Shown here: positions 1 through 64,000 of the stretch, piece after piece | Layout: every line of letters begins with the position of its first letter | How positions within the stretch are numbered: position 1 is the first letter of the stretch | Assembly: GCF_003569045.1 (NCBI RefSeq) | Contig: NZ_BFCB01000003.1 | Span: forward strand, 806,001 to 870,000 | Source: Aggregatilinea lenta | GTDB lineage: Bacteria > Chloroflexota > Anaerolineae > Aggregatilineales > Aggregatilineaceae | Length of the DNA: 64,000 nucleotides | Direction: 5' to 3' | Translations under genes and position numbers: made by a program | Notes under the pieces: generated by a model | The model's database searches: none | Told to the model about the DNA's origin: nothing | What the model saw: only the letters and a program-made list of their open reading frames with translations

Positions 1-1
1 C

Positions 2-139
2 GACCGGGTGAGGCTGAACGGTTACTATGAGGACGGCGAGTTCAAGGTCGGGCTGATGGAAAACGCGGCGTCCGCCATGCGCGTGCAGTTGCGCACCAGC
101 ACGGGCGCGCCGATGTGGGCTGGTGCTGGCTGGCGTTAG
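2..139 (+). CDS. C-terminal fragment of an unidentified protein
   Basis: An open frame enters from the left edge and runs 45 codons to a TAG at 137-139. The visible tail is mixed polar and aromatic and ends AGAGWR. It contains no motif I recognise and no membrane segment. It lies on the same strand as the GH3 gene 216 bp downstream. Only the extreme C-terminus is present, so no function can be given. The two other frames across this stretch give only short ORFs that look like shadows. Confidence 0.45.
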   Translation, partial: DRVRLNGYYEDGEFKVGLMENAASAMRVQLRTSTGAPMWAGAGWR

Positions 140-355
140 GCCCCGGTCTCTTTTGGTCTTACCAGGGCGCGGTCCGTCAGATGCGGGCTGCGCCTTTTCG
201 TGTTTTCCCGGCGGCGTACGGCGGGATCATAAATCGGCGGAAAGCGCGTTTTATTTTATCATTAGGGCGCGCGGCGACTGGCCCGGATCTGGGGACGCCT
301 GCCGCATGGGTTCGCGCGTATTTACCGGACGGTCATTAGGAGCAAAAAAAGCCTT
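140..355. other. Intergenic leader before the GH3 gene
   Basis: No gene is supported here. A short AT-rich stretch near 250-262 could hold promoter elements, but I see no convincing -35/-10 pair and no LacI-type palindrome. A Shine-Dalgarno sequence (TTAGGAGC, 336-343) lies just before the ATG at 356. Confidence 0.4.
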
Positions 356-2614
356 ATGGATCTGAAATCGCTTCTTGAACGGATGACTTTGGAAGAAAAA
401 GCAGCACTTTGTACCGGCCTGACGCCCTGGGATACCGTGCCCGTGGAACGGCTGGGCCTTCCGTCGATCATTGTGTCGGACGGGCCGCACGGCGTGCGGC
501 GCGCGCCCGGCGGCTTTTCGGGCGACATCGTGCCTGCGACGTGCTTCCCTACCGCCTCGGCGCTGGCCTCGACGTGGGACGTCGAGCTGGTCCGTGAGCT
601 GGGCGAGGCGCTGGCCGACGAGTGCATCGCGCTGGACGTAGACATCGTGCTCGGCCCCGGCACCAATATGAAACGCACGCCGCTGTGCGGGCGCAACTTC
701 GAGTACTTCTCCGAAGATCCGCATCTCGCCGGGCGCATGGCGGCCAGCCTGATCGACGGCGTGCAGAGCAAGGGTGTCGGCACGTCGCTGAAGCACCTCG
801 CGGCCAACAACCAGGAAGAGCAGCGCTTCACCATCGACGCGCAGATCGACGAGCGCACGCTGCATGAACTGTACCTCGCCGCGTTCGAGTATGCGGTGAA
901 GGAGGCCAAGCCGTGGACGGTGATGTGCGCCTATAACCGGCTGAACGGCACGTACGCTTCGCAGAACCACTATCTGCTGACGGAGGTGCTCAAGGACCGG
1001 TGGGGCTTCGAAGGTGTGGTCGTGTCGGACTGGGGCGCGGTGCATGACCGGGTCGCGGCGCTGGCCGCCGGGCTGGACCTGGAGATGCCCGGACCGCAAC
1101 CGCAGCGCACGCGGGCCATCGTGGAAGCGGTGCGCAGCGGTGACCTGGACGAAGCCGCGCTGGACGAGTCGGTGATGCGGCTGCTGTCCATCATCGACAA
1201 GGCGCAGCAAACGCCTAAGGGCGGCGTGTCGATCGATATCGACGCGCATCACGCGCTGGCGCGCCGCATCGCCGCCGAGGCGATGGTGCTGCTCAAGAAC
1301 GAGGGCAACCTGCTGCCCCTGCACGACGCGAGCCGGATCGCGGTCATCGGTGTGGCAGCTAAGGAGCCGTACTTCCAGGGCGGCGGCAGCTCGCACATCA
1401 ACCCGACGCGGGTAGACAGCCCCTTCGACGAGCTGCAAAAGCTGGCCGGGGATGCTGTGCTGACCTACGCGCCCGGCTACGCGATGGACGATTCGTCCGA
1501 CCCGGCGCTGATCGAGGAAGCGGTCGCGCTGGCAGGCGAAGCGGACGTCGCACTGTTGTATGTGGCGCTGCCGCCGATGAAAGAATCCGAGGGCTACGAC
1601 CGGCCCGACATCGACCTGATGGATCATCAGGTCGCGCTGATCAAGGCCGTAGCCGCGCGGCAGCCGAAGTCGGTGGTCATCCTCAACAATGGCTCGGCGG
1701 TCGCCATGCAGGACTGGATCGACGGCCCGGCGGCGGTGCTTGAGGCGTGGATGATGGGACAGGCGGGCGGCGGCGCGATCGCGGACGTGCTGTTCGGCAA
1801 GGTGAACCCCTCCGGGCGGTTGGCGGAGACATTCCCGATCAAGCTCAGCGACACGCCCGCGTACATCAACTATCCCGGCGATCTGGGCAAGGTCCGCTAC
1901 GGCGAGGGCGTGTTCATCGGCTACCGCTACTACGACACCACCGGGACGGACGTGCTGTTCCCGTTCGGTTACGGCCTGAGCTACACCACGTTCGCGTACG
2001 GCAATCTGCGCGTGTCGGCGGAGACGTTCAAGGATGTAGACGGGCTGACCGTTTCGGTGGACGTGACCAACAGCGGCGCGGTGGCGGGCAAGACTGCCGT
2101 CCAGGTCTACGTGCACGATCACGCGGCGGCAGTGATCCGGCCCGACAAGGAGCTGCGCGCGTTTGCCAAGGTCGCACTGGCGCCGGGCGAAACCAAGACC
2201 GTGTCCTTCGCCCTGGACGCGCGCGCGTTCGCGTACTACCACGCCGGGCACCACGACTTTGTGGCCGAAAGCGGCGCATTCGACATCCTGGTCGGCGAGT
2301 CGTCTGCCGACATCCGCCTATCCGCGACGGTCACGCTGGACGCCACGCAGACTCCGCCGACCAAGATCACGCGCGACAGCCTGTTCCGCGACTGGCGGCG
2401 CGATCCGCAGGCGTACGCGGTCATCGAGCCGATCCTGTTGCGGATCGTAGATTTCGCCTCGAAGATCGATCCAAGCTGGACGCTGGAGAATATCGGCTGG
2501 GCGGACGAGTTGCTCCTGGAATCCGTATTCGGGTTCTGGGGTGCGCAAGTGTTGGACGACACGCCGGAGCAGACGGTTACGGACGTGCTGGCGCAGCTTC
2601 ACGCGGAAGGTTAG
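356..2614 (+). CDS. Glycoside hydrolase family 3 beta-glucosidase (cytoplasmic)
   Basis: 752 residues. GH3 enzymes remove terminal beta-linked glucose or xylose from oligosaccharides by a retaining mechanism. The N-terminal TIM-barrel region covers about residues 1-280, with the substrate-binding KH pair at 146-147 and the nucleophile motif SDW at 224-226 (Asp225). The alpha/beta sandwich follows at about 300-530 and a fibronectin-III-like domain at about 560-650. About 95 further residues after the Fn3 domain, acidic and helical in character, are not part of the usual GH3 core. No signal peptide is seen, so it probably acts on imported oligosaccharides. TTAGGAGC 13 nt before the ATG supports the start. 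It stands alone: the next genes are on the opposite strand. The exact substrate cannot be read from sequence. Confidence 0.93.
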   Translation: MDLKSLLERMTLEEKAALCTGLTPWDTVPVERLGLPSIIVSDGPHGVRRAPGGFSGDIVPATCFPTASALASTWDVELVRELGEALADECIALDVDIVLGPGTNMKRTPLCGRNFEYFSEDPHLAGRMAASLIDGVQSKGVGTSLKHLAANNQEEQRFTIDAQIDERTLHELYLAAFEYAVKEAKPWTVMCAYNRLNGTYASQNHYLLTEVLKDRWGFEGVVVSDWGAVHDRVAALAAGLDLEMPGPQPQRTRAIVEAVRSGDLDEAALDESVMRLLSIIDKAQQTPKGGVSIDIDAHHALARRIAAEAMVLLKNEGNLLPLHDASRIAVIGVAAKEPYFQGGGSSHINPTRVDSPFDELQKLAGDAVLTYAPGYAMDDSSDPALIEEAVALAGEADVALLYVALPPMKESEGYDRPDIDLMDHQVALIKAVAARQPKSVVILNNGSAVAMQDWIDGPAAVLEAWMMGQAGGGAIADVLFGKVNPSGRLAETFPIKLSDTPAYINYPGDLGKVRYGEGVFIGYRYYDTTGTDVLFPFGYGLSYTTFAYGNLRVSAETFKDVDGLTVSVDVTNSGAVAGKTAVQVYVHDHAAAVIRPDKELRAFAKVALAPGETKTVSFALDARAFAYYHAGHHDFVAESGAFDILVGESSADIRLSATVTLDATQTPPTKITRDSLFRDWRRDPQAYAVIEPILLRIVDFASKIDPSWTLENIGWADELLLESVFGFWGAQVLDDTPEQTVTDVLAQLHAEG

Positions 2615-2658
2615 CGGAAACGCGGCGGGTTAGTAGGGTACTCCATACACGGGTCTTC

Positions 2659-2723
2659 GTAAGGGCGGGGCTTGCTCCGCCCGATTCGGTTATAGCGGGA
2701 GCGTATCCGCGATACGCCCCTTC
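2659..2723. repeat. Intergenic palindromic repeat, family A (two modules)
   Basis: Two adjacent palindromes. 2659-2682 is GGGCGGGGC-TT-GCTCCGCCC preceded by GTAA, a variant of the GTAG flank. 2697-2723 is a GGGAGCGTATC / GATACGCCCC type module. Related modules occur at 8976, 30576, 38228, 46561, 56720 and 63224. All are intergenic. Confidence 0.75.
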
Positions 2724-2745
2724 GGATCACCCGCGATTGTGCCTG

Positions 2746-2788
2746 TCTCCCTTCTCCAATCCGATTGGAGAGGGGCCGGGGGTGAGGT
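2746..2788. repeat. Intergenic palindromic repeat, family B
   Basis: Pattern TCTCCCTTCTCCAAT-CCG-ATTGGAGAGGGGCC followed by GGGGGTGAGGT. The CTCCAAT/ATTGGAG arms form a hairpin. The same text recurs with changes at 18086, 46671 and 56638, and a shorter relative is at 25548. Confidence 0.7.
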
Positions 2789-2800
2789 TTCTGTACATAC

Positions 2801-2836
2801 ATAAAAAACCGGGACGGCACAGTGGCCGTCCCGGTT
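2801..2836 (-). terminator. Rho-independent terminator of the dms operon
   Basis: A perfect 12-bp stem (2807-2818 with 2825-2836, six-base loop ACAGTG). On the minus strand it is followed by a run of T (complement of 2803-2808). It lies 45 bp past the dmsC stop, the expected place for the operon terminator. Confidence 0.85.
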
Positions 2837-2880
2837 CGTTTGATGCGATTGGTACAGTAGAGCGGGCGACGCCCGGCTCG

Positions 2881-3801
2881 CTAGAGGCCCATGCGCAGGT
2901 GGATCGCGTAGAACAGGAAGCGACCCAGCACTTCGGCGATGAGCACGACCGCGAACGCGCCGTAGGCGAAGTTCACCATCTGGCGTTCCTTCTTCAGGGT
3001 GGCGGTCGTATAGAGGAACACGCTGAACAGTACCGCGCCGATGACGCCCAGCGCCAGCCGCAGCGCGAAGATCACGCCGTATTCGCTGGTCAGCTTGCTG
3101 GCGCTTTCGACGGCTATCGCGTTGCCATTGGACAGATACGCGACGTAGAGCGGCATGACGATCAGCTCGATGCCGACCAGGACCATCGCGCCCAACGCGA
3201 TGCCCTGCAGCGACGCGCGCAGCAGATCGGCCTGGACAGACAGGTCAGCCAGATTCGGCTTGGACTTCAGGTAGGTATAGTTCGCCACGAAGGCAGCGCC
3301 CATCGCCAGCCCGCCAAGCAGGAAGGTGGTCACGAAGAACGTAATTGGCGTCGCGGCAGTGTTCCAGGCCGGTTCGAAGTCCAGCATGTAGACCTGGGAC
3401 ATGCAGAAGACCAGCACGAGGCCCGCCAGCGCAGTCACCACGGCCAGGATGCGGCGCACCTGGAAGGTCGCGATCTTGCGCCACTGAAGGAACGCGAAGA
3501 CCGCGCCCAGGCCCGTGAACAGGACCGTAGCGAGGATCTCGCGGCTCAGCCAGGAACTGTCGATGTTGAAGATCGCGCGGTATGCATTCACCGGGTTACC
3601 CAGGTGCAGCAGGGAGACGATGACGCCCAGCACGATCGCCGGGCCAATCGCCAGCAGCGCGCGGTCGCTCAAAGCATCGGCTTCTTTTTCGTTCGACTTA
3701 CGCAGGGCGTAGGTGTGCACCAGGCCCAGGATGAAGAACGCGCCGACGGACATTTGGGTCAGAATAGTATAGGCGATAAGTGCCCATTCTTTGGTATTCA
3801 C
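2881..3801 (-). CDS. dmsC: DmsC-type membrane anchor of a DMSO reductase-family enzyme
   Basis: 306 residues, almost entirely hydrophobic, with roughly eight membrane segments. It matches the DmsC anchor family, which oxidises quinol and passes electrons to the iron-sulfur subunit. A conserved LLHLGNP motif is seen near residue 65. Translation starts at GTG (3799-3801) with GAGGAG upstream. The gene starts 2 nt after the dmsB stop. It is the last gene of dmsABC, before the terminator at 2801-2836. No heme-ligand signature is obvious, as expected for DmsC rather than NarI. Confidence 0.85.
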   Translation of the reverse strand: MNTKEWALIAYTILTQMSVGAFFILGLVHTYALRKSNEKEADALSDRALLAIGPAIVLGVIVSLLHLGNPVNAYRAIFNIDSSWLSREILATVLFTGLGAVFAFLQWRKIATFQVRRILAVVTALAGLVLVFCMSQVYMLDFEPAWNTAATPITFFVTTFLLGGLAMGAAFVANYTYLKSKPNLADLSVQADLLRASLQGIALGAMVLVGIELIVMPLYVAYLSNGNAIAVESASKLTSEYGVIFALRLALGVIGAVLFSVFLYTTATLKKERQMVNFAYGAFAVVLIAEVLGRFLFYAIHLRMGL

Positions 3802-3803
3802 AG

Positions 3804-4427
3804 CTACAGCTCCTCACTGTTGGCGATTGCACCGACGTTGGAGTCGTGCGTCATCGTGGCCGTCTTGCGCGGCGTGAAGACCATGTTGGGCTTGGTGATC
3901 GACGGGTCCACCAGCGGCGCGGGATCGTCGAAGTTGCCATACTTCTCGCGCAGTTCGTCGATGGGGCCGTAGTCCAGCGCGCGGAAGGTGCAGCCCGCGA
4001 CGCAGGCGGGCTTTTCGCCCTGAGCGAGCAGGTCCACGCACAGATTACATTTGGTCATTACGCCCTTGTCGGCGTTGAACTGCGGTGCGCCGTAGGGGCA
4101 GGTCCATTCGCAGTAACGGCAGCCGACGCACTTATCCTGGTCGATCTCGACGATGCCATCTTCATTCTTTGTGATGGCCGCCGCCGGGCACACGTCCATG
4201 CAGAGCGGGTTGTCGCAGTGCATGCACGATACCGAGACGAAGTACGAAAAGACGTTTGAGGGCACGTACTGGTTGCCGCTCTTGATCCACTCGCCACCGG
4301 TGTACTGGGCGACGCGGCGCCAGATCACATCCATCGGCAGGTCGTTCTTGTCCTTGCACGCGATCTGGCAGGCCTTGCACCCCGTGCATTTCGAGAGATC
4401 GACGTGAAAACCGAGTTGAGTTGCCAT
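3804..4427 (-). CDS. dmsB: DmsB-type four-cluster ferredoxin subunit
   Basis: 207 residues. It is the electron-transfer subunit between the membrane anchor and the molybdenum subunit. Four cysteine groups are visible: CTGCKACQIAC, CMHCDNPLCMDVC, CVGCRYCEWTC, and a split group CNLC...CVAGC. Together these fit four [4Fe-4S] clusters. There is no signal peptide, as normal for DmsB/NrfC-type subunits that travel with their Tat-targeted partner. GGAG lies 6-7 nt upstream of the ATG. It follows dmsA after 13 nt. Confidence 0.92.
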   Translation of the reverse strand: MATQLGFHVDLSKCTGCKACQIACKDKNDLPMDVIWRRVAQYTGGEWIKSGNQYVPSNVFSYFVSVSCMHCDNPLCMDVCPAAAITKNEDGIVEIDQDKCVGCRYCEWTCPYGAPQFNADKGVMTKCNLCVDLLAQGEKPACVAGCTFRALDYGPIDELREKYGNFDDPAPLVDPSITKPNMVFTPRKTATMTHDSNVGAIANSEEL

Positions 4428-4440
4428 GTTTTGCTCCTAC

Positions 4441-6849
4441 CTACGCCTTCTCAACCTGCACGAGGTTGGTGTGCTGCGGATTCCCCTTGGCAAACGGGGT
4501 GGGGTGATATTTGGTGAGTGTGTTGATGCAGCCACCCTTGTCCAGACCGTTTGAATCGGGGTCGTACCAGTGTCCTTGCGGTACGGAGATGACGCCGGGA
4601 CGGATGCGCGGCGTCACGCGGGCTTCGATTTCGATCTTGCCCCGGTCGTTGAAGACGTGGACCGTATCGCCGTTTTCGATGCCACGGTCGGCAGCGTCGA
4701 GCGTGTTGATCCACATGACGTGGTGGTGCGCTTCTTCCAGGTAGTCGATGCCACTGAACGTGGAGTGCGAGCGCTGGACGGCGTGCGAACCGATCATCAT
4801 CAGCGGATAGGTATCGCGCAGCGGGTCACTGACGCCTTCCCATTCGGGAATGTACTTGGGAATGGCCGGAATTTCTTCCGGGTCGTTCAGCGCGGCCAGG
4901 GTCGGCGAGTAAATTTCGATCTTACCCGTGGGGGTGGACAGCGGGTTGGCTTCGGGATCTTCCACGAAGTCCGCCGCGCCGATCACCTGACCGGAAGTCG
5001 TCTTCTTGTAGATACCCACTTCCTTGAATTCTTCGAAGGTGGGGAAGTTTTCGTCCTTTTCGCGCGCGGTGTCCACCATGAAGCGGATCCAATCCTCGGT
5101 GGTTTCCTTGCCCTCGCGGAAGGCATCCAGGACGCCGAGACGGTCGGCAAGCTGGTCGGCCATCCAGATTTCCGGCATGTCCTCGAACAGCGGCTCGATC
5201 ACCTGATGGCTGTACATGGCCCACGCGACGCGGCCCGAACCACCGCCGGTGATGACGTTGTCCGTCTCGAAACCGGTGCAGGCGGGCAGCAGGATGTCGG
5301 ACCACATGGCGCTCGGCGTCATCATGACTTCGCAGGTGACGATGAGTTCCAGCTTCGTATCGTCACTGAGGATTTCTTGCGTCAGGTTGATGTCCGAGTG
5401 CTGGTTGGTGATGGTGTTGCCGCCGTGGTTCCACATGAACTTCATGTTGGCGTTGAGCTTCTCGACGCCCTTGATGCGGTCGTCGGGGCCGCTGGTCATT
5501 TCCGTGCCGCGCGTGATCATATCCGGCCACATGAAGACCGAAATCACGCCCTTGATCGGATTATCGCCCGTCGGGACGCTGCCCATGCTGATGGACGAGC
5601 CACGACCCACGGTTGCACCGGTGCCGCCGCCGTGAATGCCGAAGTTGCCGGTCATCGCGGCCAGGATCGGGATGGCGCGAACGGGCTGTTCGCCGTAGGC
5701 GCGGCGCTGGAAGCCCAGGTTTTGCACGATGGCGCACGGCTTGGTCTGCGCCATGTCGTACGCGAGGCTGACGATGCGCTCCGCCGGGATGCCGGTAATT
5801 TCGGCGGCCCATTCGGGCGTCTTCTCGACGTCGTCGGCGTCGCCCATGACGTAGGCCATCCACGAGCTGTTCTTGGGGGCATCTTCCGGCAGGGTATCTT
5901 CGTCGAAGCCGACGGAGTACTTCGCCATGAATTCCTTGTCGTACAGGTCGTTTTTGATCATCACGTGCGACAGGGCCGCGACCAGCGCGACGTCCGTGCC
6001 GGGGTTGATCGGAACCCACTCGGCTTCGAGCGCGGCGCAGCTATCGGTCATGATCGGGTCGATGCAAATGAAGCGTGCGCCGGCCTCTTTGGCCTTCATG
6101 CAGTGGTAGCCCACGTTGTCGCCGCCGCTGGTGGTGACAACCGGGTTCGAACTGAACAGCACGACCAGCTTGGAATTGAGCATGTCGTCTGCCGAGTTGT
6201 TCGCGCCACCCGTGATTAAAGGGATCACGGCGGAATAGCAGGCCGAGCTGTACGTGCCGTAATAATCGGTGTAGCCGCCGAACAGGCGCATCAGGCGGCG
6301 GACGGGGTTACGCCCGTTGGGGCCGGGCCACTGCGTGCCGGATGCGTAGTGGAAGTAAAAAGATTCGTTCCCATAGGTTTCTTTGAGGCGCGTCATTTCC
6401 GAAGCGATGGTGTCCAGCGCCTCTTCCCAACTGATGCGCTCAAACTTGCCTTCGCCGCGCTTGCCGACGCGCTTCATCGGGTACTTCAGGCGTTCGGTCG
6501 AGTAGACGCGGTGGATCTGTGCGCGACCACGCAGGCACGGGATCGAGCGCGGCTGGTCGATGGTATCCACTTCGTCGATGTCGGGCACGAGACGCTTCAC
6601 CACGCCGTCCTGAACGTCGGCGTAGAGAATGCAGCGACCGCCGCAGTTGTGGTAGCAGGCGGTGGTGACGAGCTGCGAAGCGCCTTCTGCGGTACGGCTG
6701 GCTTCAGCCGTCTGCGTGCTGTGTAGAGCTGTTCCCAACCCTCCAGCCAACGCCGCGGTTCCACCCAGGGCCGAGCTCCATTTTACGAAGCTGCGGCGGG
6801 TGAGCACTGCGTCGTCGAGAATCTTTGAAAGCATTTGATTCTGACCCAT
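4441..6849 (-). CDS. dmsA: Tat-exported molybdopterin oxidoreductase, DmsA type
   Basis: 802 residues from the preferred ATG at 6847-6849. An ATG two codons earlier (6855) abuts the Shine-Dalgarno AGGAGG, so the later one has the proper 6-nt spacing. The N-terminus carries a twin-arginine signal TRRSFVK (17-23) and a hydrophobic stretch. A [4Fe-4S] site has Cys65, Cys69, Cys73 and Cys105. The molybdopterin-binding core follows, with a serine-rich stretch GTYSSA near residue 201 where DmsA-type enzymes place the Mo-ligand serine. The C-terminal domain ends in LVQVEKA. It would reduce an S- or N-oxide or similar acceptor outside the membrane with quinol electrons delivered by DmsBC. The substrate cannot be fixed from sequence. 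No dmsD-type chaperone gene is seen nearby. Confidence 0.9.
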   Translation of the reverse strand: MGQNQMLSKILDDAVLTRRSFVKWSSALGGTAALAGGLGTALHSTQTAEASRTAEGASQLVTTACYHNCGGRCILYADVQDGVVKRLVPDIDEVDTIDQPRSIPCLRGRAQIHRVYSTERLKYPMKRVGKRGEGKFERISWEEALDTIASEMTRLKETYGNESFYFHYASGTQWPGPNGRNPVRRLMRLFGGYTDYYGTYSSACYSAVIPLITGGANNSADDMLNSKLVVLFSSNPVVTTSGGDNVGYHCMKAKEAGARFICIDPIMTDSCAALEAEWVPINPGTDVALVAALSHVMIKNDLYDKEFMAKYSVGFDEDTLPEDAPKNSSWMAYVMGDADDVEKTPEWAAEITGIPAERIVSLAYDMAQTKPCAIVQNLGFQRRAYGEQPVRAIPILAAMTGNFGIHGGGTGATVGRGSSISMGSVPTGDNPIKGVISVFMWPDMITRGTEMTSGPDDRIKGVEKLNANMKFMWNHGGNTITNQHSDINLTQEILSDDTKLELIVTCEVMMTPSAMWSDILLPACTGFETDNVITGGGSGRVAWAMYSHQVIEPLFEDMPEIWMADQLADRLGVLDAFREGKETTEDWIRFMVDTAREKDENFPTFEEFKEVGIYKKTTSGQVIGAADFVEDPEANPLSTPTGKIEIYSPTLAALNDPEEIPAIPKYIPEWEGVSDPLRDTYPLMMIGSHAVQRSHSTFSGIDYLEEAHHHVMWINTLDAADRGIENGDTVHVFNDRGKIEIEARVTPRIRPGVISVPQGHWYDPDSNGLDKGGCINTLTKYHPTPFAKGNPQHTNLVQVEKA

Positions 6850-6911
6850 ATTCATCCTCCTAAAGCCTTACTCCTCAATTTCCAGCAACAACGCGCATAG
6901 CCGGACGGAGT

Positions 6912-6926
6912 CTACCCCTAGGGTAG
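6912..6926. promoter_or_regulatory. Palindrome upstream of dmsA, candidate operator
   Basis: CTACCC-CTA-GGGTAG is a 6+3+6 palindrome 63 bp before the dmsA start, in the 150-bp gap between the response regulator gene and dmsA. One arm contains TACCCCT, which fits the NarL heptamer consensus. Binding by the neighbouring regulator is inference. Confidence 0.4.
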
Positions 6927-7005
6927 CATCGCATGGGCGGCAGCCCATCACCCGGATCGCTATGGTTTGCTGTACCGTGTGGGTGAAAGCTGTAATGAAT
7001 GGGGA

Positions 7006-7692
7006 TCAGTAACCGGAGGTGCGGGTGCTGGATTTGGCGTAGACGGCTAACTGCGTGCGGTTTTCGAGCTTCAGCGCGGCGAGGATGGCGGTCAGGTGGA
7101 CCTTGACCGTGTGTGTGCTGACGTGGGTCTCCTGCGCGATCTCGACGTTGGTCCGGCCCTCCGCCACCAGGCGAATGATCTCGGTGTCGAGCGCGTCGAA
7201 GGTGGCCAGGGCGGTCGCGGCGCTGTCGGTGGAGTGGACGCCCTGCTGGCTCAGGACATGCCGCGTGAACTGCGTCACCGAATCCGGCGTGAAGACGATG
7301 TAGCCGTTCATCGCGCTTTCGAGCTGGTCGAACAACTGCTGCGCGCCCAGGTTTTTGGTCAGATAGCCCACGGCGCCCCGGCTGATCGCGTCGTAGACGG
7401 ACTGCCCATCGCCGGACCCGGAGAGCATCACGATTTTCGCGTTGGGCACGGCGTCGTGCAGGGATTCGATGATGTCGATGCCGCTGCAATCCGGCAGGCT
7501 CACGTCCAGCAGGATCAGCTCCGCCCCGACGTCGCGCGCCAGCAGCACGGCTTCGCAGCTGTCGCGCGCCTCGCCCACGACGCGAAACGTCGCCGGGCGG
7601 GTTTCGAGCAGGCTCACCAGGGCCTGCCGGAACATCGTGTGGTCGTCGATGGCCAGGACTCTGTAGGGTGTTGAAGCCGTGTTTTTAGACAT
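7006..7692 (-). CDS. NarL/FixJ-family response regulator
   Basis: 228 residues. The receiver domain (about 10-130) has the acidic pair Asp16-Asp17, phospho-acceptor Asp63 in LILLDVSLPD, Ser91 at the switch position and Lys113 in YLTKN. The C-terminal LuxR-type helix-turn-helix is at about 160-225, with the recognition region STHTVKVHL. It is co-directional with dmsABC, 150 bp upstream, and is the likely regulator of that operon. No histidine kinase gene is in the window, so the sensor is encoded elsewhere. Confidence 0.9.
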   Translation of the reverse strand: MSKNTASTPYRVLAIDDHTMFRQALVSLLETRPATFRVVGEARDSCEAVLLARDVGAELILLDVSLPDCSGIDIIESLHDAVPNAKIVMLSGSGDGQSVYDAISRGAVGYLTKNLGAQQLFDQLESAMNGYIVFTPDSVTQFTRHVLSQQGVHSTDSAATALATFDALDTEIIRLVAEGRTNVEIAQETHVSTHTVKVHLTAILAALKLENRTQLAVYAKSSTRTSGY

Positions 7693-7879
7693 AGCCGGTT
7701 TGCATGCCGACCGATCGCACCGGGAGCGGCCAGTTTAAGCACGGATGGCATGACAACGCAGCGCGGTAGCGTTTGCGCCACCGGCGTGGATTGGGGTTGG
7801 TTGTGAGAGAGCTTAGCCACCTGTCCACTTAATAACCACGCTTACCTTTAGTTTATTTAGCCGATGTGCGGCCTGGCCG

Positions 7880-8938
7880 TCAGCTGCACGCCTGGATCGC
7901 GGCGCGAATATAGCCCAGCGCAAAGGCCATGCCCGCGTGCCAGGGCGCGTCGCACGTCATTTGCGGCGTGTGATCGGGAATGATCACACCTTCGAACCGG
8001 TTCTGGAGCAGGATGCGGATCACCCGGATCATGTCCACGTCCCCCTCGTCCACGAAGACTTCGTGATAGCGCGGGACTTTGCCGCGAATGTTGCGGAAGT
8101 GGATGTACGCCACGTCGTCCTGGCGTGTGTAGGTGTCCACCACGTCGTAAATGTCGCCCTCGGTCATTTCCGCCAGCGAGCCGATGCAAAATTCCAGCGC
8201 GTTGGCCGGACTGGGATGCAGGTCGAGCACGCGCTGGTAGATTGACGGCTGGTAGACCAGCCGCGCCGTGTCGCGCAGCGTGGGCAGAGGCGGGTCGTCG
8301 GGATGCAGCGCGACGCGCACGCCCGACGCTTCCGCCACGGGCAGCACGGCATCCAGAAAATCTTTCAGCCGCGCCCACAACTGCGCCTGCGTGACCGTGC
8401 CAATCGTGCCCGGCCCGGCTCCGGCGTCGTAGATCATGTTCCAGACCATGCCGCGCGGGATCTGCGTTTCTTGCGGGCCGTCCGCGCCCAGGAAGCTGAC
8501 CGAGGTCGCGCCGCCGCGCGCGTAGGGGCCTTCGACATGACCCCATACCCCGGCGAGGCTGAAGTTATACCCCAGGACCGGGATGCCGACCTCACCGAAC
8601 CGCCGGATGATGGCCTTGACCGTTTCAAGCTGCTCCGCCTTGCGGGGGCCGTCAAGCAGGACGTCGTACCACAGCATGGGGTCCAGGTTCTCGACCGCGG
8701 CCAACGCCAACCCTTCCGCCTCGATGGATGCCTTGAGCGCGGCGAGATTCTCCGGCTGCCAACTGGCGAGGCCGGTCCCCGCGACGCCCCAGCCATCATC
8801 GCGCGTAGTGGGGATGCGCGGGCCTTCTGCGAAGTAGTCGCAGAGGTGCGCCACGATGGCGGTCGCGCCCGCCTGCCGCGCGAAGCGGTAGTTGTCCTGC
8901 GTGAGCATATGCCGGTAGAGGCCGAGTCCAAGCTGCAT
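7880..8938 (-). CDS. uxuA: Mannonate dehydratase
   Basis: 352 residues. It dehydrates D-mannonate to 2-keto-3-deoxygluconate in hexuronate catabolism. It belongs to the xylose-isomerase-like TIM-barrel family. Conserved pieces seen are ALHPDDPP, the metal-binding VAYIHFRNI segment and the late DHTPQM motif. It is somewhat shorter than E. coli UxuA (about 394) but normal for the short bacterial form. The start at 8938 has AAGGAGC upstream. It is preceded on the same strand by an SDR gene that could make its substrate. No uronate isomerase (uxaC) is in the window. Confidence 0.88.
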   Translation of the reverse strand: MQLGLGLYRHMLTQDNYRFARQAGATAIVAHLCDYFAEGPRIPTTRDDGWGVAGTGLASWQPENLAALKASIEAEGLALAAVENLDPMLWYDVLLDGPRKAEQLETVKAIIRRFGEVGIPVLGYNFSLAGVWGHVEGPYARGGATSVSFLGADGPQETQIPRGMVWNMIYDAGAGPGTIGTVTQAQLWARLKDFLDAVLPVAEASGVRVALHPDDPPLPTLRDTARLVYQPSIYQRVLDLHPSPANALEFCIGSLAEMTEGDIYDVVDTYTRQDDVAYIHFRNIRGKVPRYHEVFVDEGDVDMIRVIRILLQNRFEGVIIPDHTPQMTCDAPWHAGMAFALGYIRAAIQACS

Positions 8939-8975
8939 GGTGGTCGCTCCTTAAGCTAAATTGGCTCGTATAGCG

Positions 8976-9100
8976 ACGCAGAAGTAAGCCGGTGGTTTTT
9001 CGTAGGGGCGATGCTTGCATCGCCCGTTTGTTTTGTAGAGGCAATTCATGAATTGCTCCTACCGGGTAGTGCTTGCTCTACCCCTACGCAACCAGAGACA
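8976..9100. repeat. Long family A repeat element (three palindromic modules)
   Basis: About 125 bp, closely similar over its whole length to 63224-63341. It contains GGGCGATGC-TT-GCATCGCCC, then a GAGGCAATTCATGAATTGCTCC module, then a GGGTAGTGCTTGCTCTACCC module. Conserved GTAG and CTAC flanks surround them. The middle module differs from the other copy, yet both versions remain palindromic. It fills the gap between uxuA and the SDR gene. Confidence 0.85.
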
Positions 9101-9122
9101 GGTTTTCGCCCCGATGTACGAG

Positions 9123-9875
9123 CTACAGCCCAATCGAGATGCCGCCGTCGACGGTCAGCAGCGTACCGGTGACGAAGCGCGCTTCCGGCGCGCTGAGATA
9201 CACCGCCGCCCAGCCCACGTCCTCCGGCTGCCCGAACCCGGCCATCGGCGTGCGGCTGAGGATGCGTTCCTTGCGCGCGGGATCTTGTTCCAGCGCGCCG
9301 TGCATCATCGGTGACTCGATCCAGCCCGGCGCGATGGCATTAACGCGAATACGCGCCGGAGCCAGCTCGACGGCCATCGTGCGCATCAGGCCCAGGATCG
9401 CGGTCTTGGCCGCGGCGTAGGCGACGACTTCCGGCAGGCCCATCAATGAGGCCATCGACGCGATGAACAGGATGTGCCCGCTCCCGTGGCGCTTCATCGA
9501 CGGGATCAGCGCGCGGGACAGGGCGAACGCGCCCAGCACGTGCGTGTCGAGTACGGTTTGTAGCTCGGCGGGCGTAGTGTCTTCCGCCGGTTTCTTCAGG
9601 TGGATCCCCGCGTTGTTGACCAGGATCGAGATCTCGCCGTGCTGCGCGACGATCTGCGCAGCGACCTGCTCCATTCCATCCAGATCGGTCACGTCGAGGA
9701 TAGCGTAGCTGGCGCGCGGTCCCAATTCCTCCACGGCGGTGCGCAGCGGGTCCTCGCGGCGGCCCGCGATAATCACGTGTGCGCCTGCCTCGACGAAGCA
9801 CCGGGCGATGCCCAGACCCAGGCCAGTCCCGCCGCCGGTAATCAACGCCGTGTCGTGCTCAAGAGTAAACGCCAT
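9123..9875 (-). CDS. Short-chain dehydrogenase/reductase, probable D-mannonate (fructuronate) oxidoreductase
   Basis: 250 residues from the ATG at 9873-9875. A GTG two codons earlier overlaps the AGGTGAG ribosome-binding site, so it is less likely. The Rossmann motif TGGGTGLGLG is near residue 14, NNAG near residue 85, and the catalytic Ser with YAAAK around 135-155. These are classical SDR features. The neighbouring uxuA suggests reduction of fructuronate to mannonate, as done by SDR-type UxuB/YjmF enzymes. That substrate is inferred from context. A gluconate or 3-oxoacyl substrate cannot be excluded. Confidence 0.8.
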   Translation of the reverse strand: MAFTLEHDTALITGGGTGLGLGIARCFVEAGAHVIIAGRREDPLRTAVEELGPRASYAILDVTDLDGMEQVAAQIVAQHGEISILVNNAGIHLKKPAEDTTPAELQTVLDTHVLGAFALSRALIPSMKRHGSGHILFIASMASLMGLPEVVAYAAAKTAILGLMRTMAVELAPARIRVNAIAPGWIESPMMHGALEQDPARKERILSRTPMAGFGQPEDVGWAAVYLSAPEARFVTGTLLTVDGGISIGL

Positions 9876-9991
9876 GATCACTCACCTGTGGGCTGCGATG
9901 CTGTGCCGGGACGGCCTGTAACTCTCGAAGCTAATCTTAACATCGATTGCCCATAATGCAACATGTTACCTTTTGGTTGTGGCGGGCACCC

Positions 9992-10027
9992 AAAAACAAT
10001 CCGCGACCTGAGCCAGATCGCGGATTG
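9992..10027 (-). terminator. Terminator of the ribose-type ABC operon
   Basis: A perfect 10-bp stem (9997-10006 with 10018-10027). On the minus strand it is followed by TTTTTGGG. It lies 36 bp past the last permease stop and separates the transporter operon from the SDR-uxuA pair. Confidence 0.85.
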
Positions 10028-10063
10028 GTGTGATGTGCGTTGTTCCAGCCGGGCGGCAAGTCG

Positions 10064-11068
10064 CTACACGCTCCGCAGGCTCCCACTGAAGCGGTGGCGC
10101 AGCGCCTCGATGCCCAGCGCGGTGATAATGATCATGCCCACGGCCACATACTGCCAGTAGGCCCCGACGTTGAACAGGTTCAGCGCGTTGTTGATCACGG
10201 TGAAGAACAACGCGCCGGTAAACGTACCGAACAGCGTGCCCGACCCGCCCTTGAGGCTGGTCCCGCCGACGACTGCCGCCGCGATCACGCGCAGCTCGTA
10301 ACCCTCGGCCATGATCGGCTGCGCCGAGGACAGGTAGCCCGTCAGCGCGATCCCGGCCAGCCCGGTGCACAGGCCGACCAGCGCGAAGGCGAAGATGCGC
10401 ACGCGGTCCACCGGGATGCCGCCCGCGAAACTCGCGTTTTCGTTGCTGCCTACCGCGCGGATGAAGCGCCCGTAAGTCGTGTACTTCACGATGCCGAACA
10501 GCACCACGTAGGTGACGATCATGATCAGGAACGGGATCGGCAGGCCGAGGAAGTCGCCCGTGCCCACCTTGCGGAACGCCTTGTCGGTGACCGGGACGAC
10601 CTGCCCATCGGTGATGATGAAGCCGATCGCCAGATAAATGTACATCATACCCAGCGTGGCGATGAAGGCGGGAATCTTGATTTTGGTGACCACCAGCCCA
10701 TTGGCGATGCCCAGCCCGATGCCGAGCAGGATCGTCACCAGGATCGCGGGCAGCACGCCTGCGTCCGGCAGAATCTGCGCCAGCACCACGCCGCATAGCC
10801 CCAGCAGGCCTGCCACGGACAGGTCGAATGCACCGTTGATGATCAGCAGCGTCATGCCCGCCGCGCCGATCCCGGCGAAGGACGTCTGCCGCAGCACGGA
10901 GAGGATGTTCGCTTCCTGCCGGAAGTTGTCATTGCTCAGGCTCAGCCCGATGACCACGACCAGCAGCAGGCACTGAATGGTGTATTGGGTCAGAATGCGC
11001 TGGACCCAGTACAGCGGGCTGCGCGGCTGGCGCTCATGCAGGCCAGACACATCGGTGACGGCGCTCAT
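10064..11068 (-). CDS. Sugar ABC transporter permease, RbsC/XylH type (second copy)
   Basis: 334 residues, with about nine or ten hydrophobic segments. It is a member of the branched-chain/ribose permease family and pairs with the permease just upstream to form a heterodimeric channel. The ATG (11066-11068) overlaps the preceding stop as ATGA, with GGAGGTG upstream, so an open frame continuing upstream of 11068 is not part of this protein. Typical motifs are GIGAAGMTLLIINGAFDLSVA near residue 65 and GGTSLKGGSGTLFGT near residue 260. It is the last gene of the operon. Confidence 0.9.
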   Translation of the reverse strand: MSAVTDVSGLHERQPRSPLYWVQRILTQYTIQCLLLVVVIGLSLSNDNFRQEANILSVLRQTSFAGIGAAGMTLLIINGAFDLSVAGLLGLCGVVLAQILPDAGVLPAILVTILLGIGLGIANGLVVTKIKIPAFIATLGMMYIYLAIGFIITDGQVVPVTDKAFRKVGTGDFLGLPIPFLIMIVTYVVLFGIVKYTTYGRFIRAVGSNENASFAGGIPVDRVRIFAFALVGLCTGLAGIALTGYLSSAQPIMAEGYELRVIAAAVVGGTSLKGGSGTLFGTFTGALFFTVINNALNLFNVGAYWQYVAVGMIIITALGIEALRHRFSGSLRSV

Positions 11069-12084
11069 CGCACACCTCCGGTCACGACGCGCTTGATGAT
11101 CGCGCGACGGGCGGTGTCGAGACTCAGCGCCAGGATGAGCAGCAGCCCCAGCGCCAGGTACTGGTAAAACGGCGGCACCTTTAGAATGTTGAGCGCACTG
11201 TTGATGGCCGCGATAAGCAAAGCGCCCAACAGCGTGCCGGGCAGGTTGCCGCTGCCGCCCGCCAGACTGGTGCCGCCCAGCACGGTCACGGCGATGGCCT
11301 GCAGCTCCAGTCCCTTGCCCAGTGTGCCGTCCACGAACAGCAGTTGCGCGCTGAGCATGATGCCGGACAGCGCCGCCGCCATGCCGACCAGCCCGAACAC
11401 GATCACACGGGTGAGGCCGATGCGCAGGCCGGTCGCGCGTGCCGCGTTCTCGTTGCCGCCGATGGCGCACACGTGCCGCCCGAAGGGGGTATGGCGCAGC
11501 AGCACGTAAAAGAATAATAAGGTCACCAGCGCGATGATGAACGGCATCGGCAGGCCCAGCACCTTGCTGGTGTTCAACGCGGCGAAGTCGTCGTAACCCA
11601 TGATCAGGATCGACTGCCCGTCGGTGTAGAGCAGCGCTGCGCCGCGCAGCACGCTCATCATCCCCAGCGTGGCGACGAAAGCGGGAACCTTCAGGCGGCT
11701 GATGATCACGCCGTTCACCACGCCCACCAATAGTCCGATCAACAGCGTCGCGCCGATGGTCAGCGGCATGCTGGTGCGGGTCAGCAGGTCGGCGGCGATA
11801 CACGCGGTCAGTGCCTGATTGGACCCCACCGACAGGTCGAGGTCACCCATCGCCACCGCGATAGTCATGCCCAGGCCGGTGACGGCGATGATCGAGCCGG
11901 TGATGACGATGTTGTTCAGGTTGTTCGTGTTCAGGTACACCGGCTTGATGGCCGCCATGACCCCGAACAGAACCAGCAGCATGACCAGCACGCCCAGGCT
12001 TTCAAAGATCTGGAAGAAACGCAGGATGAACGGCAGGGGCTTGTCCCCTGGTGCTGCTGCGGGGGTAGCGATTTGAGCTTCCAT
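11065..12084 (-). CDS. Sugar ABC transporter permease, RbsC/XylH type (first copy)
   Basis: 339 residues from the ATG at 12082-12084, 4 bp after the ATPase stop. An upstream in-frame extension would run into the ATPase gene and is rejected. Multiple membrane segments are seen, with MGDLDLSVGSNQA near residue 80 and GGTSLAGGSGNLPGT near residue 265, typical of ribose/xylose importers. It partners with the downstream permease (ATGA overlap) and the ATPase at 12089-13600. Confidence 0.9.
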   Translation of the reverse strand: MEAQIATPAAAPGDKPLPFILRFFQIFESLGVLVMLLVLFGVMAAIKPVYLNTNNLNNIVITGSIIAVTGLGMTIAVAMGDLDLSVGSNQALTACIAADLLTRTSMPLTIGATLLIGLLVGVVNGVIISRLKVPAFVATLGMMSVLRGAALLYTDGQSILIMGYDDFAALNTSKVLGLPMPFIIALVTLLFFYVLLRHTPFGRHVCAIGGNENAARATGLRIGLTRVIVFGLVGMAAALSGIMLSAQLLFVDGTLGKGLELQAIAVTVLGGTSLAGGSGNLPGTLLGALLIAAINSALNILKVPPFYQYLALGLLLILALSLDTARRAIIKRVVTGGVR

Positions 12085-12088
12085 CACT

Positions 12089-13600
12089 CTATCCCTCTTG
12101 CTTCGCATGGGCGACGGCGCACGCGAGAATGTTGTCTTCGGTAATTTGCGAGCCTTCGAGCACCGCCGCGACACGGCCCGCGCTCAGCACAATGCAGCGG
12201 TCGCTGACCTTGACCAGCTCCGGCACGTCCGACGAGCTGACGATCACGGCGCGGTGTTCCTGGGCCATCTGCCGAATCAGCTCGTGGATCTCGACCTTGG
12301 TGCCCACGTCCACGCCCCGGCTCGGCTCGTTCAGCAGCAGGATGCGCGCCTGGCTGACCAGCGCGCGGCCCAGCAGTACCTTCTGCTGGTTGCCGCCGCT
12401 CAGCGTGGAGATGAGCTGCGTGCGGCTGTGGGCCTTGATCGAGAGTTTGTCGCGGATCTCCTGGTATTTGCTGCGCTCGGCAGCCAGCGCCAGGAAGAAG
12501 CGCGCCAGGACGCTTTCGTCGTTGCGCGGGCGCTTGATGACGAGGTTGTCCAGCACGTCCAGATCGGGGAAGATGCCTTCCAGCTTGCGGTCCTCCGGCA
12601 GCATGAAGATGCCTTCGCGAAGGGCCTGCATCGCGCTGCGGACCTTCGTGGGGCGACCGTCAATCGCCACTTCGCCCGCGGCGGGCGTCTGGATCCCGAA
12701 CAGGGCGCGCATCAGCTCCGAGCGGCCCGACCCGATCAGGCCCGCCACGCCCAGAACCTCGCCGTAGTGCAGGTCGAACGACGCGCCGCGCAGCGCGGGC
12801 GGCACGGTCAGGTCGCGCACGGCCAGCGCCGGACGACCTTCGGGGTCCGCGCCTTTTTCGACACTGTAGTTAGCCAGCTCGCGACCCAGCATCATGGTGA
12901 TGACGTCGTTTTCGGCCAGCCCCTCAATGTCGCGCGTATCGACGCGGCGCCCGTCGCGCAGCACGGTGACCCGGTCCGCGATGCGGAAGATCTCCGAGAG
13001 CCGGTGCGAGACGTACAGCACCACGACGCCGCGCTGGCGCAGGCTGTCGATGATCGAGAACAGGCGCTCGACCTCGGCGCTGTTGAGCGCGGCGGTCGGC
13101 TCGTCCATGATCATCACGCGGAAATCGCGCGAGAGTGCTTTGGCAACTTCGACCAACTGCAGGTCGCCCACGCTCAAATATTCCACACGCAGCCGGGGCG
13201 ACAGGGACAACCCGAGTTCGGCCAGAAGCTCGGCGGAACGGGCATTCATCGTTTTCCAGTCCACCAGGCCGGTGATGAGGCGCGGCTCGCGCCCAAGGAA
13301 GATATTCTCAGCGATGCTCAACTGCGGGATGAGGTTGAACTCCTGGTTAATGACGCTGATGCCCGCCGACTGTGACTGTATCGGATTGTCGAACTGGACG
13401 GTCCGGCCATTCATGACCAGCGTGCCGGACGTGGGCTGGTATTGGCCCGCGATGATCTTGATCAGCGTACTTTTACCGGCTCCGTTTTCGCCGACGAGCG
13501 CGTGCACTTCGCCGGGAATCAGCTCCAAATCGACGTGGTCGAGAGCCAGCACCCCGGGAAATTGTTTGGTGATCTGTTTCACCTCAAGGATTGGTTCCAC
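12089..13600 (-). CDS. Sugar ABC transporter ATPase with two nucleotide-binding domains (RbsA/MglA/XylG type)
   Basis: 503 residues. The first ABC domain has Walker A GENGAGKST (about 38-46) and a Walker B ending IMDEPTAALN. The second has a degenerate Walker A GLIGSGRSEL, the usual pattern in this family, and signature LSGGNQQKV. It powers the two adjacent permeases. Translation starts at GTG (13598-13600) with AAGGGGA upstream. The gene is separated from the binding-protein gene by a very stable stem-loop (13672-13699). Confidence 0.93.
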   Translation of the reverse strand: MEPILEVKQITKQFPGVLALDHVDLELIPGEVHALVGENGAGKSTLIKIIAGQYQPTSGTLVMNGRTVQFDNPIQSQSAGISVINQEFNLIPQLSIAENIFLGREPRLITGLVDWKTMNARSAELLAELGLSLSPRLRVEYLSVGDLQLVEVAKALSRDFRVMIMDEPTAALNSAEVERLFSIIDSLRQRGVVVLYVSHRLSEIFRIADRVTVLRDGRRVDTRDIEGLAENDVITMMLGRELANYSVEKGADPEGRPALAVRDLTVPPALRGASFDLHYGEVLGVAGLIGSGRSELMRALFGIQTPAAGEVAIDGRPTKVRSAMQALREGIFMLPEDRKLEGIFPDLDVLDNLVIKRPRNDESVLARFFLALAAERSKYQEIRDKLSIKAHSRTQLISTLSGGNQQKVLLGRALVSQARILLLNEPSRGVDVGTKVEIHELIRQMAQEHRAVIVSSSDVPELVKVSDRCIVLSAGRVAAVLEGSQITEDNILACAVAHAKQEG

Positions 13601-13671
13601 GACGCCGTTCCCCTTACTACTGTCTGCCGTGTGGCGGTTGATCCATTCAGGTCAAAACGCAGGGTAGGTGA

Positions 13672-13699
13672 GCGTGGCCCGGAGTGCTCCGGGCCACGC
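13672..13699. other. Stable intercistronic stem-loop after the tandem binding-protein gene
   Basis: A perfect 13-bp G/C-rich stem (13672-13684 with 13687-13699) with a 2-base loop and no T-run on the minus strand. It sits 21 bp past the binding-protein stop. It is more likely an mRNA 3'-end stabiliser or partial terminator than a full terminator. Confidence 0.8.
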
Positions 13700-13719
13700 G
13701 TCGGTGTTGGGAACTGCGA

Positions 13720-15612
13720 TTAGGACATGAAGTCCGCGACGTTATCCGCCGTCACGACATCGACGGGGAAGAAGATCGAGCGGCTGTCCGCGTCCGAGTA
13801 CTCAATCGAACCGCCGTCGAGCAGGGTGATGGCGGCTTCCACGGCTGCACGGCCCTGGCCGTAGGGGTCCTGGCGGATGGTGGCGGCCATTTCACCGGCT
13901 TCGATCAGCTCGAGCGCGGGGGCGTCCCCGTTGAAGCCGACCAGCAGCACGTCGTCCACGCCGTTCAGCCCGGCAGCCTTGAGCGCCTGTGCGGCACCGA
14001 TGGCTTCGGGGTCGTTGGTGGCGTAGATCGCGGCCAGCTCAGGATTGGCCGAGAGCGTGTCCTGGGTGACCTGATAGCCGCCCTGGACCGTGTCGTTGCC
14101 GTTCAGCGAGGCGACGATCTCGAAGTCGTCGTGCAGGGCGATCTCGTCCGCGAAGCCCTTGGCGCGTTCTTCACCGACCGCCGAACCGGGGTGCAGCTCG
14201 ATGACCAGGACCTGCTTGGTGCCTTCGACGTCACTCAGTTGATCCACGACGTACTGCGCCGCGAGCTTGCCGCCCTCGTAGTTGTCGGACAGCACGAACG
14301 CGTCATAGTCGCCTTCCGCACCGACGTCGCCGATGATCACGGGGATCTTGGCTTCGTGGGCGGCGTCGATCGAGGCGGGCAGCGCCGAGGGCTGCACCGG
14401 GGAGACCACCAGCGCGCTGATGCCCTGGTTGATCAGGTCGAGGCTGCCGGAAACCTGAGTTTCCTGGCTGCTCTTCTGGTCGGACAGCACGAATTCGGCA
14501 CCGGCGTCCGCCGAGGCTTCTTCCACGCCACGTGCGTATTCCTGCCAGTAGGGCTGCTGCATGTCGTACACCGAGTAACCGACGATGAACGGGTCCTTCT
14601 TCTCGAAGGCCGACTCACCCGCCGGTTCTTCGGTCGCTTCGCCGCTCATGAATTCGGCGACGTTGTCCGCCGTCACGACATCGACGGGGAAGTAGATCGA
14701 GCGACTGTCCGCGTCCGAGTACTCAATCGAACCGCCGTCAAGCAGGGTGATGGCGGCTTCCACGGCGGCACGGCCCTGGCCGTAGGGGTCCTGGCGGATG
14801 GTGGCGGCCATTTCACCGGCTTCGATCAGCTCGAGTGCGGGGGCGTCCCCATTGAAGCCGACCAGCAGCACGTCGTCCACGCCGTTCAGCCCGGCAGCCT
14901 TGAGCGCCTGCGCGGCACCGATGGCTTCGGGGTCGTTGGTGGCGTAGATGGCGGCGAGTTCGGGGTTAGCCGAGAGCGTGTCCTGGGTGACCTGATAGCC
15001 GCCCTGGACCGTGTCGTTGCCGTTCAGCGAGGCGACGATCTCGAAGTCGTCGTGCAGCGCGATCTCGTCCGCGAAGCCCTTGGCGCGCTCTTCACCGACC
15101 GCCGAGCCGGGGTGCAGCTCGATGACCAGGACCTGCTTGGTGCCTTCGACGTCGCTCAGTTGATCCACGACGTACTGCGCCGCGAGCTTGCCGCCCTCGT
15201 AGTTGTCGGACAGCACGAACGCGTCATAGTCGCCTTCCGCACCGACGTCGCCGATGATCACGGGGATCTTGGCTTCGTGGGCGGCGTCGATCGAGGCGGG
15301 CAGCGCCGAGGGCTGCACCGGGGAGACCACCAGCGCACTGATGCCCTGGTTGATCAGGTCGAGGCTGCCGGAGACCTGGGTTTCCTGGCTGCTCTTCTGG
15401 TCGGACAGCACGAACTCGGCCCCGGCGTCCGTGGCGGCTTCTTCAACGCCACGCGCGTATTCCTGCCAGTAGGGCTGCTGCATGTCGTACACCGAGTAAC
15501 CGACGATGAACGGATCTTTCTTCTCAAAGGGGGTATCGCCCTGTGCGGCCACAGAGCCGACGCTCATCGCGACCAGAACCAGGCAGAACACGAACAAATT
15601 CAATTTACGCAT
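13720..15612 (-). CDS. Sugar-binding protein with two tandem, nearly identical periplasmic-binding domains
   Basis: 630 residues, about twice the normal length for an RbsB-type (Peripla_BP_4) protein. A signal peptide (1 to about 24, ending VAAQ) is followed by domain 1 (29-323), a linker GEATEEPAGESA (324-335) and domain 2 (336-630). The two 295-residue domains differ at only four positions by my reading (Ala-Thr versus Ser-Ala near the N-end, Tyr/Phe and Glu/Asp near the C-end). Silent differences are scattered along the DNA. The protein captures a sugar for the ATPase and two permeases downstream. The D-lyxose isomerase-like gene upstream suggests a pentose or hexose such as lyxose, xylulose or mannose. 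A binding protein fused to a second copy of itself is unusual for a type I sugar importer. Confidence 0.92.
   Translation of the reverse strand: MRKLNLFVFCLVLVAMSVGSVAAQGDTPFEKKDPFIVGYSVYDMQQPYWQEYARGVEEAATDAGAEFVLSDQKSSQETQVSGSLDLINQGISALVVSPVQPSALPASIDAAHEAKIPVIIGDVGAEGDYDAFVLSDNYEGGKLAAQYVVDQLSDVEGTKQVLVIELHPGSAVGEERAKGFADEIALHDDFEIVASLNGNDTVQGGYQVTQDTLSANPELAAIYATNDPEAIGAAQALKAAGLNGVDDVLLVGFNGDAPALELIEAGEMAATIRQDPYGQGRAAVEAAITLLDGGSIEYSDADSRSIYFPVDVVTADNVAEFMSGEATEEPAGESAFEKKDPFIVGYSVYDMQQPYWQEYARGVEEASADAGAEFVLSDQKSSQETQVSGSLDLINQGISALVVSPVQPSALPASIDAAHEAKIPVIIGDVGAEGDYDAFVLSDNYEGGKLAAQYVVDQLSDVEGTKQVLVIELHPGSAVGEERAKGFADEIALHDDFEIVASLNGNDTVQGGYQVTQDTLSANPELAAIYATNDPEAIGAAQALKAAGLNGVDDVLLVGFNGDAPALELIEAGEMAATIRQDPYGQGRAAVEAAITLLDGGSIEYSDADSRSIFFPVDVVTADNVADFMS
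13723..14607. repeat. Tandem in-frame gene duplication, copy 2 (C-terminal domain)
   Basis: 885 bp encoding residues 336-630 of the binding protein. It aligns without gaps to 14644-15528 at a constant offset of 921 bp (307 codons). Scattered silent differences show it is a real duplication and not a simple sequence-assembly repeat. Confidence 0.9.
14644..15528. repeat. Tandem in-frame gene duplication, copy 1 (N-terminal domain)
   Basis: 885 bp encoding residues 29-323. It is the partner of 13723-14607. The period of 921 bp includes the 36-bp linker. Confidence 0.9.
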
Positions 15613-15777
15613 GTTTTCAAACTCCTCAAGCTAGTGCGTTTTCAAAAGGCGAGTGACGCGAACGGTTGGCGTGATAATATATTCGCTAATAACAACTCCT
15701 TTCCGTCTTCCTGCCGCGCCCCCTCGGACTTACAGTGAGCCGGGCGGCCAGGGGTATCAGCGGTGCTTCGGCCTAAA

Positions 15778-16473
15778 TTACTTGCCGGATAGTTTGTCGA
15801 TGTTCGGATAATCGCCGAACAGAAGGTGGGTCGGAGGCTCGTCTTCGATGACGTCCGGTAGGCGTCCTGTGGCGGCGTAGAAGCGGTTGTCCACCCGGTC
15901 GTCGCCGACGGTCGAGACTTCGCCGAGCAGCGTCATACCGGTGCCTTCTTCGCCCCAGAACTTGTGATACTGCCCCGGAACCAGTGTGATGCTCTGGCCG
16001 GGCGTGAGCCGCACCACGCCGCCCGGTTCGACGGTGACCTGCTGGCCGTCCATCGTCACGGTGATCGGCTGGTCGGAGTAAGAACCGTCTTCGTTCATGC
16101 CGTACAGCTCGATCATGACGTTGCCGCCACCGCGATTGATGATGTCTTCCATCTTGCGGTAGTGGGTGTGCGAGGGCAGGATCTGGCCTTCTTCCTGGAT
16201 CAGGATGCGCTCGCAGTACGGCTTGATGTACCTGGAATCGTTGAAGTTGCCGTTGCGCAGGGTGAACAACAGCAGGCCGACGCTGTGGAAGTCGCCGCTG
16301 CCAAAGTCGGTGACGTCCCAGCCCAGCATGTTGTCTTTGATCTCGTCGAATTCCGGCCCCTTGGCCTGCCAGTCCTCCGGCGACCAGTAGGCGAACATAG
16401 GCAGCTTGAAGTGCATCTGTTCGACGAACTCAAGTCCCTGATCGATGATGTGGTTCAACTCAGAGCGTTTCAT
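15778..16473 (-). CDS. D-lyxose ketol-isomerase family cupin protein
   Basis: 231 residues from the ATG at 16471-16473. A GTG four codons upstream overlaps the GGAAGG ribosome-binding site and is less likely. The cupin metal site is visible as LPSHTHYRKMEDI followed by NRGGG (about residues 115-135), with a later GQYHKFWGEEGTG motif. D-lyxose isomerases interconvert D-lyxose and D-xylulose and often D-mannose and D-fructose. The gene lies between the LacI regulator and the binding protein of the ribose-type importer. It is therefore probably the first catabolic step for the imported sugar. Confidence 0.85.
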   Translation of the reverse strand: MKRSELNHIIDQGLEFVEQMHFKLPMFAYWSPEDWQAKGPEFDEIKDNMLGWDVTDFGSGDFHSVGLLLFTLRNGNFNDSRYIKPYCERILIQEEGQILPSHTHYRKMEDIINRGGGNVMIELYGMNEDGSYSDQPITVTMDGQQVTVEPGGVVRLTPGQSITLVPGQYHKFWGEEGTGMTLLGEVSTVGDDRVDNRFYAATGRLPDVIEDEPPTHLLFGDYPNIDKLSGK

Positions 16474-16682
16474 GCAACCTTCCACCTTCTAGATGTGACG
16501 AAATAGTCCAACACTCGCGCATGAGCGAGATGGTAAACGACTACTCTGCCTGGAAAGCCCCAATCGTTTCAGTCCTAGAAGGACAATGTCGCTGGTAGAT
16601 CGCGTTACGCTGTGCGGTCGAGGTGCAGTGCTCAGTAAACGCACTATCAGCTAACAATTTTGCGAACGGTTCTTTTCAATCT
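16474..16682. other. Gap between lacI regulator 1 and the lyxose isomerase-like gene
   Basis: No gene. A GCGAACGGTT motif at 16662-16671 also occurs at 15658-15667, just before the binding-protein gene. Both share GAACG with the operator at 17766-17807. An internal promoter is possible but none is clear. Confidence 0.3.
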
Positions 16683-17711
16683 TTATGCGGACGCTGCCGG
16701 TCTGCCGGTCGAGTTGCGCACCACGAGCTTCGGCTCGCACACGACCTGCGACTGTTCAGGCTCCTGGCCCGCCAGAATGTCCAACAAAATCTTGATGCCG
16801 GTCGTCGCTACGTCCACCAGACTTTGACGCACGGTGGTCAGCGGAATGATCTGGTAACTGGACAGTTCGATGTCGTCGATGCCGACCACCGAGATGTCGT
16901 CCGGAATGCGCAGGCCCGCTTCGATGATGGCGCGCATCGCACCGATCGCCATGCGGTCGTTGCCCGCGAATACGGCGGTGGGGCGGGGCTGCGCCTGGAG
17001 CAGTGCGCGCATCGCCTGATAGCCCGATTCGGCGCTCCAACTGTCGTCGCCGCACACGGAGATCGCGGAGGGCAGGCCGTGCTGCCGGATGATCTCCTGA
17101 AAGCCATCCAGACGCTCGCGCGAGAGCAGCAGGTCCATCGGGCCGCTGATGTGCGCGAAGTTCACGTGCCCCAGCTCGATCAGGTGCTCGGCCACCATGC
17201 GGCCCGTCTTGAGGTTGTTCAACACGACCGAGGGGCCGTCGTAGTTGTTCGGGATACGGTCGATGGCGACGACCGGGATGTTGGCCTCTTGCAGCGTTTC
17301 CAGGCCATGCATCTCGTCTTTGGTCGAGACGAACAGCAGCCCGTCGATCCAGCGCTGGGTCGCCATGCGGATGTAGTTCTTTTCGCGCTCAAGGTCGCTG
17401 TGGGTATTGTAGAGTAGCAGGCTGTAGCCGGAGGCATGCGCGTGATCTTCGACCGTGTTCGCCATCGAGGCGAAGAAGGGATTCGTGATGTCGGAGACGA
17501 CCAGCGCGATGGTTTGCGTCGCTCCGGTGCGCAGGCTGCGCGCGACGGCGTAAGGGCGGTAGCCGACTTCTTCAATCGCGGCCAGAACGCGCTCGCGCGT
17601 TTCTTCCGAGATCGTTTCTTTGTTGTTGACCGCCACCGATACGGTCTGGACCGAAACTCCGGCCAACCGGGCGACGTCTTTCATCGTGGGACGCTGATGT
17701 CTCCGTGGCAT
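16683..17711 (-). CDS. LacI-family transcriptional repressor 1
   Basis: 342 residues. The N-terminal helix-turn-helix (about 9-30, MKDVARLAGVSVQTVSVAVN) is followed by the hinge helix ending in VARSLRTG and a periplasmic-binding-like sensor domain (about 65-335). It is the first gene of the lyxose isomerase/ribose-type importer operon and probably senses that sugar. A promoter with a 17-bp spacer and a multi-half-site operator lie directly upstream, so it is probably autoregulated. Confidence 0.93.
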   Translation of the reverse strand: MPRRHQRPTMKDVARLAGVSVQTVSVAVNNKETISEETRERVLAAIEEVGYRPYAVARSLRTGATQTIALVVSDITNPFFASMANTVEDHAHASGYSLLLYNTHSDLEREKNYIRMATQRWIDGLLFVSTKDEMHGLETLQEANIPVVAIDRIPNNYDGPSVVLNNLKTGRMVAEHLIELGHVNFAHISGPMDLLLSRERLDGFQEIIRQHGLPSAISVCGDDSWSAESGYQAMRALLQAQPRPTAVFAGNDRMAIGAMRAIIEAGLRIPDDISVVGIDDIELSSYQIIPLTTVRQSLVDVATTGIKILLDILAGQEPEQSQVVCEPKLVVRNSTGRPAASA

Positions 17712-17765
17712 GAGGCTTCCTGTAAGTGTAGTTCCACGGTTCAGTTATCTTAACTATTTCTCACG

Positions 17766-17807
17766 GATCTGATCGTTCACCTGAACGATCACGTGAACGA
17801 TCAGATC
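17766..17807. promoter_or_regulatory. Operator of LacI regulator 1 (three TGAACGATC half-sites)
   Basis: Perfect 15-bp inverted arms at 17766-17780 and 17793-17807. A third half-site lies inside. TGAACGATC occurs inverted at 17771-17779 and direct at 17782-17790 and 17794-17802. The first two form a perfect 9+2+9 palindrome. The site overlaps the -10 and expected start of the lacI promoter. Confidence 0.8.
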
Positions 17808-17833
17808 GTACAACAGCTTGATTTTGAAGTCAA
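17805..17833 (-). promoter_or_regulatory. Promoter of lacI regulator 1
   Basis: On the minus strand, TTGACT (complement of 17828-17833), a 17-bp spacer, then TACGAT (complement of 17805-17810). The operator begins at the -10. Confidence 0.7.
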
Positions 17834-17884
17834 GTGACTGGTTTTGGCAGGCTGTCAAAATGGGGTTTGAAGGGGGCAAAAACA

Positions 17885-17908
17885 CCCTTTCCGCACAGGT
17901 GGAAAGGG
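17885..17908 (-). terminator. Possible terminator hairpin in the 17.7-18.2 kb gap
   Basis: Stem CCCTTTCC / GGAAAGGG (17885-17892 with 17901-17908). On the minus strand it is followed by TGTTTTTG. It is a possible second terminator behind the FAD oxidoreductase operon. The rest of the 480-bp gap holds the lacI promoter-operator and a family B repeat, and I see no gene. Confidence 0.55.
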
Positions 17909-18079
17909 CATCGAGGTGAAAGTATATTAGGTTGGCGCTTACGGATTAGGCGCGACGGCAAGCGCCGCACATCATAGAAGCCGTTTGAGAACCCCCCATC
18001 CCCGGCCCTGTCCTCCTTGTGGGGGCAAACGCGAATCGACATAACTTTTCAAATGGCTTCACAGTTTTTGCCGGGGCAC

Positions 18080-18156
18080 AAAAAAACCTCACCCCCACTC
18101 GCTGCCGCTCGTTTCTCCTCTCCAATCCGAGTAGAGAGAGGCCCAGGGGGTGAGGT
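18080..18156 (-). terminator. Family B repeat acting as terminator of the sugar operon
   Basis: Perfect 11-bp outer arms ACCTCACCCCC (18086-18096) and GGGGGTGAGGT (18146-18156) enclose the CTCTCCAAT family B core. On the minus strand the hairpin is followed by seven T, 36 bp past the FAD oxidoreductase stop. Confidence 0.65.
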
Positions 18157-18191
18157 GCTCTTAACGCAGTACCGGCAAAACGGGATGCGCG

Positions 18192-19817
18192 CTAGATCCC
18201 GATCGGGTCGAACTTGACGCGCGGCGTCAGGCGTAGTTCTTCCGGCCATTCCAGCACGAAGCCAAGCTGATTTACCAGCAGCGCCTGGAAGTCCGCGAGG
18301 TGCTGCGGCGTGTTGCGCACCTGACGCGGCACGAGGCCCGTGTTCAGGCAGTGCGCGGCCAGTGCGCCCGCCGCCTCGCCGATGGTCCACTCGACCGGGT
18401 GCAGGCGGTAGCAGCCGTTGGTGATGTGCGTCACGCCCAGGTTCTTATTGCCCGGCAGCAGGTTTTCGACGCGCTGCGGGATGAGCGCACCCAAGGGAAT
18501 TTGGTGCGGCCAATTGGTGACGTCCAGGTAGTTGCGCCGGTAGCTGGGATGCAGGTCGATGCGGTAGCTGCCGATGCCAACCGTGTCGGAGAACTGCTCC
18601 GCGCCTTTCAGGTCGCCGCGTGCCTCGACGCCGACGTGCTGTTCCAGTACGGTGAACTCCGCCTTGATGCGGCGGCTCTCGCGGATGTAGGGGTATTTCG
18701 CCAGCCCGTCCGGCGTATCCGTCACGTCGCCGCGCATACACAGGCCGGGATAGCCCTGCCCGCCGTCCTCGGTGGGCGCTTCGGTCTGCATCCAGTACAT
18801 CAGCGACAGGCTGAGCTGGCGCGCGCCACGCAGATTCTTCTGCTTTTCTTCCTCCGAGACGCCCACCAGCGGCCCCAGCCAGTAGTCGAGCTGCGGCCAG
18901 TTGACCACCACGATGTCGCTGCGGTGGAAACCCGCCGGGTAGAACTTGCGGTAGGCGATGCGGCGGTAATGCCACAGATCTGTGCCGGAGGGCGCGTCTG
19001 TGGGACCGGCGAAGATCGGGCGCACGATGGGCGCGAGCGTTTCGGGATCGGACGTCGTCCAGCTTAACATGCGGTCCGGCCAGAAGTCGGCCTTGTACCC
19101 CCGCCAGAAGTCGTAATCCTCCGGCTTGTCGATGGTGTGATCCTCGCCGGGATAATAGGACAGCGCGAAGCACCACGAGTGCGACTGCTGGTCCATGGGA
19201 TCGGCGTCGCCCTCCAGGGCGTGCGGCTCGCCGGTCTCGGCCTGGCTCTCCGCGCCCATGACGTGCTCGACGTTCGCCAGCTCCAGCAGATCGCCCAACT
19301 CGGTCGCGTCGATGATATACGGCGCGGCCACGGCGATCTGCTCGCCGGTGTCGAGCGATTCGAGCGTGACGGCGCGGACGGTGTCGCCGTCCGTCTCCGC
19401 GCCGACCGGGATCGTGCGCAGCCACAGCGTGAGCCGTCCATTGGACAGGTAGGGTGCGATCATTTCGTTCAGCACGGCGACGCTGAGGCGCGGCTCGTGG
19501 CACAGCGGGCTAACGTTGCCGCTGCCGGGGTTCAGGAACGGGCGCGCTTTGACCTCCGGCAGCATCGGGTAAGCGCGGCGGTACACGTCGCGGATGCCGT
19601 CGCGCAGGAGGCGGTAGCTGGCCGTACAGCCGGTGTGGTGCGTGTCGATCCACGGGTTTTCGTCGGGCGGCACGATCTGCGCCGTGAGCTGGCCCCCGAT
19701 CCAGTCCGTTTCCTCGGTCAAAATCACCCGGCGTCCCAGGCGGAGGGCTGCCAGCGCGGCGGCGGTCCCGCCCATGCCTGCGCCGACGATCAAGATGTCT
19801 GTCTGCGTGTCGTTCAT
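18192..19817 (-). CDS. FAD-dependent oxidoreductase of the FAD_oxidored family
   Basis: 541 residues. The N-terminal dinucleotide-binding motif IVGAGMGGTAAALAALRLG starts near residue 10, followed by an acidic TEETDWIGGQ segment typical of PF12831 proteins. These enzymes are poorly characterised and often sit in carbohydrate operons. A late segment GNKNLGVTHITNGCYRLHP resembles the second FAD-contact region. There is no signal peptide. It is the last gene of the CUT1 sugar importer operon, 54 bp after a permease, with AAGGA before the ATG. The substrate, perhaps a sugar or sugar-derived alcohol, is unknown. Confidence 0.8.
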   Translation of the reverse strand: MNDTQTDILIVGAGMGGTAAALAALRLGRRVILTEETDWIGGQLTAQIVPPDENPWIDTHHTGCTASYRLLRDGIRDVYRRAYPMLPEVKARPFLNPGSGNVSPLCHEPRLSVAVLNEMIAPYLSNGRLTLWLRTIPVGAETDGDTVRAVTLESLDTGEQIAVAAPYIIDATELGDLLELANVEHVMGAESQAETGEPHALEGDADPMDQQSHSWCFALSYYPGEDHTIDKPEDYDFWRGYKADFWPDRMLSWTTSDPETLAPIVRPIFAGPTDAPSGTDLWHYRRIAYRKFYPAGFHRSDIVVVNWPQLDYWLGPLVGVSEEEKQKNLRGARQLSLSLMYWMQTEAPTEDGGQGYPGLCMRGDVTDTPDGLAKYPYIRESRRIKAEFTVLEQHVGVEARGDLKGAEQFSDTVGIGSYRIDLHPSYRRNYLDVTNWPHQIPLGALIPQRVENLLPGNKNLGVTHITNGCYRLHPVEWTIGEAAGALAAHCLNTGLVPRQVRNTPQHLADFQALLVNQLGFVLEWPEELRLTPRVKFDPIGI

Positions 19818-19871
19818 CCTATGTCCTTGAAGGTGTCGTGTAGCCCTGGGTGCGCTTAACCTTTGTGGCGC

Positions 19872-20735
19872 TTAACCCTTAGTGCCTGAGAACGCAAAGC
19901 TTTCGACCACCTGGCGCTGCGCGAAGACGTAGATCGCCAGGATGGGAATCACCGACAGCGTCGTGGCGGCAAGCTGCTCGCCCCACAGTGGCTGCCCGTA
20001 GGGATCGGTATAACCGCGCAGCGCCAGCGGCAGCGTGAACTTGGCCTGATCGCTGATCAGCACCAGCGGCTCCAGGAACAGGTTCCAGCTTGCCAGAAAG
20101 GTCAGGATGCCCACCGCCACCAGGATCGGACGCGCCAGCGGCAGCGCGATGCGCCAGTAGATGCCCCAGCGCGTCAGGCCGTCCAGAAAAGCGGCGTCTT
20201 CCAGTTCAACCGGCAGCCCTAGAAAATACTGGCGCGTCATGAACACCGCCGTGATGCCCGGCCCGGCGAACATCGGCAGGATGATCAGGGGAAAGTGTGA
20301 GTTGGTGAGGCCCAGCTTCTGGATGTAGTGGAACAGCGGGATGATCGTGACCTCGGATGGCATCATGATCGCGCTCAGCAGCAGCAGGAACAGCAGGCTA
20401 CTGCCGGGGAAGTTGATGCGCGCGAAGGCGTACCCGGCCAGCGACGAGAAACACAGTGTGCCCAGCGTGACCAGGGTGGCGATATAGAAGCTGTTCCAGT
20501 ACTGCTGCACGAACGGTTGCAGGTCGAAGACGTGCTCGTAGTTCTCGAAATGCCACGTGGTCGGCAGCAGCGTCGGCGGGTAGGCGAAGATCTCGGAATA
20601 GGTCTTGAACGAGCTGGTGACCATCCACCAGAACGGGAACACGAATGGCACACTCAACAGGATCAGCGCCAGATAAATCGCCAGCGTCTTGGTTTGGGGC
20701 CGCGAAAAGTGCAGCCGCTGCACGTTAACGCTCAT
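19872..20735 (-). CDS. Carbohydrate ABC transporter permease, MalG type
   Basis: 287 residues with about six membrane segments. The EAA-like motif LEDAAFLDGLTRWGIYWRI before ALPLARP is the ATPase-coupling loop. It overlaps the upstream permease gene by 11 bp, implying translational coupling. It works with the MalF-type partner and the binding protein at 21741-23024. No ATPase gene is in the operon; CUT1 systems often share one encoded elsewhere. Confidence 0.92.
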   Translation of the reverse strand: MSVNVQRLHFSRPQTKTLAIYLALILLSVPFVFPFWWMVTSSFKTYSEIFAYPPTLLPTTWHFENYEHVFDLQPFVQQYWNSFYIATLVTLGTLCFSSLAGYAFARINFPGSSLLFLLLLSAIMMPSEVTIIPLFHYIQKLGLTNSHFPLIILPMFAGPGITAVFMTRQYFLGLPVELEDAAFLDGLTRWGIYWRIALPLARPILVAVGILTFLASWNLFLEPLVLISDQAKFTLPLALRGYTDPYGQPLWGEQLAATTLSVIPILAIYVFAQRQVVESFAFSGTKG

Positions 20736-21648
20736 TGTAGACCAGCCTCCGCCGCACGGCCCACTGCGCGACCGTGATCACCAGTGCCGCGCCGAACAAA
20801 ATCAAGGCCAGGGCGCTGGCGTAGCCGGTCTGGAAGACCTGGAACGCCCGGAAATAGATGTAGTAGACCAGCACGTTGGTGGCGTTGGCCGGACCGCCGT
20901 TGGTCATCAGCATGATCAGGTCGAACACCTTCAGCGAGCCGATCAGGGTCAGCATCAGGACCAGCATGATCGTCGGCGACAGCAGCGGGATGGTGATGTG
21001 CCGCACGCGCTGGAGCAGATTCGCGCCGTCCACGCTGGCCGCGTCGCTGAAGTCTTTGGGGATGTTTTGCAGCGCGGCCATGAAGATCAGCGTGTTCAGG
21101 CCGACGTTCTTGATCACCTGCGCGAAGATAACCGCCGCCATCGCCCAATGCGGCTCGCGCAGCCAGTTAGGACCGTCGATGCCGATCAGCGCCAGGAACG
21201 AGTTGATACCTGCCTCGCCCTGGAATAGAAAGCGCCACACCACCGCCCACGCCACCGTGGACGTGATGACCGGCGCGAAGAACAGCGTGCGGAAGATGAC
21301 GATGCCGCGTACGGGCTGGGTTAGCAGCAGGGCCAGGACCAGCGCCAGCGCCAGATTGAACGGCACGAGTCCGGCGGAGAAGACGAGCGTGTTGCCCAAC
21401 ACCTTGGTGAAGAACGGATCGTCGTGCAGCATGAAGCGGTAATTCTCAAGCCCGACGTTCGTCACCGCGCCGCTGAGCAGGTTGCGGTCCTGCGTGCTGA
21501 AGATGATCACGGCCACCAGCGGACCCAGGATCAGCAGCAGGAATCCGAGAATCTGCGGGGCGACGAAGGCATAGCCCATGAACGCATCGCGCCATGACAA
21601 AGTGAGCTTGTTGGAGACTCTTCCCGATAAAGCACGTGTACCTAGCAT
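20725..21648 (-). CDS. Carbohydrate ABC transporter permease, MalF type
   Basis: 307 residues with about six membrane segments. The coupling loop DFSDAASVDGANLLQRVRHI before TIPLLSP is visible. It follows the binding-protein gene after a stem-loop, and its 3' end overlaps the MalG-type gene. The sugar is unknown. Confidence 0.92.
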   Translation of the reverse strand: MLGTRALSGRVSNKLTLSWRDAFMGYAFVAPQILGFLLLILGPLVAVIIFSTQDRNLLSGAVTNVGLENYRFMLHDDPFFTKVLGNTLVFSAGLVPFNLALALVLALLLTQPVRGIVIFRTLFFAPVITSTVAWAVVWRFLFQGEAGINSFLALIGIDGPNWLREPHWAMAAVIFAQVIKNVGLNTLIFMAALQNIPKDFSDAASVDGANLLQRVRHITIPLLSPTIMLVLMLTLIGSLKVFDLIMLMTNGGPANATNVLVYYIYFRAFQVFQTGYASALALILFGAALVITVAQWAVRRRLVYNER

Positions 21649-21698
21649 TGGCCTGTCCTCTTCGTCCGGCTGGCCGGGTGCTGTGTCAGGTGGGGGAG

Positions 21699-21727
21699 AG
21701 GCGCCCGCTGGCGGGCAGCAGGCGCCT
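21699..21727. other. Intercistronic stem-loop after the sugar-binding-protein gene
   Basis: Stem AGGCGCC / GGCGCCT (21699-21705 with 21721-21727) continued by GCTG / CAGC after one mismatch. No T-run follows on the minus strand. It sits between the binding protein and its permease. Confidence 0.65.
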
Positions 21728-21740
21728 TTCGACCGGTTAG

Positions 21741-23024
21741 CTATTTTTCGAGGGACGGCGCGATCAACTGGCAGTACGTCTCAAGCGTGGTTGCCACGTC
21801 CGCGTCCGGCGACCACAGCATATCCAGCGCGGTCGCGCCGATCAGCTCGATTTCGGGGAAGTTGACATGCGAGGTCAGCACGCTGCCGTTGGCGATGGCT
21901 GCCGCCACGATAGTCTGCATGTCTTCTTCGCTGACGCGCGGGTTGCTCGCCAGGAATTCCGGCGATTCGAGCACGGACAGACGCGCGGGCGGGAAGTACT
22001 TCGACAGCTTGGCGATGCCGTCCTCTGTGGTCAGATACTTCACGAAGTCCGCTGCGGCGTCCTGTTGGGTGTTGTTCGCGCCGTCGAAAGCGACGATGGC
22101 CGCCTGACCGATGACCGAGACGTCACCCGCCGGGCCGCTGGGCAGGGGCGCGATGCCCCACTCGAACGCGGCGTCGTCCAGGTTGCTCAGGCGACTGAGC
22201 TGCCCGAAGGTGATGCCAACCTCGCCGCCCCAGAACACGGTCTCGGAACCGGGCGGGGTCACGCTCTGGTCCACGAAGATCATGGTGTGCAGCAGGGTCA
22301 TCGCCGCCACGGCTTCTTCAGAATTCAGCGTGCAGGCGTTGTCAGCGGTGAAGATGTCCGTGCCGTACGCGCGCAGCAGCGGCACGATCGTGCCCCATTC
22401 CAGGCCGGTGGTCAGGTAAAGCGACGAGTCGTTGCCCACGAAGCCGGTCTGCCCGGTTTCGTCCTTGATCGTCTTGGCCGCGCTCGCCAGCGCTTCCCAG
22501 GTCCATTCGCCGTTGGCGCTCAGCACGTCCGGCGTGTCGAGGCCCGCTTCGTCGAACAGCGTCTTGTTGAAGATGGTGATGATAGGGGAGTTGGAGAACG
22601 GGATGCCATAAACCGCGTCGCCGTCCGTCCACAGGCCCATCGCCGGTTCGGAGAAGTCCGCATAATCGTACGCTTCGTCGGACTTCAGCGTGCCGGACAG
22701 GTCGAACAGCACGCCTGCGTCCACGAACGCCGGGCCGGACTTCTCCACGATCCAACCGGCGTCCGGCGGCTCGTCGCCCGAAAGCTGCGTGGCGATGGTT
22801 TCTTCGTAGTCGGCAAACGGAATGAAGCTGAACTCTATGGTCACGTTCGGGTGCTCAGCCATGTAAGCGTCCGCGAGCGGCTGGAAGACTTCCACCGCCG
22901 CCGGGTGATCGAGCGCGATCCAAAACGTGAAGCGCAGCGTGACTGGCTCGTCCTGCGCGGAGGCGAAGTTGGCCGCGGGCAGGATGAGCGCGGCGAGCAG
23001 AACCAGGATGACGAGCTTCTTCAT
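21741..23024 (-). CDS. Extracellular solute-binding protein, family 1 (sugar)
   Basis: 427 residues. The signal peptide (1-23, ending ASAQ) has no lipobox cysteine. The mature protein resembles maltose/oligosaccharide-binding proteins, with VTIEFSFIPFADY and AVYGIPFSNSP segments typical of the family. It is the first structural gene of the importer. It is preceded by a good ribosome-binding site (AAAGGA) and an operator that matches the one before lacI regulator 2. Confidence 0.92.
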   Translation of the reverse strand: MKKLVILVLLAALILPAANFASAQDEPVTLRFTFWIALDHPAAVEVFQPLADAYMAEHPNVTIEFSFIPFADYEETIATQLSGDEPPDAGWIVEKSGPAFVDAGVLFDLSGTLKSDEAYDYADFSEPAMGLWTDGDAVYGIPFSNSPIITIFNKTLFDEAGLDTPDVLSANGEWTWEALASAAKTIKDETGQTGFVGNDSSLYLTTGLEWGTIVPLLRAYGTDIFTADNACTLNSEEAVAAMTLLHTMIFVDQSVTPPGSETVFWGGEVGITFGQLSRLSNLDDAAFEWGIAPLPSGPAGDVSVIGQAAIVAFDGANNTQQDAAADFVKYLTTEDGIAKLSKYFPPARLSVLESPEFLASNPRVSEEDMQTIVAAAIANGSVLTSHVNFPEIELIGATALDMLWSPDADVATTLETYCQLIAPSLEK

Positions 23025-23109
23025 TTCAAGAATCCTTTCGTAGGTATGTTTTGAAAAAGGCGCGACAGTTTTGGTGATGATGTGGGAGATGGGTTTGTTT
23101 CCTTTCTGC

Positions 23110-23125
23110 GATAAATCGCTTTATC
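23110..23125. promoter_or_regulatory. LacI regulator 2 operator before the sugar-binding-protein gene
   Basis: GATAAATCGCTTTATC differs at one position from the perfect palindrome GATAAAGCGCTTTATC at 24272-24287. It lies 86 bp upstream of the binding-protein start. Confidence 0.8.
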
Positions 23126-23170
23126 AACTCGGCCAAAAAAACTTCACGAGGCACAACACCGCTCAATGGG

Positions 23171-24220
23171 TTATGGAGGCGGCGCGACGGAATTGCCCGG
23201 TTTGAACTCACACGGCAGCGACTGCCGCAGCGGTAGAGCGAGTGCGTGATCGGGTGCGGTCAGGATCTGGTGTAGCAGGCGCACGGCTTCGCTGCCCATT
23301 TCGCGGCGCGGGATCTTGAACATGGTCCATGTGTGATCGGTCTCGGTCGGCGTAAGCGGATCGCCCAGCACGGCCAGCGAAAAATCGCGTGGACAGTCAA
23401 GCTTTAACTCACCGGCCAGGGTCAAGATGCGCTCGGCGCACTCGTCATTTTCCGCGACTAACGCCGTCACGCCTGCCTCCAGCAGTGCCGTCAAATCGGC
23501 CCGCGTGAACCTCTGGGGCGTGCCCTTCCAGATCAGCGCGGGATCGATGGTCTGCTGGGAGGCTTCGATGGCCTTCATGTAACCGGCCTGCCGGTCCTGG
23601 CTTGATTCGGTCTCGCTGCTGCTCTGCACATAGGCGATGCGCTGGTGTCCATAGGATTCCAGGTGCTCGATTACGTCGATGGTGCCCTGCTTATAGTCGC
23701 AAGCGACGTACGAGATCGTGTCGTTGGGCGATTCGCGCCGCCCCACGAACACAAACGGGAAGCCCTCGTCCAACAGCGCCAGCAGTTCGGCCTTGTTCTC
23801 GTAGCCCAGCAGCAGCGCGCCGTCCGCTGCCTGTAGCGTGTTCACGCCGTCGCGGTAGATGTGTCGCTTGCCGGACAGATCATCGGCACTGGTGACCAGC
23901 AGCAGGTTATAGCCGCGCCGGGCGGCTTCCTCCTCGATGCCGACCAGGAACGGGTAGTAGAAGTTGCGGTAGCCGATGGGGAAAACCGGGTCGAAGGTGA
24001 ACACGGCCAGAATATTGTTGCGACCACCCGCCAGGCTGCGCGCCACGGGATTGGCGACGTAGCCGAGCTTGCGCACGATGTCCCAGATGCGCGCCTGCGT
24101 CTGCTCGCTGACGCGCACGCTTTCGCCCACGCGGTGGTTGAGCACGACGGAGACGGTGGCTTCTGAAACTCCGGCCAGTCTTGCGACGTCGGCCAGACGG
24201 GGTCTCTTTTTCTGGGGCAT
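23171..24220 (-). CDS. LacI-family transcriptional repressor 2
   Basis: 349 residues. The helix-turn-helix is near the N-terminus (LADVARLAGVSEATVSVVLN), the hinge ends VARSLAGGRNN, and the sensor domain covers about 70-340. It heads the sugar importer/FAD oxidoreductase cluster. Matching operators at 24271-24288 and 23110-23125 indicate autoregulation and control of the importer, perhaps also of the divergent gene at 24458. Confidence 0.93.
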   Translation of the reverse strand: MPQKKRPRLADVARLAGVSEATVSVVLNHRVGESVRVSEQTQARIWDIVRKLGYVANPVARSLAGGRNNILAVFTFDPVFPIGYRNFYYPFLVGIEEEAARRGYNLLLVTSADDLSGKRHIYRDGVNTLQAADGALLLGYENKAELLALLDEGFPFVFVGRRESPNDTISYVACDYKQGTIDVIEHLESYGHQRIAYVQSSSETESSQDRQAGYMKAIEASQQTIDPALIWKGTPQRFTRADLTALLEAGVTALVAENDECAERILTLAGELKLDCPRDFSLAVLGDPLTPTETDHTWTMFKIPRREMGSEAVRLLHQILTAPDHALALPLRQSLPCEFKPGNSVAPPP

Positions 24221-24270
24221 AACGATCTTGAAGTCCTGCGAAATAAGTGCAAACTGTCTTGGCGCGCGTT

Positions 24271-24288
24271 AGATAAAGCGCTTTATCT
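24271..24288. promoter_or_regulatory. Perfect 18-bp operator of LacI regulator 2
   Basis: AGATAAAGCGCTTTATCT is a perfect palindrome with the CpG centre typical of LacI-family sites. It begins 4 bp past the -10 of the lacI promoter and lies between two divergent genes. Confidence 0.88.
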
Positions 24289-24291
24289 CAC

Positions 24292-24320
24292 ATGATAGTC
24301 AAAATGCGGGGGCCTGTCAA
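24292..24320 (-). promoter_or_regulatory. Promoter of lacI regulator 2
   Basis: On the minus strand, TTGACA (complement of 24315-24320), a 17-bp spacer and TATCAT (complement of 24292-24297). This is a near-consensus primary sigma-factor promoter. Confidence 0.8.
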
Positions 24321-24369
24321 GCACTTCGTGACGGTTCGATGGGGAATGTTGCCGGGCGCGCCCTGCAGG

Positions 24370-24375
24370 TATAAT
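24370..24375 (+). promoter_or_regulatory. Possible -10 element of the divergent gene
   Basis: A perfect TATAAT 83 bp before the start at 24458. The -35 is weak: a TTGCCG lies only 15 bp upstream. Confidence 0.4.
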
Positions 24376-24457
24376 TCCATACCGCGAGCTTATCGCCGGA
24401 CCGCACTCGTCCCCTGACGCCGCGATCCCGGCTATGATGCCCACTGGAGCTAAATTG

Positions 24458-25528
24458 ATGAACAACCGGATAGGTTTCGAACAGGTCGTGGCGCGGCTGG
24501 ACGAACAGGCCATGTCCCATGCCGTCATGCCGCTGCAAGGCCCGGCCCGGCTGGTGATTTCCGCGCGCGGAGGGCGGGTATTTGGGCCGTTTTGGGATGA
24601 TGCCGCCGAGAGCGTGTTCTGGCTGCCGGGCGCGTTCGCGGCACGGGCGTCGTTCGACGCGCTGCTGGCGTCTGGGACGTGGAACATCGGCGGCGAGCGC
24701 ATGTGGATTGCGCCCGAAATCCAGTTTATGGTCACCGATCGCGCCGACGTGCCGGGCACGCTGTTCGTGCCGCCGCAGATAGATCCCGGCCACTACGCGC
24801 TGAGCCAGTCCGGCCCGGCGGCGTGGACGCTGTCCCAGCAGATCGCGCTCGATGCCTACGTGCTGTCGTCGGGCCGCAAGTCCCTGAGCATCGAGCGCAC
24901 GCTGGTCCCCGCCCCCGATCCGCTGCGCAGCCTGGACGCGTATGGCGATCTGCTCGACGGCGTGGCTTACGCGGGTTACGCGCAGACGGTGGCGCTGGCG
25001 GAGGGAGCACACGACGATATTACCAGCCAGGCATGGTTCCTGATCCAGGTCAACCCTGGCGGCGAGATGGTGGTCCCGCACACGACGCCAGGCCACATCA
25101 CCAACTACTACGATTCCGTGCGTCCCGAGTTGATGGCCGTGCACCCCGATCACCGGCGGTTGGCGATCACCGGGCACGACCGCTACAAAATCGGGCTGCA
25201 CACCGCCTACCTCACCGGGCGGCTGGGCTACGTCGCGCCCGCAGGCTCGGATCGCACGCGGCTGATCGTGCGCGGCTTCTTCAACAACCCGTCCTCAATC
25301 TATACCGAACAGCCGGAGCACAGCCCCGGCTATTTCGGCGACTCGGTGCACATCTACAGCGACGGCGGCGGGCTGGGCGGCTTCGGCGAGCTGGAATGCG
25401 CCGGGCAGACGATCGGGGGCGCGACCGGGATGTCGGCAACCACCGACACGTTCCTGGTATGGATCTACGAGGGTCCTACGGCCAGAATTGACGCCATCAG
25501 CCGGATCCTGCTGGGCGTTCCGGCGTAG
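24458..25528 (+). CDS. Uncharacterised protein, possibly with a galactose-mutarotase-like fold
   Basis: 356 residues. The ATG at 24458 has TGGAG 8 nt upstream; an earlier in-frame ATG lacks a site. There is no signal peptide or membrane segment. It is beta-rich, with features such as WNIGGERMWIAPE, a central VNPGGEMVVPH and a late GDSVHIYSDGGGLGGFGELE. These recall proteins annotated DUF6786 and aldose-1-epimerase-like sugar-binding folds, but I recognise this only loosely. It is transcribed divergently from lacI regulator 2 with a shared operator region, so a role in the same sugar's metabolism is plausible. Confidence 0.55.
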   Translation: MNNRIGFEQVVARLDEQAMSHAVMPLQGPARLVISARGGRVFGPFWDDAAESVFWLPGAFAARASFDALLASGTWNIGGERMWIAPEIQFMVTDRADVPGTLFVPPQIDPGHYALSQSGPAAWTLSQQIALDAYVLSSGRKSLSIERTLVPAPDPLRSLDAYGDLLDGVAYAGYAQTVALAEGAHDDITSQAWFLIQVNPGGEMVVPHTTPGHITNYYDSVRPELMAVHPDHRRLAITGHDRYKIGLHTAYLTGRLGYVAPAGSDRTRLIVRGFFNNPSSIYTEQPEHSPGYFGDSVHIYSDGGGLGGFGELECAGQTIGGATGMSATTDTFLVWIYEGPTARIDAISRILLGVPA

Positions 25529-25547
25529 GCTGTTCAAGAATCACGAA

Positions 25548-25584
25548 CTGCCCCTCTCACGGTTGCCCGATCGGAGAGGGGCAG
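25548..25584. repeat. Hairpin related to family B between convergent genes
   Basis: A perfect 11-bp stem CTGCCCCTCTC / GAGAGGGGCAG (25548-25558 with 25574-25584). It lies between two convergent genes and may act as a bidirectional terminator, although neither side has a strong T-run. Confidence 0.6.
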
Positions 25585-25606
25585 TGCAGATGACGGCGGG
25601 ATCAGG

Positions 25607-25882
25607 TCACACGGTGGCGGCTGTCGGATCGATGATCGCCTTCACCTCGGATATGTGGTCGGCAGGGAAGCCGCCGCGCTGCGCGTGCTCGCGGATGATC
25701 TCCTCGTTGGGCGCGATGTACGTGCAGTACATACGGTCGTCGGTGACGAAGCTCTGCACCCACTGGATGCTCGGCCCCAAGTTTTCAAGGACATTGCACG
25801 ATTTCTGCGAGATGGCCTGCAGGTCTCCGCGTGACAGATCGCCTGCGTTGGGAATGATGCGCTCGATCACGTACTTGGGCAT
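25607..25882 (-). CDS. Small DUF4242-family protein
   Basis: 91 residues. The pattern MPKYVIERI, WVQSFVTDDRMYCTYIAPNE and IREHAQRGGFPADHI is typical of DUF4242, a ferredoxin-like fold family that includes a proposed nickel-binding member from Streptomyces. It is cytoplasmic. It lies 58 bp downstream of an exported-protein gene on the same strand. Function unknown. Confidence 0.8.
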   Translation of the reverse strand: MPKYVIERIIPNAGDLSRGDLQAISQKSCNVLENLGPSIQWVQSFVTDDRMYCTYIAPNEEIIREHAQRGGFPADHISEVKAIIDPTAATV

Positions 25883-25940
25883 TTTGAACGGTCCTTTCAG
25901 GTATCAGTGAAGCGTTCGGACGGGAGCGTTTTCGGCACGG

Positions 25941-26522
25941 CTAGGAACCGGCCATCGCCATATCGACGATAGGCTGGTCTGCCGGGCAGGCCACGAGCGG
26001 GTTGTAGTCGGCAAACAGTCCTTCCGGGTTGTGGGTCCACAGCCAGATGTGCAGCGTCCAGACGGGCGGCGTCTCCGGGATAGTCGTCTTCAACACGAAA
26101 TCCTGCCCGTACAGGCTGGGCGGTTCGCGGCCCTCGTCGTCGGGGTCCCAGGTGTCGGCAAAGACGAGGTATTCAAACGCGACCAGCACCATCGTGCCGT
26201 CGTCGAGCGGCTCGTAGACCAGCGCCTCCGGCTGAAGCGGATCGAGCACGTCATCGCCCGCCAGATCGCCGTTGACGTAATGCTGGCCCATGCCCATGTC
26301 CGCGCCGTGCTGGAAGCAGTCGAGGAACTTACCGTAGCCCGCATCCAATCCGGCATCGAGGTTGTGGTACACGGCAGTCGTTTCGCGCACCTCGTGGATG
26401 AGTTGCGTCGTTTCGTCGGGCAACGGCGTCTCGTCGTCGCCCTGCGCGCGGACCATCACCCGGCTGCCACTGAGCACAAGCCCCGCAGCCAGGATCAATG
26501 TGAGAGAGCGTTTGAGGTTCAT
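25941..26522 (-). CDS. Exported protein of unknown function
   Basis: 193 residues from the ATG at 26520-26522, which has AAGGAGAT 5 nt upstream. An earlier in-frame ATG lacks a site. The signal peptide (1 to about 25, ending VRAQ) is followed by an acidic mature region. This contains AVYHNLDAGLDAGYGKFLDC near the start, then a His/Gly/Met stretch and WTLHIWLWTHNPEG near the end. Tryptophan and paired histidines hint at a ligand or metal site, but I do not recognise the family. It is followed on the same strand by the DUF4242 gene. Confidence 0.7.
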   Translation of the reverse strand: MNLKRSLTLILAAGLVLSGSRVMVRAQGDDETPLPDETTQLIHEVRETTAVYHNLDAGLDAGYGKFLDCFQHGADMGMGQHYVNGDLAGDDVLDPLQPEALVYEPLDDGTMVLVAFEYLVFADTWDPDDEGREPPSLYGQDFVLKTTIPETPPVWTLHIWLWTHNPEGLFADYNPLVACPADQPIVDMAMAGS

Positions 26523-26651
26523 GGGGATCTCCTTCCACGAGCTGTTCAAGTCGATGGTTCCAGCTTATGGATTTGCGGACAGGGCTGTCACCTATCGAAA
26601 GACAGGAATCGCGGCAGGACCCGGAGCATCATGGGGCAGGGGCAGGCGCAG

Positions 26652-26657
26652 TATAAT
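26652..26657 (+). promoter_or_regulatory. Possible -10 of the LuxR-STAND gene
   Basis: TATAAT 34 bp upstream of the ATG. There is no good -35, and the only ribosome-binding candidate (AAAGGT, 26673-26678) is 12 nt from the start. Confidence 0.4.
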
Positions 26658-26690
26658 GAAAGGTAAGGTTGCAAAGGTACGTATGGCCCC

Positions 26691-29132
26691 ATGAACGCGG
26701 ACGATCGCTCCCTGCCCTCTACGCCGCTCACCGCCCGCGAGCACGATATCCTGCGTCTGCTCGAACAAGGCTTGACCGACAGCGAGATCGCCGAGACGCT
26801 GGTGCTGACCGTCGGCACGGTGAAGTGGTACAACCGCCAGATTTACGACAAGCTCGGCGTGCGGAACCGCGTGCAGGCCGCGGCGGCAGCGCAGCGCCTG
26901 CGCGAAGCCGGTTCTCAGCCGTATGCGCGCCATGCGTCTGCCGGGGTCGAGTCACGGCACAATCTGCCCGCGCAGGTGACCTCGTTTATCGGGCGGCGAG
27001 AGACGCTGGCCCAGGTGACGGCGCTGCTGGGGAGCGCGCGGCTGATCACGCTGACCGGCCCGCCCGGCACGGGGAAAACGCGGCTGGCGCTAGAGGTTGC
27101 GCGGGCGCTGGCGGACCGCTACCGGGACGGCGTGCGCTTCGTGCCGCTCGCGCCGGTGGGCGATCCGCAGTTGGTCATGAACAGCATCGCGCAAGCCCTT
27201 GACGTAAAGGAATCGCGCGCGCCGCTGGAGCGCGCGCTCAAGGCAGATCTTCAGGCGCGTCACATGCTGCTGGTGCTCGACAACTTCGAGCATGTGCTGG
27301 ATGCTGCGCTGTTGCTTTCCGATCTGCTGGCGGCTGCGCCCGATCTGGCGCTGCTGGTGACCAGTCGTGAAACGCTCCGCCTTTACGGCGAGCACGAATT
27401 CCCCGTGCCGCCACTGGATCTCCCACCCCGTACTACTCGGCCTACTGCTGCCGACGTGCGCGCTAGCGAGGCCGTGCAACTGTTCGTGCAGCGCGCGCAG
27501 GCTGCATCCCCTGGGTTCGCGCTGGCGGACGACAACGCGCCTGCTGTGGCGGCCATCTGCGCGCATCTCGACGGCCTGCCGTTGGCGATCGAGCTGGCGG
27601 CGGCGCGCGTGCGCTTCTATGCCCTGCAAAACCTGCTAGTCCGCCTGAGCAGCCGCCTGGAAGCGCTGCGCGACGGCCCGCGCGATTTGCCCGCGCGCCA
27701 GCGTACGCTGCGCGCGACTCTGCGCTGGAGCTATGACCTGCTTGGTGACGAGGAACGCCGCCTCTTTGCGCGGCTGGGCATCTTTTCGGGCACATGGACG
27801 CTGGACGATGCCAGGGCCGTTTGCGGAACCGGCCTGTCACTCGACGTGGCGCAGGGCGTGGAATCGCTGCTGAACAAAAATCTGCTGCGCCAGGAACAGG
27901 TCGCGCCGGGCGAGCGACGCACCGTGATGTTGGAAACCATGCGCGAATATGCGCTCGAGAAGCTGGCCGAGCGGGGCGAGGTCGCGGCGCTGCGCGAGCG
28001 CCACGCACGGCACTTCCTGGCGCTGGCGGAACGTGCCGCGCAGGCGTTCCAGGGGCCGGACGAATCGAGATGGCTTGCCACGCTGGAGCTGGCGCACGAC
28101 AATCTGCGCGCCGCGCTGCAATGGAGCGTTGAGCAGGCGGACGCGGCGCCGATCGGCTTCCGGCTGATTGGCAGTCTGGCGCGTTTTTGGGAGCTGCGCG
28201 GCCACCTGGACGAGGGCCGGGCGTGGTGGGCCAAAGTCGGCAGCGTGCATCCCGCTGCGCCGACCCGCGACTATGCGGCGGCGCTGCGTGGCATTGGCGG
28301 GCTGGCCTACTTGCAGTGCGATTATGCCACGTGCCGGACCATGTGTGACGAGGCGCTGGCGATTTACCGGGCGCTGGACGATTCGCGCATGGTGGCCGAG
28401 CTGCTGATCGTGCTCGGCGAGGTCGCGACCGAAGTCGGCGACTACGAGGCGGCTCCGGCGCTGTTCGAGCAGTCGTATGCCATCATGCGCGCGTTGGGCG
28501 ATTCCAGCGGTATCGCGTGGGTGCTGGCGCAATTGGGGTTTGGGGCGCTGCGCGTGGGGGCACTGCGCGAGGCGTGGGCGTGGCTTGAGGAGGGGTTGGC
28601 CGGTTACGAGCGCGAAGACGACAAGGTCGGGGCGGCGCTGGCGCTGTCCGGGTTGGGTGAGATCGCGCTGCGCGAAGATCGCCTGGACGAAGCGGACGCC
28701 CTGCTCGAAAAAAGTCTGCTGCTCCGGCGGCAGCTCGACTTTCCGTGGGGTATTGCCGCGACGCTGGGCAGCTTGGCGTGGGTGGCGCTGCGCCAGGGTG
28801 ATGTGGACCGCGCGGTCACGATTCTGCGCGAAAGCCTGACCATCCGGCTGGCGATTGACGACAAGGGTGGCGTGGCGTGGTGTCTGGAAAAACTGGCCGA
28901 GATCGCGTCCCTCGACGGCGACGCGGGCCGCGCCGCGCGGATCTATGGCGCGGCGGCGGCGCTGCGCGCGCGCATGAACTCCATCATCGATCCTGCCGAC
29001 CAACCCGCCTACGAGCGCATGCTGGCCCGGCTCCGCGTGGCGCTCACGCCGGAGGTGTTCGGCGCGGTGTGGGCGGAAGGGCAGAGCATGAGCCTCGCGC
29101 AAGTGGTCGATTACAGCCTCGGCGAAGGATGA
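26691..29132 (+). CDS. STAND-type regulator: N-terminal LuxR helix-turn-helix, NB-ARC ATPase, TPR repeats
   Basis: 813 residues. The LuxR-type helix-turn-helix is N-terminal (about 13-70, LTAREHDILRLLEQGLTDSE), unlike MalT where it is C-terminal. An NB-ARC-like ATPase follows, with FIGRRE at 99-104, Walker A GPPGTGKT (123-130), Walker B LVLD (194-197) and sensor TSRETLRL. A winged-helix region lies around 340-440. From about 480 to 780 it consists of alanine/leucine-rich helical repeats of TPR type. Such proteins are signal-gated transcription activators. The signal and targets are unknown; no operon partner is present. Confidence 0.87.
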   Translation: MNADDRSLPSTPLTAREHDILRLLEQGLTDSEIAETLVLTVGTVKWYNRQIYDKLGVRNRVQAAAAAQRLREAGSQPYARHASAGVESRHNLPAQVTSFIGRRETLAQVTALLGSARLITLTGPPGTGKTRLALEVARALADRYRDGVRFVPLAPVGDPQLVMNSIAQALDVKESRAPLERALKADLQARHMLLVLDNFEHVLDAALLLSDLLAAAPDLALLVTSRETLRLYGEHEFPVPPLDLPPRTTRPTAADVRASEAVQLFVQRAQAASPGFALADDNAPAVAAICAHLDGLPLAIELAAARVRFYALQNLLVRLSSRLEALRDGPRDLPARQRTLRATLRWSYDLLGDEERRLFARLGIFSGTWTLDDARAVCGTGLSLDVAQGVESLLNKNLLRQEQVAPGERRTVMLETMREYALEKLAERGEVAALRERHARHFLALAERAAQAFQGPDESRWLATLELAHDNLRAALQWSVEQADAAPIGFRLIGSLARFWELRGHLDEGRAWWAKVGSVHPAAPTRDYAAALRGIGGLAYLQCDYATCRTMCDEALAIYRALDDSRMVAELLIVLGEVATEVGDYEAAPALFEQSYAIMRALGDSSGIAWVLAQLGFGALRVGALREAWAWLEEGLAGYEREDDKVGAALALSGLGEIALREDRLDEADALLEKSLLLRRQLDFPWGIAATLGSLAWVALRQGDVDRAVTILRESLTIRLAIDDKGGVAWCLEKLAEIASLDGDAGRAARIYGAAAALRARMNSIIDPADQPAYERMLARLRVALTPEVFGAVWAEGQSMSLAQVVDYSLGEG

Positions 29133-29189
29133 ATCCGCCCCCTCCAAAACAGAAGCGCCCGCGACACAGGTAGAAGTGCCACGGGCGCG

Positions 29190-29374
29190 CGAGTGCGGAA
29201 AAAAGCGAAGAACGAGCGGCTGCGCTTGAGGCGCACGTCCGCGTAGACCGCGATCACCAGCACGATGCCCTTCAGCACGTACTGGTAGGCGGCGTCGGTG
29301 TTGGTCATTTTGCAGGCCGTTGCTCAGGCTGGTCATGATCAGCGCGCCGACGAGGGCGCCGAACACGGTGGTGA
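29190..29374 (-). pseudogene. Decayed 3' end of a ribose/xylose-type ABC permease gene
   Basis: Minus-strand translation gives VTTVFGALVGALIMTSLSNG in one frame. After a short A-run (CTGCAAAATGACC) it shifts to TDAAYQYVLKGIVLVIAVY in the next frame. Together these form the normal C-terminal end of an XylH/GguB-type permease. Removing one A restores a continuous frame. Upstream of the matched part the sequence ends abruptly at the terminator at 29375-29415, so the 5' portion is gone. It is a relic of a lost sugar importer. Confidence 0.75.
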
Positions 29375-29415
29375 CAAAAAAGCACCCACGCTTCGACCCC
29401 AAAAGCGAGGGTGCT
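29375..29415 (-). terminator. Terminator of the aldo/keto reductase gene
   Basis: A 13-bp stem with one mismatch (29381-29393 with 29403-29415). On the minus strand it is followed by TTTTT. It lies 25 bp past the reductase stop. Confidence 0.88.
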
Positions 29416-29439
29416 GTGACGCCAAAGAGGATAGCGGGC

Positions 29440-30420
<981 letters not shown>

Positions 30421-30575
30421 CCCGGTTTTTCCTTCCACTTCAGGGGACCATTCGCAACTACAGCCAGGATACTCCTTCGAGTGCGCTCGAAGTCAAGAGG
30501 GCAGCGATCAGCCGTCAGTGGTCAGTTTTTCAGCAGGAGCACTGGCAACTGGGGGGGGCGTAAGGGTGGGGTTTT

Positions 30576-30636
30576 GTAGGGGTAGGGCTTGCCCTACCCT
30601 GGTTTTGAGCAGCGGGCGGGGCAAGCCCCGCCCTAC
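30576..30636. repeat. Family A repeat (two modules)
   Basis: Modules GGGTAGGGC-TT-GCCCTACCC and GGGCGGGGC-AA-GCCCCGCCC, with a GTAG start and CTACG end. It lies in the gap between the aldo/keto reductase and the peptide-type permease. Confidence 0.8.
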
Positions 30637-30671
30637 GAAAGCGTAATGTCTGGTGTGGTGAGGCGACGCGA

Positions 30672-31550
30672 TCAGCCCTTGCCGCGCAGGCGCGGGTCGA
30701 GCACGTCGCGCAGGCCGTCGCCGAGCAGGTTGAAGCCCAGCACGCCGAACATGATCGCCAGACCGGGGTAGATCATCAGCCACGGAGCCATTTCGGCCAG
30801 CCCGCGACTTTCGCTGAGCATCACGCCCCACGACGCGTCGGGCGGACGGGTGCCCAGGCCCAGGAAGCTCAGGCCCGCTTCGGTCAGCAGCGACCACGAC
30901 AGCGCCAGACTGACCTGCACGATCAGTGGGGCGAGGATGTTGGGCAGCACGTGCAGGATCAGGATGCGCCCGTCGCGCACGCCCACGCAGCGCGCCGCCG
31001 TGATGTACTCCATCTCGCGCACGGCCAGCGTCGGGCCGCGCGCCACGCGCGCGAAGATCGGCATGTAGACGACAGCAATAGCGAGGATGGTGTTATTGAC
31101 GCCTTGCCCCAGGACTACGACGATCAACAGCGCCAGTAGGATAGAAGGGAACGCAAAAAACACGTCCATTACGCGCATGATCACATTGTCGAGCAGTCCG
31201 CCGACGAAGCCGGAGAGCGCGCCGAGCAGCGTGCCGACCACTCCCGACAGTGCAACCGACAAAAGCGCGACATGCAGCGAGTTCGTCGCGCCGGAGATGA
31301 TCCGGCTGGCGACGTCACGTCCATACAGGTCCGTGCCGAGCCAGTACGTCGAGCCGGGATCCTGCAGGCGGTCGATGCGGTGCTGTTCGATCGGGTCGAA
31401 GGGGGTCAGGTTGAGCGCGCCAAGCAGCGCCATGACCAGATAGAGAATGACGATGATCAGCCCGACGACGCCGCTCCGGCTGCGCGACAGGCGGCGCAGC
31501 ATGCTCGGCTGCCTGGACCGTAGTTCGGGAACTTCAGGAGTGTTTGGCAT
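30672..31550 (-). CDS. Peptide-type ABC transporter permease, DppC type
   Basis: 292 residues. The N-terminal membrane anchor is followed by the motif YWLGTDLYGRDVASRI typical of DppC/OppC and five further membrane segments. The coupling loop is around EYITAARCVGV before HVLPN. It overlaps the DppB-type gene by 17 bp. No DppD/DppF ATPase gene follows: the operon ends here. Confidence 0.92.
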   Translation of the reverse strand: MPNTPEVPELRSRQPSMLRRLSRSRSGVVGLIIVILYLVMALLGALNLTPFDPIEQHRIDRLQDPGSTYWLGTDLYGRDVASRIISGATNSLHVALLSVALSGVVGTLLGALSGFVGGLLDNVIMRVMDVFFAFPSILLALLIVVVLGQGVNNTILAIAVVYMPIFARVARGPTLAVREMEYITAARCVGVRDGRILILHVLPNILAPLIVQVSLALSWSLLTEAGLSFLGLGTRPPDASWGVMLSESRGLAEMAPWLMIYPGLAIMFGVLGFNLLGDGLRDVLDPRLRGKG

Positions 31551-32499
31551 AAGAAATACGTGGGTCGAGCAGCGTATAGATAAAGTCGACGATCAGGTTG
31601 ATGACCAGAAAGTTCAAGGCAATGAACAGCGTCACGCCCTGGACCAGGGCGTAGTCACGCTGGGAGATGGCATTGTAGGCCAGCCGCCCGATGCCGGGCA
31701 GGGTGAATATTTCCTCGACAATCACAGCTCCGCCCAGCAGATAGCCCATTTCCACGCCGACCAGCGTCACCACCGGGATCAGCGCGTTGCGCAGGGCGTG
31801 CCGGACGACCACCGGGTACTCGCGCAAGCCCTTGCTGCGCGCCGTGCGGATGTAGTCCTGGCTCAGCACTTCCAGCATGGCGGAGCGCGTGGTGCGCATC
31901 ACGGACGCGGAAAACGCGAAGCCGAGCGTAATCGCCGGGAAGATGAGCTGTTCGAGATTGCGCTGCGGGTCTTTGGTCAGCTCGACGTAATCGCCGGAGT
32001 TCGGCAGGATGCCGAAGTACACCGACAGCACGTAGATCAGCAGCGTGCCTATCAAAAAGTTTGGCGCGGCCAGCCCGATCAGCGCGAATAACTGGCCGAA
32101 CAGATCGATGGGCGAGTTGTGGAACACGGCGGACATGATGCCCAGCGTGATGCCGATTGACAGGGCGATGATGACCGACAGCAGCGCCAGCTCCAGTGTA
32201 ACCGGAAAGCGGTGCAGGATCACGTCCAGCACGGGCTGGCCGTGCCGCACGGAGTAGCCCAGGTCGCCGTGCGCGACGTTGCCGAGCCAGATGAAGTACT
32301 GCTCGACGGCGGGCTTGTCCAGGCCGAAATACTGCTCCAGTGAGGCGCGCTGCGTGTCGGTGAGCATCCCAGCCTCGGTGCCGAGCATCGCCGTGATGGA
32401 ATCGCCGGGAATGAGGCGGATCGCGAAAAAGATCAGGACTGAGATGCCGAGCACAGTCGGAATAAACGCGATAGCGCGTTGCACGACGTAACGGAACAT
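31534..32499 (-). CDS. Peptide-type ABC transporter permease, DppB type
   Basis: 321 residues with about six membrane segments. N-terminal FIPTVLGISVLIFFAIRLIP and the coupling loop DYIRTARSKGL before NALIPVVT are typical DppB features. It follows the binding-protein gene after a stem-loop. It forms the channel with the DppC-type partner. Confidence 0.92.
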   Translation of the reverse strand: MFRYVVQRAIAFIPTVLGISVLIFFAIRLIPGDSITAMLGTEAGMLTDTQRASLEQYFGLDKPAVEQYFIWLGNVAHGDLGYSVRHGQPVLDVILHRFPVTLELALLSVIIALSIGITLGIMSAVFHNSPIDLFGQLFALIGLAAPNFLIGTLLIYVLSVYFGILPNSGDYVELTKDPQRNLEQLIFPAITLGFAFSASVMRTTRSAMLEVLSQDYIRTARSKGLREYPVVVRHALRNALIPVVTLVGVEMGYLLGGAVIVEEIFTLPGIGRLAYNAISQRDYALVQGVTLFIALNFLVINLIVDFIYTLLDPRISYAKHS

Positions 32500-32513
32500 G
32501 GAGTAACCTCGAC

Positions 32514-32545
32514 GGGAGGGCGCCTGCCGGGGCGCGCGCCCTCCC
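32514..32545. other. Intercistronic stem-loop after the peptide-type binding-protein gene
   Basis: A perfect 10-bp stem GGGAGGGCGC / GCGCCCTCCC (32514-32523 with 32536-32545) without a T-run on the minus strand. It lies between the binding protein and its DppB-type permease. Confidence 0.7.
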
Positions 32546-32573
32546 TGTTTCAGCTAAAGCGAATGAACGGCGA

Positions 32574-34097
32574 TTACTCGCGCTCGATCGTGACCTGAGC
32601 GAGGGAGTAGATCGAGTCGGTCGGCATGGGGACGAAGCCCTGGACGTACGGCTGCTGCGCCGTGTATTCGTAGTCAGTGTACAGCCAGACCCACGGGGCC
32701 ATCTCGACCAGATGCTTCTGGAACTGGGTGAAGATGTCCAGGCGTGCCGCCGGGTCGGTTTCCACGCGGCCTTCTTGCATCAGCTCGTTCAGCGTGTCGT
32801 CGCCATAACCGGCGACCGTCGCGAGGTTGCCATCGGCGGTGAAATAGCGCGCGTACATGGTATACGGATCGGGGCGGCCACCGTTGAGGGCCACCGCCGC
32901 GTCGAAGTCCGCGGCCAGCCAGCGGTCCACATAAACGCTCAATTCCAGCGGCTCGATCTCGACCTCGATGTTGATCTCGGCCAACTGCGACTGGATCGTT
33001 TGCGCTTCGGCCAGGGCCGTGGGCGGTTCGGCGCTCGCGGCCATGATGTTCAGCGTGAAGCCGTCTTCCAGCCCGGCCTGGGCCAGCAGTTCCTTGGCCA
33101 TGTCCACGTCGCGCTCGTAGCAGAAGAACTCGTCCAGCGGCACCTGATAGGCGGGGCTGGTCACCGGGCCGGTCACCGAGCCTTCGCCCAGGGCGGCAGT
33201 GTCGAGCACTTCCTGGCGGTCGATGGCGCACGAGATCGCCTGGCGGACTTCCAACTGATCCAGCGGCGGGTTCGCGGCGTTGAGCTGCAGCACGTGGTAG
33301 GCGATCGACGGGGCGCGGTTGAGCACCACGTCAGGGTCGTCGATCAGCAGCGTGGCAACCAGCGGGTCGTTCAGCAGGGCGAAGTCCACCGTACCGGCGC
33401 GCAGTGCGGCCAGGATCGAGGCTTCGTCGGGAATGACGCGCATTTCAATACCGTCCACGAACGGGCCGTCGCCCCACCAGTTGGGATTGGCGGTCAGGGT
33501 CGTGGTTTCTTCGGGCACCCAGCTGTCGAGCATGAAGGGGCCGGTGCCGATCGCGTCGGTGGTCGGATCGCCGCTGGCGATCACGTCCGAGGAGAGGATC
33601 ACGGCATTGGTCGTCGCCAGCGCGGCCAGCAGCGGCACGTCCGGCTCGGCCAGATTGAGCACGACCGTGTAGTCGTCGGGCGTATCGACCGACGCAATGC
33701 TGAGCAGGTTGGCACGCGTCGCCGCGCCGGTTGCTTCGTCCAGGATGCGCTCAAAGGACGCTTTCACATCTTCGGAGGTGAAGTCAGAACCGTCGTGGAA
33801 CGTGACGCCCTGGCGCAGAGTGAAGGTGAGCTGCGTGGCGTCGTCGGAGAATTCCCAGCTTTCGGCCAGCGCCGGGACGAGGTTCAGGTCGGCGTCCAGC
33901 GTGACCAGCGGCTCGTAGATCAGCTCCAGCAGGCGGAGCGACGCGAAGGCCGTCTGGGTGTGCGGGTCGAGGCCGGTGGTGTCTGCCGCGCGTGCGACGA
34001 TCAGCACGTTGCCGTCACCCTGGGCCAGGGCGGGCAGCGCTGCGCCGAGCACCAGCACGACGAGCGCGATTGACAGGACAATCCGCGAAACTTTCAT
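32574..34097 (-). CDS. Extracellular solute-binding protein, family 5 (peptide/nickel type)
   Basis: 507 residues from the ATG at 34095-34097. An earlier in-frame start lacks a better site. The signal peptide ends ALAQ (about residue 26). Family motifs are TGLDPHTQTAFASLRLLELI near the N-end of the mature chain, LTFTLRQGVTFHDGSDFT, and the C-lobe VRQAISCAIDRQEVL. It binds a peptide or another substrate such as a glycoside or muropeptide. Its neighbours point to peptide or cell-wall recycling, but the ligand is not determined. Confidence 0.92.
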   Translation of the reverse strand: MKVSRIVLSIALVVLVLGAALPALAQGDGNVLIVARAADTTGLDPHTQTAFASLRLLELIYEPLVTLDADLNLVPALAESWEFSDDATQLTFTLRQGVTFHDGSDFTSEDVKASFERILDEATGAATRANLLSIASVDTPDDYTVVLNLAEPDVPLLAALATTNAVILSSDVIASGDPTTDAIGTGPFMLDSWVPEETTTLTANPNWWGDGPFVDGIEMRVIPDEASILAALRAGTVDFALLNDPLVATLLIDDPDVVLNRAPSIAYHVLQLNAANPPLDQLEVRQAISCAIDRQEVLDTAALGEGSVTGPVTSPAYQVPLDEFFCYERDVDMAKELLAQAGLEDGFTLNIMAASAEPPTALAEAQTIQSQLAEINIEVEIEPLELSVYVDRWLAADFDAAVALNGGRPDPYTMYARYFTADGNLATVAGYGDDTLNELMQEGRVETDPAARLDIFTQFQKHLVEMAPWVWLYTDYEYTAQQPYVQGFVPMPTDSIYSLAQVTIERE

Positions 34098-34133
34098 TGT
34101 TCTACCCTCTCTTGTGCGCAAAAAAACCTGAAA

Positions 34134-34682
34134 TCACGGGGTGTGCTCCTGTGGACCTTCGTTGTCGATGGGCTGCGCCTCCTTCTCGGATCGTACGATC
34201 GTCTGGGATACAGCCGGAAGCGGCTTCCAGAAAATAAGCTCGGTGACGTCGGACAAGACGTAGCCCGGCAGCGCGCCAACCTGGGTATAACCCTGGCGCT
34301 GGTAAAACCGCTGGGCGCTGGTGTTGAAGTCGGACACGAGCAGGACCATGTCCTGGCTGAGGGCGGCAGCGCGGCGCTCAGCCTCGTCGAGCAGCAGCGC
34401 GCCCACACCCCCGCCACGATAGGCGCCATCGACGCCCAGGAGGCGCAGGTACATGCTGCGGCCAAACGCGCCGTTGATCAGGCACCAGGCCAGCCCGCAG
34501 ATCTTGTCGTCCGGGGTGGCGGCGGCAATCAACAGGTCCCCGTGCGTGACGGCCCGGTCTAATTGGCGGCTGGCTTTGGCGGCGTCCAGATGATAACGCT
34601 GCCAGAGTGGACTTGCGGCAATCCAGACCGCGACGTGAGGGATGTCCTCGCGGAACATGGAACGAAGCGTGATAGCGTTCAT
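34134..34682 (-). CDS. GNAT-family N-acetyltransferase
   Basis: 182 residues. The acetyl-CoA-binding motif A is visible as LLGVDGAYRGGGVGALLLDE (about 80-99), followed by motif B around NTSAQRFYQRQGYTQVG. The acceptor substrate is unknown. It lies 36 bp upstream of the binding-protein gene on the same strand and may be the first gene of that operon. Confidence 0.87.
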   Translation of the reverse strand: MNAITLRSMFREDIPHVAVWIAASPLWQRYHLDAAKASRQLDRAVTHGDLLIAAATPDDKICGLAWCLINGAFGRSMYLRLLGVDGAYRGGGVGALLLDEAERRAAALSQDMVLLVSDFNTSAQRFYQRQGYTQVGALPGYVLSDVTELIFWKPLPAVSQTIVRSEKEAQPIDNEGPQEHTP

Positions 34683-34873
34683 GACAACATTCTATAGATA
34701 TTTGGAGATTAAATCCAGTCAACCCGACCGACTCATCACGTGAAGTTATGAGCGGATGTCACAATTGAGTTCCGCTTAATGCATCAGTTTGAGTTGAGGT
34801 AAGTAGCAGCCAGACTATTCACGGGATATGATAATGAATCCGAGCACAACAAGCACTATTTCAATCAAACTTG

Positions 34874-36136
34874 ATGTTTTTAGAGCCTGAGTCCATGACA
34901 CCGTCCTCGAATGTTCCCTATTCTGAACGGGCCAACCGCCTGCATTCCGCCGCGTTCCGCCCCCTGGACGAAACTATGCGCGCAGCGATCGGGCAAGTCT
35001 TCACGGCGGCGGCGTTGGTCGTGCTGCGTGACGACGATTGCCGGTTAGATGCAGCGTGGGGCGGGATCGATGCGGATCACCCCGCTCACCCTGACGCGCG
35101 TTTCGACTTCGCCTCGGTCAGCAAGCTGTTCACGACGAGCACGTTTCTGTCGCTGGTCAGCGCGGGCGCGGTCGGATTGGACGATCCGCTGGTGGCGGTC
35201 GTGCCTGAATTCGGCGCGACGGGCCCGCGCGCGCTCGACGGCGGGCAGAATCCGCACACGCGCGAAATGCTGCCCGTGCCCGACGGGGTGCGCGGACACA
35301 CCGCCGACCCTGCCCGCGTGACGTTCCGCCACCTGCTGACGCATACGTCCGGGCTGGCCCCGTGGCGGGCGGTGTTCGAGGCCGCCGGGCCGGTCCCGCC
35401 GCCGCCGACCGATCCCGATCCGCTGCCGCGCGGCGAGCGCTGGGCGCGCGGGCTGGCCGCGATCTGCGGCTACCCGTTCGTCGGGCAGCCGGGCGACGGG
35501 GTCGTGCGCTACAGCGACCTGGGGCTGATGCTGCTGGGCGAAGCGGTCGCGCGGCTGCACGGCACACCCGGCGACCTCGATCCGGCGATCCGGGCGCGTG
35601 TGCTCGATCCGTTGGGGCTGCGCGCGATCGCGTATAATCCGCTGCGGCACGGCGTCGCACGCGAAGAAGTAGTGCCCACGGAGTTCGACGCGCTGTGGCG
35701 GCACCGCCGCTGCTGGGGCGAGGTCCACGACGAAAACGCGTGCGGCGTGGGCGGCGTCGCCGGGCACGCGGGCCTGTTCGGGACGGCGCGCGAGCTGGCG
35801 GCGTTCGGGCAGGCGTGGCTCGACGCGGACCCGCGCCTGGGCATCGCGCCGGACCTGATGCGCGCGTCGGCACAGCTTCAGGCGGAGACGAACGGCGTGC
35901 GGCGCGGCCTGGGCTGGCATCTCAAGGCCGAGGAGGGCGCGTTGTGCGGGGATCTGTTCGGCGCGGACACCTACGGACATACCGGCTTCACCGGCACGTC
36001 GCTGTGGATCGATCCGGCGCGGCGGCTGGTGGTGGCCTGCCTGACCAACCGTGTTTATTTCGGGCGCGACGACACGGGGATTCGCAGCTTCCGGCGCACC
36101 CTTCATGACCTCATCGTAAAGGCGGTAACTCCATGA
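34874..36136 (+). CDS. Serine hydrolase of the beta-lactamase/YbbE family, probably muropeptide-linked
   Basis: 420 residues from ATG 34874. An ATG at 34895 is equally possible; neither has a clear ribosome-binding site. The class C beta-lactamase-like fold shows SVSK (81-84, nucleophile Ser81), a YSD motif where the second catalytic Tyr is expected, and HTGFTG near the C-terminus in the KTG position. There is no signal peptide, so it is not a secreted resistance enzyme. It overlaps anmK by 4 bp and is followed by murQ. B. subtilis has a comparable hydrolase, ybbE, in its murQ recycling operon. I infer action on a muropeptide or MurNAc-linked bond. Confidence 0.75.
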   Translation: MFLEPESMTPSSNVPYSERANRLHSAAFRPLDETMRAAIGQVFTAAALVVLRDDDCRLDAAWGGIDADHPAHPDARFDFASVSKLFTTSTFLSLVSAGAVGLDDPLVAVVPEFGATGPRALDGGQNPHTREMLPVPDGVRGHTADPARVTFRHLLTHTSGLAPWRAVFEAAGPVPPPPTDPDPLPRGERWARGLAAICGYPFVGQPGDGVVRYSDLGLMLLGEAVARLHGTPGDLDPAIRARVLDPLGLRAIAYNPLRHGVAREEVVPTEFDALWRHRRCWGEVHDENACGVGGVAGHAGLFGTARELAAFGQAWLDADPRLGIAPDLMRASAQLQAETNGVRRGLGWHLKAEEGALCGDLFGADTYGHTGFTGTSLWIDPARRLVVACLTNRVYFGRDDTGIRSFRRTLHDLIVKAVTP

Positions 36137-37311
36137 AAATTGTTGGCATGATTTCCGGCACGTCCATGGACGGCATCGACGCGGCAGTCTGCGAGATCGA
36201 CGGCGCGCCGCCGCACATCAGCGCGCGGATCGTGCATTCCGCGCCGTTCCCGTTCCCGCCCGGTTTCGCGCAGCGCATCATGAACGCGTGCGTGCCGGGG
36301 CAGACCGGAACCGACGAAATCTGCGAATTGAACGCGGACCTGGGCGAATTGTTCGCCAGCGCCGCGCTGAACGTGATCCACGCGGCGGGACTGGCCCCGG
36401 CGGATGTGGATCTGATCGCGTCGCACGGGCAGACGGTGTGGCACATGATCCAGCCGGACGGGCGCGCCAGCTCCACGCTGCAGTTGGCCGAACCGGCGAT
36501 CATCGCGGAGCGCACGGGCATCACGACCATCGGCAACTTCCGCCCGCGCGATCTGGCGGCAGGCGGGCAGGGCGCGCCGCTGGCGAGCTACCTCGACTGG
36601 CTGCTGCTGCGCGATCCGGCCCGCTGGCGGGCGGTGCAGAACATCGGCGGGATCGGCAACGTGACGTTTTTGCCGCCGCTGTCCGATGCCACGACCGCGC
36701 CACTGGCGTTCGACACCGGGCCGGGAAACTTGCTGATCGACGCCGCTGTGCGCATCGTCACGGACGGCGCGCAGGACTTCGACCGCGACGGGCAGATCGG
36801 CGCGCAGGGCACGGTTGATGAGGCGTGGCTGGCCGGGATGATGCAGAACCCGTACTACGACCGCCAGCCGCCCAAGACGACCGGGCGCGAGTTGTACAGC
36901 GCGGCGATGGGCGCGGATCTGCTGGCGGAAGGGCGCACGCGCGGGCTGAGCGACGCGGACATCATCGCCACGCTGACCGCGCTCACGGCGGAGAGCATCG
37001 CGGACGCGTACCGGCGTTTTGCGCCCGCCCCGGTCGAAGAAGCGATCGTGGGCGGCGGCGGGGCGCGCAACCCCACGCTGGTGCGGATGCTGCACGAGCG
37101 GTCCGGCCTGCCCGTGCTCACCCACGACGAAATCGGGATCGACAGCGACAACAAAGAGGCGCTGCTGTTCGCGCTGTTGGGGCACGAATCCTGGTACGCG
37201 CGGCCCGGCACGCATCCGGCGCTGACCGGCGCGCGGCACGGATCGGTCCTGGGCCAGATCGTGCCCGGCGCGAATTACCGCGACCTGATCCGTAAAACGT
37301 GGTGCGGGTAG
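36133..37311 (+). CDS. anmK: Anhydro-N-acetylmuramic acid kinase
   Basis: 392 residues. It hydrolyses and phosphorylates 1,6-anhydro-MurNAc to MurNAc-6-phosphate in cell-wall recycling. The N-terminal GMISGTSMDGIDAAV is the ATP-binding motif. FDTGPGN (Asp194) corresponds to the catalytic Asp region, and GGGGARN is seen near the C-terminus. The start overlaps the previous stop as ATGA. Its product feeds MurQ immediately downstream. Confidence 0.95.
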   Translation: MKIVGMISGTSMDGIDAAVCEIDGAPPHISARIVHSAPFPFPPGFAQRIMNACVPGQTGTDEICELNADLGELFASAALNVIHAAGLAPADVDLIASHGQTVWHMIQPDGRASSTLQLAEPAIIAERTGITTIGNFRPRDLAAGGQGAPLASYLDWLLLRDPARWRAVQNIGGIGNVTFLPPLSDATTAPLAFDTGPGNLLIDAAVRIVTDGAQDFDRDGQIGAQGTVDEAWLAGMMQNPYYDRQPPKTTGRELYSAAMGADLLAEGRTRGLSDADIIATLTALTAESIADAYRRFAPAPVEEAIVGGGGARNPTLVRMLHERSGLPVLTHDEIGIDSDNKEALLFALLGHESWYARPGTHPALTGARHGSVLGQIVPGANYRDLIRKTWCG

Positions 37312-37321
37312 GGATCACATA

Positions 37322-38212
37322 ATGACAATGCAAACCGAACAGCCGAACCCGAACACGCGCCAGATCGACCAACTGCCGACGCTGGACGCGCTGCGCCTGA
37401 TCAACGCGGAGGACGCGCGCGTGGCCGCCGCCGTAGAAGCGGCGCTGCCGGAGATCGCGCAGGCGGTGGACGCCATCGCGGAACGGCTGCGCGCGGGCGG
37501 ACGGCTGATCTACGTGGGCGCGGGGACCAGCGGGCGGTTGGGTGTGCTTGACGCGGTGGAGTGCGTGCCGACGTTCGGGACACCGCCGGAGCTGGTGCAG
37601 GGCCTGATTGCGGGCGGCCTTCCGGCGCTGACAGAAGCTGCCGAGGGTGCGGAAGATGACCGGCAGGCGGGCCATGACGAACTGGTGGCGTTAGACGTCA
37701 GCCCGAACGACGCGGTGGTGGGCATCGCGGCCAGCGGGCGCACGCCCTACGTGTTGGGCGCGCTCGACGCGGCGCGCGAGGTCGGGGCGCTGCGTGTCGG
37801 GATCGCGTGCAATACGCCCGCCCCCCTGCTGGACGCGGCGGAGATCGGCATCGCGGCGGTCGTCGGGCCGGAAGTTATCGCCGGATCCACGCGGCTCAAG
37901 GCGGGCACGGCGCAGAAGCTGATCCTGAACATGATCAGCACCGCGACGATGATCCGGCTGGGCAAGGTCTACGGCAACCGCATGGTAGACGTCAAGGTCA
38001 CCAACCAGAAGCTCGCCGGGCGGGCGCGGCGTCTGGTGGCGGAAATCGCGGGCATCGATGAGGTCGAGGCCGGGCGGCTGCTCGGCCAGACCGGGAACCG
38101 TGTCAAACCGGCGGTAGTCATGGCGCTGCTGGGCCTGTCGGCGGCGGAAGCGCAGGCGCGGCTCGACGCGGCGCAGGGCGTGCTGGCGGAAGTCATCGGC
38201 CCGGCGGAGTAG
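37322..38212 (+). CDS. murQ: N-acetylmuramic acid 6-phosphate etherase
   Basis: 296 residues. It cleaves the lactyl ether of MurNAc-6-P to GlcNAc-6-P and D-lactate. The SIS-domain signature GAGTSGRLGVLDAVECVPTF contains catalytic Glu80. A second Glu (111, in GAEDDRQ) matches the second conserved acid of the family. It lies 10 bp after anmK, in the same operon. The TSGRTPYV-like sugar-phosphate loop appears as AASGRTPYV. Confidence 0.96.
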   Translation: MTMQTEQPNPNTRQIDQLPTLDALRLINAEDARVAAAVEAALPEIAQAVDAIAERLRAGGRLIYVGAGTSGRLGVLDAVECVPTFGTPPELVQGLIAGGLPALTEAAEGAEDDRQAGHDELVALDVSPNDAVVGIAASGRTPYVLGALDAAREVGALRVGIACNTPAPLLDAAEIGIAAVVGPEVIAGSTRLKAGTAQKLILNMISTATMIRLGKVYGNRMVDVKVTNQKLAGRARRLVAEIAGIDEVEAGRLLGQTGNRVKPAVVMALLGLSAAEAQARLDAAQGVLAEVIGPAE

Positions 38213-38227
38213 CACAGAACAGGTTGT

Positions 38228-38307
38228 GTAGGGGCGGAGCTTGCTCCGCCCGTTTTTCCCCCGCCAATTGGACGTCTGCGTAGGGGCAATTCATGAATTG
38301 CCCCTAC
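38228..38307. repeat. Family A repeat (two modules)
   Basis: GGGCGGAGC-TT-GCTCCGCCC and, 30 bp on, GGGGCAATTCATGAATTGCCCC, each with a GTAG-type flank. It sits between the convergent murQ and dipeptide epimerase genes and may serve as terminator for both. Confidence 0.8.
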
Positions 38308-38326
38308 GAACTGCGCGGAGAAACGA

Positions 38327-39361
38327 TCAGGCATCCGCCGCCGTGACGCCCAACCCCGGCGCGTCGGGCAGATGCAGCCGCCCGCCGTCGAGGCGCATCC
38401 CCCGGAACGGATCGTTCGACACCAGCAGGTTGCCGTCCAGATCGGCGTAATCCGCCAGCGGCGCGAGGTGCGCGGCGGCGGTCACGGCGATCGAGCTTTC
38501 GACCATGCAGCCGATCATCACGCGCATCCCGTAGCTGCGCGCCAGCGCGATCATCTGCCGGGCGGCGCGTAATCCCCCGCACTTCGCCAGCTTGATGTTG
38601 ATCCCGTCTGCGAGGCCCGCCAGCGGCGGCACGCTCGCCACGCCCTGCACGGATTCGTCGGCCATCAGCGGCGGCATCCCGGCGGGCAGCGTCTCGCGCA
38701 GCGCCTTCCAGCCTGCGAAGTCGTCGCGCGCGACGGGCTGCTCCACGAACAAAATATCCCGGTCGGCCAGCAGCGGGATGATCTGTGCGGCGTCTTCCGC
38801 GGACCAGCCGCCGTTGGCGTCCACGCAAAAGCGGCTGCCCACCGTATCCCGCGCGAGATCGACCAGATGCAGGTCGCGCCGCCAGTCGCCACTGCCGAGC
38901 TTCAGCTTGATGAGGCCGAACGTCCCCGCCGCGCGGATGTGCTCGCGGTAGTCCGCTTCGTCGTCCGCGATGGCGACTGTGAACGAGCTTTGCGGGCAGC
39001 GGGTCGGATTCAAGCCCCATAGACGGTAAAGCGGCTGGCCCAGCGTGCGACCCCAGCGATCGTGCAGGGCGATATCCACGGCGGCGCGGGCCGCGCTGGA
39101 CTCGCCGGGCGGCAGAGCGTCGATCGCGTCTTCGAGCAGCAGCGGATCGCGCCGCACGGCCTCCGCGACCGCTGGATCTTCCACGTACCGGATCACGCGC
39201 GCCGCCGTCTCACCGGTATAGGGCACGACCGCCGCTTCGCCGTATCCGCCGGGCGCACCGGGGAGTTCGATCACCACGTTTTCGCGCACGGTGGTGGTGC
39301 CGTAGGACAGGTGAAACGGGTTCTCAAGCTGGAGCGGGATCGTCTGAATCATCAGGGCCAT
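38327..39361 (-). CDS. Enolase-superfamily dipeptide epimerase (L-Ala-D/L-Glu epimerase type)
   Basis: 344 residues. It belongs to the muconate-lactonising subgroup: KLK (152-154) is the KxK base motif, metal ligands are Asp181 (DANGGW), Glu207 (VEQPV) and Asp235 (MADES), and the second lysine is in INIKLAKCGG (254-263). Such enzymes convert L-Ala-D-Glu from murein peptides to L-Ala-L-Glu for degradation. The convergent anmK-murQ operon supports that role, though other dipeptides are possible. AAGGAT precedes the ATG. Confidence 0.87.
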   Translation of the reverse strand: MALMIQTIPLQLENPFHLSYGTTTVRENVVIELPGAPGGYGEAAVVPYTGETAARVIRYVEDPAVAEAVRRDPLLLEDAIDALPPGESSAARAAVDIALHDRWGRTLGQPLYRLWGLNPTRCPQSSFTVAIADDEADYREHIRAAGTFGLIKLKLGSGDWRRDLHLVDLARDTVGSRFCVDANGGWSAEDAAQIIPLLADRDILFVEQPVARDDFAGWKALRETLPAGMPPLMADESVQGVASVPPLAGLADGINIKLAKCGGLRAARQMIALARSYGMRVMIGCMVESSIAVTAAAHLAPLADYADLDGNLLVSNDPFRGMRLDGGRLHLPDAPGLGVTAADA

Positions 39362-39492
39362 CGGTCTTTATCCTTGCGGGGCGCACAGGCTGTTTGAACA
39401 CACGCGCCGAGCGTAACGCGGTTTGGCGTTTCGTTCTATTTTTGGCGTGTGCCGGGTACGGTACGTGCTGGCAGAGTGGATTCGCAACGTGC

Positions 39493-39521
39493 TTGACACA
39501 GCTTACACTTTCTGTTACATT
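39493..39521 (+). promoter_or_regulatory. Promoter of lacI regulator 3
   Basis: TTGACA (39493-39498), a 17-bp spacer, TACATT (39516-39521). The expected start falls inside the operator at 39527-39540. Confidence 0.8.
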
Positions 39522-39526
39522 GAGTT

Positions 39527-39540
39527 TGCAAACGCTTTCA
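39527..39540. promoter_or_regulatory. LacI regulator 3 operator, proximal to the promoter
   Basis: TGCAAACGCTTTCA is a LacI-type near-palindrome with a central CG. It overlaps the predicted transcription start. Confidence 0.8.
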
Positions 39541-39681
39541 AAAATATTGATCTATATAGACTAATGGCATTTGGTTAAGATGAACTTATCGACTCTATTT
39601 CCCTCCCTCAGGATATTTCACGCCGGATCTCACTCGCGTTTTGCGTCTCCGTGGTTCGACGCCGCTTTTTGCGCACTGGCT

Positions 39682-39695
39682 TGCAAACGTTTTCA
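39682..39695. promoter_or_regulatory. LacI regulator 3 operator, second site in the leader
   Basis: TGCAAACGTTTTCA differs from the first site by one base. Centre-to-centre distance is 155 bp, suitable for looping. It lies 28 bp before the lacI start codon. The 361-bp gap 39362-39722 otherwise holds only the promoter. Confidence 0.75.
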
Positions 39696-39722
39696 CAAAG
39701 CCCCCTGCCACAGGACGACGTC

Positions 39723-40763
39723 ATGAATAACAAACCTCGCCGCAGTTCACGCGTCACCATCAAAGATATCGCGCGCGTTTCGGGCGTGTCCTACTCCACT
39801 GTGTCCCGCGTGCTGAACAACAAAGATCACGTCAAGCCCGAAAAACGCGAGCAGGTGATGGCCGCCGTCAACCGCCTGCAATACGTGGTCAATCCCCAGG
39901 CACGCAGTCTGGCCGGGGGACGCTCCAACGTCATCGGGCTGCTCGTGCCGGAACTGGGCAACGGCTACATCGGCGAGGTCATTCGCGGCATCGATGACGC
40001 GCTGACCGCCAGCGGTTACGACCTGATGCTGTACACCACGCATCGTCACGCGGCCAAAGAAGCCACTTACCTCCGTACCCTGGTGCGCGGCCTGACCGAT
40101 GGCCTGCTGCTGCTGGTCCCGACAGATCCGCTCGCGTATCTCGAAACGCTGCGCCAGGAACAGTTCCCGTACGTCGTCATCGACCACCAGGGCTTCGACG
40201 ACTTCAGCCCCACTGTGATCGGCAAAAACTACCAGGCGGCGCTGGATGCCACGACCTACCTGATCGAGCTGGGACACCGGCGCATCGGGTTCATCATGGG
40301 CCAGCGCCACCTCAACAGCGCCATCGACCGCTTCAAGGGCTACCGCGACGCGCTCCAGGCGCACGGCATTCCTGCCGATCCGGAGCTGGTGGTGGATGGC
40401 GAGTTCCTGCAAGGCGTGAGCTATGTGGCCGCGGACCAACTGCTGTCGCTGCCCAACCGGCCCACGGCGATCTTCGCGTCGAACGACCTGTGCGCCTTTG
40501 GCGCGATGGACGCGGCGCGCAATCACGGCCTGAGCATCCCCAACGACGTCTCGATTTTGGGCTTTGACGACATCCCGCAAGCTGCCAGTGTGCGGCCTGC
40601 GCTGACGACCGTGCGGCAGCCCCTGATGGAGATGGGGCGCATTGCCACGCGGATGCTGTTGGACTACATCGAAAACCCCCAGCAGGAGCGAGAGCGCATC
40701 TTCCTGGACACCGAGCTGGTGATCCGCGATTCGTGCGCGCCGCTCCACGGTGACAGAGTGTGA
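39723..40763 (+). CDS. LacI-family transcriptional repressor 3
   Basis: 346 residues from ATG 39723. An in-frame ATG at 39651 would place the upstream operator inside the coding region and add a non-homologous extension, so it is rejected. The helix-turn-helix is VTIKDIARVSGVSYSTVSRV, the hinge ends ARSLAGGRSN, and a sensor domain follows. It is the first gene of the operon with a CUT1 importer and a GH3 glucosidase, so its inducer is probably a beta-gluco-oligosaccharide or its breakdown product. Confidence 0.92.
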   Translation: MNNKPRRSSRVTIKDIARVSGVSYSTVSRVLNNKDHVKPEKREQVMAAVNRLQYVVNPQARSLAGGRSNVIGLLVPELGNGYIGEVIRGIDDALTASGYDLMLYTTHRHAAKEATYLRTLVRGLTDGLLLLVPTDPLAYLETLRQEQFPYVVIDHQGFDDFSPTVIGKNYQAALDATTYLIELGHRRIGFIMGQRHLNSAIDRFKGYRDALQAHGIPADPELVVDGEFLQGVSYVAADQLLSLPNRPTAIFASNDLCAFGAMDAARNHGLSIPNDVSILGFDDIPQAASVRPALTTVRQPLMEMGRIATRMLLDYIENPQQERERIFLDTELVIRDSCAPLHGDRV

Positions 40764-40902
40764 TTGACAAACTGAAGGTGAAGCGACTTGAAAGGAGGAT
40801 GGTCTGCGGAGAGTTCACCTATGACCGCCCAGGGCGGGAGCAAGGTTCAGCCCAGATCTACTAGTGCACTTAGCAGGATGCTTATTTAGAAGGAGATTAC
40901 TC

Positions 40903-42183
40903 ATGCGTAAGGTGTTCATCCTTGTTCTGGTTGCGGCGATGCTGATCGGTGGTGGCGTCGTCTCGGCCCGTCAGGAAAAGTCCATCACCATGTGGCACAT
41001 TCAGAACACGGGCGATGGCCCGGAACTGCTGCAGCAGGCAGCGGATCGCTACATGGCCGATAACCCCGACGTGAGCGTCGAAGTGGTCCCGATGCAGAAC
41101 GACCCCTACAAGACTCGCATCCGCACCGCGATGGGCGCGGGCGATGCGCCGTGCATCTTCCTCTCCTGGGGCGGCGGCCCGCTCTATGAGTACGTCAAGG
41201 CGGATCAGGTCCTCGATCTCACCGATTACATGAACGCCGACGACTACGCCGCAAATCGTTTCGTTCCGGCATCGCTGAGCAATGTGACCTTCGATGGCAA
41301 GATCTACGGTGTGCCGGTGGAAAACACCAGCGTGGCCGTGATCTTCTACAACAAGGCTATCTTCGAGCAGTACGGCCTTGAGCCGCCGGCTACCTGGGAC
41401 GAGCTGCTTGCAGTGTCGCAGACGCTGATTGATAACGGCGTGACCCCCTTCTCGCTGGCGAACAAAACCAAGTGGACCAGCTCCATGTACTACATGTACC
41501 TCGTTGATCGCATCGCCGGGCCGGAAGTCTTCGCCAGCGCCGCCAACCGCACCGGTGGCAGCTTCGAAGATCCCGCGTTCGTCCAGGCGGGCCAGATGAT
41601 CCAGGATCTGGTCAACATGGGCGCCTTCAACGAAGGCTTCAACGGCCTCGACTACGACACGGGCCAGGGCCGTATGTTGATCTACGCGAATCAGGCCGCG
41701 ATGGAACTGATGGGTTCGTGGGAAATCGGCAACTTCCTGTCCGAAAATGAAGCCTTCTACGCCGAAGACCTCGGCATCATCCCGTTCCCGGCGGTTGAAG
41801 GCGGCGTGGGCGATCCGTCCAACGTGGTCGGCACGGTCGGCGACAACTACTACAGCATTTCGCCCACGTGCGAATATCCTGACGAGGCGTTTGAACTGCT
41901 CCAGTACGTGATCGACGACGAATCGGTCGCCGCGCGCATCGAGTCGGGCCGCGTGCCGCCGGTCAAGGGCGTCGCCGACTTGATCGAAGAGCCAATCCTC
42001 AAGCAGATCGTCGAACTGGTCGAGAACGCCAACAGCGTCCAGCTTTGGTACGACCAGTACCTGCCGCCGGAACTGGGCGAAGTCCACAAGGACACGATGC
42101 AGGCGCTGTTCGGCCTGGACATCACGCCCGAAGAGGCTGCGCAGCAGCAAGAAGCAGCAGTGGCTGAATACTACGGCGAGTAA
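40903..42183 (+). CDS. Extracellular solute-binding protein, family 1 (oligosaccharide)
   Basis: 426 residues from the ATG at 40903, which has AAGGAG 8 nt upstream. A start at 40864 would add an arginine-rich tail before the signal peptide and is rejected. The signal peptide ends VVSARQ (about residue 23), with no lipobox Cys. The mature part has the CUT1 pattern ITMWHIQNTG and PVENTSVAVIFYNKAIFEQY. It delivers sugar to the two permeases that follow. Confidence 0.92.
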   Translation: MRKVFILVLVAAMLIGGGVVSARQEKSITMWHIQNTGDGPELLQQAADRYMADNPDVSVEVVPMQNDPYKTRIRTAMGAGDAPCIFLSWGGGPLYEYVKADQVLDLTDYMNADDYAANRFVPASLSNVTFDGKIYGVPVENTSVAVIFYNKAIFEQYGLEPPATWDELLAVSQTLIDNGVTPFSLANKTKWTSSMYYMYLVDRIAGPEVFASAANRTGGSFEDPAFVQAGQMIQDLVNMGAFNEGFNGLDYDTGQGRMLIYANQAAMELMGSWEIGNFLSENEAFYAEDLGIIPFPAVEGGVGDPSNVVGTVGDNYYSISPTCEYPDEAFELLQYVIDDESVAARIESGRVPPVKGVADLIEEPILKQIVELVENANSVQLWYDQYLPPELGEVHKDTMQALFGLDITPEEAAQQQEAAVAEYYGE

Positions 42184-42215
42184 GTTCGCCGCAGCACCCA
42201 TGTCTACTCACACAG

Positions 42216-42239
42216 GTGGGCCTCCTCCGGGAGGCCCAC
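42216..42239. other. Intercistronic stem-loop after the oligosaccharide-binding-protein gene
   Basis: A perfect 10-bp stem GTGGGCCTCC / GGAGGCCCAC (42216-42225 with 42230-42239), loop TCCG, followed by only TTTA. It lies between the binding protein and the first permease. Confidence 0.75.
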
Positions 42240-42260
42240 TTTACCAAGGAGCAATCATTC

Positions 42261-43202
42261 ATGGACACTGCTGCTCGACCGCGTGACCTCGCACGTTCGT
42301 CGTTCCGGCGGGGCATGGCGGCCAGGGAAACCACGTGGACCATCATCCTGTTTTTGCTGCCAACGCTGGTGTTCCTTTCCATCTTCGTTATCTGGCCGAT
42401 TGTGTCGTCGTTCCGCCTGAGCTTCTTCGAGTGGGACGGTATCAACCCGGTGAAAGATCCCGTAGGGCTGGATAACTGGTCCCGCCTGATCCACGATGGC
42501 ATCTTCTGGAAAGCGTTTCGAAACAACCTGACGGTTGTAACCCTGTCGCTGGCGGTGCAGATGCCGATCGGGATGGGGCTGGCGATCTTACTGGAACAGG
42601 GCGAAAAGCTTTTTATCTTTAAAATCTTCAAGACCGTTTATTTCTTCCCGATGCTGATGTCGTCGGTGGCTATCGGCATCCTGTTCAAATATGTCTACGA
42701 CCCGATCTTCGGTATCATCAATCCCGCGCTGGAAGCGGTGGGCCTGGAGGCGTGGACGCGCAGCTGGCTGGGGGATACCGGCGTGGCGCTCTACGCGGTA
42801 ATTGCCGTGATCTGCTGGCAGTACATTCCCTTCTATATGATTCTGTTCCTGGCTGCGCTGCGGGGCATTCCTGAGGATCTGCGCGACGCCGCCCTGATGG
42901 ACGGCGCGACCGAGCCCCGCTACTACAGGAGCATCGCGCTGCCGTTGGTACAGGGCACCTTGCGCACCGCAATGATTCTGTCGCTCATCGGGTCACTCAA
43001 ATACTTTGACCTGATCTGGGTGATGACCGAAGGTGGACCGAGTAACGCCTCGGAGCTGATGGCGACTTATATGTATAAGAAAGCCTTCCCCTCGTTTGAG
43101 ATGGGCTACGGCAGTGCAGTGGCATCCGCCATGTTCATCATCGTGATGGTGATTGCCCTGGTGATGCAGTCGCTGACGAGCCGCTTCGAGACAGAGGTGT
43201 AG
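42261..43202 (+). CDS. Carbohydrate ABC transporter permease, MalF type
   Basis: 313 residues from ATG 42261 (AAGGAG upstream; an earlier in-frame start overlaps the stem-loop). About six membrane segments are seen. The coupling loop is DLRDAALMDGATEPRYYRSI before ALPLVQG. It pairs with the MalG-type permease 3 bp downstream. Confidence 0.93.
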   Translation: MDTAARPRDLARSSFRRGMAARETTWTIILFLLPTLVFLSIFVIWPIVSSFRLSFFEWDGINPVKDPVGLDNWSRLIHDGIFWKAFRNNLTVVTLSLAVQMPIGMGLAILLEQGEKLFIFKIFKTVYFFPMLMSSVAIGILFKYVYDPIFGIINPALEAVGLEAWTRSWLGDTGVALYAVIAVICWQYIPFYMILFLAALRGIPEDLRDAALMDGATEPRYYRSIALPLVQGTLRTAMILSLIGSLKYFDLIWVMTEGGPSNASELMATYMYKKAFPSFEMGYGSAVASAMFIIVMVIALVMQSLTSRFETEV

Positions 43203-43205
43203 CTG

Positions 43206-44036
43206 ATGCGCGCGCGGAAATTTGCCAACAACACGGTGCTGATCCTCATTGGACTGGTCTGGCTGGTCATCGCGGGGGCGCCGTTTTACTTCATGGCTAT
43301 GACGGGGTTCAAGGAACGCTTCGAGCTGTTTTCGGGCGATGTGTTCGCCTTTCCTCAGAACCCAACTTTCACCAACTACAACGAGGTACTGACCGGCGGC
43401 ACGTTTTTCAACTACGTGAAAAACAGTGTGCTGATCGTCGCGGTGGCGGTGGTGCTGATCCTGATCTTCAGCTCGATGGCCGCCTACGTTTTCGCTCGTA
43501 TGAAGTTCAAGCTCAACCGCCCACTGTTCACACTGATCATCGCCGGACTGGTGATCCCGGTGCACATTACGCTGATCCCGGTCTACCTGTTCACGCGCGA
43601 CATCGGTCTGTACGACTCGCTGTGGGGGTTGTTGGGGCCGTATGTGGCGTTCAATCTGCCGCTGTCGATCTTCATCCTTACGGAGTTCATGCGCGGTATC
43701 CCGCGCGAGATGGAGGAAGCGGCCTACATCGACGGCTGCGGACCGGTACGCTCGTTTGTCCGGATCATGCTGCCGCTGTCGATGCCCGGTCTGGCGACGC
43801 TGGCGATCTATAATTCGGTCGTGCTGTGGAATGAGTTCGTGTTTGCCTTTGTGCTCATCACATCGCCGAGCAATCAGCCGCTGCCCCTGGCCATTTGGGA
43901 GTATCAAGGGCAGTATTCGATGAACATTCCGGCGATTATGTCTGTGCTCACGCTGTCGGCGTTGCCGCTCATCCTGATCTATATGGCAGGCCAGGAGAAA
44001 GTGCTGCGCGGCATGATGGCGGGCGCGCTCAAGTAG
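43206..44036 (+). CDS. Carbohydrate ABC transporter permease, MalG type
   Basis: 276 residues with about six membrane segments. The coupling loop is EMEEAAYIDGCGPVRSFVRI before MLPLSMP. It starts 3 bp after the MalF-type gene. No ATPase gene follows. The system must use an ATPase encoded elsewhere, as many CUT1 importers do. Confidence 0.93.
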   Translation: MRARKFANNTVLILIGLVWLVIAGAPFYFMAMTGFKERFELFSGDVFAFPQNPTFTNYNEVLTGGTFFNYVKNSVLIVAVAVVLILIFSSMAAYVFARMKFKLNRPLFTLIIAGLVIPVHITLIPVYLFTRDIGLYDSLWGLLGPYVAFNLPLSIFILTEFMRGIPREMEEAAYIDGCGPVRSFVRIMLPLSMPGLATLAIYNSVVLWNEFVFAFVLITSPSNQPLPLAIWEYQGQYSMNIPAIMSVLTLSALPLILIYMAGQEKVLRGMMAGALK

Positions 44037-44072
44037 TTTGTCTGGCTAAAATCGTGAAATGAGGTTTCTTCG

Positions 44073-46442
44073 ATGACGCAACCGACTTATCAGCAACCCC
44101 TATACAAAGATCCGGCCCGGTCTACCGACGAGCGCGTCAGCGACCTGCTCGCCGAGATGACCGTCGCGGAAAAAGTTGGCCAGCTTGGCAGCGCCTGGGT
44201 GTTCGAGCTGCTGGACGGCCTTACCTTCTCCGAACCAAAAGCCGGACGTTTGATGGCGCATGGCATCGGGCAGATCACGCGCATCGGTGGGGCGAGTAAC
44301 CTGCGCCCGGCGGATAGCGCGCGGCTGGCGAACGCGATCCAGAAGTGGCTGGTCGACAATACGCGCCTGGGCATCCCGGCGATGGTGCACGAAGAGTGCT
44401 GCAGCGGCTACATGGCGCTGAGCGCGACGTGCTTCCCGCAGGCGATCGGCGTCGCCAGCACGTGGAACCCGGAGATCGTGGAGCAGATGACGGCGGTCAT
44501 CAAGACGCAGATGCGGGCCGTCGGCGCGCACCACGCACTGGCACCCGTGCTCGACGTCACACGCGACCCGCGCTGGGGCCGTGTCGAGGAGACGCTGGGC
44601 GAAGATCCGTATCTCGTCGCGCGCATGGGATCGGCGTACGTGCAAGGGCTTCAAAGCGACGATTGGCGCGAAGGCATCATGGCGACCGGCAAGCATTTCG
44701 TCGGCTACGGTATGGGCGAAGGCGGCATGAACTGGGCCCCGGCGCATATCGCCCCGCGCGAGCTGCGCGAAGTCTACCTGCATCCCTTCGAGGCGGCGAT
44801 CAAGACCGCCGGGCTGGCCACGATCATGAACGGCTATCACGAACTGGACGGTGTGCCGTGCGGGGCCAATCGCGGCCTGCTGACCGGCATCCTGCGCGAG
44901 GAATGGGGTTTCGACGGGCTGGTGGTTTCCGACTACTTCGCCGTGGACCAACTCGCCGCCTATCACCGTGTGGCGACCAGCAAGGAAGACGCCGCTCGTA
45001 CCGCGATCGAAGCGGGCATCGACATCGAGCTGCCCAGTACCGACTGCTACAGCGACGCGCTGGTTCATGAAGTCGAGCGCGGCGCGGTCGATATGGCGCT
45101 GCTGGACGAAGTGGTCAGCCGCGTGCTGCGCGTCAAGTTCGAGTTGGGCCTGTTCGAGAATCCCTACGTTGCAGTCGAGGACGCGCCGCAGGTATTCGAC
45201 ACCGCCGATCAGCGTGCGCTGGCGCGTGCGATCGCGCGCGAGTCGATCGTGCTGCTTAAGAACGAGGGCGATCTGCTGCCGCTCGACAAGAAGATCCCAT
45301 CGGTGGCGGTGATCGGTCCCAACGCGGACACGGTACGTAACATGGTCGGGGACTATGCGTACCCGGCGCACATCGAGAGCCTGCTTGAAGCGGACAATGA
45401 CAACCCGCTTGGGCTGCCGCGTCCTGACCGGCTCGAAGTGGTGGCCGATTTCGTGTCGATGATTAGTGTGTTGGACGGCATCCGCGCCAGGCTCGGCCCG
45501 GAGACGCAGGTGCGCTACGCGGCGGGCGTGGAGACGGTGCTGGGTGAGTCGACCGAGGGCTTTGCGGAAGCGGTCGAAGCCGCGCGCCAGTCGGACGTGG
45601 CGATCCTGGTCGTGGGCGAGAAGTCCGGCCTGACGGACGACTGCACCTGTGGCGAAGCACGCGACCGCGCCGAACTCGGCCTGCCGGGCGTGCAACAGCA
45701 ACTCGTGGAAGCCGTGGTCGAGACCGGGACGCCGGTCGTGGTCGTGCTGGTCAGCGGACGCCCGCAGTCGATTCCCTGGATTGCGGCGCACGTCCCGGCG
45801 ATCTTGCATGCGTGGCTGCCCGGCGAAGAAGGCGCGAACGCCATCGCGGATGTGCTGTTCGGCGACTACAACCCTGGCGCCAAGCTGCCGATCTCAATGC
45901 CGCGCGACGCAGGGCAGGTTCCAGTCTTCTACAGCCATAAGCTGTCCGGCGGGCGCTCGCACTGGAAGGGCGATTACGTTGAGCTGAGCACCAAGCCGCT
46001 CTATGAGTTCGGCTTCGGGCTGAGCTACACGCACTTCGAGTACGGCGATCTGAACCTTTCGGCGGTCGAAGCCGGGGCGGGCGAGTCAGTGGAGATCTCC
46101 CTGACCGTACGCAATACCGGCGAGCGGGCCGGGGACGAGATCGTGCAGCTCTACGTGCGTGACGCCGCCTCGACCGTGACGCGTCCGGTGAAGGAGCTGC
46201 GCGGCTTCAAGCGCGTGCACCTCGCGCCGGGCGAGAGCAAGACGGTGACCTTTACGCTGGCTGTGAACCAGTTGGCGTTTTACAACATGGACATGGACTA
46301 TGTCGTCGAGCCGGGCACGATCGAAGTCATGGTCGGCAGCTCATCGGACGACATCCGCCTGACCGGGTCTTTTGAGATCACAGGCGACGTGACGGACGTC
46401 AGCGAAGACAAGGTGTATTTCAGCGAGGTCGCGCTGAGCTAA
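44073..46442 (+). CDS. Glycoside hydrolase family 3 beta-glucosidase/beta-xylosidase
   Basis: 789 residues. The GH3 catalytic barrel holds DPRWGRVEETLGEDPYLVAR (165-184), KHFVGYG (207-213) and the nucleophile motif SDY (286-288, Asp287). The alpha/beta sandwich includes the second-domain stretch IVLLKNEGDLLPL, and the Fn3-like domain lies near the C-terminus. There is no signal peptide, so it is probably cytoplasmic and hydrolyses the oligosaccharide brought in by the preceding importer. It is distinct in sequence from the GH3 enzyme at 356-2614. GAGG lies before the ATG. It is the last gene of the operon. Confidence 0.94.
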   Translation: MTQPTYQQPLYKDPARSTDERVSDLLAEMTVAEKVGQLGSAWVFELLDGLTFSEPKAGRLMAHGIGQITRIGGASNLRPADSARLANAIQKWLVDNTRLGIPAMVHEECCSGYMALSATCFPQAIGVASTWNPEIVEQMTAVIKTQMRAVGAHHALAPVLDVTRDPRWGRVEETLGEDPYLVARMGSAYVQGLQSDDWREGIMATGKHFVGYGMGEGGMNWAPAHIAPRELREVYLHPFEAAIKTAGLATIMNGYHELDGVPCGANRGLLTGILREEWGFDGLVVSDYFAVDQLAAYHRVATSKEDAARTAIEAGIDIELPSTDCYSDALVHEVERGAVDMALLDEVVSRVLRVKFELGLFENPYVAVEDAPQVFDTADQRALARAIARESIVLLKNEGDLLPLDKKIPSVAVIGPNADTVRNMVGDYAYPAHIESLLEADNDNPLGLPRPDRLEVVADFVSMISVLDGIRARLGPETQVRYAAGVETVLGESTEGFAEAVEAARQSDVAILVVGEKSGLTDDCTCGEARDRAELGLPGVQQQLVEAVVETGTPVVVVLVSGRPQSIPWIAAHVPAILHAWLPGEEGANAIADVLFGDYNPGAKLPISMPRDAGQVPVFYSHKLSGGRSHWKGDYVELSTKPLYEFGFGLSYTHFEYGDLNLSAVEAGAGESVEISLTVRNTGERAGDEIVQLYVRDAASTVTRPVKELRGFKRVHLAPGESKTVTFTLAVNQLAFYNMDMDYVVEPGTIEVMVGSSSDDIRLTGSFEITGDVTDVSEDKVYFSEVALS

Positions 46443-46560
46443 GTAGCCCGCGCGCCTGAATCATGACCGGTACGGGCCGGTAAACGAGGGGAGCCAGGGG
46501 CGGGTGTCTACACGGCATCCGCCTTTGTGCGTATTTTCGCTGAGCGATCGGGCGTCATCC

Positions 46561-46584
46561 GTAGGGGCGGGGCTTGCTCCGCCC
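46561..46584. repeat. Family A repeat (single module)
   Basis: GTAG plus GGGCGGGGC-TT-GCTCCGCCC, behind the GH3 gene. The 46443-46805 gap contains this module, a family B copy and a long hairpin. I see no gene in it. Confidence 0.78.
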
Positions 46585-46670
46585 GGCCTTTGATCTGGCC
46601 CTTTCCCCTCCCTCCGCGCGCGATCGCGTTGGCGAACCCTGCCCCTACAAATCCCGTCGGAGACTCGCTT

Positions 46671-46714
46671 GTCTCCCCTCTCCAACTTGATTGGAGAGAG
46701 GCCGGGGGTGAGGT
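46671..46714. repeat. Family B repeat
   Basis: GTCTCCCCTCTCCAA-CTTGA-TTGGAGAGAGGCC followed by GGGGGTGAGGT. It is the same layout as at 2746. Confidence 0.75.
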
Positions 46715-46750
46715 CGCGGTTGCTTTTGCCTTTGCTTTTCCCTGATCTCT

Positions 46751-46799
46751 AAGTCCCATTCCCTGGTCCCCGCTTTTCCGGGGCCAGGGATAGGGACTT
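46751..46799. other. Long imperfect hairpin behind the radical SAM gene
   Basis: Arms of about 20 bp (46751-46771 with 46780-46799), AAGTCCCATTCCCTGGTCCC type, start 7 bp past the radical SAM stop. No clear T-run follows. The text GGGACCAGGGAT also occurs at 56609-56620 behind hemY. Confidence 0.6.
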
Positions 46800-46805
46800 C
46801 CCACC

Positions 46806-47948
46806 CTACCCGATCTGCACTGTTCGTGTGGCGGGATCGTACGCGCAGAACGGCTCTTCGGCCAGATAATTGCCGCTGGTCCCGTAAGCGCGGGCGCGGC
46901 AGCCGCTGCACAGCGACTTGAACTGGCACGCGCCGCACTTGCCTTCGAGCAGGTCGGGGTCGCGCAGTTCCGCGAACAGCGGGCTGTCCTGCCAGATGGT
47001 CCCGAACGCTTCTTGGCGCACGTTGCCCGCTTCGACCGGCAGGTAGCCGCAAGGGAACACCTCGCCCCGGTGCGACACGAACGTAACGCCCGTCCCGGCG
47101 AGGCAACCTTTCGTCGCCCCGTGCATCTGACCATTGGGAGGCCCACCGGGGTGCCCGCCCGGATGACCACCCACCTGGCGCGCGTGGCTGGCGGGCAGAT
47201 CGCGCTCGATCCCGCTGCGGCGATCCTCGGCGCGGCGCTGGCGCATCACGCGGAAGTAGTGCGGGGCGCAGGTGGCCTTGAGTTGGAGGTCCGGCTCGGA
47301 CTGTTCCACGTCATACAGCCAGTTCAGCACGCGCTCGTATTCCTGCGCGCTGATCATCTGGTCCTCGGCGATTTCCACGCCGCATCCGACCGGCACCAGC
47401 AGGAACAGGTGCAGCCCGACCGCGCCCAGGTCTTTCGCCAGCGCCAGCACACCTTCGAGCTGGGCCTGGTTGTGCTTGGCGACCGTGGTGTTGATCTGTA
47501 CCGGCAGGCCCACGTCGCGCAGGGCCTTGAAGCCGCGTATGGCGGCGTCGAACGAGCCGTTCAGCGCGCGGAACATGTCATGCGTGGCGCTGTCGGCCCC
47601 GTCGAATGAGATGCTGATACGCTTCACGCCGCTGGCCTTGATACGCTGCGCCAGCGCGGCGTCGATCATCGTGCCGTTGGTGGCCAGCGCGACCGGCAGC
47701 CCGGCATCCGTGGCGTACCGCGCGATCTCCAGAATGTCCGGGCGCATCAGCGGTTCCCCGCCGGACAGCACGAGCACGGGCGATCCCACGGCGGCGATCT
47801 GGTCGATGAGAGTCTTGGATTCGGCGGTGGTCAGGTCTTGCGGCGTGAGTTGATCGGCGACTTCGATGCGGCGGCAGTGGATGCAGCGCAGGTTGCAGCC
47901 AGCGGTCGTTTCCCAGAAAACCAGACGCGGAGCAGGATACGTCATCAT
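46806..47948 (-). CDS. Radical SAM/SPASM protein of the AhbD/NirJ heme-synthase type
   Basis: 380 residues. The radical SAM cluster motif CNLRCIHC has Cys18, Cys22 and Cys25. The SPASM part at the C-terminus includes CGYLPVEAGNVR and then GKCGACQFKSLCSGCRARAY with a final Cys before YDPA. This C-terminal pattern is shared by AhbD heme synthase, NirJ and the related TIGR04053 group. A His/Gly/Pro-rich insertion (HPGGHPGG, roughly 262-275) precedes the SPASM cysteines. The gene is divergent from hemA across 232 bp. AhbD decarboxylates iron-coproporphyrin III to heme without oxygen, the same net reaction as HemQ. Assignment to AhbD rather than TIGR04053 is inference. Two consecutive ATG codons (47948, 47945) can serve as start. 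Confidence 0.75.
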   Translation of the reverse strand: MMTYPAPRLVFWETTAGCNLRCIHCRRIEVADQLTPQDLTTAESKTLIDQIAAVGSPVLVLSGGEPLMRPDILEIARYATDAGLPVALATNGTMIDAALAQRIKASGVKRISISFDGADSATHDMFRALNGSFDAAIRGFKALRDVGLPVQINTTVAKHNQAQLEGVLALAKDLGAVGLHLFLLVPVGCGVEIAEDQMISAQEYERVLNWLYDVEQSEPDLQLKATCAPHYFRVMRQRRAEDRRSGIERDLPASHARQVGGHPGGHPGGPPNGQMHGATKGCLAGTGVTFVSHRGEVFPCGYLPVEAGNVRQEAFGTIWQDSPLFAELRDPDLLEGKCGACQFKSLCSGCRARAYGTSGNYLAEEPFCAYDPATRTVQIG

Positions 47949-48180
47949 GTTTTCCTGTGCAAATCTAGGTGAAACTCGCTAAAATTGACGTTGTCTATTG
48001 TGGCGTCAAAGCGGTGCGGGCAGCAAGTGTCATTTGTCATGCACCGTTTGCCGGGGCGGGGCGCTGCCGGGTGCGGCAGACATCTTTGGGCACCTATGGC
48101 AGCATTCACGGCCAGGGCTTTGCGGCGCACACTGCCGCCTATCGCTGCTTCCATTCACCCCACATCTAGGACACTGAAGC

Positions 48181-49431
48181 ATGTTTTTTGCGCGAAGCAT
48201 CAGCCACCATACGACGCCTCTTCACGTGCGCGAACCACTCAGTTTGACGGACGATCAACAGGTACAATGGCTTGAGCGCACGCGTGAGCCGGAGGCTGTC
48301 GTGCTGTCGACGTGTAACCGCCTGGAGCTGTACACGTTTGCGCCCTCGGCCCGCCATGCGGACCAGTTATGGGCCGATTTGCTGGCCCAGAGCGGCAGCC
48401 GTGCCGATGACGCCGCGCCCTATACCGCCGTCGCGAATGGCACGGACGCGCCCCGGCACCTGTTCCGGGTGAGCTGCGGGTTGGAATCGATGGCGCTGGG
48501 CGAGCCGCAGATCTTAGGACAGGTCACACGCGCCTACGAGCAGTCCCATAGCATTGGCGCCGCCGGAGCGGCGCTTTCGCTGCTATTCCGGTCTGCGATC
48601 CACGCTGCCAAGCGCGCACGGACGGAAACGGCGATCAGCGGCGGCGGCGCGTCGGTCAGCTCGCTGGGCATTCACCGCGCCGAAGAAGCGCTCGGCTCGT
48701 TGGTGGGGCGCTCGATCGTCGTGATTGGCGCGGGCGAAATGGGCCAGTCGATCGTCAAGGCGCTCGTGCAGCGCGGCCTGACGCAGATCACCGTCGTCAG
48801 CCGCACCTACGATACCGCGCGGCGGCTCGCGGTGCACTGGGACGTGCGCGTGCGGCCCATCACCGAGCTGGGCGATGCCATGCAGGAGGCCGACGTGGTC
48901 TTCACTACGTCCAACGCGCCGTTCACCATCCTGGCGGCGGCGGACATCGCCTCCGTGATGGCCCAGCGCGCCGGGCGCACGTTGTGCCTGGTGGATCTTG
49001 CCGTCCCGCGCGACGTCGAGCAGGACGCGGGCGACATCCCCGGCGTGCTGCTGTACGACCTGGACGACTTGCAGCAGGTGATCGAGCAGACTCTGGCCGA
49101 GCGCCGGTCGATGGTGCCGCACGTCGAGCGCATCATCGACGAGGAGCTGGTCGCGTTCTGGCACGATCACCGGGCGCGGACTGTCGCGCCGACCATCCGC
49201 CAGCTCCGCGAGCGCGCCGAGGCGCTGCGACAGGTCGAGCTTGAGCGCCTCTACAACCGCCTGCCCGACGACGAGCGCTCCCGCGACCTGATCGACCAGT
49301 TCAGCGAGCGCTTCATGAACAAGCTGCTGCACCAACTGACGCATAACCTGAAGGTCAAGGCGACCGGCGACGAAGGGCCGATGCTGGCCGCCATCGCGCG
49401 CGACCTGTTCGGCCTGGAGGACACGGCCTAG
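48181..49431 (+). CDS. hemA: Glutamyl-tRNA reductase
   Basis: 416 residues. It reduces glutamyl-tRNA to glutamate-1-semialdehyde, the first committed step of C5 tetrapyrrole synthesis. The catalytic Cys45 lies in STCNRLELY. The NADPH site VVIGAGEMGQSIVKAL is near residue 180, and a C-terminal dimerisation helix region follows. It is the first gene of the heme operon. The start has AGGA 10-13 nt upstream and fits the family N-terminus (MFFARSISHHTTPL). Confidence 0.95.
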   Translation: MFFARSISHHTTPLHVREPLSLTDDQQVQWLERTREPEAVVLSTCNRLELYTFAPSARHADQLWADLLAQSGSRADDAAPYTAVANGTDAPRHLFRVSCGLESMALGEPQILGQVTRAYEQSHSIGAAGAALSLLFRSAIHAAKRARTETAISGGGASVSSLGIHRAEEALGSLVGRSIVVIGAGEMGQSIVKALVQRGLTQITVVSRTYDTARRLAVHWDVRVRPITELGDAMQEADVVFTTSNAPFTILAAADIASVMAQRAGRTLCLVDLAVPRDVEQDAGDIPGVLLYDLDDLQQVIEQTLAERRSMVPHVERIIDEELVAFWHDHRARTVAPTIRQLRERAEALRQVELERLYNRLPDDERSRDLIDQFSERFMNKLLHQLTHNLKVKATGDEGPMLAAIARDLFGLEDTA

Positions 49432-50382
49432 ATGCAGTCCCTGACGACGCTCCGGATCGGCACCCGCCGCAGCGCGCTGGCGCTGTGGCAGACGCATTAC
49501 GTGCGGGATACGCTGCGCACGATGTACCCGTCGCTGGTGGTGGAACTGGTACATATGACCACGACCGGCGACCGCGTGATCGACCGCCCGCTGCCGGAGA
49601 TCGGCGGCAAGGGCGTGTTCACGCAGGAACTGGAAGACGCGCTGCGTACGGGCGCGATCGATTTGGCGGTGCACAGCTTGAAGGACCTTCCGACCGAGAT
49701 CGACCGGGCGTTCACGCTCGGCGCGATCCCGCCGCGCGCCGCGCCGTTCGATGCGCTGGTGAGCCGGGGCGGGCATACGTTGGCGACACTGCCTGACGGT
49801 GCGACGGTCGGCACGAGCAGCCTGCGGCGGCGCGCGCAGTTGCTGGCGGCGCGGCCTGACCTGCGCACGCAAGACCTGCGCGGTAATGTGGACACGCGCC
49901 TGCGCAAAGCCGCCGACCCTGCCGGACCCTATGACGCGATCGTGCTGGCCGTGGCCGGGTTGGAGCGGCTGGGCCGCGCGGACGCCATCAGCGAGGTGCT
50001 GGACACGGACGAGATCATGCTGCCCGCGCCGGGGCAAGGCGCGATCGCGGTGCAGTGCCGCGCGGACGATGCGACGACGCGCGACCTGCTGGCGGCGCTC
50101 GATCACCGCGCGACGCGGCTGGCGGTCGCGGCGGAGCGGGCCTTCCTGGCCGGGTTGGAGGCGGGCTGCCGCCTGCCCGTTTCGGCCTATGCGACACTGG
50201 CCGATGGCGAGATCCGCATGGTGGGGCGCGTGAGCGATCTGGACGGCGCGCAGCCGATCACCGTGCGCGGGACGGCGGCGGAGGACGACGCGGACGCGCT
50301 CGGCGGGCGGCTGGCGGACGAAGCGCTCGGCCTCGGCGCGGCGGCGCTGCTGGATGCCGTGAAGCGAGGTCTGCCGGAATGA
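49432..50382 (+). CDS. hemC: Hydroxymethylbilane synthase
   Basis: 316 residues. It polymerises four porphobilinogens to hydroxymethylbilane. The dipyrromethane cofactor cysteine is Cys246 in EAGCRLPV. Catalytic Asp85 lies in HSLKDLPT, and the N-terminal RIGTRRSALALWQ is typical. It begins directly after the hemA stop with no spacer and overlaps hemD by 4 bp (ATGA). Confidence 0.96.
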   Translation: MQSLTTLRIGTRRSALALWQTHYVRDTLRTMYPSLVVELVHMTTTGDRVIDRPLPEIGGKGVFTQELEDALRTGAIDLAVHSLKDLPTEIDRAFTLGAIPPRAAPFDALVSRGGHTLATLPDGATVGTSSLRRRAQLLAARPDLRTQDLRGNVDTRLRKAADPAGPYDAIVLAVAGLERLGRADAISEVLDTDEIMLPAPGQGAIAVQCRADDATTRDLLAALDHRATRLAVAAERAFLAGLEAGCRLPVSAYATLADGEIRMVGRVSDLDGAQPITVRGTAAEDDADALGGRLADEALGLGAAALLDAVKRGLPE

Positions 50383-51152
50383 TTTCTCCGCTGGCAGGCA
50401 AGCGCATTGTGATCACACGTCCACCGCACAAGGCGCAGACGTTTGCGAACGTGCTGAAGACACTGGGCGCGGAGCCGGTCGTGCTGCCGCTGATCGAGAC
50501 GCGCGCCCCGCAGAACAGCGCGCCGCTCGACGAGGCGCTGCGCGCGCTGCCCCGGTATGACTGGGTGATCTTCACCAGCGCGAACGCGGTCGATTTCACG
50601 TTCCGGCGGATCGAGGCGCTGAAGATCGATCCGGCGGCGCTGGTTGGCATGCAGTTCGCGGCGATCGGCCCGGCGACGGCCAACGCGCTGGAATCGCACG
50701 GTTCGACGCCCGCGCTGGTGCCGCGCGAGCACGTCGCGGAAGGGCTGTTCGCGGCGTTGAACAATCTCATGTCGCTGGACGGGATGCGGATTCTGATCCC
50801 GCAGGCGAATCTGGCGCGGCCCGTGCTGGCGGATCTGCTGCGCGAGGCGGGCGCAAGCGTAGACGCGGTGGTCGCGTACGACACCGTGCGCCCGGAGATC
50901 GATCCGGGGCTGCTGGCGCAGCCGGTGGACGCGATCACATTCACGAGTCCCTCGACGGTGCAGCACTTCGTGGAATCGTTCGACGATCCCCGCGCAATAT
51001 TGGGCGGGGCGTTGGTGGCGTGCATTGGCCCCGTGTCGGCAGACGCGGCGCGCGCGGTCGGCCTGGAGCCGGACGTGGTCGCCAATCCGTACACGGTTGA
51101 AGGCTTGATCGTGGCACTCGAAAAGGCGTTTGAAAGGACTTCGGAAGCATGA
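50379..51152 (+). CDS. hemD: Uroporphyrinogen-III synthase
   Basis: 257 residues from the ATG at 50379, overlapping the hemC stop (ATGA). The frame stays open further upstream within hemC, but that is out-of-frame shadow. The two-lobed HemD fold is indicated by [19 protein letters not shown] at the start, [12 protein letters not shown] near residue 68 and [14 protein letters not shown] near residue 185. It closes the tetrapyrrole ring with inversion of ring D. It overlaps hemB by 4 bp. Confidence 0.92.
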
Positions 51153-52129
51153 CATTCCCCACCGTGCGGCTGCGGCGGCTGCGCACGACCCCCACCCTGC
51201 GGGCGATGGTGCGCGAAACGACGCTCGCCCCGTCCCAGTTCATTTATCCGCTGTTCGTGGTGCACGGCAGCGGCGTGTTCGACGAGATCTCGGCCATGCC
51301 GGGTGTGTATAACCAGTCGATCGATCAGCTCGCGCGCGAGGCGGAGTCGCTGGCCGAGTTGGGCATTCCGGCGGTGATGTTGTTCGGCGTACCGGATCAG
51401 AAAGACCCGACCGGTACGGAGAATTTCGCGGACGACGGCATCGTGCAGCAGGCGGTGCGCGCGCTGAAAGCCGCCAACCCCGATTTGCTGGTGATGACCG
51501 ACGTGTGCATGTGCGAATATACCGATCACGGGCACTGCGGGTTGATCCGCGACGGCGAGATCCTCAATGACGAGACGCTCGACGTGCTGGGCGCGGTGGC
51601 GCTGTCGCACGCGCAGGCCGGGGCGGATATGGTTGCGCCCAGCGGTATGATGGACGGCATGGTGGGCGCGATCCGTGCGGCGCTGGACCGGGGCGGCTAT
51701 CAAAACGTCAGCATCCTGTCGTATGCGGTGAAATATGCCAGCGGCTTTTACGGCCCCTTCCGCGAGGCGGCGCACAGCGCACCCGCGTTTGGGGACCGGC
51801 GCACGCACCAGATGGACCCCGCCAACGTGCGCGAGGCGCTGCGCGAGGCACAGCTCGACGTGGACGAGGGCGCGGACATGCTGATGGTCAAGCCCGCGCT
51901 GCCATACCTGGACGTGATCCGGCGCGTGAAGGATCGTTTCGATCTGCCGCTGGCCGCCTACAACGTCAGCGGCGAATACGCGATGATCAAGGCGGCGGCG
52001 CGCAACGGCTGGCTGGACGAGTCGCGCGTCGTGCTTGAAACGCTGACTGGCATCCGGCGGGCGGGCGCGGATCTGATTCTGACGTACCACGCCAAGGACG
52101 CGGCGCGCTGGCTGAAGGAGGTAGAGTGA
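51149..52129 (+). CDS. hemB: Porphobilinogen synthase (delta-aminolevulinate dehydratase), zinc type
   Basis: 326 residues. It condenses two 5-aminolevulinates. The Schiff-base lysines are Lys195 (SYAVKYAS) and Lys248 ([10 protein letters not shown]). Cys120, Cys122 and Cys130 ([13 protein letters not shown]) form the catalytic zinc site, so this is the zinc-dependent rather than the Asp-rich magnesium form. It overlaps hemD and lies 3 bp before hemQ. Confidence 0.97.
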
Positions 52130-52132
52130 GGC

Positions 52133-53215
52133 ATGGAAGACAACAAAACCACACGGCAGGTGGTGAAATACACCTTTTATAAGCTGGACGCGCTGGCCTT
52201 TTTGCGCCTGCCCGAAGAAAAGCAGCGCGCGGCCAAATTGGATTTGATCGACACGGTGCGGACCTTCAACCGACGCATGCTGCTGCGGTCGTATACGCTG
52301 GTGGGGATGCGTTCGGACGTGGACTTTCTGCTGTGGACCGTGGCGGAAGACGTCGAGCCGGTGCAGGAACTGGAAACGGCGATCCGCAACACGGCGCTGG
52401 GGCCGTTTCTGGACGTGCCGCGCTCGTTCCTATCGGGCACGAAGCGCAGCATCTACGACATCAGCCTGCCCGAAGACAGCGAGAAGGTCGATGCCGAGGC
52501 GCGCATCCGCATCGAGCCGAGCGGCTCGAAGTACCTGTTCGTGTACCCGTTCATCAAGACGCGCGCGTGGTATGCCCTCAGCCGCGAGGAGCGCCAGGAG
52601 ATGATGACGGAGCACATCCGCGTCGGGCGGCAGTACCCGAACGTACGGCTGAACACGACCTACTCCTACGGCATCGACGATCAGGAGTTCGTGGTCGCGT
52701 TCGAGGGCGACGATCCGCACGAGTTCGTGGATCTGGTGGCGGACCTGCGGCTGACTCAGGCCAGCATGTACACCCTGCGCGATACGCCGATGCACATCTG
52801 CCTGGCGATGCCGCTGGGCGAGGTGATGGACTCGATCGGCGGGGCGCACGTCAGCGATCTGGTGGACGAGGACGTGACCGAGGTCGGCGGATGGCTGCCC
52901 GTCGCGCAGGAAGACGAGCTTGCGCCGGAATCGTCCAGGCTGGTGTACTACGGCACGCAGCAGGTGGCGCTGTTCCGCGCCAACGGCGGGCTGTACGCGC
53001 TGAATAACCGCTGTCCCCACGCGCGCGGGCCGCTGTGCGAAGGCACACTTAGCGCGAACGGGCACGGCCCCGCCGTGCGCTGCCCGTGGCACGAGGCGCA
53101 CTTCAGTTTGGAGACGGGCGAGGTGCTCGACGGGCCATCGCCGCGCTCGGTCGAGACGTTCCGCGTCAAGGTCGAGGACGGCACGGTGTTCATCGCACGC
53201 GGCGAGGTGGAATGA
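52133..53215 (+). CDS. hemQ: Coproheme decarboxylase (HemQ) fused to a C-terminal Rieske [2Fe-2S] domain
   Basis: 360 residues, against about 230-250 for ordinary HemQ. Residues 1 to about 250 are a chlorite-dismutase-fold HemQ of the Thermus/Chloroflexi kind. Tyr138 ([10 protein letters not shown]) is the expected catalytic tyrosine, and His161 ([13 protein letters not shown]) is the expected heme ligand. After a short linker, residues about 268-357 form a Rieske ferredoxin domain with CPH (Cys294, His296) and CPWH (Cys317, His320). HemQ decarboxylates coproheme III to heme b using peroxide. The position inside the heme operon and lack of signal peptide argue against a chlorite dismutase. 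The Rieske part may supply or control electrons, which is inference. The hemE start overlaps its stop. Confidence 0.93.
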
Positions 53216-54261
53216 TGGACCAGTCCGACCGATTCTTACGGGCGTGCCGCCGCGAGCCGGTGGACACGACTCCGATCTGGTTGATGCGGCAGGCCGGGCG
53301 CTACATGCCCGAATATCGCGCGGTGCGCGCGCAGCACTCGATGCTGGATGCGATCCGCACGCCGGAACTGGCCTGCGAGATCACGATGCAGCCGGTGAGC
53401 GCCTTCGACCTGGACGCGGCGATCATCTTCGCGGACATCCTACCGATTTTGATCGGCATGGGGCTGGATCTGGCGTTCGTGAAGGGCGAAGGGCCGCAGC
53501 TCGGCAACGCGATCCGCACCCCCGCCGACGTGGACGCCCTGCGCACGCCGTCCGCGCAGGAGAATTTGCCGTACACGCTGGAAGCGATCCGGCTGGTCCG
53601 GCGCGAACTGGACGGGCGCATCCCCCTGATCGGGTTCTCCGGCGCGCCGTTCACGCTGGCGAGCTACGCCATCGAGGGCGGCGGGTCGAAGAACCACGTC
53701 AAGGTGAAGTCGTTCATGCTGAGCGAGCCGGACGCCTGGGCGCGCCTGATGGACAAGCTGGCGACCGTCGTCGCGGACTACCTCGTGGCGCAGGTCGAGG
53801 CGGGCGCGCAGACGGTGCAGGTCTTCGACAGTTGGGCGGGCGTGCTCGCCCCCGGCGATTACCGCGCGCATGTGCTGCCCTATACGCAGCGGGTGATCGC
53901 GCAGGTCAAGGCGACCGGCGTGCCGGTGATCTATTTTGGGACGGATCTGAACGGCCTGCTGGAAACGCTGCCCGAAACGGGCGCGGACGTGCTGGGTGTG
54001 GACTGGCGTATCGATCTGGACGCGGCCTGGGCGCGGCTGGGCGAGGATGTCGCGGTGCAGGGCAACCTGGACCCGGTGGCGCTGTTCGCGCCCTGGCCCG
54101 CCGTGCGGGATCGCGCGGTGGACATTTTGGCGCGCGCGAACGGGCGGCCCGGCCACGTCTTCAACCTGGGGCACGGCATTTTGCCCGAAACGCCGGTCGA
54201 TACGGTGCGGCGCTTAGTGGACTTCGTGCACGAGTGGGGAACAGGAAGGACAGGCAGGTGA
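53212..54261 (+). CDS. hemE: Uroporphyrinogen decarboxylase
   Basis: 349 residues from the ATG at 53212, overlapping the hemQ stop as ATGA. A second ATG at 53215 is also possible. The family signature [19 protein letters not shown] near the N-terminus and the catalytic-site segment IIFADILPI are present. [18 protein letters not shown] signature follows. It removes four acetate carboxyls to give coproporphyrinogen III. The hemH GTG overlaps its stop. Confidence 0.96.
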
Positions 54262-55187
54262 AAACCATCGGCGTATTGTTTATGGCTTACGGCGGGCCGG
54301 ATTCGCTGGACGACATCCCCGACTTTCTGGCTGACATCCGGCACGGGCGGCCCACGTCGCAGGCTATTCTGGACGAGATCACCGAAAACTACCGCAAGAT
54401 CGGCGGCAAGTCGCCGCTGTTAGAGATCACGCAGCGGCAGGCAGCGCTGACCGAGGCGCGGCTGAACGCGGGCGCGCCGCCGGACGTACACTATAAGGGT
54501 TATCTCGGCATGCGCCACTGGACGCCCTGGATCGCGGACACGGTGCAGCAGATGATCGACGACGGCGTGGAATACGCGGTCGCGCTGGTGCTGGCCCCGC
54601 ATTATTCGGCCATGAGCATCGCCAAATATTTCGAGAAACTCGACGCGGCGCTGGCCGAGCAGGAACACCCCTTCAGCTACACGGCCATCACCAGCTACTA
54701 CGATCACCCGCTGTTCATCGAGGCCCTTGCCCGGCGCGTCGAGGCGGGGTTGGCGAAGATGCCCGCCGATACGCTGGTGATCTTCAGCGCGCACAGCCTG
54801 CCGGTGCGGATCATGGAAGAGGGCGATCCGTACGACACGCAGTTGCGCGAGACGGCGCGGCTGGTCGCGGAGCGGGTCGGTTTGCAGCCGGAGCAGTGGA
54901 CGTTTTCGTACCAGAGCGCGGGCCGCACGCCGGAACCGTGGCTGGGGCCGCAGATCGAAAATTACGTGGTCGAGTTGGCCGAGAAGGGTTACAAGAACCT
55001 GCTCTCGGTTCCGGTCGGCTTCGTGGCCGATCACGTCGAGATTCTGTTCGACATCGACCTGAAAGCGAAGCAGGCCGCGGACGGCGCGGGCGTGCGGCTG
55101 GACCGCGTGCCGTCGCTGAACGACGATCCGCTGTTCGTCGCCGCGCTGACGGATCTCGTGCGCGAACATACACGGATGCCGCAATGA
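54258..55187 (+). CDS. hemH: Ferrochelatase, probably coproporphyrin ferrochelatase
   Basis: 309 residues. The GTG start at 54258 overlaps the hemE stop (GTGA). Catalytic His179 is in FSAHSLPVR and Glu261 in [13 protein letters not shown]. The C-terminus lacks the extra [2Fe-2S]-binding tail found in some ferrochelatases. In a pathway with HemQ, this enzyme would insert iron into coproporphyrin III (CpfC activity). That use is inferred from the gene set. Confidence 0.95.
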
Positions 55188-56608
55188 AACGATTGGTCGT
55201 CGTAGGGGGCGGGATCGCCGGGCTGGCGACCGCCTACACCGCCCAAAAACTCGCCCGTGAGCAGGGCGCAGACGTGGCGATCGCGCTGGTGGAGCGCGAC
55301 GACCGGCTGGGCGGCAAAGTCTCGACCGATCTGACCGACGGCTTCGTGATCGAGGGCGGGCCGGATTCGTTCATCACGCAAAAGCCGTGGGCCTTGCAGC
55401 TCTGCCGCGAGGTGGGGTTGGAAGACCGGCTGATCGGGACAAACGACGCGCAGCGCACCAACTTCGTGCTGCGCAAGGGCAAGCTGCGCAAGATGCCCGA
55501 CGGCCTGATGATGATCGTGCCGACGCGCCTTATGCCGTTCGTGACGTCCGACCTGATCTCGTGGCCGGGCAAGCTGCGCATGGGCATGGACCTGTTCCTG
55601 CCGCGCCGCACGGACGACGGCGACGAGAGCCTCGCGCACTTCATCCGGCGGCGGCTGGGGAATGAGGCGCTCGAAGTGCTGGCCGAGCCGCTGATGGGCG
55701 GGATTCACGTCGCGGACGCGGAAATCCTCAGCTTGCAGGCGACCTTCCCGCGCTTCATCGACACGGAGCGCAAATATGGCAGCCTGACGCGCGGCATGAT
55801 CGCGGCGCGTAAGCTGGCGCAGGCGCACGAGGCCGCGTTCAAGGCGAACGGCCACCCGAAGATGAGCATGTTCACCACGCTGCGGGGCGGCTTGCGCGAG
55901 CTGGTGGATGCGATCGCGGTGGCGCTGGACGGCGTGGAGGTGCTGACCGGGTGTGCGGTGGCGGCGCTCGACTGTGACGGCGATGGCTATACGCTGCGGC
56001 TGGACGACGGGCGGGCGCTCGCGGCGGACGCGGTCGTGCTGGCCGCGCCTGCCTATGCCAGCGCGGATTTGCTGCGCGGCGTGCAGCCGGAACTGGCGGA
56101 TATGCTGGACGCGGTGAAATACGTCTCGACGGCGACGGTGTCTCTGGGCTTCGACGCGGACGGCTTCGAGCACCCGCTGGACGGGTTCGGTTTCGTCATC
56201 CCGCGCCAGGAGCCGACGCGCCTGCTGGCCTGCACCTGGACCAGCACTAAGTTCCCGCAGCGCGCCGCGCCGGGCACGGTGCTGCTGCGCGCCTTCATCG
56301 GCGGACCGCGCCGCGAGGATCTGGTCGATCTGGACGACGAGGCGCTGGTGAGGCTGGTGCGCGACGAACTGCGGGCGATCATGGGCATTCACGCCGAGCC
56401 GACCGTGGCGCGCGTGTTCCGGTGGCACCGCGCCAATCCGCAGTACGAGGTGGGGCATTTGGAGCGGGTCGATCAGATGGACGCGCTGTGCCCGCCGGGC
56501 GTGCTGCTGGCGGGGAGCGCGTATCGCGGCGTGGGCCTGCCGGACTGCATCCACCAGGGGCAGCAGGCGGCGCGTGCGGCGCTGGGATATTTGGGGATTG
56601 GGGAATAG
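55184..56608 (+). CDS. hemY: Oxygen-dependent (copro)porphyrinogen oxidase, HemY/CgoX type
   Basis: 474 residues from the ATG at 55184, overlapping the hemH stop (ATGA). The FAD-binding GGGIAGLATAY is at 8-18 and VERDDRLGGKV follows at about 36-46. A C-terminal GVGLPDCIHQGQQAARAAL segment is typical of the family. It oxidises the porphyrinogen to the porphyrin. In the coproporphyrin-dependent route its substrate is coproporphyrinogen III. Confidence 0.94.
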   Translation: MKRLVVVGGGIAGLATAYTAQKLAREQGADVAIALVERDDRLGGKVSTDLTDGFVIEGGPDSFITQKPWALQLCREVGLEDRLIGTNDAQRTNFVLRKGKLRKMPDGLMMIVPTRLMPFVTSDLISWPGKLRMGMDLFLPRRTDDGDESLAHFIRRRLGNEALEVLAEPLMGGIHVADAEILSLQATFPRFIDTERKYGSLTRGMIAARKLAQAHEAAFKANGHPKMSMFTTLRGGLRELVDAIAVALDGVEVLTGCAVAALDCDGDGYTLRLDDGRALAADAVVLAAPAYASADLLRGVQPELADMLDAVKYVSTATVSLGFDADGFEHPLDGFGFVIPRQEPTRLLACTWTSTKFPQRAAPGTVLLRAFIGGPRREDLVDLDDEALVRLVRDELRAIMGIHAEPTVARVFRWHRANPQYEVGHLERVDQMDALCPPGVLLAGSAYRGVGLPDCIHQGQQAARAALGYLGIGE

Positions 56609-56637
56609 GGACCAGGGATCAGGGGAAAGCAACGCGA

Positions 56638-56682
56638 CCTCACCCCTGGCCCCTCTCCAATCTGGGTTGGAGAGGGGAGAAA
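56638..56682. repeat. Family B repeat between hemY and hemL
   Basis: CCTCACCCCTGGCCCCTCTCCAA followed by a short loop and TTGGAGAGGGGAGA. It is in reverse orientation relative to the copy at 2746. Confidence 0.72.
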
Positions 56683-56719
56683 AGCGCAGATCACACGAAT
56701 TGCGTTCATCCCATATTTG

Positions 56720-56743
56720 GTAGGGGCGTATTGTTATACGCCC
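56720..56743. repeat. Family A repeat (single module)
   Basis: GTAGGGGCGTAT-TGTT-ATACGCCC, 38 bp before hemL. The arm sequence differs from other copies but stays complementary. Confidence 0.72.
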
Positions 56744-56780
56744 TGGCGATCAGGTTGAATATTTCAGAAGGGTTCGACGT

Positions 56781-58073
56781 ATGTTGAAGACCGACCGATC
56801 TGCTGAGTTGTTCCGCCGCGCCGTAGAGGTGATGCCCGGCGGCGTGAGTTCCCCGGTGCGCGCGTTCCGTGGAGTGGGCGGCGATCCGCTGTTCATCGCA
56901 CGCGGCGAAGGGCCGTACCTGATCGACGCGGACGGCAACCGCTACGTCGATTACGTCATGAGCTGGGGGCCGCTGGTGCTCGGCCACGCGCATCCGGCGG
57001 TCGTGGAGGCGATCCGCGAGCAGGCGACACTGGGCACGAGCTACGGCGCGCCGACCGGCCTCGAAATCGAGCTGGCGCAGCAGGTGATCGATCTCGTGCC
57101 ATCCGTGGAAATGGTGCGTTTCGTCAATTCCGGCACGGAAGCGACCATGTCCGCGCTGCGGCTGGCGCGCGCTTACACCGGGCGCGACAAGTTCGTCAAG
57201 TTCGAGGGCTGCTACCACGGTCACGCCGACCTGCTGCTGGTCCAGGCCGGATCGGGCGTGGCGACGCTCGGCCTGCCGGACAGTCCCGGCGTGCCGCATG
57301 GCGCGACGGCGGATACGCTCACCGCGCCGTACAACGACCTCGACGCCGTGCGCGCGCTGTTCGAACGCTTCCCTGACCAGATCGCCGCGATCATCGTCGA
57401 GCCGGTGGCGGGCAATATGGGCGTGGTGCTGCCGGAGCCGGGCTTTTTGCAGGGCCTGCGCGTGCTGACGCAGCAGCATGGCGCGCTGCTGATCTTCGAC
57501 GAGGTGATGACCGGATTCCGCGTGGCGTTAGGCGGCGCGCAGGCCGCGTATGGCGTGCTGCCGGATCTGACCACGCTCGGCAAGGTGATCGGCGGCGGGC
57601 TGCCGGTCGGCGCGTATGGCGGTCGGCGTGAGATCATGGAGTGGGTTGCGCCCGCCGGGTCGATGTATCAGGCCGGGACGCTCTCCGGCAATCCGCTGGC
57701 GATGGCCGCCGGACTGGTCACGCTGCGGATGCTGCGTGAGCCGGGCGTCTTCGAGCGTATCGTCGCCGTGGCGGACGCCGTGCGCGCGTGCATCGAGTCC
57801 AGCGCGGCGGAAGCGGGGATCGCGGTGCAGACCGCGCAGGCGGGCACGATGTTCGGCGCGTTCTTCAACGCGCGTCCGGTGCGCAACTATGCCGAGGTGA
57901 AGACCAGCGACGCGGCGCGGTATGGGCGGTATTTCCACGCACTGCTGGAACGGGGCGTGTACTTCGCACCGTCCGCGTTTGAGGCGGCGTTTACGTCCCT
58001 GGCGCACGAAGGCGCGGCGCTCGACCAGACGCTGAGCGTGATCGAGGCCGTGTTCCGCGACAGGCTCGCGTAG
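56781..58073 (+). CDS. hemL: Glutamate-1-semialdehyde 2,1-aminomutase
   Basis: 430 residues. It is a PLP enzyme converting glutamate-1-semialdehyde to 5-aminolevulinate, the second step of the C5 route. The Schiff-base Lys268 is in [18 protein letters not shown]. The PLP-phosphate motif is [10 protein letters not shown] (117-126). AGAAGGG lies before the ATG. It is separated from hemY by 172 bp with repeats, so it may have its own transcript. Confidence 0.96.
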
Positions 58074-58101
58074 CCTATTTGATCTTCGTCACTTGTGAGT
58101 C

Positions 58102-58132
58102 AAAAGGCCCGGCGGAACGGATGCCGGGCCTT
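58102..58132. terminator. Bidirectional terminator between hemL and the membrane protein gene
   Basis: A perfect 10-bp stem AAGGCCCGGC / GCCGGGCCTT (58104-58113 with 58123-58132) between convergent genes. Four T follow on the minus strand. Confidence 0.75.
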
Positions 58133-58161
58133 CGTGCCGCTCCGCAGTTCCAGTCCCCAAC

Positions 58162-59043
58162 TCACTGCGCGCGGCGCACCGCCAACCGCCACATGAAGCC
58201 AATCAGCAGGTCCCGCACGATCAGCGTCGCCGCGATCAGCAGCACGACACGCCCGGCGCTGTCGATGCCGAGCATGTAACTGGGCAGTGGGCCAAACGTC
58301 GCGATGACCAGCAGCAGCGTGCGGTTGGCCAGATCGGTCCCGCCCGGCTGCGCCAGCAGCACGACGACGGTGATGGCAGCCTCCAGTACCCAGGTGCCCA
58401 CGACGGCCAGCGTGGTCCAGAAGAGGCCCGCCGTGATCGAGCGGGTCGTCGCGCTGGTGGCCAGAGCGACGATCACCGCCAGCATGTACTGCTGCACCCG
58501 GTCCACGACGAACAGGGCCGCCGTGGCGGTCGGCAGGATCAGCAGCCAGCCGCACAACACCGTGTCGGGCAGGTCGGGCGTCAGCCCGCGCCCGGTAGGC
58601 AGCAGCAGCAAGCTGAGCAGCCCCGTGCCCAGTGCGCCGACCACAAGCAGCATCCCCATGAAGACCAGCAGCCCCTGTATCCATGACAGTGCGCCCACTA
58701 ACTTGTCTAACAGCACCGATTCAACGCCGCTGGGCATGATCTGCAGTAGAATCCACGTCTGGTGGGCGCGCTCGCGGGCGATGGTCGGGCCGAGTGTAAG
58801 TCCGGTGACGACCAGCAGCACGACCAGCGGCACGAGGCACGCAAACACCGGACTGTTGACGGTCATCGTCCCCAGGATCAATGTCAGGCCAACGGTCCCC
58901 GCGAGGACATAGCGCATCGTCGCCGACCGCGCCACGCGCGCAGCCGCACCCTGCCATACCGGTGCATAGCCGACCTCGTGCCAGTAAATTGGGCTGTTCA
59001 ATATGTCGCGTTTGATGCGCTGGAACAGCTTCCACGAATACAT
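58162..59043 (-). CDS. Polytopic membrane protein, possibly an ABC-2-like permease
   Basis: 293 residues from the ATG at 59041-59043, which has AGGA 8 nt upstream. The frame is open to a TTG at 59154 and longer starts are possible. About seven hydrophobic segments follow a short charged N-terminus. The loop TIARERAHQTWILLQIMPSG resembles the cytoplasmic coupling region (ERE...TWE-type) of ABC-2 permease subunits. No ATPase gene is adjacent. The function is not recognisable beyond this. Confidence 0.6.
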   Translation of the reverse strand: MYSWKLFQRIKRDILNSPIYWHEVGYAPVWQGAAARVARSATMRYVLAGTVGLTLILGTMTVNSPVFACLVPLVVLLVVTGLTLGPTIARERAHQTWILLQIMPSGVESVLLDKLVGALSWIQGLLVFMGMLLVVGALGTGLLSLLLLPTGRGLTPDLPDTVLCGWLLILPTATAALFVVDRVQQYMLAVIVALATSATTRSITAGLFWTTLAVVGTWVLEAAITVVVLLAQPGGTDLANRTLLLVIATFGPLPSYMLGIDSAGRVVLLIAATLIVRDLLIGFMWRLAVRRAQ

Positions 59044-59366
59044 CTGGTCAATCCTGCGCTTGGAGCCGCCGGTCCACCGGCTCATCCGGACGATGCGACG
59101 ATCGAGTGTGCGTCTGCGCGCCTGCTTGAAGGTGATACGCGGACGTGGGGCCAATTCGTCGATGCTGCGCCCAGAATATCAAAATTACGGCCTTGTTACG
59201 TATAAGACTCCACGGGCGTCGTGGAGCTTGTGATCCGGTTCGCAGCCCCGCAGGTGGAAGTCCTTCTTGATGAAAGCCCGTCTATCCTTGATAATAATGT
59301 GACAAGGTCACGTATAACGTTTCAACCTTGAGAGTTGGCGCGTCATACGCCAAGGAGAAGAGACAC
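59044..59366. other. Divergent regulatory gap before the second peptide-type importer
   Basis: No gene is supported. ACGTATAA occurs twice (59198-59205 and 59310-59317). GTGAC-AAG-GTCAC is a palindrome at 59299-59311, 56 bp before the importer start. These are candidate operator sequences for an unknown regulator. Confidence 0.4.
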
Positions 59367-61037
59367 ATGCTTGCACGCTTCAAGTCTATACTATTGGTTT
59401 GTATGCTCGTTGTTGCAGTGCTGGTGTCCAGCATCAGCCTCACCAGTGCCCAAGACCTCAAAGTCTTGCACACTGCCTATCTGCCCGGTGACGTCATCCT
59501 CGACCCCTCGTTGGCGACCTGGAATAACGAAATCCAGATCATTAACCAGACGTACCCCGGCCTGACCTCCTTTGACGAGAATACGGTGGAAATCGAGCCG
59601 GGTATCGCCAGCGACTGGTCAGTTTCAGATGATGGCCTGACCTATACGTTCAACCTCCTGCACGACATTTCCTGGGTGACCTACGATGCAAGCGCCGGCG
59701 CAGTGGTCCAGATCATGGACGACTCTGGCGCGCCGCGTGTCGTGACCGCCCAGGACGTGGTGTATGGCATCACCCGCACGTTCGACCCGGCCACCGGCTC
59801 GCAGTACGCGGGCGTGCTGGCGCCCTGGATCGTCAACGGTGAAGCCGCACTCGCAGGCGAAGACGTCGAACTCGGCGTTGCCGCGGTGGACGACTACACT
59901 CTGCAGATCACCTCGCCGAAGGCTGCCAGCTTCCTGCCCATGATCTACGGCATGTGGATGTCCCGTCCCGAGCCGCAGTGGGCGATCGAAGAGTATGGCG
60001 ACGCGTGGACCGAGGCCGGGACCTATCCCAGCTACGGCGCGTTCGCGCTCAAGGAATGGGACCACGATGTTCAGGTGACCCTGATCAAGAACCCGTTCTG
60101 GACCGCGACCGAGACACTGCCCGAACCGAAGCTCGACGAAGTCGTCTTCACGTACCTGGAAGAGCCGGCGATGCTGGCCGCGTATGAAGCCGACGAACTG
60201 GACTGGATCCCGACCTTGCCGCTGTCGGACCTGCCCCGCCTTCAGGCGCAGTACCCCGACGATCTGCACATTGGTCCCGATACCTGCACCTACTACTACG
60301 GCTTCAACACCGAGATCGCCCCGACGGACAACGTCCACATGCGCCGCGCGCTGTCGATGGCGATTGACCGTGCTACCATCGTCCAGATCACCGCGGGTGG
60401 CCAGATCCCTGCCGGGTTCTTCACCCGTCCTGACGTGGCGGCTGGCCCCAGCCAGGAAGACTACCCCGATCTGGCGATCAGCAGCGATGTCGAAGGCGCG
60501 AAGGCCGAACTCCAGGCATACCTGGACGAAACCGGCCTGACCCTGGAAGACATCCCGTCCATCACCCTGATGCACAATACCTCGTCGGCGCACGCAACCA
60601 TCGCCCAGGCCGTCCAGCAGATGTGGAAGGAAACGCTGGGGATCGACATTCAGATCTCCGCGCAGGACGCGCAGACCTACAACGAAACTCTGCGTCGTGA
60701 TGCGCCCAATGTGTGGCGTTTGGGTTGGTGCTACGACTACCCGGATGCGAACAGCTTCATCAACGACGTGTACCGCACCAAGGGCCCGGACAGCAACAAC
60801 CATACCGGTTGGGGCACGGACGAGTTCTACGCGCTGCTCGACGAAGCGGGCGTGACCGAGGATGTGGAAGCCCGTCGCGAACTGTACGCGCAGGCCGAGT
60901 ACATGCTCGTGAACGAATCCGCCGCCATCGCGCCGATCTACTTCTACACCTCGCAGCAGATGACCAAGCCCACCGTGGAGCGGTCGTTTGCAGTGAACCG
61001 TATCGAGCGCCTGGATAAGTGGGACATCAGCCAGTAA
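59367..61037 (+). CDS. Extracellular solute-binding protein, family 5 (peptide/oligosaccharide type)
   Basis: 556 residues from the ATG at 59367, with AAGGAG upstream. An extension to 59328 would place charged residues before the signal peptide and is rejected. The signal peptide ends LTSAQ (about residue 29). Family 5 features are AWVLDPSL-like opening DVILDPSLATWNNEIQIINQ, a YTFNLLHDISW core strand and VHMRRALSMAIDRATIV. It shares the fold with, but is clearly diverged from, the protein at 32574-34097. The ligand is unknown. Confidence 0.92.
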   Translation: MLARFKSILLVCMLVVAVLVSSISLTSAQDLKVLHTAYLPGDVILDPSLATWNNEIQIINQTYPGLTSFDENTVEIEPGIASDWSVSDDGLTYTFNLLHDISWVTYDASAGAVVQIMDDSGAPRVVTAQDVVYGITRTFDPATGSQYAGVLAPWIVNGEAALAGEDVELGVAAVDDYTLQITSPKAASFLPMIYGMWMSRPEPQWAIEEYGDAWTEAGTYPSYGAFALKEWDHDVQVTLIKNPFWTATETLPEPKLDEVVFTYLEEPAMLAAYEADELDWIPTLPLSDLPRLQAQYPDDLHIGPDTCTYYYGFNTEIAPTDNVHMRRALSMAIDRATIVQITAGGQIPAGFFTRPDVAAGPSQEDYPDLAISSDVEGAKAELQAYLDETGLTLEDIPSITLMHNTSSAHATIAQAVQQMWKETLGIDIQISAQDAQTYNETLRRDAPNVWRLGWCYDYPDANSFINDVYRTKGPDSNNHTGWGTDEFYALLDEAGVTEDVEARRELYAQAEYMLVNESAAIAPIYFYTSQQMTKPTVERSFAVNRIERLDKWDISQ

Positions 61038-61058
61038 GGCTCGCTAGACGCTAGTTGT

Positions 61059-61090
61059 GGGGAGCGCACGTGCATCCACGTGCGCTCCCC
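61059..61090. other. Intercistronic stem-loop after the second peptide-type binding-protein gene
   Basis: A perfect 14-bp stem GGGGAGCGCACGTG / CACGTGCGCTCCCC (61059-61072 with 61077-61090), loop CATC, no T-run. It lies between the binding protein and its DppB-type permease. Confidence 0.82.
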
Positions 61091-61124
61091 CTGTCTACAG
61101 AAGCTGGAGATTTAAGGGTCAATT

Positions 61125-62138
61125 ATGGGACAGTACGCCGCCAGACGCTTCTTATACCTGTTGATGGTTTTGATGGTCGTCTCCGCGATCACCTTTTTCA
61201 TCATGCACCAGATCCCTGGTGGTCCCTTCAGCACCGAAAAGAAGCTGAACCCGACCGTGTTGCAGAATCTCAACCAGAAGTATCATCTCGACGATCCGCT
61301 GCCGACCCAGTATGCGGACTACATGGTCGATATCTTCATCCCGCGCGTGACGTCCCAGGAAAAGGTATTTTCGGTTACCGACGATTATCTTGTGAACATC
61401 AACTTGCCGGTCGGGGACGACCTCGCGCTGCGCTGGATCAACTTCGGCCCGTCGTACAAGTCACCTACGCTGAGCGTGAACGACATCGTGCGCGACCACC
61501 TGCCCGTGTCGGCGCAGTTGGGCGTGCTGGCGCTGCTGGTGGCGATGATCATTGGCATTCCGCTGGGCATCCTCGCAGCGCTGCGCAAGAACACAACCGT
61601 GGATTACATCAGCATGAGCACGGCTATTCTGGGCGTGTCCGTGCCCGTCATCGTGCTGGGGCCGACGCTCAAGTATATTTTCGCTGTCGAACTGGGCTTG
61701 GTGCCCACGTCCGGCTGGGGCGAATTCAACCAGATGATTCTGCCCGCCTTTGCGCTGGGCTTTGCACAATCGGCGCTGCTGGCTCGCCTGACCCGCGCCA
61801 GCCTGCTCCAGGTGCTCAACGAAGACTACATTCGCACCGCCTACGCCAAGGGACTGCGTCAGCGTCGCGTGGTGATCGTGCACGCGATGAAAAACGCGAT
61901 GATCCCGGTTATGACGATCATCGGGCCTCTGTTCGCAGCGCTCATTACCGGTACGTTCGTCACCGAGCGCGTGTTCGGCATCCCTGGGCTTGGCTCCTAT
62001 TTTGTCACCAGCATCACCAACCGCGACTATTCCGTGATCATGGGGACCACCCTCATCTTCGCGTTCTTCATCGTTGTGGCGAACTTCCTGGTGGACCTTA
62101 CGTACGCCTGGCTGGATCCGCGCATCCGGCTGAGTTAG
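61125..62138 (+). CDS. Peptide-type ABC transporter permease, DppB type
   Basis: 337 residues. It has DppB-like FLYLLMVLMVVSAITFFIMH at the start and about six membrane segments. There is a longer first extracytoplasmic loop, and the coupling loop is DYIRTAYAKGL before NAMIPVMT. It forms the channel with the gene 10 bp downstream. Confidence 0.92.
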   Translation: MGQYAARRFLYLLMVLMVVSAITFFIMHQIPGGPFSTEKKLNPTVLQNLNQKYHLDDPLPTQYADYMVDIFIPRVTSQEKVFSVTDDYLVNINLPVGDDLALRWINFGPSYKSPTLSVNDIVRDHLPVSAQLGVLALLVAMIIGIPLGILAALRKNTTVDYISMSTAILGVSVPVIVLGPTLKYIFAVELGLVPTSGWGEFNQMILPAFALGFAQSALLARLTRASLLQVLNEDYIRTAYAKGLRQRRVVIVHAMKNAMIPVMTIIGPLFAALITGTFVTERVFGIPGLGSYFVTSITNRDYSVIMGTTLIFAFFIVVANFLVDLTYAWLDPRIRLS

Positions 62139-62148
62139 GACAACAACC

Positions 62149-63216
62149 ATGTCAGCTATCGAAGTGACTCCCCAGGAACAGAGAAGTGCCGCCGCGAGCG
62201 GCGTGATGCAGCTCGGTGACGCGGTGCACCAAAGCCACAGCCCCTGGATGGATGCGTGGCGCAGGCTGCGCCGCAACCGTGCCTCGCTCCTCGGCTTGGC
62301 GATTATTCTGCTCAGTATTCTGGCGGCGGTTTTTGCGCCTCAGATCGCGCCGCATAACTATACGGACCAGAATTACCTCGCGCTGAACTCTGCGCCGTCG
62401 TGGATCGTGGATATCTTCCCCAAGATGAAGTCGCTGGAAGACCAGCCCGGCGGCTATGTCAATGTCAACGACGAATACATCCTGGGAACGGATAACCTGG
62501 GACGCGACCTGTTGAGCCGCATCATTTACGGAGCGCGTATTTCGCTGTCGGTGGCGTTTATCGGCCCGTTTTTCAGCTTGCTGGTCGGTACGATCTTCGG
62601 CATGGTATCGGGTTATGCAGGGGGGCAGGTCGATAATTTCATGATGCGCATTGTGGACATCATGTATGCCTTCCCGACCCTGCTGCTGGTGATCCTGCTG
62701 ATGGCGTTCTTCCGGGCCAGCTTCAACGAGGGCGACCAGGGCACGTTGGCGTATAAGCTCAACCAGCTTGACGCAGCTTTCGGCGGCATGTTCTTCATCT
62801 TCGTCGGCATTGGCCTGACCTCGTGGATGGACACGGCACGCCTCGCCCGCGCGCAGGTGCTGTCGATCCGCGAGAAGGAATACATCGAGGCGGCGGTGTC
62901 CATCGGATCGCGGAACAGCACCATCATCTTCCGCCACATCCTGCCCAACATTCTGGGGCCAATCGTCGTCGCGGAAAGTCTCGCCATTCCAAGATACATC
63001 TCGTTTGAGGCGTTCCTCAGCTTTATCGGCCTCGGCGTCAATCCGCCGCGCCCAAGCTGGGGCGCGATGATCTCCGACGGCTCGAACGCACTGATCAGTT
63101 ACCCCAATCAGGCGATCTTCCCGGCGCTGGCGCTGTTCATGGTCATGTTCGCGTTCAACTTCCTGGGCGATGGCCTGCGCGACGCGCTCGATCCGCACGC
63201 TAACAAGCGCGTGTAG
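62149..63216 (+). CDS. Peptide-type ABC transporter permease, DppC type
   Basis: 355 residues. A hydrophilic N-terminus of about 45 residues precedes the first membrane segment. YILGTDNLGRDLLSRIIYGA is the DppC/OppC signature, and the coupling loop is EYIEAAVSIGS before HILPN. The operon stops here: the next 300 bp are repeat and leader, so no DppD/DppF ATPase is encoded with it. Confidence 0.92.
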   Translation: MSAIEVTPQEQRSAAASGVMQLGDAVHQSHSPWMDAWRRLRRNRASLLGLAIILLSILAAVFAPQIAPHNYTDQNYLALNSAPSWIVDIFPKMKSLEDQPGGYVNVNDEYILGTDNLGRDLLSRIIYGARISLSVAFIGPFFSLLVGTIFGMVSGYAGGQVDNFMMRIVDIMYAFPTLLLVILLMAFFRASFNEGDQGTLAYKLNQLDAAFGGMFFIFVGIGLTSWMDTARLARAQVLSIREKEYIEAAVSIGSRNSTIIFRHILPNILGPIVVAESLAIPRYISFEAFLSFIGLGVNPPRPSWGAMISDGSNALISYPNQAIFPALALFMVMFAFNFLGDGLRDALDPHANKRV

Positions 63217-63223
63217 CACAGCG

Positions 63224-63341
63224 CCGCAGAAGTAAGTGGTGGTTTTCGTAGGGGCGATGCTTGCATCGCCCGTTTGCTTGTAGGGGCAAGTCGCGACTTG
63301 CCCCTATCGGGTAAAGCAAGCTCTACCCCTACGCCATACAG
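63224..63341. repeat. Long family A repeat element (three modules), partner of 8976-9100
   Basis: It has the same order of modules as at 8976. The first palindrome is identical. The middle one is now GGGGCAAGTCGCGACTTGCCCC and the third GGGTAAAGCAAGCTCTACCC. The rest of the 63217-63519 gap is an AT-richer leader with no recognisable gene. Confidence 0.85.
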
Positions 63342-63519
63342 GCTTACTTGCGCACTGGTGTACTCGCTATGCTTGCAGCGATGGCGCGCCGGATTTTCCT
63401 CTCAAGAACCCTCTTCATTTACGGATTTAAGCTGGATTTAAACAGATTTGAGTTTCCTTTAAATCAATAACTCTCGTTTGCGCTTATCCTTTGAACATCA
63501 CACGAAGGAGCGCAAACTC

Positions 63520-63882
63520 ATGGCATCGAATAATAAGCTCACAACCTCCAAGCGATTTCTCGTCCGGCTTTCCCTGGTAACGGGCAGCACCCTGGCGGCG
63601 ATTATCGGCGCGCAAAGCCTCGCGTCTTTGGACCTGCAATCGACCAGTCGTGCCGTCGAAGCGGCGCAGACAGTCGATACAAGTACAGCCGCGCAGGTGG
63701 CCCCAACCATCACGATCATCCGGCACGACGCCGACGACACCGTTTTATCGGTCGATGAAGACGACAGTGCCGCCACCGTGACGATTGCACCGCCGGTCCC
63801 GGTGCAGGTCGTGCCGTCAAACGCGTCATCATCCACCTCGTCCCAGTTCTCGTCCCAGCCGCGCACACGGTCGTCACGATGA
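63520..63882 (+). CDS. Small exported protein of unknown function upstream of apbE
   Basis: 120 residues from the ATG at 63520, with AAGGAG 9 nt upstream. A start at 63478 would precede that site. A basic N-terminus and hydrophobic stretch (about 12-30) form a signal peptide or anchor. The mature part is Thr/Val/Asp-rich and the C-terminus is Ser/Gln/Arg-rich low complexity. It overlaps the apbE-like gene by 4 bp (ATGA), so the two are translationally coupled. I do not recognise the family. The context suggests a flavin-based extracytoplasmic redox system. Confidence 0.7.
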   Translation: MASNNKLTTSKRFLVRLSLVTGSTLAAIIGAQSLASLDLQSTSRAVEAAQTVDTSTAAQVAPTITIIRHDADDTVLSVDEDDSAATVTIAPPVPVQVVPSNASSSTSSQFSSQPRTRSSR

Positions 63883-64000
63883 GCGCGCAGCAGTATGTCC
63901 TTTCGTTCCGCGCGATGGGATCGCAGTTCAACGTCTGGGTGGAAACCACTGCGGACGGACCTGCGGTCGTGCGGCAGGCCCCCGCGTGGGTCGAAGAGAT
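63879..64000 (+). CDS. apbE: FAD:protein FMN transferase (ApbE), N-terminal part, cut by the window edge
   Basis: Forty residues are visible. FRAMGSQFNVWVE is the typical ApbE opening (FxAMGT...), followed by a WVEE segment as in family members. ApbE attaches FMN covalently to threonine of exported or membrane flavoproteins. The start overlaps the preceding stop. The catalytic domain lies beyond the window, so the call rests on the N-terminus alone. Confidence 0.65.
   Translation, partial: MSAQQYVLSFRAMGSQFNVWVETTADGPAVVRQAPAWVEE

Follow-up and report, generated by a model that had tools for sequence, protein, structure and literature searches.

The window analysed here, a 64,000-nucleotide stretch of an Aggregatilinea lenta contig (NZ_BFCB01000003.1), carries on its minus strand an open reading frame (13720-15612) for one secreted protein of 630 residues, in which two RbsB-type (Peripla_BP_4) domains are each complete. 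This gene, its parts and its neighbours are located as follows.

16683..17711, minus strand: LacI-type regulator (Pfam)
15778..16485, minus strand: D-lyxose/D-mannose isomerase family protein, upstream (above the Pfam cut-off, below the NCBIfam equivalog cut-off)
13720..15612, minus strand: tandem RbsB-type substrate-binding protein gene, 630 aa (open reading frame, repeat comparison, Pfam)
15541..15612, minus strand: Sec-type signal sequence at the N terminus, residues 1 to about 24, without lipobox cysteine (translation read)
14644..15528, minus strand: receptor domain copy 1, residues 29-323 (repeat comparison, Pfam, family profile)
14608..14643, minus strand: linker GEATEEPAGESA, residues 324-335 (repeat comparison)
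13723..14607, minus strand: receptor domain copy 2, residues 336-630 (repeat comparison, Pfam, family profile)
12089..13600, minus strand: RbsA/AraG-type ATPase with two ABC_tran stretches (Pfam and a further profile match)
11065..12084, minus strand: permease 1 (BPD_transp_2), likely start 12084 (Pfam)
10064..11068, minus strand: permease 2 (BPD_transp_2), likely start 11068 (Pfam)
9123..9881, minus strand: SDR oxidoreductase, downstream (profile match)
7880..8938, minus strand: mannonate-dehydratase-like protein (match below cut-off)

The two domains form a 295-residue direct repeat, and the 12 residues that join them are acidic and unique in the protein. The copies differ at exactly four amino acids (A/S, T/A, Y/F and E/D; repeat positions 32, 33, 279 and 292) and at 35 of 885 nucleotides, of which 28 are silent third-position differences, two fall in one silent serine codon and five in the four replaced codons. 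Positions 279 and 292 lie outside the stretch aligned to 2ioy and the E. coli ribose-binding protein, and positions 32 and 33 do not align with the residues that we take to contact ribose. Pfam placed Peripla_BP_4 twice in the protein (whole-protein E 6.1e-112, 373.8 bits, cut-off 35.1), the family profile scored the two domains alike (323 and 320 bits), and the closest solved structure was 2ioy, a single ribose-type receptor (E 3.7e-38). The translation, read by eye, begins with one Sec-type signal sequence that presumably ends near residue 24 according to the usual cleavage rule; a lipobox cysteine was absent from it both by eye and by pattern match. No membrane domain was matched by Pfam, the receptor being a separate gene that is not fused to a transmembrane subunit, and no listed NCBIfam receptor equivalog reached its cut-off. 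A structure model of the tandem, predicted from an alignment of two rows, was of poor quality (mean pLDDT 41.8, pTM 0.29). An earlier note on this DNA had described one frame with a single signal peptide, two domains that are each complete and differ at about four residues, and a short acidic linker; the reading frame, the repeat comparison and Pfam agree with it on all these points.

A double-ABC ATPase and BPD_transp_2 permeases adjoin the receptor gene, as for a CUT2 or RbsB-type system. On the reading favoured below, the gene product is a secreted receptor whose two equivalent domains serve an ABC sugar importer of the CUT2 (ribose/arabinose) type. Farther along the window (2881-6855), three genes resemble, by eye only, a molybdopterin oxidoreductase, its iron-sulphur subunit and a membrane anchor.

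Tandem receptors were common elsewhere in the A. lenta genome (6.2 Mb, 5 contigs). Nine of its 22 Peripla_BP_4 proteins above 130 bits (31 matches) are tandems; the 22 include three proteins left out of further study (C3:264302, C3:1296702 and C3:1320417). The next protein below this set, at 101 bits, is the LacI regulator of the window. A BPD_transp_2-type permease adjoins all nine tandems and a double-length RbsA-type ATPase adjoins eight; at the ninth, L047 on C3, the tandem and its permease are accompanied by a shorter, apparently single-domain ATPase in place of the RbsA-type one. Within the stretches fetched, seven of the nine loci have one permease gene and two have two, which argues against the simple idea that the two domains need separate docking sites, and a pair of permease genes was therefore rejected as the cause of the two receptor domains. 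None of the 51 SBP_bac_8 matches in the genome was a tandem; a 909-residue open frame was seen with one SBP_bac_8 match (G000:C2:9940-10845). Five Peripla_BP_6 matches were above cut-off, and one of them is fused to a Peripla_BP_4 domain in an 812-residue frame (L053:5824-8259, on C2) that adjoins one ATPase and two permeases. In addition, a Peripla_BP_4 protein without a visible signal peptide (L046:4811-5764, on C3) clustered with a related tandem receptor, and is possibly its cytoplasmic paralogue.

A search of related genomes for double-length Peripla_BP_4 proteins found many. With a profile (A1) built from 17 tandem proteins, and counting as full-span the matches that covered at least 540 of its 577 positions, tandems were found in 31 of the 61 genomes sampled from the host's order (at most 22 candidates scored per genome), including A. 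lenta and 13 genomes of one genus, g35; three further genomes (G536, G060 and G015) gave partial or split matches. The earlier note's statement that tandems are rarely seen for RbsB-like proteins is not supported in this lineage, as 9 of 22 strong proteins in one genome and 31 of 61 sampled genomes of the order speak against it. In the host's class, Anaerolineae, at least 24 of 199 genomes had full-span matches with heterotypic tandems counted, a lower bound because only six candidates were scored per genome; G239, of the same class, has two domains with a shorter profile match (28-504). In a phylum sample of 301 genomes (four candidates per genome), full-span matches occurred only in A. lenta, and the shorter one recurred in G239; outside the class, 12 genomes gave 14 strong matches, each of which covered a single domain. 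Two other Chloroflexota classes gave no full-span tandem at E <= 1e-80 in 101 genomes (at most 13 candidates scored per genome) and 25 genomes, and two long frames from these classes (L103 and L173) had one domain each; the tandem was thus not seen as a general trait of CUT2 receptors. Of 1037 plasmid records with a match, the best 25 and a spread of 60 (two shared) each matched over less than 1 kb. Searches of open-licence full text listed work on GlnPQ, but among the titles and abstract openings listed none dealt with tandem RbsB-type receptors or with such a feature in Anaerolineae.

The tandem proteins varied in both the number and the likeness of their domains. Among 32 fetched from A. 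lenta and its relatives, the identity between the first and second domains (D1 and D2) was 77.9-100% in 31, L011 being compared over 82 residues only, and 27% in L021. Three-domain receptors were found in other families of the class, namely L066 (domains 66-72% identical), L118 (90-95%) and L084 (two domains alike, the third distant), which indicates changes in copy number. A heterotypic group from three families (L078, L080, L081 and L115) has domains 30-37% identical, possibly for two different ligands in one receptor; together with L021, these show that a tandem can exist with unlike domains. In a tree built from 98 domains, each the first or only one of its protein, parsimony required 20 changes between the tandem and single states, at least nine of them forced by well-supported branches, although the tree has many long branches and uncertain placements and its sample follows the fetched loci.

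In the genus g35, all 13 sampled species retain the tandem, with closely similar linkers, and D1-D2 dN/dS is 0.10-0.35. In ten of these species, first and second domains fall into two separate clades (support 97/90 and 99/100). Homogenised copies were found in L155 and, in their common ancestor, in L027/L151; as the copies in 10 of 13 species are unhomogenised, conversion must be episodic. In one pair of g35 genes, L160/L163, domain 1 is much closer (dS 0.14) than domain 2 (dS 0.69), possibly owing to transfer of one domain between species. The retention in g35 bears on a neutral reading, in which in-frame direct repeats arise and homogenise simply since such genes recombine, the double form bringing no benefit. 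Repeated gains or losses and the existence of both two- and three-domain forms would fit such instability. However, direct repeats of 0.9 kb that are almost identical should collapse frequently, whereas all 13 sampled g35 species have kept the tandem, ten of them with long-separated copies and with both copies under purifying selection, and the tandem form is missing from the SBP_bac_8 receptors of A. lenta. We consider the neutral reading unlikely.

Another reading ascribes the advantage not to faster transport but to the retention of an unanchored receptor in the cell envelope, through its size or its double binding. The absence of the lipobox pattern from all 32 tandems of the host's order (a flag on L030 was set aside, the cysteine being upstream of the start) fits this reading, but the same pattern was matched in 18 of 22 tandems from other families of the class (pattern match only). 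A missing lipid anchor was thus rejected as the general cause of tandems, and retention in the envelope appears improbable as the explanation.

Comparisons of the domains within and between genes further showed internal homogenisation in several groups of tandem genes. In a FastTree tree of 157 domains, the domains of 41 out of 54 multi-domain proteins (those with fetched loci, not all that exist) were each other's closest relatives. Silent divergence within the gene (NG86) was at most 0.5 in 28 of 32 tandem genes, and lower than the divergence between species at the same position in 36 of 41 pairs; of the five exceptions, three are pairs that involve the heterotypic L021, and the others are L022/L023 and L030/L037. 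In several orthologue groups, linkers and junctions are common across genera or families and the domains are alike within each protein. We then compared conversion-type with orthology-type nucleotide sites in four-way alignments of 13 pairs, counting runs in 5000 shuffles. Clear blocks of sites were found in L022/L023, L007/L030, L035/L059, L014/L017 and L030/L037, where no shuffle out of 5000 had as few runs. In these five pairs the tandem is older than the split of the orthologues and the repeats were copied onto each other later, so that conversion in related tandem genes is directly demonstrated. The signal was weaker in L007/L036 (p 0.0004), L018/L019 (p 0.006) and L005/L027 (p 0.014), and not significant in L054/L056 (p 0.057); the alignments of L006/L024, L022/L026, L003/L016 and the window gene with L011 had one orthology-type site or none.

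For the window gene itself, the two copies differ by dN of about 0.007-0.009 and dS of 0.15 to 0.25 depending on the method (295 codons), or by dN 0.003 and dS 0.13 with NG86 over the 261-codon domain core. Silent changes thus exceed replacement changes, and both copies are under purifying selection; this and their equal match to the family profile suggest that both domains are likely functional. The scatter of silent differences agrees with the earlier view that the duplication is not brand new. The silent divergence within the gene, 0.13, compares with 0.75-0.83 to the orthologue in G060; within that orthologue, dS between the two copies is 0.09 over 82 codons. The clustering of differences (29 changes, one a replacement at codon 292) was weak: the longest run of identical codons was 60 (182 nt; p 0.024), and the window variance of the differences gave p 0.10. 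The comparison with G060 offered few orthology-type sites in four-way alignment. The earlier note had proposed gene conversion or selection on the protein. Selection is upheld, and conversion is likely given the direct evidence from related genes, but the window gene, a weaker case than its relatives, is itself only consistent with it.

A scheme of independent recent duplications in each lineage, with no conversion, would account for low D1-D2 divergence gene by gene. It could hold for the window gene and its G060 orthologue, which have their junctions at the same position but no clearly common linker and are possibly two separate duplications. As a general scheme it is contradicted by the linkers and junctions held in common across genera or families while domains are alike within the protein, by the mosaic blocks of sites and by the old D1 and D2 clades in g35; we regard it as improbable.

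Short reads have difficulty with such repeats, and orthologues on four named contigs from three genomes (Anaerolineae or Anaerolineales MAGs) all break off inside the gene, as expected if their copies are nearly identical too. However, one contig of Anaerolineae bacterium SJ7 (JADZBY010000178.1) runs from the last part of domain 1 across the junction and through the whole of domain 2, and this junction together with the scattered silent differences speaks against both chance and an exact-copy assembly artefact. A chimeric or duplicated contig is scarcely credible, given 35 scattered differences, a unique linker, a genome of only five contigs, the junction in another organism and the recurrence of this architecture across the order (31 of 61 genomes).

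These results support that the tandem receptor of the window is real and under selection, and that its class contains many others. The explanation that we favour, and think probable, is that these are bivalent CUT2 receptors that evolved recurrently, were selected and were homogenised episodically by intragenic recombination, the advantage in transport being our inference. Tandem and triple receptors would have been gained or lost repeatedly within Anaerolineae, the tandems being kept under purifying selection on both domains and their repeats occasionally homogenised by recombination within the gene, whether by gene conversion or by unequal crossing-over. The two domains may share one sugar as ligand and take turns at docking on one permease; each secreted chain would then amount to two receptors, and a second loaded domain would stay near the importer. 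More broadly, and at somewhat less than an even chance, the class may have repeatedly made its CUT2 receptors, not its SBP_bac_8 receptors (as judged from one genome), into chains of two or three domains re-copied within the gene, a multivalent strategy apart from permease-fused receptors.

What is surprising is not the single gene but the breadth of the phenomenon, its restriction to CUT2-type receptors in the A. lenta genome and the internal homogenisation. Tandem receptors clearly exemplify concerted evolution within bacterial genes, and their near-identical internal repeats offer a reason why some assemblies break inside such genes. The dozens of free tandem receptors, together with single-, two- and three-domain relatives, offer a natural set for testing receptor valency against uptake. 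If the broader reading is true, their multivalent strategy would be distinct from that of the known permease-fused receptors.

Compared with known systems, each repeat of the window gene is a complete Peripla_BP_4 domain like RbsB and other CUT2 receptors (2ioy, 1dbp and YtfQ), and an RbsA-type ATPase and BPD_transp_2 permeases lie beside it as in RbsB-type systems. Unlike the two-domain window receptor, the solved relatives are single (at most 362 residues each among the best 60 of 67). OpuA-type importers, in which the receptor is fused to the permease, carry more than one receptor per importer; they resemble the window gene in the number of receptors and differ from it in the fusion and in the receptor family. 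To our knowledge, several receptors per importer are known mainly from permease-fused systems. The analogy with fused Opu/Gln receptors drawn in the earlier note thus holds for the presence of tandem receptors but not for the topology, as those receptors are fused to a membrane subunit. GlnPQ has two receptor domains in one chain, with a short flexible 14-residue linker in GlnP; ligand binding by one is largely independent of the other, their ligands and affinities differ, and both are fused to the membrane domain (PMC8025302). By analogy with them, each domain of the window receptor should be able to bind and dock alone. The window receptor shares with GlnPQ the tandem domains in one chain and the short linker, but it is a separate secreted protein with near-identical domains and belongs to another receptor family.
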